Shown: positions 1 through 34,296 of the stretch, piece after piece
Layout: every line of letters begins with the position of its first letter
Position numbering within the stretch: position 1 is the stretch's first letter
Assembly (NCBI GenBank): GCA_024683035.1
Contig: JAIKYQ010000025.1
Location: 1 to 34,296 of the forward strand
Origin: Eubacterium sp.
Lineage (GTDB): Bacteria > Bacillota > Clostridia > Lachnospirales > Lachnospiraceae
DNA length: 34,296 bases
Reading direction: 5' to 3'
Made by a program: the position numbers and the translations under genes
Notes under the pieces: generated by a model
The model's database searches: none
Told to the model about the DNA's origin: nothing
What the model saw: the letters and a program-made list of their open reading frames with translations, nothing else

Positions 1-1
1 T

Positions 2-67
2 ACCTACGGACGCGAAGTCCTAGCGGTTAAAGGCCAGACCGATTGCCACCTCATTCTAACAGCTTAA
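2..67 (+). CDS. C-terminal end of an unidentified protein (cut by window edge)
   Basis: An open frame enters from the left edge and encodes the last 21 residues of a protein, ending ...CHLILTA and a TAA stop. The length is too short to assign a family. A short perfect hairpin (86-104) and then a repeat arm (135-159) follow it. That arm recurs at both ends of the palindromic element at 15.7-15.9 kb, so the fragment could be the end of a mobile-element protein. This is inference only; the frame could also be open by chance. Confidence 0.3.
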   Translation, partial: TYGREVLAVKGQTDCHLILTA

Positions 68-85
68 GCAACAAGATGGATAACA

Positions 86-104
86 TCCTATCTGGAAGAT
101 AGGA
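86..104 (+). other. Short perfect hairpin after the left-edge frame
   Basis: TCCTATC and GATAGGA are perfectly complementary around the loop TGGAA. There is no T-run on either side, so it is not a convincing intrinsic terminator. It lies between the stop codon at 65-67 and the repeat arm at 135. Confidence 0.35.
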
Positions 105-134
105 ATATCAACCACTAAATACATAGTAGTAGCG

Positions 135-175
135 GTAAAAGTATATGTCCGCCGGCTGCCTCATATTGTATCAGA
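135..175 (+). repeat. Repeat copy A (single arm plus outer flank)
   Basis: Positions 135-159 (starting GTAAAAGTATATGTCCG) match the right arm of the palindromic element, 15858-15882, at all 25 bases. They match the reverse complement of its left arm, 15691-15715, at 23 of 25. Similarity to the left arm continues outward through TCATATTGTAT to about base 175, matching the complement of about 15675-15690. The copy ends 27 bp beyond the pepD stop codon and does not enter the gene. It may be one end of an insertion element or a decayed remnant. Confidence 0.7.
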
Positions 176-202
176 AACGTATGCGGATCAGGACGAACCG
201 CT

Positions 203-1693
203 TCATTTTGTTTCCACGATCTTGCGTATATAGGCATAGGTCCGCTGCACACTGGAGACGGACATCTTCTCCTGCGGGGTGTGGATATCCGGGATATCCG
301 GTCCGATGGATACCGCATCCAGCCCCGGGATCTTTTCGGAAAGCAGTCCGCATTCCAGACCGGCGTGGATCGTTTCCACAACGGGGTCTTTCCCGTATTG
401 TTCCCGGAAAATCCGGACTATCTTTTCCCGGAAGGCGGAATCCGGAACATACTGCCAGGCAGGATAGCGGTCGGGAACATTGACAGAAGCACCGGCAGCA
501 GAAGCAATACAGGACATACGGTCGATCAGCTCCTGCAGACAGCTGGCAGTGGAACTCCGCAGCAGGTATTCCGCGAACAGCTCCCCTTCCTCTGCTTTCA
601 GAATTCCCAGATTCAGAGAGGTTTCGACGAGTCCATCCAGATGCTGGTCCATGCGCTGCACGCCGTTCGGAAGGGCTGAGAGCAGGGCAATCCAGGTGGC
701 AGTTTCGGAGGCACTGACCGGGACGGCACAGGCAGTATCGGATACAGCCGGGTCAGCAGGAAGGATCACAGCCTCCAGTTTCAGATCCGGATCCGTTACG
801 TCATATTCCCGGCGCAGCACGGTTTCCATATCCGCTGCTTTTGCCAGCAGGGAGTCCGGCTGATCAGTCAGGACGACAGCCTCTGCGTCACGCGGGATGG
901 CATTGTGTTTGGTGCCTCCGGCAAGAGAGCAGAGCAAAAGCGTATGCGACGCGGCAAATTCCCGCAGCAGACGGACCAGCAGAAGATCTGCGTTGGCACG
1001 ACCGTACTGGATATAGGAGCCGGAATGTCCGCCGGTCAGTCCGCCCAAAGAAAGACGTACCGCTGTAAGCGGCTTTGAGGTCGGATCAGAGTTGCAGCGG
1101 GTGACAGGCAGATGTACCTGCAGAGTGGCTCCTCCTGCACAGCCCGCTGTCAGGATTCCTTCGGTTTCCGAGTCGATATTCAGCAGCAGACGTCCTTTCA
1201 GAGGTGTGGCATCCAGATTATGAGCGCCGCCCATGCCGGTTTCTTCTTCCGTGGTACAGATGACTTCCAGACGAGGATGGGAGAGCGTTTCATCGGCCAG
1301 AAGCGCCAGAGATATGGCTACGGCGATCCCGTCGTCGCCGCCAAGCGTGGTGCCTTCGGCAGAGACCCAGTCACCGTCCAGTGTCAGATTCAGTCCTTCT
1401 GTATCCATGTCTTTTGGGCAGGAGATTTCTTTTTCGCAGACCATGTCCATATGTCCCTGCAGGATCAGGGGCTCTTCGGCTTCGCGGCCTGCGGAAGCTT
1501 CCTTTATAATGATCACGTTATTCGCAGCATCCCGGTGCCACTCCAGATCATGTTCTTTTGCAAACGAGACCAGATAGTCAGAGATGGCGCGTTCTTTTCC
1601 CGAAGGCCGGGGGATCTGCGACATGTCATAGAAGAACGAAAAGACATCGTGCGGCTCAAGTTCAGAAAGGGGATGGGTAATCGGATTGCTCAT
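203..1693 (-). CDS. pepD: Aminoacyl-histidine dipeptidase (PepD, peptidase family M20)
   Basis: Cytosolic metallodipeptidase that hydrolyses Xaa-His and a broad range of other dipeptides. The 496-residue product is close to the usual ~485-500 residues. The first zinc-binding block is LQGHMDMV, with His81 and Asp83. The bridging Asp is in TTLGGDDGIA (Asp120), followed by TTEEETGMGG (catalytic and metal Glu at 150-151). The C-terminal end has the family's HAGLECG block. The start is the ATG at 1693, with GGAGG nine bases upstream; a TTG 18 bases further out would place the start inside the ribosome binding site. The gene is monocistronic and divergent from the zinc-ribbon gene. No clear terminator follows it; repeat copy A lies just downstream. 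Confidence 0.95.
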   Translation of the reverse strand: MSNPITHPLSELEPHDVFSFFYDMSQIPRPSGKERAISDYLVSFAKEHDLEWHRDAANNVIIIKEASAGREAEEPLILQGHMDMVCEKEISCPKDMDTEGLNLTLDGDWVSAEGTTLGGDDGIAVAISLALLADETLSHPRLEVICTTEEETGMGGAHNLDATPLKGRLLLNIDSETEGILTAGCAGGATLQVHLPVTRCNSDPTSKPLTAVRLSLGGLTGGHSGSYIQYGRANADLLLVRLLREFAASHTLLLCSLAGGTKHNAIPRDAEAVVLTDQPDSLLAKAADMETVLRREYDVTDPDLKLEAVILPADPAVSDTACAVPVSASETATWIALLSALPNGVQRMDQHLDGLVETSLNLGILKAEEGELFAEYLLRSSTASCLQELIDRMSCIASAAGASVNVPDRYPAWQYVPDSAFREKIVRIFREQYGKDPVVETIHAGLECGLLSEKIPGLDAVSIGPDIPDIHTPQEKMSVSSVQRTYAYIRKIVETK

Positions 1694-1749
1694 AGGGTCA
1701 TTCCTCCGCAATAGAATCAGGGTGTCTGTTATGAAGCATTGCTTTCATA

Positions 1750-1776
1750 AGAGATTTCCCGGCAAGGGAAAACTCT
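1750..1776 (-). other. Hairpin in the pepD upstream region
   Basis: On the plus strand the arms AGAGATTTCCC and GGGAAAACTCT pair at 10 of 11 positions around a 5-base loop. It lies 57-83 bp upstream of the pepD start and would be in the pepD 5' leader if transcription begins further out. No T-run follows in either direction. It could be a leader structure or an operator; I found no clear pepD promoter. Confidence 0.3.
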
Positions 1777-1841
1777 GGCGGCCGAAAAACGTGCCGCTAC
1801 GCTTCAGTATGACACTGCCGGGGGGCGGATGCAAGTCTCTC

Positions 1842-1870
1842 TTCACAGGGTTTACAAAGCGTGCTATAAT
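1842..1870 (+). promoter_or_regulatory. Promoter of the zinc-ribbon membrane protein gene
   Basis: TTCACA (1842-1847), a 17-bp spacer and a perfect TATAAT (1865-1870) fit a housekeeping sigma promoter. This places the start of transcription near 1877, about 65 bases before the ATG. Confidence 0.7.
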
Positions 1871-1941
1871 TAAGAGCGCTGGAAAAGGTAAACATAAAGA
1901 AGATTGTGACGATGCGTCGTCTGACATAAGGAGAGAAATAC

Positions 1942-2781
1942 ATGAGATGTCCATATTGCGGACAACACAATTCTGATCGTGCCCGGGTCTGCTCACGCTG
2001 CGGGAAACGGCTGGACAGGGTCAGGGCTAAAAGAAAAGAAAAACGGATCCTGGTCGGGGGGATCATTCTGGTGCTTCTGATCGTCGCCGCGGGTGTCGGG
2101 GCTATCTTCATGCTGTCCAGGATGATGAAGGCTGACAAGCCGGTGCTGCCGAAAGAAACGGCTGTTGTGACGGAAACGCCCACACCCACACCCACCCCTA
2201 CGCCCACACCGACTCCGGAGCCTACCCCGGAACCGACACCGGAAGTTACGGAAGAACCGGAACCGGAAGAAGAAGTGAACGCCGAGCTGGCGGCCACGCT
2301 TATTGAAGAGGACCGGGCGGGACAGATCGAAGCGGAAGGCTACAAACCATTGACCATGTCCGGGGCGGAGGCGAGCTCCACCATCTATCAGGCCGGTGTG
2401 GATAACAGTGCCTATGTACTGTACGACGGTGCGGACTGGTCCAGCTGGCAGGACGGCGTAGAAGGAGACGGGATCGGCGAGAATATCACCCTGACCTTTG
2501 ACGGCGAACACAACGTACGCATGATCAAACTGCGCCTGGGCAACTGGTATGACGATGCCTATACGGATATCTATGAAGCCAATAACCGTCCGGAAACCAT
2601 GACCTTTGAACTGGGAGAAGAAACCTTCAGCGTTACTTTCCCGGATGAGAAAAAGGAGTTCTGCGTGGAACTGTCCCGTGATGTACCGGCCTCGCAGCTG
2701 AAGATGACTATAGACAGTGTGTACAAAGGATCCATCTACGCAGACACTTGTATCAACGAAGTGACGATTTACGGGAGCTGA
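1942..2781 (+). CDS. Zinc-ribbon membrane protein with proline-threonine linker and discoidin-like C-terminal domain
   Basis: The 279-residue protein has four parts. A short zinc ribbon (Cys3-x2-Cys6, Cys17-x2-Cys20) is followed by a basic stretch and one membrane helix (about 36-58). An extracytoplasmic linker of TP and EP repeats (about 78-110) follows. The C-terminal domain (about 140-279) resembles the beta-sandwich, discoidin-like domain called NADase-type glycan-binding domain in Clostridia (from memory). The basic residues before the helix suggest the ribbon is cytoplasmic and the C-terminal domain outside. A likely role is sensing or binding at the cell surface; no catalytic motif is visible. 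The start has AAGGAG nine bases upstream. It appears to be its own transcription unit. Confidence 0.8.
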   Translation: MRCPYCGQHNSDRARVCSRCGKRLDRVRAKRKEKRILVGGIILVLLIVAAGVGAIFMLSRMMKADKPVLPKETAVVTETPTPTPTPTPTPTPEPTPEPTPEVTEEPEPEEEVNAELAATLIEEDRAGQIEAEGYKPLTMSGAEASSTIYQAGVDNSAYVLYDGADWSSWQDGVEGDGIGENITLTFDGEHNVRMIKLRLGNWYDDAYTDIYEANNRPETMTFELGEETFSVTFPDEKKEFCVELSRDVPASQLKMTIDSVYKGSIYADTCINEVTIYGS

Positions 2782-2794
2782 GAGGGAAAAACAC

Positions 2795-2823
2795 TTTACT
2801 TCTAAAAAAAATCGTGGTATTTT
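2795..2823 (+). promoter_or_regulatory. Possible promoter of the 78-residue protein gene
   Basis: TTTACT (2795-2800), 17 bp, TATTTT (2818-2823). The hexamers are imperfect. The A-rich spacer and the position about 50 bp upstream of the start support it. No terminator is visible between the preceding gene and this site, so readthrough is also possible. Confidence 0.4.
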
Positions 2824-2874
2824 GTGCAGGTAAAAAGAAAAGAAGAGATAAGAGAAGAAGTAAAGGAGTAAGTT

Positions 2875-3111
2875 ATGAAGATTGAAAATGTAAAGGATGT
2901 GGAAGGCTTCTTTAAGGTCGTCGATGAATGCAAAGGCCGCGTAGAACTGGTTACGGCAGAAGGAGACCGGCTGAATCTGAAATCCAAACTGAGTCAGTTC
3001 GTTTCCCTGGCCAATATCTTTACGAACGGTGCGGAGATCCCGGAACTGGAGCTGGTTGCTTCGGAACCGGAAGATATAGAAAGACTGATGAATTTCATGA
3101 TCAATGGCTGA
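2875..3111 (+). CDS. Conserved small protein of unknown function (78 residues)
   Basis: A strong ribosome binding site (AAAGGAG) stands six bases before the ATG. A 12-bp-stem terminator follows the stop, so the gene is very probably real and can be expressed alone. The protein is small and acidic, with no cysteine-pair motif, signal peptide or membrane helix. It contains the phrase GRVELVTAEGDRLNLKSKLS and ends in an acidic helix. Similar small proteins occur in Lachnospiraceae, where some carry the misleading name 'polyA polymerase' (from memory); nothing here supports a polymerase function. I do not assign a role. Confidence 0.8.
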   Translation: MKIENVKDVEGFFKVVDECKGRVELVTAEGDRLNLKSKLSQFVSLANIFTNGAEIPELELVASEPEDIERLMNFMING

Positions 3112-3130
3112 TCACCGAAAAACGGCAGAG

Positions 3131-3164
3131 CAAACGAAGGCGGTCACGCCTTCGTTTGTTTTCT
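3131..3164 (+). terminator. Intrinsic terminator after the 78-residue protein gene
   Basis: Perfect 12-bp stem (3131-3142 with 3147-3158), four-base loop GTCA, followed by TTTTCT. It separates the small gene from the GTPase operon. I found no convincing promoter in the 33 bp between it and the next start, so part of the downstream operon may depend on readthrough or on a promoter I cannot see. Confidence 0.92.
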
Positions 3165-3197
3165 GTATAGAAGTGCAGAATAGCAGGAGGGACTATC

Positions 3198-4367
3198 ATG
3201 GCTAAAATCAATGTCATATCCGGTTTTCTGGGTGCCGGAAAAACAACGCTGATCAAAAAACTGCTGAGCGAAGCGCTTGCAGGGCAGCAGATCGTACTGA
3301 TTGAAAATGAATTTGGCGAGATCGGGATCGACGGCGGTTTCCTGAAGGATGCCGGTATTGAGATCAAAGAAATGAACTCCGGCTGTATCTGCTGTTCGCT
3401 GGTCGGAGATTTCGGCACAGCGCTGAAGGAAGTGGTGGATACCTATCATCCGGACCGTGTGATCATCGAGCCGTCCGGTGTGGGCAAGCTGTCCGATGTG
3501 ATCCATGCCATTGAAAACAACGCAGAGGAAGCCGGTCTGGAACTGGATTCGGCAGCAACGGTTGTCGATGTGACAAAATGTAAGATCTATCTTAAAAACT
3601 TCGGGGAATTCTTCAAAAACCAGGTGCAGGCAGCCGGTACGATCGTGCTCAGCAGAATGGATACACCGAAGGCCACTCCGGAAAAGGTGGAGGAAGTGCT
3701 CCACATGCTGCGGGAACTGAACCCGAACGCCACGATCATAACCACGCCGGTGGAAGAACTGGGCGGCGTCAAGGTTCTGGAAACCATGCAGGGCAAGAAG
3801 ATCGATCTGTCCCTCGTGGAGGACGATGAAGAAGAACACGAGCACCATCACCATCATGAGCATGAGGACGAAGAGCATGAGCATCACCACTATCATGAAC
3901 ATGATGAGGACGAAGAGCATGAACACCACCATCATCATGAACATGATGAGGACGAAGAGCATGAGCATCACCATCATCATGAACATGATGAGGACGAAGA
4001 GCATGAGCACCATCACCACCATGAACATGATGAGGAAGAGCATGAACATCACCACCATCATCATCACGGACATCATCACCACCATGCGGATGAGGTCTTT
4101 GACAGCTGGGGGAAGGAGACGATCCGGAAATACACGCAGGAAGAGATCCGGAAAAACCTGGAGACGCTTTCCGAGGATGAGACGTACGGACAGGTGCTTC
4201 GTGCAAAAGGGATGGTCGAAGCAACTGACGGAACCTGGATTTACTTTGATATGGTCCCGGAAGAAATCGATGTCCGTACCGGCGATCCGGAATACACCGG
4301 CCGTCTCTGTGTGATCGGCGCAAAGCTGAATGAGGAAAAACTGGCGGCTCTGTTCGGATTGGGCTGA
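3198..4367 (+). CDS. CobW/COG0523-family GTPase with a histidine-rich metal-binding insert
   Basis: Member of the G3E GTPase family that includes the zinc metallochaperones YciC/ZagA and ZNG1. The Walker A motif is GFLGAGKTT (9-17, Lys15). The family's metal site is CICC (63-66), switch II is IIEPSG (89-94), and the guanine-specificity motif is the variant SRMD (152-155). Residues 214-296 are an acidic His-rich stretch with 47 His in 83 residues, built from 14-residue repeats. The CobW C-terminal domain follows (about 300-389). CICC plus the His tract indicates Zn, Ni or Co handling; zinc is the likeliest by family, inferred only. GGAGG lies seven bases before the ATG. The second GTPase gene starts 20 bases after the stop. 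Confidence 0.92.
   Translation: MAKINVISGFLGAGKTTLIKKLLSEALAGQQIVLIENEFGEIGIDGGFLKDAGIEIKEMNSGCICCSLVGDFGTALKEVVDTYHPDRVIIEPSGVGKLSDVIHAIENNAEEAGLELDSAATVVDVTKCKIYLKNFGEFFKNQVQAAGTIVLSRMDTPKATPEKVEEVLHMLRELNPNATIITTPVEELGGVKVLETMQGKKIDLSLVEDDEEEHEHHHHHEHEDEEHEHHHYHEHDEDEEHEHHHHHEHDEDEEHEHHHHHEHDEDEEHEHHHHHEHDEEEHEHHHHHHHGHHHHHADEVFDSWGKETIRKYTQEEIRKNLETLSEDETYGQVLRAKGMVEATDGTWIYFDMVPEEIDVRTGDPEYTGRLCVIGAKLNEEKLAALFGLG
3837..4085 (+). repeat. In-frame tandem repeat encoding the His/Glu/Asp tract
   Basis: Codons for residues 214-296 form about five near-identical 42-bp units, each coding for a variant of HEHHHHHEHDEDEE, and end in a longer run of His codons. Units differ mainly at synonymous CAT/CAC positions. 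The high identity suggests recent expansion by slippage or unequal recombination, so copy number may differ between strains and is prone to assembly error. Confidence 0.9.
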
Positions 4368-4387
4368 ATGTATTTGGTGAGTAAACT

Positions 4388-5347
4388 ATGAATTACGAAG
4401 ACATAAAAGTACCGGTATATCTGATCAACGGTTTTCTGGATGCAGGGAAGACTTCGTTCCTGAATTTTACGATCCGTCAGGACTATTTCCAGATTGAGGA
4501 GACAACGCTTCTGCTGGTCTGTGAAGAAGGCGAAGAAGAGTATGATGACGAAGAGCTGCTGAGAGAGTATCATACCGTGGTCGAGGTCATCGAAGAAGAA
4601 GAGGATTTCAAGCTGGGGACGCTGCGCGCCCTGCAGGCCAAATATGATCCGTCCCGTGTGATCATCGAGTTCAATCCGCTCTGGGGTGTGGCCAAACTGG
4701 AACAGATGCGCCTGCCGAAGGGCTGGGGCATCATGCAGGAAATTGTGATCGTGGATGCGGAGACTTTCTCTGTCTACATGAACAACATGAAAGCCATGTT
4801 TGTGGAAATGGCCCGCAATGCCGAAATGGTCCTGTTCAACCGGAGCAGCAAAAAGCTGCCGCTGGCCAATTTCCGGCGCAGCATCAAGGTCTTCAATCCG
4901 GGCAGTGATGTCCAGTTTATGGGAGAAGACGGCCGCCCGGTAGATATTTTTGAAGACTCGCTGCCGTATGACCTGACAAAGGAACCGATTGAGATCGAAG
5001 ATATCGATTTCGGCATTTTCTTTGTGGATATGCAGGATAATCCGGATAACTATCAGGGGAAAACGGTGCATTTCAAAGGGCAGGTGCTGAAGAATTCCAA
5101 CCTTCCGGAGGACTCGTTCATTCCGGCACGTCAGGCCATGACCTGCTGTGCAGAGGATATCCAGTACATCGGGTATCTGTGCAAGAGCCGGGAAGCCTCC
5201 CGGCTGAAAGACCGTTCCTGGGTAGATGTGACGGCGAGGATCACCAAAGAGTACCTGCCTATAGCCAGAAGAGAGGAGCCGGTCCTGCAGGCTGTCTCGA
5301 TCAAACCGGCTGCACCGCCGGAAACAGAATTAGTATACTTCACCTGA
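4388..5347 (+). CDS. CobW-like GTPase fused to a YcgQ-type (DUF1980/TIGR03943) domain
   Basis: The N-terminal half is a CobW-like P-loop domain: GFLDAGKTS (15-23, Lys21), then IIEFNPLWG (92-100) where the family has IIEPSG. The specificity motif is degenerate (NRSS, 151-154) and the family CxCC motif is absent. The C-terminal half (about 205-319) resembles the soluble domain of YcgQ: an OB-fold-like start (GKTVHFKGQVL), the IPARQAMTCCAEDIQYIG block with Cys253-Cys254, Cys265, then SWVDVTARI. YcgQ normally partners the permease YcgR. The fusion suggests a GTPase coupled to a metal-binding or permease-partner module. It follows the His-rich GTPase by 20 bp and precedes pth by 16 bp. GTP binding may be weakened. 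The domain match is from memory of the family pattern. Confidence 0.82.
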   Translation: MNYEDIKVPVYLINGFLDAGKTSFLNFTIRQDYFQIEETTLLLVCEEGEEEYDDEELLREYHTVVEVIEEEEDFKLGTLRALQAKYDPSRVIIEFNPLWGVAKLEQMRLPKGWGIMQEIVIVDAETFSVYMNNMKAMFVEMARNAEMVLFNRSSKKLPLANFRRSIKVFNPGSDVQFMGEDGRPVDIFEDSLPYDLTKEPIEIEDIDFGIFFVDMQDNPDNYQGKTVHFKGQVLKNSNLPEDSFIPARQAMTCCAEDIQYIGYLCKSREASRLKDRSWVDVTARITKEYLPIARREEPVLQAVSIKPAAPPETELVYFT

Positions 5348-5363
5348 TGTAAAGGAAAGCAGC

Positions 5364-5933
5364 ATGTTTCTTATTGTCGGCCTCGGAAACCCGGGTATGA
5401 AATATGACGGTACCCGTCACAATATGGGTTATGATACGGTCACGGAACTGATCGATCGGTACCATGTGCCCTCTTCCGGGATTGCCATGAAAGCGCTGTA
5501 CGGGAAAGGACAGATCGAAGGACAGAGAGTAATCCTTGTAAAGCCGCTTACATACATGAATCTGAGCGGAGAGGCCGTACAGCAGTTTGTCCATTACTAT
5601 AAGGTCGATCCGGCCTCTGAACTGATCGTGATCTATGATGATATCGATCTGGAACCGGGGCAGATCCGTATTCGCGAAAAAGGCAGTGCCGGAAGCCATA
5701 ACGGTATGAAAAGCGTACTCTCCTGCCTTGGTGTGAATACCTTTACCCGCATCCGAGTAGGGATCGGCAGCCGGCCGGAGGGCTGGGATCTGGCGGATTA
5801 TGTTCTGTCCCGCCCTTCCAAAGAAGAGCGGGTGCAGATCGATGAAGCCATCCGGCACGCGGCCGATGCGGTTTCCCTGATCGTGCAGGGAGAGACCGAA
5901 AAAGCAATGAACCAATACAACCGGAAAATGTAG
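5364..5933 (+). CDS. pth: Peptidyl-tRNA hydrolase
   Basis: Releases tRNA from peptidyl-tRNA that drops off ribosomes, an essential cytosolic activity. The 189-residue length is typical. The N-terminal signature GLGNPGMKYDGTRHNMG carries Asn9 and catalytic His19. Asn66 is in TYMNLSG, the Asp pair in VIYDDIDL (Asp92/93), and Asn113 in GSAGSHNGM. These match the Escherichia coli residues Asn10, His20, Asn68, Asp93 and Asn114. The ATG follows AAAGGAAAG. It lies 16 bp after the GTPase-fusion gene and 16 bp before mfd. The pth-mfd order is common in Firmicutes and supports cotranscription. Confidence 0.97.
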   Translation: MFLIVGLGNPGMKYDGTRHNMGYDTVTELIDRYHVPSSGIAMKALYGKGQIEGQRVILVKPLTYMNLSGEAVQQFVHYYKVDPASELIVIYDDIDLEPGQIRIREKGSAGSHNGMKSVLSCLGVNTFTRIRVGIGSRPEGWDLADYVLSRPSKEERVQIDEAIRHAADAVSLIVQGETEKAMNQYNRKM

Positions 5934-5949
5934 ATGACGGAGGAATGAA

Positions 5950-8900
5950 ATGAAGGCATTCCTGCAGCCGCTGCAGGATCTGGCAGGATATGAGGATCTG
6001 CGCCGGCAGCTGCAAAAAGGCCGCGGCGTGTATGAAGTGACGGGATGTCTCGATTCACAGAAAGCACAGCTGGCCGCCGGCCTGGCCGAAAACAGCCGTG
6101 TTACGCTTCTGATCGCGGAGAATGAACTAAAAGCGCGCGCGCTGTTTGAAGACTGCAGGCTGTATGATCCGGAGACTCTCTATTATCCGCGCCGGGATCT
6201 GATCTTTTATCAGGCCGACATCTCCGGCAACCTGCTGACGCGGCAGCGTATGCAGGTCATGAAAGCGATTTCTGAGCAGAAGAAAATCACGATCGTCACC
6301 AGTACAGGGGGCTGTATGGATTTTCTCCTGCCTTTTCGCGTGTTCGAAAACGCCAGGCTGGAGGTAAAGGCGGGAACGATCCTGAATCTGCAGGAGACTG
6401 CGAAGCAGCTGGCCTTCATGGGTTATGAACGCTTTGGCGCGGTTGAAGCCGCCGGCCAGTTTGCCATTCGCGGGGATATCCTGGACATCTATCCGCTGAC
6501 AGAGGAGCTGCCGCTGCGGATCGAACTCTGGGATGAAGAAGTGGATTCGGTCCGGAGCTTTGACCCGCAGTCTCAGCGGTCTGTGGAAAACCTGCAGGAA
6601 GCCGTGATCTTTCCGGCTACCGAAGAGCCGGGTAAAGAAGCGGATCCGGCCGCCTTTTTCCGCCGGCAGACCGATACCTTTCTGGATTATCTTCCCGAAG
6701 ACAGTCTGATCATTCTGGACGAACCGACACGTATTCTGGAAAATGCCGGCGCCCTGTTTCAGGAATACAGCGAAGCCATGAAGCACCGCCTGGAGGAAGG
6801 ACAGATCACCGCGCAGGAAGCGAAACGGATGATCACGCCCGCCATGCTTGCCGCCGGCTTCAGCCGTCGTCGCTGCGCGGCGCTCAGTCTGATGGAGCAC
6901 ACCGAAAACAGACTGGAGAGCAGGGGAAAGTATGCCGTTCTGGTACGGGCGGTAGGCACCTATCATAATCAGTTTCCCATGCTGGTCAAAGACCTGAAGC
7001 GTCTGAAAAAAGACCGTTTCCGGGTGATCCTGCTTTCCTCTTCCCGGAGCCGGGCAGAACGTCTGGCAAAAGAACTGCAGCAGGAAGAACTGGGCGCTTT
7101 TTACAGTGAAGACAGGGACCGTCTCCTGCAGCCGGGAGAGATCCTGGTCACACAGGGTTATGCGCGGCATGGGTTCGAATATCCGATGCAGAAGTTTGTG
7201 CTGATCACCGAAACCGATATTTTTGGGGCGGTACAGAAGAAAAAGCGGCGCAGAAAAGCAGAACATGCCGGAGACCGGATCCGCAGCTTCCAGGAGCTTT
7301 CCGTGGGCGATATCGTGGTGCACGAAAGTCATGGCATGGGGATCTACCGCGGCATTGAAAAAGTGGAAGTGGACCATGTGGTCAAGGACTTTGTAAAGAT
7401 CGAATATGCCGGCGGCAGCAATCTGTATGTGCTGGCCACGTCGCTGGATGCGCTGCAGAAGTATTCCGGAGGAGACGGAAAGCATCCGAAGATCAACAAG
7501 CTCGGAGGCAACGAGTGGAACCGCACGCGGGCACGGGTCCGTTCGGCGGTGAAAGATATCGCTGCCGACCTGGTCAGGCTCTATGCGGCCCGGCAGGAAA
7601 AGAACGGTTATGTATACGGACCGGATACCGTCTGGCAGCGGGAATTTGAAGAACTGTTTCCCTATGAAGAGACGGAGGACCAGCTGGCTGCCATCGAAGA
7701 TACGAAGCGGGATATGGAAAGCCCGAAGATCATGGACCGCCTGATCTGCGGGGATGTCGGATATGGAAAGACAGAAATCGCGATCCGGGCTGCCTTTAAA
7801 GCAGTTCAGGAAAACAAGCAGGTCATCCTGCTCTGCCCGACAACGATCCTGGCCCAACAGCATTACAATACCTTTGTGCAGAGAATGAGGGATTTTCCTG
7901 TGCGTGTGGACATGCTCAGCCGATTCCGGACAGCGGCACAGCAGAAAAAAACGATCGAAGATCTGCGGAAAGGCTTTGTGGATGTCCTGATTGGAACCCA
8001 CCGGGTCCTGTCGGATGATATACGCTGCAAAGACCTGGGACTGCTGGTCATAGACGAAGAACAGCGCTTTGGCGTGACACACAAAGAAAAGATTAAACAG
8101 ATAAAAGAAAGCGTGGATGTGCTGACCCTGACGGCCACGCCGATCCCGCGAACGCTGCATATGAGTCTGATCGGGATCCGGGACATGAGCGTACTGGAAG
8201 AACCGCCCCTGGATCGTATGCCGATCCAGACCTATGTGATGGAATACGAGGAAGAACTGGTGAGGGAAGCTGTCAGCCGGGAACTGGCAAGGGACGGGCA
8301 GGTCTATGTGGTCTATAACCGGGTAAGAGGTATTGCCGATATGGCCCGCCGCATACAGGAAATGGTGCCGGAGGCGCATGTGGCCTATGCACATGGACAG
8401 ATGAACGAGCGGGAACTGGAACGGATCATGTATGATTTCGTGTCGGGGGAAATCGATGTCCTGGTATCGACGACCATCATCGAGACGGGCATGGATATTG
8501 CCAATGTCAATACGCTGATCGTCTGTGACGCAGACCGGCTGGGCCTGTCCCAACTGTATCAGCTGCGCGGACGTGTCGGCCGTTCCAACCGGAACGCGTA
8601 TGCTTTTCTGATGTACCGGCGGGACCGCATGCTGAAGGAGGACGCGGAAAAACGGCTGCATGCCATCCGTGAGTTTACGGATCTGGGAAGCGGCGTCAAA
8701 ATAGCCATGCGGGATCTGGAGATCCGCGGTGCAGGAAATCTGCTCGGAGCCGAACAGCACGGGCATATGGAATCCGTCGGTTACGATCTGTACTGCAAAA
8801 TGCTCAGTGAAGCAGTGCGGGAAGCAAAAGGGCAGCGCCACGAAGAGTCGTTTGAGACAACGATCGATCTGGCCGTCAGCGCCTATATCCCGCCGGAGTA

Positions 8901-9321
8901 CATCCCGGAAGAGAACCAGAAGCTGGATATGTATAAGCGTGTGGCGCAGATTGAAGAGGAAGAAGAAGCAGAGGATATTCTGGAAGAAATGATCGACCGA
9001 TTCGGAGAACCGCCGCGTGTGGTGCAGAATCTGATCCGGATCGCCCTGATCCGGAACATGCTGCATCAGGCCTGGGTTACGGATATCCGCCAGAATCGGG
9101 ATGAGATCACCCTGGCACTTTTTGACAGGGCAGAGTTGGATGCGGCGCGGATCCCGGGCCTGCTGGAAAAAGAAGTCTGGAGGAACAGGCTGTTTTTCCG
9201 TGCTGTTCCGGCACCACACTTTATCCTGCATGTGAAAGGGACCGTCAAGCGGCAGAAGGAAATACTGGAAACACTGCACACGCTGGCGGAAGACCTGCAG
9301 TCGCTGCGGACAGTCTTTTAG
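5950..9321 (+). CDS. mfd: Transcription-repair coupling factor Mfd
   Basis: DNA translocase that displaces RNA polymerase stalled at lesions and recruits UvrA. The 1123-residue product is normal in length. A UvrB-homology region occupies about 1-320. The RNA polymerase-interaction domain is around 440-510 ([16 protein letters not shown]). The RecG-like helicase motor follows: Walker [10 protein letters not shown] (Lys607), Walker B DEEQ (702-705), motif [13 protein letters not shown], and motif [11 protein letters not shown]. The C-terminal TRCF domain covers about 960-1100. GGAGG lies six bases before the ATG. It is the last gene of the GTPase-pth-mfd unit; the lipoprotein promoter lies directly after the stop and I see no terminator between them. 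Confidence 0.98.
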
Positions 9322-9344
9322 AGGGCGGAATGGAATGTTTGACG

Positions 9345-9373
9345 TTGACGATACTTTCGCCGGGGGCTATAAT
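9345..9373 (+). promoter_or_regulatory. Promoter of the foldase-lgt-ATPase-like-cysE unit
   Basis: TTGACG (9345-9350), exactly 17 bp, TATAAT (9368-9373). It starts 24 bp after the mfd stop and ends 33 bp before the lipoprotein start, giving a very short leader. Confidence 0.88.
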
Positions 9374-9406
9374 CTTCTCTGTATGGATAGACAGGAGGTC
9401 ATGAAA

Positions 9407-10675
9407 ATGAAAAGAATAACAAATGCGATTGTCTGTGCTGTTCTGGCGGCGGGTCTTCTGGCCGGCTGCGGAAAGGTAGACACCACACAGGCGGCGATTA
9501 CGGTAGATGATGAAGCGATCAGCTATGGGGCCGCTTCCTTTATTCTGCGTGCCCAGCAGGCAGAGACGGCTACGGTCATGGAAGGCTACGGGCTCTATTC
9601 TGCTGACTCGGCGTTCTGGGATCAGATGACGACGGATGAAGACGGACATTCCGTCACATACGGAGAGGAAATGAAAAAAACGCTGGTAAATGATCTGGCA
9701 GGCTATGTGCTTCTGCGCCGGCATGCATCGGATTATGGCGTGGAAATGAAAGATGAGGTCCGTCTGGCTGCGGAGAATGCGGCGCATAGTGTATATGAAA
9801 GCAATACGGATCTGATCAAGGAGATCGGTGCCACGGAAGAGGACATCTGCGAGATCATGGAGTCGTATGCCTGGCCGGACCTGATGAGGGATGCCATGAC
9901 CGCCGATGTGGATACCGAAGTGTCTGACGAAGAAGCCGCGCAGTCTCGTGTGGTGTATGCGCGTATGCGTCTGGCTGATACAGATGAGGATACGAAAGCA
10001 GCGTATAAGGAGTCTATGGAGCAGCTGCTGCAGAAAATGCAGGAAGCAGACAGTCTGGACGAAGATACCATCCGTACCATGGCCAATGAAATTGATGAAG
10101 AAAACATCATGGTCGGCGGTGTGAATCTCGGCAAGGACGATGATTTCTTCGATGCATCGATCATGGATGTGCTGGCAGGTCTGCAGGACGGCGAAGTCTG
10201 CCAGGAAGTGCTGGAGATACCGGACAGCTATTATTATCTGGTCTATATGGACTCTGTTCTGGACAGAGAGGCGACAGACCGGGAAAAGACAACGATCGTT
10301 AACACCAGAAAGCAGGAAGCTTATGATGAAATCCTGCAGGGCTGGCTGGACGGAGCTGCCATCAGTACCTCCAAGGCATGGGATGCCCTGGAAGTTAAAG
10401 ACAAGGAAAACTGGAAAGCGGTAGTGCCGGCTGCAGCGGCGCCGGAAACAGCTGAAACAGCGGAAACCGAAGATACAGCAGAAGAAGCGGAGTCTGCGTC
10501 AACAGCAGAAAGCACAGCGGAATCTGCGGAGTCTGCGTCAACGGCAGAAAGCACAGCGGAATCTGCGGAGTCCGCGTCAACGGCAGAGAGCTCTGCAGAA
10601 TCTGCGGAGTCGGCGGCAGAAGAAGCCAGCTCAGCTTCATCGGCAGGGAGTGAAGCGAAATCTGCAGACGAATAA
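9407..10675 (+). CDS. Lipoprotein foldase, SurA/PrsA-like peptidyl-prolyl isomerase family
   Basis: The product has a short positive N-terminus, a hydrophobic stretch and the lipobox LLAGC, so it is an exported lipoprotein modified by Lgt, which is encoded next. An alpha-helical SurA_N-like region follows. A degenerate parvulin-like segment comes next (VGGVNLGKDDDFF ... LQDGEVCQEVLEIPDSYYYLVYMDS), where parvulins have GGDLG and a PGEVS-like block. Isomerase activity is therefore uncertain and chaperone activity likelier. The C-terminal ~65 residues are a low-complexity Ala/Ser/Glu/Thr tail with repeats. I chose the ATG at 9407, eight bases after GGAGG; the ATG at 9401 is only two bases from it. 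The gene lies 23 bp before lgt. Confidence 0.82.
   Translation: MKRITNAIVCAVLAAGLLAGCGKVDTTQAAITVDDEAISYGAASFILRAQQAETATVMEGYGLYSADSAFWDQMTTDEDGHSVTYGEEMKKTLVNDLAGYVLLRRHASDYGVEMKDEVRLAAENAAHSVYESNTDLIKEIGATEEDICEIMESYAWPDLMRDAMTADVDTEVSDEEAAQSRVVYARMRLADTDEDTKAAYKESMEQLLQKMQEADSLDEDTIRTMANEIDEENIMVGGVNLGKDDDFFDASIMDVLAGLQDGEVCQEVLEIPDSYYYLVYMDSVLDREATDREKTTIVNTRKQEAYDEILQGWLDGAAISTSKAWDALEVKDKENWKAVVPAAAAPETAETAETEDTAEEAESASTAESTAESAESASTAESTAESAESASTAESSAESAESAAEEASSASSAGSEAKSADE
10490..10606 (+). repeat. Three 39-bp in-frame repeats in the foldase C-terminus
   Basis: Units at 10490-10528, 10529-10567 and 10568-10606 each encode a variant of ESASTAESTAESA. They are nearly identical at DNA level. 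The resulting tail is flexible and low-complexity, probably a spacer in the wall. Repeat number may vary between strains. Confidence 0.9.
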
Positions 10676-10698
10676 GCGGAAGAATCCGATAATTAAGT

Positions 10699-11475
10699 AT
10701 GTACAATGATTTGTTCAGCATCGGGCCGTTTACGTTTCATACGTATGGCCTGATGACGGCGATCGGTATCATAGCAGCCTATCTGCTGATGGCGCGCCGT
10801 GCAAAACAGAATAACTTTACGGAAGAACAACAGAGTAAGACCTTTGGTCTTATTCTGTTTTGCCTGATTTTCGGGTATCTGGGATCCAAGATCCTGTATA
10901 TACTTACGATCCTGCCGCGTCTGCGGGAGGATCCTGCCGTATTCCTGCAGTCGCTGTCCGGCGGCTGGGTTGTTTTCGGGGGGTTGCTGGGAGGCGTGTT
11001 CGGTGCCTGGCTGTTCTGCCGCTGGCAGAAACTGTCCGTCGGCAAGTACTTTGATCTGGCCTTTCCTGCAGTGGCGCTGGCGCAGGCCTTCGGAAGAGTC
11101 GGCTGTTTCTTTGCCGGCTGCTGCTACGGCGTTGAAACAGACAGCGCCTTTTCCATTGTGTTTCAGCATTCACAATACGCTCCCAATCACGTGCATCTGG
11201 TTCCGACGCAGCTTATCTCGGCTGTTTTGGACCTGGCGCTCTGTCTGTTTTTACTCTGGTATGAAAAAAACAAAGAAAAGTACAGAGGCGAACTGGCCGC
11301 ACTGTATCTGATCCTATACAGTGCCGGACGGTTTGTGCTGGAATTCTGGCGCGGTGATCTGATACGGGGTGCGGTGGGACCGCTGTCCACGTCACAGTTT
11401 ATCGGGCTGTTTACACTTCTGGCCGGGATCATCCTGCTGATGCTGATCCGAGGGAAGAAGGGGGAGGAAGCATGA
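10699..11475 (+). CDS. lgt: Prolipoprotein diacylglyceryl transferase
   Basis: Integral membrane enzyme that transfers diacylglycerol from phosphatidylglycerol to the lipobox cysteine. The 258-residue product has the usual multiple membrane helices. The N-terminus MYNDLFSIGPFTFHTYGLM contains the family His. The Lgt signature appears as GRVGCFFAGCCYG, the Cys-rich clostridial form of GRxGNFxNxExxG. A conserved GGLLGG helix precedes it. The ribosome binding site is weak (GCGGAAGA, about 15 bases upstream). The gene follows a lipoprotein substrate gene, and its TGA overlaps the next start by four bases (ATGA), indicating translational coupling with the ATPase-like gene. Confidence 0.95.
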   Translation: MYNDLFSIGPFTFHTYGLMTAIGIIAAYLLMARRAKQNNFTEEQQSKTFGLILFCLIFGYLGSKILYILTILPRLREDPAVFLQSLSGGWVVFGGLLGGVFGAWLFCRWQKLSVGKYFDLAFPAVALAQAFGRVGCFFAGCCYGVETDSAFSIVFQHSQYAPNHVHLVPTQLISAVLDLALCLFLLWYEKNKEKYRGELAALYLILYSAGRFVLEFWRGDLIRGAVGPLSTSQFIGLFTLLAGIILLMLIRGKKGEEA

Positions 11476-12959
11476 GTCACGAAGAACCTTCTGTACAGAG
11501 AAAAACCCCACTGGAGAAAATCTCTCTGGAAATGATCATGATCGTGCTGGCGGCAGTCGGTGCTGTCGTGATCGGAAAGTATCCGGAAGCAGTGGCCGTG
11601 ATCCTGCTGTATCTGTTCGTGAAGCTGGTGGAAAAGCAGGCGGTTAAAAAAAGTCGTGAGAAAATTGCCGCTTCCGCTGTGCTTTCGGTGAAAAACGGAT
11701 GGACGTATGAAGAAGCCGTATCCCGGGAAACGCGGACGGAGCGGCTTATCCGGCGCTTTTCCGGAATCTTTACCCCGGCGGTCCTGGCAGGCGCCGTCGT
11801 TGTTGCCGTGGTGCCTTCGATCGTAACGGGAAACACGGCATACTGGATCCGGACGGCCTGTTCCTTTCTGGTGATCGGCTGTATCGGGACGCTGGTCGCT
11901 TCGGTTTCACTGGCTTTTTCCTGCGGGATTGCGGTTTCCACCCGCCGCGGCGTTTTGTTCAAAAGCGGGCAGCCCATGGAAACGATCAATAATATGCGTC
12001 TGTTTGTTACCGGCAAAACGAATGTTTTGACGGACGCACAGTACGGACTGCAGCGGGTTGTGCCCGCCATTGCCTTTGAACCAGGAAACGGACAGGAAGA
12101 AAAAGAACAGGAAACAGAAGAAGAGTTCGTACTGCGGCTCTGTGCAGGAGCCATGAAAAACACAGAGGATCCGGTTTTTGCATGTGTGGAACGGGCGGCA
12201 GAAGTATGGAAAGTGACACCGGATACGCCGGAAGAAGTGCAGGAAGAGGCCGGACAGGGAGTCTGTGCGCGTCTGCCGGAGGGGCTTGTCTGCGCCGGTA
12301 CACGGGAATACCTTATGCGCAGGGGCATCACAGTGGCGCCGCCGCTGCAGGCATACGGTCTGCAGATCTGTGTGGCGCTGGGCCATGACCATATAGGGAC
12401 AATGCTGCTGGCTGACCGTGTGAACAAAGGAGCGGAAAGTCTGCTGAATGCGGCGCGCCATGTCGGAGCCAAAACTGCGGTACTGACAGAAGAAAGCGAG
12501 ATCAATGCCAATGCCATTGCCAAACAGCTGAGCATAGATCTGAGCTACGGGTCGCTGACCCCGGCCGGGAAGCAAAGTGTGATCAAAGATATGCGCAGAA
12601 AAGTCGGCACGATGCTCTATATCGGCAGCGGACTCCGGGATGCGGCGGTTATGGAAAGTGCGGATGTCAGCGGGACCCTGAGCAGCGGAACACAGGAAGC
12701 CGTCCGTGCGGCGGATATCCTGTATATGAGCAAAGAACTGAAGCCGGCAGAAGACTCGATCGATCTGGCTTTCGTAACGACGCGGATCGCCAGTGAAAAT
12801 ATTCTTCTGTCCCTTCTGATCAAAGCCGGCGTGATATTTCTGGGCTTTGTGGGCCATGCCAATCTGTGGCTGGCCATAATAGCGGAAACGGCCGTTGCCG
12901 TGATCTGTATCTTCAATGCCATCCGGCTTCTCTATTTCGGCAAATACCGGCTGCGTTAA
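11472..12959 (+). CDS. Catalytically dead P1B-type ATPase-like membrane protein
   Basis: The 495-residue frame aligns along its length with CadA/ZntA-type metal ATPases but lacks their catalytic residues. After the first helices (about 18-55) the actuator domain with its TGE loop is essentially missing: the sequence passes from KKSREKI to [20 protein letters not shown]. The CPC metal site reads CIG (137-139). The phosphorylation motif DKTGTLT reads GKTNVLT (181-187), with the acceptor Asp replaced by Gly. HP reads DP (233-234), TGDN reads TEES (339-342), and GDGxND reads GSGLRD (385-390). The two C-terminal helices are intact. The frame is long and uninterrupted and overlaps lgt by four bases, so it looks like a maintained pseudoenzyme rather than a decaying gene. 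Its role is unknown. Confidence 0.85.
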
Positions 12960-12982
12960 TACTAATCATCAAAGAAAAGAGT

Positions 12983-12999
12983 CCGGCTGCAGCAGCCGG
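12983..12999 (+). other. GC-rich hairpin directly before the cysE ribosome binding site
   Basis: CCGGCTG and CAGCCGG pair perfectly around the loop CAG, ending two bases before GGAGG (13001-13005). There is no T-run, so it is not an intrinsic terminator. It could affect ribosome access or mRNA stability between the ATPase-like gene and cysE. Confidence 0.5.
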
Positions 13000-13012
13000 C
13001 GGAGGTCCGTAT

Positions 13013-13957
13013 ATGGAATTCAGCGGAAAAGCAGAAGGTCTTATCGAAAGAATTATGGAAAGTTACCGGGAGCATCCGGAAAGCACAAGGCTGTCCGGTG
13101 CAGGCGGTCTGAACCGGGAGCTTCTGATCGATGTCCTGTACCGGATCAGGGAAGTGCTTTTTCCCGGTTTTTATGACAAAAGTCGGGTGCGGGCCGAGTA
13201 TGTCCGGTATATTGTCGGGGAAAAGATCGAGTATATCCAATACCATCTGACGAAACAGATCACGACAGCACTGGCTACGCAGCCGGAAAACCGGCAGGTT
13301 CCCCGGCAGGAACTGCAGGAGAGGGCAGCGGCTATTGCAGCGGATTTTCTGGATCAGATCCCGAATCTCAGAGATATTCTGGCAACGGATCTGCAGGCTG
13401 CCTTTGACGGTGATCCGGCGGCTTACAGTACTGATGAGATCGTTCTGAGTTACCCGGGCATTCTGGCTATTACCACCTACCGGATCGCGCATGAACTGTG
13501 GGTACGGGGCGTGCCGCTGATCCCGCGGGTCATGTCGGAGCATGCACATAATATAACCGGGATCGACATTCATCCGGGTGCCACGATCGGCCGGTATTTC
13601 TTTATCGACCACGGTACGGGTATTGTTATCGGCGAGACGACCGAGATCGGAGATAATGTCAAGATCTATCAGGGTGTCACGCTGGGCGGTCTGTCCACGA
13701 GAAAAGGGCAGGAACTCAAAGGAGTCAAACGGCATCCCACGCTGGGAAATCATGTGACCATTTATTCCGGAACTTCGGTACTCGGCGGGGAAACGATCAT
13801 CGGCGACAACGTAACGGTCGGCGGCAATACGTTTGTGATCCACTCCATTCCGTCGGATACCCGTGTCAGCGCACGGGCGCCGGAACTGGAAATGCACAGC
13901 GGGCTGGCGGAGGATTTCAAAGACTCTATCCACGGTGAAAAAGCAGAAGAAAAGTAA
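13013..13957 (+). CDS. cysE: Serine O-acetyltransferase (EpsC/CysE type)
   Basis: Makes O-acetylserine from serine and acetyl-CoA, the committed step to cysteine. The 314-residue protein has a helical N-terminal half and a left-handed beta-helix of hexapeptide repeats (about 183-295). The catalytic dyad corresponds to Asp185 in IDIHPG and His200 in IDHGTG, with the same 15-residue spacing as Asp143/His158 in Escherichia coli. The QGVTLGG block and a conserved KRHPTLG follow. The ATG at 13013 was chosen because GGAGG precedes it by seven bases; the frame is open further upstream, but that part lies inside the preceding gene. It ends the lgt operon, while its partner cysK has its own promoter 2.2 kb downstream. 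Confidence 0.94.
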
Positions 13958-13976
13958 AGAAAAAGCGGTGCCGGTA

Positions 13977-13985
13977 TGGTATACT
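13977..13985 (+). promoter_or_regulatory. Possible extended -10 promoter for the aldolase gene
   Basis: TGGTATACT is an extended -10 element (TG, one base, TATACT). The expected -35 position has no good hexamer. It lies 20 bp after the cysE stop and 73 bp before the aldolase start. No terminator separates cysE from the aldolase, so cotranscription is possible. Confidence 0.45.
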
Positions 13986-14058
13986 GTACAGGAACAGGTT
14001 TGTGTTTCTGAAAAGCTGAAAACCGGGTACAGCCGGCCAGAGTCAGGGAGACTGAAAA

Positions 14059-14916
14059 ATGCAGAATGAATATCAGGTCAAAGAACAGATCTGCGAGATT
14101 GGCAGACGGATCGATGCGCGCGGACTGGTGGCGGCCAACGACGGAAATATTTCCGTAAAAGTGAATGATAATGAGATACTCTGTACGCCGACAGGCGTCC
14201 TGAAGGGCACCATGACGCCGGACATGATCTGCAAAATGGATCTGGACGGCCACACGCTGGAGGCGCCGAACGGATACAAACCGTCATCCGAAATGAAGAT
14301 GCACATCCGGGTCTATCAGAGACGTGCGGATGTCGGTGCCGTTGTTCATGCGCATCCGCCCTATGCGACGACCTTTGCAGTTGTGGGACAGCCGCTTACA
14401 CAGCCGGTTCTGGCAGAAGCCGTGGTCTCCATGGGCTGCGTTCCCGTAGCAGATTACGGGACTCCTTCCACAGAGGAAATACCGGACGCCGTGGAAAAGT
14501 ACCTGCCGTATTTTGATGCCATGCTTCTGGAATATCACGGGGCGCTCGCTTACGGCAAGGATCTGATGACGGCTTATATGAAGATGGAGTCGGTAGAGTT
14601 TTATGCCCGTACGCTGTATCAGATTAAGACACTGGGCTGCGACGGCCGTGAGATTTCGCCGGAGAAGGTGGAAATGCTGTATGCGCTGCGCGGGAAAATG
14701 GGCCTGCCGGGCAAACATCCGGCCAACCTCTGCCTGAATCAGGGGAAGGCCAACTGCCACAGCTGCGGCCAGTTTGCCAGAGAGCTTGCGAGTTTTGGGG
14801 AAGCGGCCTTACAGGCTCCGGCCAGTCCCGCACCGGTACCGGCAGCAGGCCGGCTGGATGCGGATGCGATCGCCGCGATCACAAGACAGTTGATGGCGGA
14901 ATTGGGTGGAAAATAA
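14059..14916 (+). CDS. Class II aldolase (L-fuculose-phosphate aldolase type) with C-terminal microcompartment targeting peptide
   Basis: The catalytic domain (about 1-215) is that of the zinc class II aldolase/adducin family. It has NDGNISVK, the substrate-loop PSSEMKMH, the metal-binding VHAHPPYAT and a later YHGALAYG. The likely reaction is cleavage of L-fuculose-1-phosphate or rhamnulose-1-phosphate to DHAP and lactaldehyde. A Cys segment C-x7-C-x2-C follows (CLNQGKANCHSC). An Ala/Pro linker then leads to a terminal amphipathic helix, LDADAIAAITRQLMAEL, typical of encapsulation peptides that dock enzymes to shell proteins. The next gene encodes a shell protein, which supports this reading. 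The start has GGGAG eight bases upstream. Substrate choice is inferred; epimerase-type members of this fold exist. Confidence 0.88.
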   Translation: MQNEYQVKEQICEIGRRIDARGLVAANDGNISVKVNDNEILCTPTGVLKGTMTPDMICKMDLDGHTLEAPNGYKPSSEMKMHIRVYQRRADVGAVVHAHPPYATTFAVVGQPLTQPVLAEAVVSMGCVPVADYGTPSTEEIPDAVEKYLPYFDAMLLEYHGALAYGKDLMTAYMKMESVEFYARTLYQIKTLGCDGREISPEKVEMLYALRGKMGLPGKHPANLCLNQGKANCHSCGQFARELASFGEAALQAPASPAPVPAAGRLDADAIAAITRQLMAELGGK

Positions 14917-14925
14917 AAGAAAAAC

Positions 14926-14955
14926 CGGACAAAACGGGCAGCAGTATAGTATAAT
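14926..14955 (+). promoter_or_regulatory. Promoter of the shell protein gene
   Basis: CGGACA (14926-14931), 18 bp, perfect TATAAT (14950-14955), directly after the aldolase stop codon. The shell gene can thus be transcribed apart from the aldolase. The -35 is imperfect. Confidence 0.6.
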
Positions 14956-15008
14956 AAACAGATAAAGAAACACGGATACGGCACGCATACGAATAAGCGG
15001 AGATCTGC

Positions 15009-15551
15009 ATGGAGATCAGTAAGAAAAAAGTGGATATGCCCGCGGAAGCTGCCGCAGGCGCAAAGAAGGCGGCGAAACCGGAAAAAATCGTGGAAGAGCG
15101 GATCGTGAAAACGGCGGATTTTGAGCCGGTCGCGGATGCAAAAACCAGAAAGACGGCGGGAAGGACGGCCGGCCGGAAAGCGGCTGCATCGTCCGGCAGT
15201 ACAGTGCGGACGCGTCAGGCAGCAGTTCCGGACACCGTAAAAACAGAAGCGGCCCCTGCCGGAGGCGCCGTACAGGCACTCGGTATGGTGGAAACACGCG
15301 GACAGATCGCTGCCATCGAAGCGGCAGATGCCATGTGTAAGACCGCAGATGTCCATCTGATCGGTGAAACGATGATCGGGCGCGGCATGGTCACAGTCAT
15401 GGTCCGCGGCGATGTGGCGGCCGTAAAGGCAGCAGTAGATGCAGGCGCCGCCCGGGCCTCCGCGGTCGGGGAGCTGAAATCGGTGCATGTGATCCCACGC
15501 CCGGATACAGATGTGGAGATCCTTCTGCCCGGATACCGGAAGAAAAGCTGA
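15009..15551 (+). CDS. Bacterial microcompartment shell protein (BMC-H) with long basic N-terminal extension
   Basis: Residues 89-172 form one BMC domain very like PduA/Eut[48 protein letters not shown] and [12 protein letters not shown]. Such proteins form hexamers that tile the microcompartment facet and carry a central pore. The pore loop, IGSG in PduA, is IGRG here (Arg125). The first 88 residues are an Ala/Lys/Arg-rich, probably disordered extension that ordinary ~90-105-residue BMC-H proteins lack. GGAG lies eight bases before the ATG. The gene has its own promoter and terminator and follows the aldolase by 92 bp. The extension could bind cargo, nucleic acid or another shell face; this is inference. 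Confidence 0.93.
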
Positions 15552-15606
15552 AAAAGATGCGGCAGCTGCCGGCAGCAGAAGTGCTGCGATACAGAGATAC
15601 ATACAG

Positions 15607-15640
15607 AAGTCTGCAGGAAGTAATTCCGGCAGACTTTTTT
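15607..15640 (+). terminator. Intrinsic terminator after the shell protein gene
   Basis: Stem AAGTCTGC (15607-15614) with GCAGACTT (15629-15636), and an inner GGAA/TTCC pairing in the loop, followed by TTTT. It closes the aldolase/shell unit. Confidence 0.85.
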
Positions 15641-15690
15641 ATATCCGGTGATGTACATTCAGCAACGTATGGGTTTTAATACAATATGAA

Positions 15691-15882
15691 GCAGCCGTCG
15701 GACATATACTTTTGCCGCTTGCCTGAACCACTCCGCTGAGCTAACTGCCAACTTCGACCGGGCGACCGGGATGTTCATGAACGATCTATTCTCATCCCGG
15801 CCGCCTGGTCTGCGTATGTAGTGGATCTCAGCTTCGTTCCTTTCAGAATGCGCGCTTGTAAAAGTATATGTCCGCCGGCTGC
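15691..15882. repeat. 192-bp palindromic element (MITE-like or IS-derived)
   Basis: The outer arms 15691-15715 and 15858-15882 are inverted repeats matching at 23 of 25 positions (arm core GGACATATACTTTT). Inside, GCTGAG (15735-15740) pairs with CTCAGC (15827-15832). A nearly perfect 18-bp stem (15756-15773 with 15793-15810; one G-T, one mismatch) then closes on a 19-base loop. All pairings share a centre near 15784-15787, so the whole segment can fold as one nested hairpin. Repeat copy A at 135-175 carries one arm. The element contains no convincing gene and lies between the shell gene terminator and the cysK promoter. Its outer limits are uncertain, because similarity between copy A and the left arm continues beyond the arm. 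Confidence 0.75.
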
Positions 15883-16098
15883 TGTCCACGTTTTGAAAAC
15901 CAGCATTCCGACTGGAAACAGGTCCCCATAAGCCGACTGTCGGAGCATGGCCGGCCCTTAGCGAGCCGGTCAGGCGAGCTTAGTGCCGCTGCCCATGCGA
16001 CCAAGCGCGAGCGTGTCGGCGATGGGGTTCTGTATCCGGGAGGAATGCGTCCGATTTATACTTTAAGAATTCATACTTTTTAAATCCTAAAAAAATGC
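15883..16098. other. Noncoding segment upstream of the cysK promoter, with a GC-rich stem-loop
   Basis: No gene is evident. GCATGG (15945-15950) and CCATGC (15993-15998) bracket a 54-base stem-loop, with an inner CCGGC (15951-15955)/GCCGG (15965-15969) hairpin. The segment continues from the right arm of the palindromic element and turns AT-rich from about 16053. A small frame reaching 16083 overlaps it but has no convincing start. It may belong to the same element or be a separate structured DNA or RNA. Confidence 0.4.
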
Positions 16099-16127
16099 TT
16101 GACATGCAGTGAGACTGCCCTTATAAT
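16099..16127 (+). promoter_or_regulatory. Promoter of the cysK-sulfhydrylase-rrf2 unit
   Basis: Perfect TTGACA (16099-16104), 17 bp, perfect TATAAT (16122-16127). A consensus promoter of this strength would be expected to be repressed when not needed, and an inverted repeat lies on its start site. Confidence 0.93.
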
Positions 16128-16148
16128 CCTATTTAACAAGTAGGAAAT
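16124..16148 (+). promoter_or_regulatory. Candidate Rrf2-type operator at cysK
   Basis: The arms TAATCCTA and TAGGAAAT are separated by 9 bases; the inner five base pairs (TCCTA/TAGGA) are perfect. It overlaps the end of the -10 element and the expected transcription start. The core has the same architecture as the nifS site at 21139-21163 (CCTA-N9-TAGG). The likely ligand is one of the two Rrf2 proteins encoded nearby. Confidence 0.6.
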
Positions 16149-16189
16149 ATAGGAATAAAATAAGACGCAAGGAGAAAGGAAGACATATC

Positions 16190-17119
16190 ATGGCTGCTAT
16201 TTATGCAAACACAACGGAACTGATCGGAAAAACACCTCTTGTAGAGCTGAACAAGCTGGAAGCAAAGTACAACCTGAAAGCCAGACTGATCGTCAAGCTG
16301 GAGTACTTCAATCCGGCCGGCAGTGTGAAAGACCGTATTGCCAAGGCAATGATCGAAGATGCGGAGAAGACGGGGAAACTGCAGAGCGGTGCTACGATCG
16401 TGGAGCCCACTTCCGGAAATACCGGGATCGGGCTGGCAGCCGTAGCGGCTGCCAAAGGATATAAACTGATCCTGACCATGCCGGAGACGATGAGTGTCGA
16501 GCGCCGGAACATTCTCAAAGCCTATGGTGCGGAACTGGTCCTGACGGAAGGGACGAAAGGCATGAAGGGAGCCATAGAGAAAGCAAAGCAGATCGTAGAC
16601 GAGACACCGGGAGCTTTTCTGCCGGGTCAGTTTGACAATCCGGCCAACCCGCGTATTCATTATGAAACGACCGGCCCGGAGATCTGGGAAGACACAGACG
16701 GAGAAGTGGATATCTTTCTGGCAGGTGTCGGTACCGGCGGTACGCTGACCGGGGTCGGAAAATACCTGAAAGAAAAGAAACCGGGAGTGGAGATCATAGC
16801 CGTGGAGCCGGACTCGTCACCGGTCCTTTCGGAAGGCAAGGCCGGTGCCCATAAGATCCAGGGGATCGGAGCCGGATTTGTACCCAGCGTTCTGGATACA
16901 GGCGTATACGACGCGATCATCCGCGTGGATAATGAAGTGCCGTTTGAAACGGCAAAAGAACTGGCGCAGACGGAAGGCATTCAGGCAGGTATTTCCTCCG
17001 GAGCAGCCCTGTATGCTGCGATCCAGACGGCGAAGAAACCGGAAAATGAAGGCAAGACAATCGTGGCGCTGCTGCCGGATTCGGGAGACCGGTACTATTC
17101 CACAGCCATTTATCAGTGA
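16190..17119 (+). CDS. cysK: Cysteine synthase A (O-acetylserine sulfhydrylase)
   Basis: PLP enzyme that joins O-acetylserine and sulfide to make cysteine. The 309-residue product has Lys47 in [10 protein letters not shown] as the PLP Schiff-base lysine. The substrate loop is TSGNTG (74-79), and the phosphate-binding Gly loop is GTGGTLTG. The C-terminus ends in the usual [13 protein letters not shown] block. The ribosome binding site is a purine-rich AAGGAGAAAGGAAG upstream of the ATG. It is first in an operon with the sulfhydrylase and an Rrf2 gene. In Bacillus subtilis, CysK itself binds the Rrf2 regulator CymR to form the active repressor, so the neighbourhood may be functional; that is inference here. 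Confidence 0.97.
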
Positions 17120-17147
17120 TGAGCTGCACCGGAATTTACGCGTGCAT

Positions 17148-17172
17148 ATTTCCTATAGAAATGATAAGATAC
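17148..17172 (+). promoter_or_regulatory. Weak operator-like inverted repeat between cysK and the sulfhydrylase gene
   Basis: ATTTCCTA, 9 bases, TAAGATAC. The left arm is the exact reverse complement of the right arm of the cysK site (TAGGAAAT), with the same 9-base spacing. The right arm matches only 5 of 8 expected bases. It lies 14 bp before the start of the next gene and may be a degenerate regulator site or chance. Confidence 0.25.
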
Positions 17173-17185
17173 AGGAGAAAAGAAA

Positions 17186-18484
17186 ATGAGTGAATTGAAA
17201 GACAGGAAACTGCGGTTTGAAACTCTGGCGCTCCATGTAGGGCAGGAAGAAGCAGATCCGGCAACCGATTCGCGGGCGGTTCCGATCTATCAGACGACCT
17301 CCTATGTGTTCCATAATAGTCAGCATGCAGCTGACCGTTTCGGCCTGAAAGATCCGGGCAATATATACGGACGTCTGACCAATTCCACACAGGGTGTCCT
17401 GGAGGAACGGATCGCGGCACTCGAAGGCGGCGTTGCCGGTCTGGCACTGGCTTCCGGTGCATCAGCGATCACCTATGCGATCCAGGCTGTGGCCACGGCC
17501 GGATCCCATATCGTTGCGCAGAAGACGATCTACGGCGGCAGTTTTAATCTGCTGAGCCATACGCTGGCATTGTACGGGATCGAAACGACGTTTGTGGATA
17601 TCCATAACCTGGAAGAAGTAGAGGCAGCCATCAGAGAAAATACCCGTGCGGTCTTTATCGAAACACTGGGCAATCCGAACAGCGATATTCCGGATATCGA
17701 TGCGGTTGCAGAGATTGCGCACCGGCACGGCCTTCCCCTTCTGATCGATAATACCTTCGGTACGCCATATGCCATCCGGCCCATTGAACACGGTGCGGAT
17801 GTGGTCCTTCATTCTGCGACGAAGTTTATCGGAGGGCATGGCACCACGCTGGGCGGCATTATTGTGGACTCCGGAAAATTCGACTGGAAGGCAAGCGGGA
17901 AATATCCGCAGCTGTCCGAGCCGAATCCCAGCTATCACGGGATTTCCTTTGTGGATGCGGTGGGTCCGGCAGCCTTTGTCACCTATATAAGGGCAATCCT
18001 GCTGCGGGACACCGGTGCGGCGATCTCGCCGTTCAATGCCTTCCTGCTGATCCAGGGGGTAGAGTCCCTTTCCCTGCGGCTGGAGAGACACGCGGAGAAT
18101 ACAAAGAAGGTTGTAGAGTACCTGGCGGCTAATCCGAACGTAGAAAAGGTGTATCATCCCTCCCTTCCGGATCATCCGGATCATGCCCTGTATGAAAAGT
18201 ATTTCCCGAACGGCGGCGCATCGATCTTTACGTTTGATATCAAGGGAGGCCAGGAGGAAGCCTTTACGTTTATAGACAATCTGAAAGTCTTTTCACTGCT
18301 GGCAAATGTGGCGGACGTCAAGAGCCTGGTCATCCACCCGGCTACCACGACGCATTCGCAGCTGACAGAAGAAGAACTGCTGTCAGCCGGAATCCGGCCC
18401 AACACCATCCGACTGTCGATCGGGACAGAGCATATCGACGATATCATTGAGGATCTGGATGAGGCGTTTGCAGCATTGGATTGA
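17186..18484 (+). CDS. metY: O-acetylhomoserine aminocarboxypropyltransferase (O-acetylhomoserine sulfhydrylase)
   Basis: PLP enzyme of the Cys/Met metabolism family (PF01053) that makes homocysteine from O-acetylhomoserine and sulfide; some members also accept O-acetylserine. The 432-residue length fits the MetY group, which is longer than the ~380-residue cystathionine enzymes. FETLALHVGQ opens the protein, YGRLTNSTQGVLEERIAALE carries the phosphate-contact Tyr/Arg, and SATKFIGGHG carries the PLP lysine (Lys213). The C-terminus has the HPATTTHSQLTEEEL and RLSIGTEHIDDI blocks. CAGGAG lies eight bases before the ATG. It shares the cysK promoter, 66 bp after cysK. Confidence 0.93.
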   Translation: MSELKDRKLRFETLALHVGQEEADPATDSRAVPIYQTTSYVFHNSQHAADRFGLKDPGNIYGRLTNSTQGVLEERIAALEGGVAGLALASGASAITYAIQAVATAGSHIVAQKTIYGGSFNLLSHTLALYGIETTFVDIHNLEEVEAAIRENTRAVFIETLGNPNSDIPDIDAVAEIAHRHGLPLLIDNTFGTPYAIRPIEHGADVVLHSATKFIGGHGTTLGGIIVDSGKFDWKASGKYPQLSEPNPSYHGISFVDAVGPAAFVTYIRAILLRDTGAAISPFNAFLLIQGVESLSLRLERHAENTKKVVEYLAANPNVEKVYHPSLPDHPDHALYEKYFPNGGASIFTFDIKGGQEEAFTFIDNLKVFSLLANVADVKSLVIHPATTTHSQLTEEELLSAGIRPNTIRLSIGTEHIDDIIEDLDEAFAALD

Positions 18485-18505
18485 CCTGCAGCTTAAGGAG
18501 GACAG

Positions 18506-18940
18506 ATGAAAATATCCACGAAGGGCAGATATGCAGTCCGCATGATGCTGGATATCGCGCAGCATGATGCGGGAGAACCGGTTCGGATCAAGGATATTGC
18601 GGCCAGGCAGCAGATCTCGCTGAAATATCTGGAACAGATTGTTTCCTCGCTCGTCCGGGCGGGAGATCTGCAGAGCATTCGCGGACCGCAGGGCGGGTAT
18701 CATCTCACCCGTCCGCCGGAGGAATATACCATAGGCAATATCCTCCGGGTTACGGAAGGCAGCCTGGCCTGTGTGGAGTGTCTGAGTACAGAACAGAATC
18801 TTTGCAGCCGCGCCGAAAACTGCGTGACGCTCCGGCTCTGGAAAGAACTGGATGAAGCCGTCTCTTCCGTCGTGGACAGGTATACGCTGGAAGACCTGAT
18901 GCAGTGGTCGGCCGCAGAAGCAGATAATTATTGCATTTGA
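18506..18940 (+). CDS. Rrf2-family transcriptional regulator in the cysK operon
   Basis: A 144-residue winged-helix regulator of the family containing IscR, CymR and NsrR. MKISTKGRYAVRMMLDIA opens the protein, with a recognition helix around 32-50 and a wing at GPQGGYHLTR. The ligand region has Cys89, Cys92, Cys100 and Cys106. The last three follow C-x7-C-x5-C, as in the second Rrf2 protein of this window, and differ from the C-x5-C-x5-C of Escherichia coli IscR. Fe-S cluster binding is plausible. Its place after cysK and the sulfhydrylase suggests a CymR-like role in sulfur control. AAGGAGG lies five bases before the ATG and 21 bp separate it from the sulfhydrylase gene; a strong terminator follows. 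Confidence 0.93.
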   Translation: MKISTKGRYAVRMMLDIAQHDAGEPVRIKDIAARQQISLKYLEQIVSSLVRAGDLQSIRGPQGGYHLTRPPEEYTIGNILRVTEGSLACVECLSTEQNLCSRAENCVTLRLWKELDEAVSSVVDRYTLEDLMQWSAAEADNYCI

Positions 18941-18947
18941 ACGAAAA

Positions 18948-18983
18948 AAAGGTATTGTTGTAGTAGGAGACAATACCTTTTTT
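18948..18983 (+). terminator. Intrinsic terminator closing the cysK operon
   Basis: AAAGGTATTGT (18948-18958) pairs with ACAATACCTTT (18970-18980), followed by TTT and preceded by an A-run. It therefore could also work in the opposite direction. Confidence 0.93.
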
Positions 18984-19040
18984 CTGTGAAAGTATAACCA
19001 GAGCACAAAGAATCGGATCGATACAAGGAGGAAAAAAAAC

Positions 19041-19847
19041 ATGATCATTATTGGCGAAAAAATAAACGGGGCGATCCCTTCCGTGGCAAAAGCGATCGCG
19101 GAGAAGGATGAAGCCTGGATCAAAGATCTGGCGATCCGTCAGACAGCGGGCAGGGCAGATTTTATCGATGTCTGCTCCTCTGTAGTGGAAGGGGATGTAG
19201 AAGTGCTGCACTGGCTGATCGACCTGGTGCAGAGTGTCAGTGATGCCAGAATCTGCATCGACAGCCCGAATGCCCATTCCATCGTGGAAGCAATTCCCTT
19301 CTGTAATAAACCGGGACTGATCAACTCCGTTTCGCTGGAAGGCGACAAGATCGATACAGTTTTTCCGGTGATCGCAGATACAGACTGGGAATGCGTGGCG
19401 CTTCTGTGCGACAACAACAAGATCCCGGACGGTGTCGACGACAGGATCGAGATTTTTGAAAAAATCGTGGAGAAGGTCAGGGAATACAACATCGACCTTT
19501 CCCGGATGCATTTTGACCCGTTGGTTTTCAGTGTGGGTACAAAACCGGATGCCTTCACGAATTTTGCAGCTGTGGCACGGTATATCAAGGAGAAGTATCC
19601 GATGGCACATGTCACCAGCGGTCTTTCCAATATCTCCTATGGCATTCCGGCCAGAAAGACCCTGAATCAGGCATTCCTGGTGCTGGCCATGCAGGCCGGT
19701 ATGGACAGTGCGATCATCGATCCGACCAGCCGTGAGATGCTCGGTGCTATCTATTCCACGGAAGTGCTGCTGGAGATCGACGAATACTGTATGGAATACA
19801 TCGGGGCTTATCAGGACGATCTGTTCGGTGTCCAGAAGAAGAAATAA
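19041..19847 (+). CDS. Methyltetrahydrofolate:corrinoid methyltransferase-type protein (pterin-binding domain)
   Basis: The 268-residue product is a single pterin-binding TIM barrel (PF00809) of the type found in AcsE and MtgA, which move a methyl group between tetrahydrofolate and a corrinoid protein. Visible family features are the start MIIIGEKINGAIPS, DFIDVCSS, the pterin Asp in CIDSPNA, NSVSLEGDK, and the C-terminal TSGLSNISYGIPARKTLN. AAGGAGG lies nine bases before the ATG. The next gene, 18 bp away, encodes a MetF-like protein, so the two are probably cotranscribed. No corrinoid protein or substrate-specific methyltransferase is in the window, so the partner must be encoded elsewhere. 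Dihydropteroate synthase, a related fold, fits less well. Confidence 0.85.
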   Translation: MIIIGEKINGAIPSVAKAIAEKDEAWIKDLAIRQTAGRADFIDVCSSVVEGDVEVLHWLIDLVQSVSDARICIDSPNAHSIVEAIPFCNKPGLINSVSLEGDKIDTVFPVIADTDWECVALLCDNNKIPDGVDDRIEIFEKIVEKVREYNIDLSRMHFDPLVFSVGTKPDAFTNFAAVARYIKEKYPMAHVTSGLSNISYGIPARKTLNQAFLVLAMQAGMDSAIIDPTSREMLGAIYSTEVLLEIDEYCMEYIGAYQDDLFGVQKKK

Positions 19848-19865
19848 ATAAGAAGGGGGGCCATT

Positions 19866-20654
19866 ATGGCTGAAAAACATCCGTATCATATCGAGATGAC
19901 GCCGCCGAAACACAGTTCCCTGAAGCTGGAAGAAGAACTGGAACGCTTTGCCGAGCGGTTTGAGATGATCCAGGAAAGCGGATTCATCGCATCGATCACA
20001 GACAATGCCATGGGGAGGCTGGCTTTCCAGACATATGATATGATCGACGAGCTGGATCTGGTACCGCGGCCGGATCAGGTCCTGATCCATCTGAATACGT
20101 TCCATACCAAAGAAGAACTGGACCATATCCTGCAGCATGCGAAAGAGCACGGGATCCGGAATATTCTGGCACTGACCGGCGACGGCTCGGAGAAAATGCA
20201 TAAACTGGAGCCGGAAGAGCTGGAAGCGCCGGGTGTGCCGGTCACTACTTCTGTAGAATTGATCCGCTATATTTATAAGTACTATCCGGATTTTATCGTA
20301 GGTGCGGCTTTTAATCCGTATGAACCTCCGGAATCGGAATTCCCGAAGCTGGACCGCAAAATTGCAGCCGGGGCAAAATATGTGATCACGCAGCCTGTTA
20401 TCGGGAAAGATGAGCAGATAGACCGTCTGCTGCGCGAATATCCGGATCTGCCGGTTGTAATTGAATGCTGGATGTCAAAGAAGCTGTACCTGCTGTCGGA
20501 TATTGTGGAGCGTGAGATCCCGGAAGACTATCCGTACGATCCGATGGCCATGCTGGAGGAACTGAAGCAGCTCTACCCGACAGGGCGGTATTATCTGGCT
20601 CTGGTCGGATATAAGACACAGTATCCGGTTTTGGATGAGCAGTATCACACCTGA
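19866..20654 (+). CDS. Methylenetetrahydrofolate reductase-family protein
   Basis: The 262-residue product is a MetF-type barrel with HIEMTPPKHSS near the N-terminus, NILALTGDG (the flavin-site pattern LxGDG) and VGAAFNPYEPP. ITQPVI corresponds to the conserved IxQ block. MetF reduces methylene-THF to methyl-THF. This protein is shorter than the ~290-residue Escherichia coli enzyme and diverges from it, so it is a family member, not a proven reductase. Pairing with a methyltetrahydrofolate methyltransferase suggests the methyl branch of a corrinoid pathway. The ribosome binding site is AAGGGGGG before the ATG. Its TGA stop abuts the TCA complement of the convergent rrf2 stop, with no base between. 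Confidence 0.85.
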   Translation: MAEKHPYHIEMTPPKHSSLKLEEELERFAERFEMIQESGFIASITDNAMGRLAFQTYDMIDELDLVPRPDQVLIHLNTFHTKEELDHILQHAKEHGIRNILALTGDGSEKMHKLEPEELEAPGVPVTTSVELIRYIYKYYPDFIVGAAFNPYEPPESEFPKLDRKIAAGAKYVITQPVIGKDEQIDRLLREYPDLPVVIECWMSKKLYLLSDIVEREIPEDYPYDPMAMLEELKQLYPTGRYYLALVGYKTQYPVLDEQYHT

Positions 20655-21068
20655 TCAGGCGAGACCGTTTGAAAAGCAGATATCGCTCAGTTTCTTACTG
20701 TAGAAATAATCATGCACGAGCACATCGACTTCTGCCCACATCGGCAGAGTCTGGCAGGTGGATCGTTTCGGGCAGGGGGCCGCGTCAGCGGCCAGACACG
20801 CCACGGAGGAAAGGGTTCCTTCCATTAATTCCAGGATCTCTCCGACGGAATAGGCGTCCGGTCTGCGGCACAGTCTGTAGCCGCCGCCCTTACCGCTGGT
20901 CCCGACGATCAGATTGCCTTTCACCATATCTTTTACGATGATCTCCAGATACTTTTTGGAGATCTCCTGCCTGGCGGCGATATCTTTCAGCGGGATATAG
21001 CCGCCGGTCTCATGTTCGGCCAGATCGATCATTACCCGCAGTGCATACCGTCCCCTTGTTGAAATCAT
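20655..21068 (-). CDS. Rrf2-family regulator divergent from nifS-iscU (IscR-like)
   Basis: A 137-residue winged-helix protein beginning MISTRGRYALRVMIDLAEH, with DIAARQEISKKYLEIIV as recognition helix region and GGGYRLCR as the wing. Cys91, Cys99 and Cys105 (C-x7-C-x5-C) form a probable Fe-S site; further cysteines are at 67 and 131. It is transcribed away from the cysteine desulfurase/scaffold pair, the classic arrangement for an Fe-S-responsive regulator such as IscR. A perfect inverted repeat at 21139-21163 overlaps the nifS promoter and lies upstream of this gene, so it probably represses nifS and may control itself. GGCGG lies seven bases before the ATG. Confidence 0.93.
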   Translation of the reverse strand: MISTRGRYALRVMIDLAEHETGGYIPLKDIAARQEISKKYLEIIVKDMVKGNLIVGTSGKGGGYRLCRRPDAYSVGEILELMEGTLSSVACLAADAAPCPKRSTCQTLPMWAEVDVLVHDYFYSKKLSDICFSNGLA

Positions 21069-21138
21069 AGAGTAACCGCCTTTCCTGTTTTTTCCGTATA
21101 CAGTATACCGCAGGGCAGGTTAATAAGGCAAGGATTAT

Positions 21139-21163
21139 TTACCTATTGACATAGTAGGTAAAA
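21139..21163. promoter_or_regulatory. Rrf2-type operator on the nifS promoter
   Basis: TTTACCTA (21139-21146) and TAGGTAAA (21156-21163) are a perfect 8-bp inverted repeat with a 9-base spacer. The nifS -35 hexamer lies inside it, so a bound regulator would block RNA polymerase. The 25-bp size is right for an Rrf2 dimer, and the core matches the cysK site. Confidence 0.8.
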
Positions 21164-21175
21164 GGAAATATACTG
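21147..21175 (+). promoter_or_regulatory. Promoter of nifS-iscU
   Basis: Perfect TTGACA (21147-21152), 17 bp, TATACT (21170-21175). Transcription would begin near 21182, about 27 bases before the nifS start. Confidence 0.9.
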
Positions 21176-21208
21176 TGGGTGAAATACAAAACAGGAGGAT
21201 TCGATTCT

Positions 21209-22396
21209 ATGAGGATCTATGCGGATAATGCAGCCACGACAGAGATGAGCCAGACAGCCCTGGATACCATGATCACCTGTCTGAAGGATGTCTACGGTAA
21301 TCCGTCCAGTCTGTATGAACGGGGACAGAAAGCAAAAGAGATCCTGGAGCAGGCGCGGGAGGATGTGGCCGGTGTGATCGGCGCCGCCCCGCGGGAGATC
21401 ACTTTTACTTCCGGCGGGAGCGAAGCAGACAATCAGGCGATCCGGTCTGCTGCCCTGGCAGGGAAAAAGAAAGGGAAGACACATATCATTTCCACGGCAT
21501 TTGAACATCATGCTGTCCTGCATACATTGAAACAGCTGGAAAAAGAAGGATTCGAGGTTACGCTTCTGGACGTCCATGAAGACGGGCTGGTGCGGCCCGG
21601 TGAAGTGGAGGCGGCGATCCGTGAAGATACGGCTCTGATGTCGGTGATGTTTGCCAATAACGAGATCGGCACGATCCAGCCGGTCCGGGAAATCGGGGCC
21701 ATCTGCCGGGCGCACGGCGTGATCTTCCATACGGATGCCGTGCAGGCGGTCGGGCATATCCCCGTGGATGTGGTAAAGGACAACATCGACATGCTGTCGG
21801 CGTCCGCGCATAAATTCCACGGACCGAAAGGTACCGGATTTTTATATTGCCGCAAAGGGGTTCCGCTCAGCAATCTGATCGAGGGCGGCGCGCAGGAAAG
21901 AGGAAGACGCGCAGGTACGGAAAACGTACCGGCCATCGTATCCATGGCGGCTGCCCTGAAAGAAGCCGAAGCCAACCGGGAAAAAAACGCAGAGATCCTG
22001 ATCCGGCAGAGAGACCGTCTGATCCAGGGCCTGCAGGAGATTCCGCACGCTGCTCTGAACGGAGACGCGAAGAAACGGCTTCCGGGCAACGTCAATTTCT
22101 GCTTTGAAGGTATTGAAGGCGAATCGCTGCTGCTGCTTCTGGACGACAAGGGGATCGAGGCGTCCTCCGGCAGTGCCTGTACGTCAGGATCGCTGGACCC
22201 GAGCCATGTCCTGCTGGCGATAGGCAGAGTGCATGACGTGGCGCACGGTTCACTGCGGCTGACCCTCGGGGAAGATATCACCGACGAAGAAACGGAATAT
22301 ATCATACAGTCAGTGAAAGAGATCGTGGCGCATCTGCGGAGCTTTTCACCGGTCTGGAGAGACCTGCAGTCCGGAAAGCTGTCGTTTATTTTATAG
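21209..22396 (+). CDS. nifS: Cysteine desulfurase (NifS/IscS class)
   Basis: PLP enzyme that takes sulfur from cysteine as a persulfide for Fe-S cluster assembly. The 395-residue product opens with YADNAATTEMS and has the PLP lysine at 202 in SASAHKFHGPKG. The catalytic cysteine, Cys324, lies in SSGSACTSGS within a NifS/IscS-type loop. The C-terminal RLTLGEDITDEET block is typical. I chose the ATG at 21209 after AGGAGG; a GTG 30 bases upstream is in frame but lacks a ribosome binding site and falls at the expected transcription start. It is followed 13 bp later by iscU and controlled by the operator at 21139-21163. Confidence 0.95.
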   Translation: MRIYADNAATTEMSQTALDTMITCLKDVYGNPSSLYERGQKAKEILEQAREDVAGVIGAAPREITFTSGGSEADNQAIRSAALAGKKKGKTHIISTAFEHHAVLHTLKQLEKEGFEVTLLDVHEDGLVRPGEVEAAIREDTALMSVMFANNEIGTIQPVREIGAICRAHGVIFHTDAVQAVGHIPVDVVKDNIDMLSASAHKFHGPKGTGFLYCRKGVPLSNLIEGGAQERGRRAGTENVPAIVSMAAALKEAEANREKNAEILIRQRDRLIQGLQEIPHAALNGDAKKRLPGNVNFCFEGIEGESLLLLLDDKGIEASSGSACTSGSLDPSHVLLAIGRVHDVAHGSLRLTLGEDITDEETEYIIQSVKEIVAHLRSFSPVWRDLQSGKLSFIL

Positions 22397-22409
22397 GAGG
22401 ATACGATAC

Positions 22410-22787
22410 ATGGCATTATACAGTGAAAAAGTAATGGATCATTTCCGCAATCCCAGAAATGTGGGTGTGCTGGAGGATGCCAACGGAATCGGCGAAGTGG
22501 GAAACGCGAAATGCGGAGATATCATGAAAATGTATCTGAAGATCGAGGATGATATCGTCAAGGATGTTAAATTCGAGACATTCGGATGCGGGAGTGCGAT
22601 CGCCTCCAGTTCGATGGCCACGGAGCTGATCAAGGGAAAACCGGTTGACGAGGTGATGAAACTGACGAACAAGGCGGTGGCGGAGGCGCTTGACGGGCTC
22701 CCGGACTACAAAATGCACTGCTCGGTGCTGGCGGAAGAGGCCATCCAGTCGGCCCTGGAAGATTATCGGAAGAGAACCGGGAAATGA
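22410..22787 (+). CDS. iscU: Fe-S cluster scaffold protein (IscU/NifU N-terminal type)
   Basis: Scaffold on which NifS-derived sulfur and iron form a cluster before transfer to client proteins. The 125-residue product has the three ligand cysteines: Cys35 in NAKCGD (with Asp37), Cys60 in GCGSA, and Cys104 in KMHCSVLAEEAI (preceded by His103). It lacks the NifU C-terminal domains, so it is a stand-alone IscU-like protein. GGAGG lies ten bases before the ATG. It forms a two-gene unit with nifS; no chaperone genes (hscA/hscB) or ferredoxin follow, as is usual in clostridia. Confidence 0.95.
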   Translation: MALYSEKVMDHFRNPRNVGVLEDANGIGEVGNAKCGDIMKMYLKIEDDIVKDVKFETFGCGSAIASSSMATELIKGKPVDEVMKLTNKAVAEALDGLPDYKMHCSVLAEEAIQSALEDYRKRTGK

Positions 22788-22812
22788 TTGCACGGGAAGA
22801 CCGGAAAATAGC

Positions 22813-22842
22813 TTGACACATAGCCTTTTGGCGTGCTATATT
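22813..22842 (+). promoter_or_regulatory. Promoter of the rpmG-secE-nusG-rplK-rplA operon
   Basis: Perfect TTGACA (22813-22818), 18 bp, TATATT (22837-22842), beginning 26 bp after the iscU stop. Transcription would start near 22849, giving a leader of about 110 bases before rpmG. Confidence 0.8.
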
Positions 22843-22851
22843 TACATAGCT

Positions 22852-22873
22852 AAAGCCAGAAGGCTTTTTTTTT
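22852..22873 (+). terminator. Terminator-like hairpin overlapping the rpmG operon start site
   Basis: AAAGCC (22852-22857), loop AGAA, GGCTTT (22862-22867), then an unbroken T-run to 22873. It would stop readthrough from nifS-iscU. A transcript starting at the rpmG promoter would begin almost on the left stem and might escape it. A second hairpin without a T-run, built from AAAGCCG and CGGCTTT, follows at 22885-22905. Confidence 0.6.
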
Positions 22874-22959
22874 CGCGCAGGCAAAAAGCCGTGTGAGGCG
22901 GCTTTACCGCGAAATGACAGCACGGCGGTTTTATTTCATTTTTAGTCGGAGGACGAATC

Positions 22960-23109
22960 ATGCGTACCAGAATTACATTGGAATGTATGGAGTGCAAACA
23001 GCGCAACTACAACACCATGAAAGACAAAAAGACACATCCGGACCGGATGGAGATCAGCAAATACTGCAGATTCTGCAGAAAGCATACCACACACCGCGAG
23101 ACAAAATAA
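22960..23109 (+). CDS. rpmG: 50S ribosomal protein L33, zinc-binding form
   Basis: A 49-residue protein, [13 protein letters not shown] ... HRETK. Two cysteine pairs, Cys9-x2-Cys12 and Cys36-x2-Cys39, form the zinc ribbon of the 'C+' L33 type. Zinc-independent L33 paralogues in Firmicutes lack these cysteines and are often induced by zinc limitation. GGAGG lies seven bases before the ATG. It is first in the operon, before secE, as in many Firmicutes. Confidence 0.95.
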
Positions 23110-23125
23110 GCGGGGGTCAGGAAGT

Positions 23126-23332
23126 ATGGAAGGTTCAAAGAAAAACGTACAGAAAACACAGGAAAGCTTCACCAAAGGCCTGAAAGCGGAATGGAACAAG
23201 ATTGTCTGGACCGATAAAAAAACACTGGTCAGACAGACGATCGCTGTTGTTGTGATCTCCGTGATCGTCTGCCTGCTGATCACGCTGGCAGATAACCTGG
23301 GCATTCAGTTCATGCAGCTGCTTATGAAATAA
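23126..23332 (+). CDS. secE: Preprotein translocase subunit SecE
   Basis: A 68-residue, single-helix SecE of the short Gram-positive type. The amphipathic N-terminal region (KGLKAEWNKIVWTDKKTLVRQT) precedes one membrane helix (about 38-58). It clamps SecY in the membrane and is essential for export. The ribosome binding site is GGGGTCAGGA before the ATG. It lies between rpmG (16 bp) and nusG (14 bp). Confidence 0.95.
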   Translation: MEGSKKNVQKTQESFTKGLKAEWNKIVWTDKKTLVRQTIAVVVISVIVCLLITLADNLGIQFMQLLMK

Positions 23333-23346
23333 AGGGCGGGTGAATA

Positions 23347-23868
23347 ATGGCAGAAGCGAAATGGTATGTGGTTCATACATATTCCGGTTACGAAAATAAA
23401 GTAAAAGCCAATCTCGAGAAAACGATCAACAATCGTCATCTTGAAGAGGAAATTCTGGAAGTCCGCGTCCCCATGGAAGAGATCGTTGAAGTCCGGAACG
23501 GGGCAAAGAAACAGGTCCAGAAAAAAATGTTTCCCGGCTATGTTCTGATCAATATGGTGATGAATGATGACACCTGGTATGTCGTGCGCAATACACGCGG
23601 CGTGACCGGTTTTGTGGGACCGGGTTCCAAACCGGTGCCGCTGTCGGCTGCGGAAATGAAGCCGCTTGGCGTAGATACGGGCGAAAAGCTGGTGATCGAT
23701 CTGGAAGTGGGCGATCAGGTTGTTGTTGTGGGCGGTGCCTGGAAGGATACGACCGGTCTGATCACGGCCATCAACCAGTCCAAACAGACAGTTACCATCA
23801 ATGTAGAGCTGTTCGGCCGTGCGACTCCGGTGGAGATCAGCTTTGCCGAAGTCAGAAAGGTTAGATGA
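23347..23868 (+). CDS. nusG: Transcription termination/antitermination factor NusG
   Basis: The 173-residue product has an N-terminal NGN domain beginning AKWYVVHTYSGYENKVKANLE. This domain contacts the RNA polymerase clamp. A C-terminal KOW domain (VGDQVVVVGGAWKDTTGLITAIN) contacts NusE or ribosomes. The length is standard. GGGCGGGTG precedes the ATG. A 125-bp leader separates it from rplK. Confidence 0.97.
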   Translation: MAEAKWYVVHTYSGYENKVKANLEKTINNRHLEEEILEVRVPMEEIVEVRNGAKKQVQKKMFPGYVLINMVMNDDTWYVVRNTRGVTGFVGPGSKPVPLSAAEMKPLGVDTGEKLVIDLEVGDQVVVVGGAWKDTTGLITAINQSKQTVTINVELFGRATPVEISFAEVRKVR

Positions 23869-23993
23869 TAAGCCGGATGGCGGTGTGCAGCGCACAGGCC
23901 GGGCCGTGTTTATCCATATAGATAGAGAGCACTTGTGTTCTCAACACCCGTGGGAGGGAACATCCCGCCAATACCACATAGGAGGTGCCTGAT
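23869..23993 (+). promoter_or_regulatory. Structured leader of rplK-rplA
   Basis: The 125 bases between nusG and rplK contain three small hairpins. They are TGTGC/GCACA (23884-23896), GTGTT/AACAC (23935-23947) and a six-pair stem around GGGA/TCCC (23950-23968) with loop GGGAACA, ending 11 bases before AGGAGG. Ribosomal protein L1 autoregulates rplK-rplA in many bacteria by binding such leader structures, so the last hairpin is a candidate L1 site. This is inference. I see no good promoter here. Confidence 0.4.
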
Positions 23994-24419
23994 ATGGCAA
24001 AAAAAGTTACTGGTTACATCAAGTTACAGATTCCTGCCGGTAAGGCTACACCTGCTCCGCCTGTCGGACCCGCTCTGGGCCAGCACGGCGTGAACATCGT
24101 GCAGTTCACCAAGGAATTCAACGCAAGAACGGCTGACAAGGGAGATCTGATCATCCCCGTCGTTATCACCGTTTATGCAGACAGAAGCTTCAGCTTCATC
24201 ACGAAGACTCCGCCTGCCGCTGTTCTGATCAAGAAGGCCTGCAATCTGCAGAAAGCTTCCGGCGAACCGAACCGGAACAAGGTCGCCACGATCTCCAAAG
24301 ACAAAATCCGTGAGATCGCCGAAACAAAGATGCCTGATCTGAACGCTGCAAGCATCGAAAGTGCGATGAGCATGATCGCCGGCACAGCACGCTCCATGGG
24401 CGTCGTTGTCGAGGATTGA
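23994..24419 (+). CDS. rplK: 50S ribosomal protein L11
   Basis: A 141-residue protein beginning [23 protein letters not shown], with [14 protein letters not shown] and the C-terminal [24 protein letters not shown] block that binds 23S rRNA at the GTPase centre. The ATG at 23994 is eight bases after AGGAGG; a GTG nine bases upstream overlaps that site and is rejected. It is 16 bp before rplA. Confidence 0.98.
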
Positions 24420-24435
24420 GAAGGAGGACGGAAGA

Positions 24436-25128
24436 ATGAAGCATGGGAAAAAGTATGTAGAAGCTGCCAAGGCCATTGACCGCGGCACGCTGTATGATCC
24501 GGAGCAGGCTATTTCGCTGGCCAAGAAGGTGGCAGTGGCGAAATTTGATGAAACGATCGAAGTGCATCTGCGCACAGGCTGCGACGGCCGTCATGCCGAT
24601 CAGCAGATCCGCGGTGCTGTCGTGCTGCCGAACGGAACCGGCAAAAGTGTCCGTGTTCTGGTTTTTGCAAAAAATGCCAAGGCGGATGAAGCGACGGCTG
24701 CCGGTGCCGATTATGTCGGTGCGGAAGAGCTGATCCCGCGTATCCAGAATGAAGGCTGGATGGATTTCGACGTTGTGGTTGCCACACCGGATATGATGGG
24801 TGTTGTCGGCCGTCTCGGTAAGATCCTCGGCCCCAGAGGCCTGATGCCGAACCCGAAATCCGGAACGGTTACCATGGATGTGACCAAGGCGATCGCGGAT
24901 ATCAAAGCCGGTAAAGTGGAGTATCGTCTGGACAAGAGCAATATCATCCATGTGCCGATCGGAAAAGCTTCCTTCTCGGAAGAAGCCCTGAAAGAAAACT
25001 TTGAGACCCTGATCGGAGCGATCCTGAAGGCTCGTCCGGCTGCCCTGAAAGGACAGTTCCTCAGAAGCGTGGTCATGTCTCCTTCCATGGGCCCCGGGAT
25101 CAAGATCAATCCGGCCAAACTGGCGTAA
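24436..25128 (+). CDS. rplA: 50S ribosomal protein L1
   Basis: A 230-residue L1 protein, [17 protein letters not shown], with [14 protein letters not shown], the L1 signature [14 protein letters not shown] and the C-terminal [20 protein letters not shown]. It binds 23S rRNA at the stalk by the exit site and is the usual translational repressor of rplK-rplA. AAGGAGG lies eight bases before the ATG; the frame is open further upstream but overlaps rplK. A terminator follows, so the operon ends here rather than continuing into rplJ. Confidence 0.98.
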
Positions 25129-25170
25129 GAACGCTGAAGACAGGCATATCATACAAGACAGAAAAAACAG

Positions 25171-25202
25171 CGGCTGCACGGTTTCAGAGTGCAGCCGTTT
25201 TG
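25171..25202 (+). terminator. Intrinsic terminator after rplA
   Basis: CGGCTGCA (25171-25178) pairs with TGCAGCCG (25190-25197), followed by TTTTGC. It ends 17 bases before the alcohol dehydrogenase start. No separate promoter is visible in that gap, so the dehydrogenase may depend on readthrough. The A-run on the left could make it bidirectional. Confidence 0.88.
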
Positions 25203-25218
25203 CATAGCAGGAGAAAAA

Positions 25219-26382
25219 ATGAATAAGTTTTTCATTCCGACAGAAATCTATTTCGGGGAAAACACCCTGGAAAGACTGACAGAGATCCGCGGATCCCGGA
25301 TCTGCATTGTGGCGGATCCGGTCGTATCCGCAGGGGAATTGATCCAGCCTGTCGTGCGCCCGCTGCGGCAGGCGGGAAAAGAGTATGTGGTTTTTTCCGG
25401 TGTCTCGCCGGATCCTTCGACGGATCTGGTCAGGGATGGTGTAAAGGCTTATGTGACCGGGTGCTGCGACTGTATCATCAGCGTCGGCGGCGGGTCTACG
25501 CTGGATACGGCAAAGGCCATCCGCAAGATCGCATCCGGCATGATGAAACAGACAGATGTGGATCTGATCTGCATTCCCACTACCAGCGGAACGGGCAGTG
25601 AAGTGACGCCCTTTGCGGTCATTTCGGATTTGAAAACGGATGAAAAAGTGCCTCTTATCACACCGGACATGGCGCCTACGGAAGCCATTCTGGATGTGCG
25701 TATGGTAGAGTCCATGCCGCCCGGGATCACGGCGGCGACAGGGATGGATACACTGGCACATGTGTTTGAAGCTTATGTCAGTAAAGGCCATCACGAATTC
25801 TCGGATGCGCTGGCGGAAAAGACCGTTGAGATCTGCGGGACATATCTGTATCGTTCCTATACAGGAAAGGATACGGAAGCACGCAGAAAAATGCAGCTTG
25901 CGGCTACCATGGCCGGGATGGCGTTCGGCTATGTGGGTGTCGGCGCCGCACACAGTATGGCGCACCAGCTGGGTGCGCAGTTCGGCATAATGCACGGACA
26001 GGCTGTAGCCATACTGCTCCCGCTGATCGTGGAATACAATGCCGACCTGCTGGATGAAGTAAAGCAGAAAGACCATCTGCAGAGTAAGGGACAGACCGAG
26101 GAAATACGAAGGCGGTATGCGGCTCTTTCGCGGCGGCTGAATTTGCCGGGGACCGATTCGGAAACCTCTCTTTACGGACTGTGCAGCTGCATCCGCAGGC
26201 TGGCAGCATCCATGCATCTGCCGATGAGCGTACATGAACTGCAGCCGGACCTGACATGGGATGCATACCGGGACCGGATTGGTTCCATGGCAGAAAAGGC
26301 CATGTTGGATCCGTGTACGCAGGCCAATCCGCGTGAGCCTTCCGCAGAAGAATACAGCCGGCTGTATCAGCTGATCTGGTAA
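25219..26382 (+). CDS. Iron-containing alcohol dehydrogenase (PduQ-like)
   Basis: The 387-residue group III alcohol dehydrogenase has an N-terminal nucleotide-binding part with SVGGGSTLDTAKAI and IPTTSGTGSEVT. Its all-helical metal domain supplies ligands Asp177, His181, His245 and His259, with the same spacing as in FucO. Overall it resembles the 1-propanol dehydrogenase PduQ (ISDPDKG-like loop, ATGMDTLAHVFEAY, HQLGAQFGIMHG). The likely reaction is reduction of an aldehyde such as propionaldehyde or lactaldehyde with NADH. The ATG at 25219 follows AGGAG; the GTG 30 bases upstream falls inside the terminator. It is unusually placed between rplA and rplJ. No encapsulation peptide is obvious. 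Confidence 0.92.
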   Translation: MNKFFIPTEIYFGENTLERLTEIRGSRICIVADPVVSAGELIQPVVRPLRQAGKEYVVFSGVSPDPSTDLVRDGVKAYVTGCCDCIISVGGGSTLDTAKAIRKIASGMMKQTDVDLICIPTTSGTGSEVTPFAVISDLKTDEKVPLITPDMAPTEAILDVRMVESMPPGITAATGMDTLAHVFEAYVSKGHHEFSDALAEKTVEICGTYLYRSYTGKDTEARRKMQLAATMAGMAFGYVGVGAAHSMAHQLGAQFGIMHGQAVAILLPLIVEYNADLLDEVKQKDHLQSKGQTEEIRRRYAALSRRLNLPGTDSETSLYGLCSCIRRLAASMHLPMSVHELQPDLTWDAYRDRIGSMAEKAMLDPCTQANPREPSAEEYSRLYQLIW

Positions 26383-26416
26383 GACCCGAAAGCATTCGAA
26401 AATGCGCTGCTTACGC

Positions 26417-26445
26417 TTGACAAGGCAAAAACAGAATGGTACTAT
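26417..26445 (+). promoter_or_regulatory. Promoter of rplJ-rplL
   Basis: Perfect TTGACA (26417-26422), 17 bp, TACTAT (26440-26445) with an upstream TG (26437-26438) forming an extended -10. Transcription would start near 26452, just before the L10 leader element. Confidence 0.7.
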
Positions 26446-26454
26446 ACCATCTGT

Positions 26455-26530
26455 ATCACGCCGAAGACAGCAGGTGTCCCTTCGGGGACGTAAGCGAAGC
26501 GCCTGCCGAGGATGTAGATTTTTCCGGATG
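26455..26530 (+). ncRNA. Ribosomal protein L10 leader RNA
   Basis: The block CCGAAGACAGCAGGTG (26461-26476) and the paired CCTGCCGAGGATGTAG (26502-26517) match the Firmicute L10 leader that binds the L10-L12 complex. GCAGG (26470-26474) pairs with CCTGC (26502-26506), and an arm in between is capped by GTCCC-TTCG-GGGAC (26476-26489). Bound L10(L12)4 is expected to favour the downstream terminator, giving feedback on rplJ-rplL. Confidence 0.88.
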
Positions 26531-26538
26531 GATGATCT

Positions 26539-26566
26539 CCCCGTGTCTTTGGGCACGGGGTTTTTT
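26539..26566 (+). terminator. Attenuation terminator in the rplJ leader
   Basis: CCCCGTG (26539-26545), 8-base loop, CACGGGG (26554-26560), then six T. It lies about 170 bases before rplJ, directly after the L10 leader element, as expected for L10-dependent attenuation. Confidence 0.92.
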
Positions 26567-26737
26567 GCGCGATAAGCCGTCAAGCGGCTGCCGAGCTTGC
26601 TCGGGCAGACAATGGACGGCCAACGTACATCGAAGCGGCTTTGCCGCGAGATGTGCGCAGAGCGCAGGAAAGAACAGGAGTTCTTTCCGTTACCTCCGCT
26701 CAGCGTGAAACAAATAAGAAAAGGAGGAAAACAGATC
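26567..26737 (+). promoter_or_regulatory. Long structured rplJ leader after the attenuator
   Basis: The 171 bases between attenuator and rplJ hold several hairpins: CTGCCGAG/CTCGGGCAG around 26588-26610, GCGGC-TTT-GCCGC (26635-26647), and a perfect GAAAGAAC/GTTCTTTC stem (26668-26687). No T-run follows any of them. I see no gene in this stretch; an open frame that crosses it merges into rplJ without its own ribosome binding site. Confidence 0.5.
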
Positions 26738-27286
26738 ATGGCAAAAGTAGAACTGAAAAGACCGGTCGTGGAAGAGATCGGAAATGTGATCGCGGATGCA
26801 AAGGCTGTCCTGCTGGTCAATTACAGCGGACTGAATGTTGCGCAGGATACAGAACTGCGTAAGGGCCTTCGCGAAGCCAACATCACATACAAGGTCTTCA
26901 AAAACACGATGATGAACTTTGCGTTTGAAGGTACGGCATGTGAAGAGCTGCGGCAGCATCTGCAGGGCACCAACGCCCTGGCGGTTTCCAAAGAAGATGC
27001 TACGGCACCGGCACGTGTACTGGCCGCTTTCGCAAAAAAGAATCCGCAGCTTGAACTGGTTGCCGGTATCGTAGAGGGTGATTATTATGATACCAACGGC
27101 GTACAGGCACTGTCTTCAATCCCGACACGCGAAGTCCTGCTGGGCAGATTGTTCGGCAGCATGCAGGGAACGATCGCAGGCTTTGCCCGCGTCCTGAACC
27201 AGATTGCGGAAAACGGCGGCGCTGCTGCCGCTCCGGCAAAAGAAGCCGCACCTGCCGAAGAAGCTGCTCCGGCAGAGGCCGAATAA
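26738..27286 (+). CDS. rplJ: 50S ribosomal protein L10
   Basis: A 182-residue stalk-base protein beginning MAKVELKRPVVEEIGNVIADAK, with the rRNA-binding N-terminal domain (YSGLNVAQDTELR, YKVFKNTMMNFA). A C-terminal helix binds L7/L12 dimers, and the tail is Ala/Glu/Pro-rich (PAKEAAPAEEAAPAEAE). AAGGAGG lies ten bases before the ATG. It has its own promoter and L10 leader and is separated from rplK-rplA by the alcohol dehydrogenase. rplL follows after 40 bp. Confidence 0.97.
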   Translation: MAKVELKRPVVEEIGNVIADAKAVLLVNYSGLNVAQDTELRKGLREANITYKVFKNTMMNFAFEGTACEELRQHLQGTNALAVSKEDATAPARVLAAFAKKNPQLELVAGIVEGDYYDTNGVQALSSIPTREVLLGRLFGSMQGTIAGFARVLNQIAENGGAAAAPAKEAAPAEEAAPAEAE

Positions 27287-27326
27287 CAGCCTAACCAAAC
27301 AAGAATAATATCAGGAGGAAAATATA

Positions 27327-27704
27327 ATGGCAAAACTGACTACTGAAGAATTTATTGCAGCGATCAAAGAGCTGTCTGTTCTGGAACTGAATGAACTTGT
27401 CAAAGCCTGCGAAGAAGAATTCGGCGTTTCCGCCGCGGCGGGTGTTGTTGTGGCTGCCGGCGGTGCCGGTGAAGAAGCCGCTGTCGAAGAGAAAGATGAA
27501 TTTGATGTTGAGCTGACCGAGATCGGCCCGAACAAAGTCAAAGTCATCAAGGTCGTCCGCGAAGTCACCGGCCTGGGCCTGAAAGAGGCGAAGGATCTGG
27601 TCGACAATGCGCCGAAGATCGTCAAGGAAGCTGCTTCCAAGGTCGAAGCGGAAGAGCTGAAAGCCAAACTGGAAGCCGAAGGCGCCAAGATCACACTGAA
27701 GTAA
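27327..27704 (+). CDS. rplL: 50S ribosomal protein L7/L12
   Basis: A 125-residue stalk protein. The N-terminal dimerisation region ([25 protein letters not shown]) is joined by an Ala/Gly-rich hinge (about 40-55) to the factor-binding domain ([25 protein letters not shown] ... [13 protein letters not shown]). It recruits translation GTPases. CAGGAGG lies eight bases before the ATG, and a strong terminator follows the stop. Confidence 0.98.
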
Positions 27705-27722
27705 GAAAAAAGGCAGAAAAAC

Positions 27723-27765
27723 AGCAGGTGGAAAGGGGAAAACCGCTTTCCATCTGCTTTTTTTT
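27723..27765 (+). terminator. Intrinsic terminator after rplL
   Basis: A 13-bp stem (27723-27735 with 27746-27758, one G-T pair), then eight T in total. It separates rplJL from the exported protein gene and shows that rpoBC is not read from the rplJ promoter without readthrough. Confidence 0.93.
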
Positions 27766-27894
27766 GCTTTTTTTTATTTGGTGGGGACCACAATCCCTAG
27801 TAAGAGAAGAGGCAAAAACCGGCAGATATTGTGGCATGAATGTTAAATTTGTATCGTAAATATTTCAAAATCGGGCGGTGTTTGTAAAAAAAGC

Positions 27895-27923
27895 TTCAAA
27901 AATTGGGACAGGTATGGTATAAT
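27895..27923 (+). promoter_or_regulatory. Promoter of the coiled-coil/3D-domain protein gene
   Basis: TTCAAA (27895-27900), 17 bp, perfect TATAAT (27918-27923) with TG one base before it (extended -10). Transcription would begin near 27930, leaving a leader of about 50 bases. The stretch from the rplL terminator to this promoter (27766-27894) is AT-rich, and I see nothing else in it. Confidence 0.8.
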
Positions 27924-27948
27924 CATCAACAAATGGGAGTATACATAG

Positions 27949-27975
27949 TTACCTCAGGGGGAAATGATGAGGTAA
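27949..27975 (+). promoter_or_regulatory. Inverted repeat that buries the ribosome binding site of the 3D-domain gene
   Basis: TTACCTCA (27949-27956) and TGAGGTAA (27968-27975) are perfectly complementary with an 11-base loop. The GAGG that would serve as Shine-Dalgarno for the ATG at 27982 is in the right arm, so the mRNA hairpin would hide it. The same palindrome could instead be a repressor operator downstream of the start site. Confidence 0.65.
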
Positions 27976-27981
27976 ACGTGT

Positions 27982-29217
27982 ATGAAGATTATGAAAAAAA
28001 CAGCAATATCTGTTTTGATCGCAGGAGTTTTATCTTTGTTGGTGTTTCCTTCTTTTGCCGTTGCAGAAGAAGCGGGCGGTACCGTAGAAGAAGCGGGAAA
28101 TACCATCACGTCGCTGGTAACAGTACAGGAACGTCTGGATGCGATCGAAGCACAAAAGGGCGAATCAGAAGCCTATCTTACCGAGCTGGAGTCACAGCTT
28201 AACGATCTCACCGGACAGTTAACGAATCTGCAGGAGCAGTACAGCGCGAAACGTGCTGAACTGGATACTGTCAGTGCGCAGCTGGCTGATGCGGAGCAGG
28301 ATGAAGAAAGACAGCGCGAAAATATGGCGCTGCGGATCCAGTATATGTATGAAAACTCAACCGGCAACGGGCTGCTGGATTCGGTTTTTTCTACAGGTGG
28401 CTTTCAGGATATCCTGACCAGGGCGGCCAATATCCGTGAACTGTCGGAATTCGACCGCAAGATGCTGGAACAGTACGAAGAAGTCTGCAGAGAGATCGAA
28501 GAGAAACGCTCCAAAGTGGAGAAAGAGCAGGCCGAGATCAAGAAACTGGAAGATGAGAGCGTAAGAAAACGTTCCGAGATCCAGACGATCTATGAAGAAA
28601 CGCAGGATGATATCCGCGAAATGGCCGCTTCGATCGAAGAAGGGCACGAAGAAGAGGCACGTCTGCTGGCGTCGATCCAGCAGCAGGAAAGCCAGCTGGC
28701 TGTGTGGTTTGTGTCTGCGGCAGATGAAGTGGCAGCAGCAGACAGCGCGGCAGCAGGAACTGTTACCGCGGAAACTGCAGTGGAGGCGATCCAGCAGGCA
28801 GTCGAAGATGTAGTGCCGGAGCAGGCAGAAACAGAAGCGGCTCCCGCCGCAGAATCGACAGATGCGGCAGCGGCACCGGAAGAAAGTGCAGCGCCGGAGT
28901 CGACCGTGCCGGCCACAACATGGGAAGGTTCCGTGCTGACCCGGATCGGCGGCGTCAATCAGGGACCGAGCGGAAAAGAGACCTATTATAATCTGAACAT
29001 GTCCGGCGTGATCAATATCATGCGCAATATGGGCAATACAGATCAGTACTGGGTACGGGACGACGGTGTCAAGATGCTGGGCGATTATGTCATGGTTGCG
29101 GCAGATCTGGAGACACATGAACGCGGCTCGATCGTAGAAAGCAGTCTGGGGCAGGCCATTGTGGTAGATACCGGCTGCCTGGAAAAAGATCAGCTGGATA
29201 TTGCAACCTGCTGGTAA
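27982..29217 (+). CDS. Exported coiled-coil protein with C-terminal 3D-type domain (probable cell-wall enzyme)
   Basis: The 411-residue protein has a Sec signal peptide (cleavage after about residue 28, FAVA). A long PcsB/EnvC-like coiled coil follows (about 40-235), then an Ala/Glu/Pro/Thr-rich linker (about 245-315). The C-terminal domain (about 318-411) resembles the 3D domain of clostridial lytic enzymes. Its three signature Asp residues appear as Asp375 in AADLE, Asp396 in VDTG and Asp406 in LDIA. 3D domains share the double-psi barrel of MltA-type lytic transglycosylases, so peptidoglycan cleavage is likely but unproven. The gene has its own promoter and terminator between rplL and rpoB, and its ribosome binding site lies in a hairpin. 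Confidence 0.82.
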   Translation: MKIMKKTAISVLIAGVLSLLVFPSFAVAEEAGGTVEEAGNTITSLVTVQERLDAIEAQKGESEAYLTELESQLNDLTGQLTNLQEQYSAKRAELDTVSAQLADAEQDEERQRENMALRIQYMYENSTGNGLLDSVFSTGGFQDILTRAANIRELSEFDRKMLEQYEEVCREIEEKRSKVEKEQAEIKKLEDESVRKRSEIQTIYEETQDDIREMAASIEEGHEEEARLLASIQQQESQLAVWFVSAADEVAAADSAAAGTVTAETAVEAIQQAVEDVVPEQAETEAAPAAESTDAAAAPEESAAPESTVPATTWEGSVLTRIGGVNQGPSGKETYYNLNMSGVINIMRNMGNTDQYWVRDDGVKMLGDYVMVAADLETHERGSIVESSLGQAIVVDTGCLEKDQLDIATCW

Positions 29218-29263
29218 ACGTGTGAAGCCGGAAGGCACTATATTGAATTTGATGTGAATAAAA

Positions 29264-29315
29264 ACAGAGGGCATGGGTTATTTCCTGCGGGAGAAACTGT
29301 GCACTCTGTCTTTTT
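29264..29315 (+). terminator. Intrinsic terminator after the 3D-domain gene
   Basis: ACAGAG (29264-29269) pairs with CTCTGT (29304-29309), with extra GCA/TGC pairing inside and a large loop, followed by CTTTTT. It is weaker than the other terminators here because of the loop size. Confidence 0.6.
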
Positions 29316-29360
29316 GTGCATGATTATTAAAACTAAATTCAAAGATTATTAAAATTTTGT

Positions 29361-29389
29361 TTGACACGGTTGACAGGCTGTGTTATTCT
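29361..29389 (+). promoter_or_regulatory. Promoter of rpoB-rpoC
   Basis: Perfect TTGACA (29361-29366), 17 bp, TATTCT (29384-29389), preceded by an AT-rich UP-like tract (29326-29360). A second TTGACA (29370-29375) lies inside the spacer. rpoBC therefore has its own promoter, with a leader of about 65 bases. Confidence 0.82.
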
Positions 29390-29460
29390 TAACAATGCTC
29401 TAAATTGGCGGGTTATGCCTTTTTGTATCAAAAAACACATCACACGAGGGGTGAGCGTCT

Positions 29461-34296
<4,836 letters not shown>

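Follow-up and report, generated by a model that had tools for sequence, protein, structure and literature searches.

Directly downstream of lgt, a Eubacterium sp. genome (Lachnospiraceae) carries a gene for a P-type ATPase descendant that very probably no longer pumps and is nevertheless kept by selection. The window analysed here is the whole 34,296-nt stretch of contig JAIKYQ010000025.1, in which the gene order around this pseudoenzyme is mfd, a lipoprotein gene, lgt, the pseudoenzyme gene and cysE. Our best explanation, to which we give about an even chance as a whole, is a catalytically dead, selected membrane scaffold or regulator made with Lgt. On this view it descends from a heavy-metal pump of the Zn/Cd type (P1B, TGEP group) and has lost catalysis, and purifying selection has preserved it in a lineage that comprises two species of one Lachnospiraceae genus. 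The initial annotation had described a 495-codon frame that overlaps lgt by four bases, and both are present in the sequence:

10699..11475, + strand: lgt, prolipoprotein diacylglyceryl transferase (Pfam LGT, E=1.4e-60)
11463..11467, + strand: GGAGG, likely ribosome-binding site of the pseudoenzyme gene (read from the sequence)
11472-11475, + strand: overlap of the lgt stop and the pseudoenzyme start, 4 bases, ATGA (sequence)
11472..12959, + strand: P1B-ATPase-derived pseudoenzyme, 495 aa (open frame of 495 codons)
13013..13957, + strand: cysE, serine acetyltransferase, the next gene on the same strand (Pfam SATase_N and Hexapep)

The product of the upstream lipoprotein gene has an LAGCG lipobox, and a Pfam scan returned no family above cut-off for it. 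The top promoter-like site of a promoter scan lies ahead of this gene (9345-9373), and in the gap between the pseudoenzyme gene and cysE the top terminator-like stem is on the opposite strand (12999-12983).

A search for homologues with the same changes beside lgt yielded an ortholog, 56% identical, in another species of this genus (G013). It too is located between lgt and cysE, and its likely ATG start falls within lgt, 14 bases from the end of that gene. The G013 contig matches public record CACZSZ010000223.1 (MAG RUG12916, Lachnospiraceae), and the host genus apparently consists of rumen bacteria. The ortholog shares the actuator deletion and most of the motif losses: CPC has become HTS, DKTGT has become GKQGI and TGDN has become TEES, with HP and GDG retained. 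The ortholog in another species, at the matching locus and likewise without an actuator, led us to reject both an assembly error and recent decay; an oddity of a lone genome was likewise dismissed, the second species carrying the gene.

All five motif replacements proposed in the initial annotation (CPC to CIG, DKTGT to GKTNV, HP to DP, TGDN to TEES and GDGxND to GSGLRD) read as claimed. The proposed deletion of the actuator domain is borne out by alignment with 57 intact P1B ATPases and by a truncated Pfam match, which comprises a HAD domain and only model positions 102-179 of the 181 of E1-E2_ATPase; helices MA and MB and any N-terminal metal-binding part are lost besides. Along the protein, the altered and retained parts are as follows:

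11526..11651, + strand: core helices M1 and M2, residues 19-60, with no MA, MB or N-terminal metal-binding region ahead (alignment, fold model)
11664..11711, + strand: short linker at residues 65-80, where the pumps have the actuator domain (alignment, fold model)
11880..11888, + strand: CIG at residues 137-139, where M4 of the pumps has the CPC metal site; the ortholog reads HTS (alignment)
12012..12026, + strand: GKTNV, residues 181-185, in place of DKTGT, the phosphorylated Asp gone; GKQGI in the ortholog (alignment)
12168..12173, + strand: DP, residues 233-234, in place of HP; HP retained in the ortholog (alignment)
12264..12293, + strand: Cys265 and Cys274, both in the ortholog, opposed across strands 263-268 and 271-276 of a hairpin predicted in the N domain (fold model)
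12486..12497, + strand: TEES at residues 339-342 instead of TGD[N/S], the same in the ortholog (alignment)
12624..12641, + strand: GSGLRD at residues 385-390 instead of GDGIND, with Asp390 retained; the ortholog reads GDGVRD (alignment)
12741..12944, + strand: helices M5-M6 with Lys451 and Glu472, at the places of ZntA Lys693 and Asp714 (alignment, fold model)

The proline that follows the CPC site is lost together with it, and the N-domain GN has become GT. Intact pumps show 149 alignment columns with conservation of 95% or more; both pseudoenzymes keep 53 of these and both have changed 46, just one of the two keeps a further 30, and the remaining 20 fall in gaps. Three features of a functional pump are absent in both species, namely the Asp of DKTG[T], the TGE-bearing actuator domain and the transmembrane CPx site, and instead of the eight-helix P1B layout (MA, MB, M1-M6) there are six core helices only. 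The Asp of DKTG is the residue that is phosphorylated, and the TGE motif acts in dephosphorylation (PMC11970713). With both gone, the normal cycle should be impossible, and we infer from the sequence that the protein is unable to go through the E1/E2 cycle and is not a pump.

The statement that every key motif has been lost was too strong. The losses stand, yet Lys367 and Asp390 are still present in the P domain, Lys451 is kept, Glu472 in M6 supplies an acidic residue at the position of ZntA Asp714, and the ortholog has HP and GDGVRD. These remnants bear on whether ATP-driven or HAD-type catalysis could persist through shifted residues, which we consider highly improbable: Lys367 and Asp390 belong to the HAD fold, the window copy retains GQG and the ortholog retains HP in its N domain, but both species have Gly where the HAD nucleophile belongs, TGD has turned into TEE, the N-domain GN reads GT and there is no actuator.

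Profile scores place the protein at the edge of its family. With TIGR01525 the window copy reaches 217 bits and the ortholog 203, against a cut-off of 346 and 537-547 bits for intact relatives, whereas with the general P-type model TIGR01494 the pseudoenzyme scores 66 bits, above the cut-off of 62.3. Judged from these sequences, it is a P-type ATPase by descent and, by the features tested, no functional P1B pump. As it just passes the general model, it would be labelled a pump, which is a warning for annotation.

The protein also evolves as one under constraint. The initial annotation had called it a maintained pseudoenzyme, and this is well supported by the ortholog with the same deletion and by strong purifying selection. 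Between the two species, the one pair on which selection was measured, dN/dS is 0.27 (NG86, LWL85) or 0.19 (ML), with a bootstrap range of 0.19-0.35; a neutral value was not found. For the same pair, lgt gives 0.07-0.12 and cysE 0.07-0.15. Fourfold sites of the orthologs are 41% identical, near saturation, and the divergence is therefore old. A simple drift simulation run to half of this divergence produced about 15 stops and never fewer than 6. A decaying gene, or a translational spacer with no protein function, would agree with the lost catalytic parts and with an evolution faster than that of the neighbours (56% identity against 83% for lgt and 77% for cysE). The frame is, however, open in both species, and dN/dS stays at 0.19-0.35 despite near-saturated silent sites, which argues for constraint on the protein beyond its length and makes decay very improbable. 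In addition, the two orthologs, the only sequences known, share replacements at 43 positions that never occur in 34 TGEP relatives, and this suggests a new constraint, as far as two sequences can indicate one.

Constraint is spread unevenly. M5-M6 (residues 426-495) is the strictest part (73% identity, dN/dS 0.14), the C part of the P domain comes second by identity (64%, dN/dS 0.26), M1-M4 is looser (45-46% identity, dN/dS 0.31-0.41), and the P and N domains are constrained (dN/dS 0.20-0.26). This pattern can be set against a passive membrane path, in which the six-helix core, without ATP or an actuator, would let an ion or small molecule through in the manner of a channel or facilitator. The persistence of six core helices and of the Lys451/Glu472 pair, with M5-M6 strictest, would suit such a path. 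We nonetheless regard it as unlikely, given that the CPC site and the following Pro are gone, that M3-M4, the would-be lining, is among the loosest parts (46% identity), and that a channel has no need of P and N domains, which are constrained all the same.

A second possibility is a sensor of metal or redox state that would act through new cysteines (Cys265/Cys274, Cys130) and signal by a change of shape. The orthologs have five cysteines in common (130, 224, 265, 274 and 479), of which Cys274 occurs in none of the 34 TGEP relatives and Cys130 in one; Cys265 and Cys274 are opposed in the predicted hairpin, their pairing being read from the strand register of the model; and sulfur-metabolism genes lie at the same locus. 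Five shared cysteines are, on the other hand, not far above expectation at 56% identity, and the protein has neither the His/Cys-rich N terminus nor the HMA domain nor the CPC site of the pumps, so that a sensor, too, seems improbable.

In line with the layout proposed in the initial annotation, an AlphaFold2 model built from an alignment of the ortholog and 28 intact relatives (pLDDT 87.8, pTM 0.82) retains the six core helices M1-M6 and both the P and the N domain, with only a short link at the place of the actuator. The top Foldseek match was the zinc pump ZntA (4umw; TM 0.67, normalised by query length), with CopA and others matched too. The model leans on the intact relatives, which came from a viral-contig scan; the predicted fold is favoured by these pumps in the alignment, and a model from the two orthologs alone was poor (pLDDT 40).

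The nearest relatives are Zn/Cd-type pumps of Lachnospiraceae with TGEP instead of TGES, at 32-38% identity. Since all those examined are intact, the losses are derived, and the pseudoenzyme descends from a working pump. With these TGEP-type ATPases (L009, 856 aa; L066; L070) it shares M3-M6 and the P/N layout, but the pumps keep TGEP, CPC, DKTGT, HP, TGD and GDGIND and have N-terminal His/Cys-rich repeats and/or an HMA domain; several stand beside an ArsR-type regulator, as Lachnospiraceae TGEP pumps often do. The N-terminal repeats of the pumps L112-L131 are long, for example CGCGHEHHHH, and of very different lengths between genera. Sequence similarity to the ZntA/CadA zinc-cadmium pumps (4umv/4umw; TIGR01525, TIGR01512) extends over residues 79-487, and the zinc pump 4umv is the best solved relative by sequence; unlike them, the pseudoenzyme is without the actuator, CPC, the DKTGT Asp and MA/MB, and it falls below the family cut-offs.

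In a tree, the two pseudoenzymes group at 100% on a very long branch, too long for the pair to be placed among the TGEP pumps: constrained placements with genus g295 (p-AU 0.72) or with L009 and its kin (p-AU 0.66) were both retained. An intact homologue at this locus that would point to recent decay was not found; the nearest case is in g295, another genus, where the gene of an intact TGEP pump converges with lgt at a distance of 1.8-3.2 kb (G436, G309). This pump could mark the source of the pseudoenzyme, one genus being thin evidence. At two g295 loci (L135, 8448-13330; L136, 8349-14643), a feoB-like gene is on the other side of the pump.

The pseudoenzyme has a narrow distribution. Of 16 species of the genus, two carry it, and the other 14 gave no comparable match, several of these genomes being incomplete (in G001, G006 and G014 the contig stops at lgt or soon after). 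Elsewhere, cysE comes immediately after lgt in G010 (same genus) and in G025 (another genus), and further genomes have mtnA or different genes between the two or next to them. A scan of public genome contigs found the single ortholog only, and searches of samples from the larger family (397 genomes) and order (392 genomes), with the three best first-look candidates scored per genome, found no third member. On the simplest history, the gene entered the lgt-cysE gap in the ancestor of the two species. It overlaps the end of lgt in both occurrences, which share one ancestor, and does not adjoin lgt in other species with an assembled locus. The proposed coupling to lgt is supported as gene position only, in the two of 16 species that yielded the gene, and lgt occurs elsewhere without the pseudoenzyme.

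For metal pumping, this genome has intact CadA-like and CopA-like genes at other loci. The pseudoenzyme might act as a dominant partner or decoy of these pumps, and pseudoenzymes often regulate other proteins (review, PMC10211241). We consider this role quite unlikely: the intact pumps are only 25-30% identical to it in the shared region, and their genes are unlinked to it. P1B pumps are, moreover, usually described as monomers.

The reading we prefer is that of a membrane-anchored scaffold or regulatory partner, with contacts that would run through the P domain and M5-M6 and with synthesis together with Lgt. The sequences show that both species have given up the phosphorylated Asp, the whole actuator, CPC, TGD and several nucleotide contacts, while the six-helix core and the P/N shell have stayed constrained. 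That the actual role is one of scaffold or regulator we put at about even odds. To name Lgt or its lipoprotein clients as the partner is a guess from gene position, and position is likewise what prompts the guess of a link to lipoprotein processing. More tentative is a new envelope function made with Lgt, possibly modulating lipoprotein processing or sensing via the new cysteine pair, for a selected P-type ATPase pseudoenzyme for which we found no earlier description.

P-type ATPases are textbook pumps that need a phosphorylated Asp, an actuator and ATP. A lineage that has discarded all three and yet remained under selection until silent sites saturated suggests that the scaffold itself can be useful, and the pseudoenzyme offers a small system for asking what for. 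It resembles pseudokinases and pseudophosphatases, in which catalytic residues are likewise lost and the rest is under selection, in a review that mentions no P-type ATPase or transporter (PMC10211241). Our literature search, covering few subscription papers, found no description that combined P-type ATPase with pseudoenzyme or pseudo-ATPase and nothing useful on lgt with P-type ATPases.

Two further groups of genes lie in the window. Six kilobases upstream of the pseudoenzyme gene, positions 3198-5347 encode a CobW/COG0523-type GTPase that contains a long His/Glu-rich tract and, after it, a CobW-like protein with DUF1980_C; the two look like a zinc-handling pair. After cysE, the segment 14059-18484, whose genes are named from sequence reading, holds a class II aldolase-like gene and an apparent microcompartment shell-type protein (15009-15551), followed downstream by a cysK-like gene and an O-acetylhomoserine sulfhydrylase-like gene.
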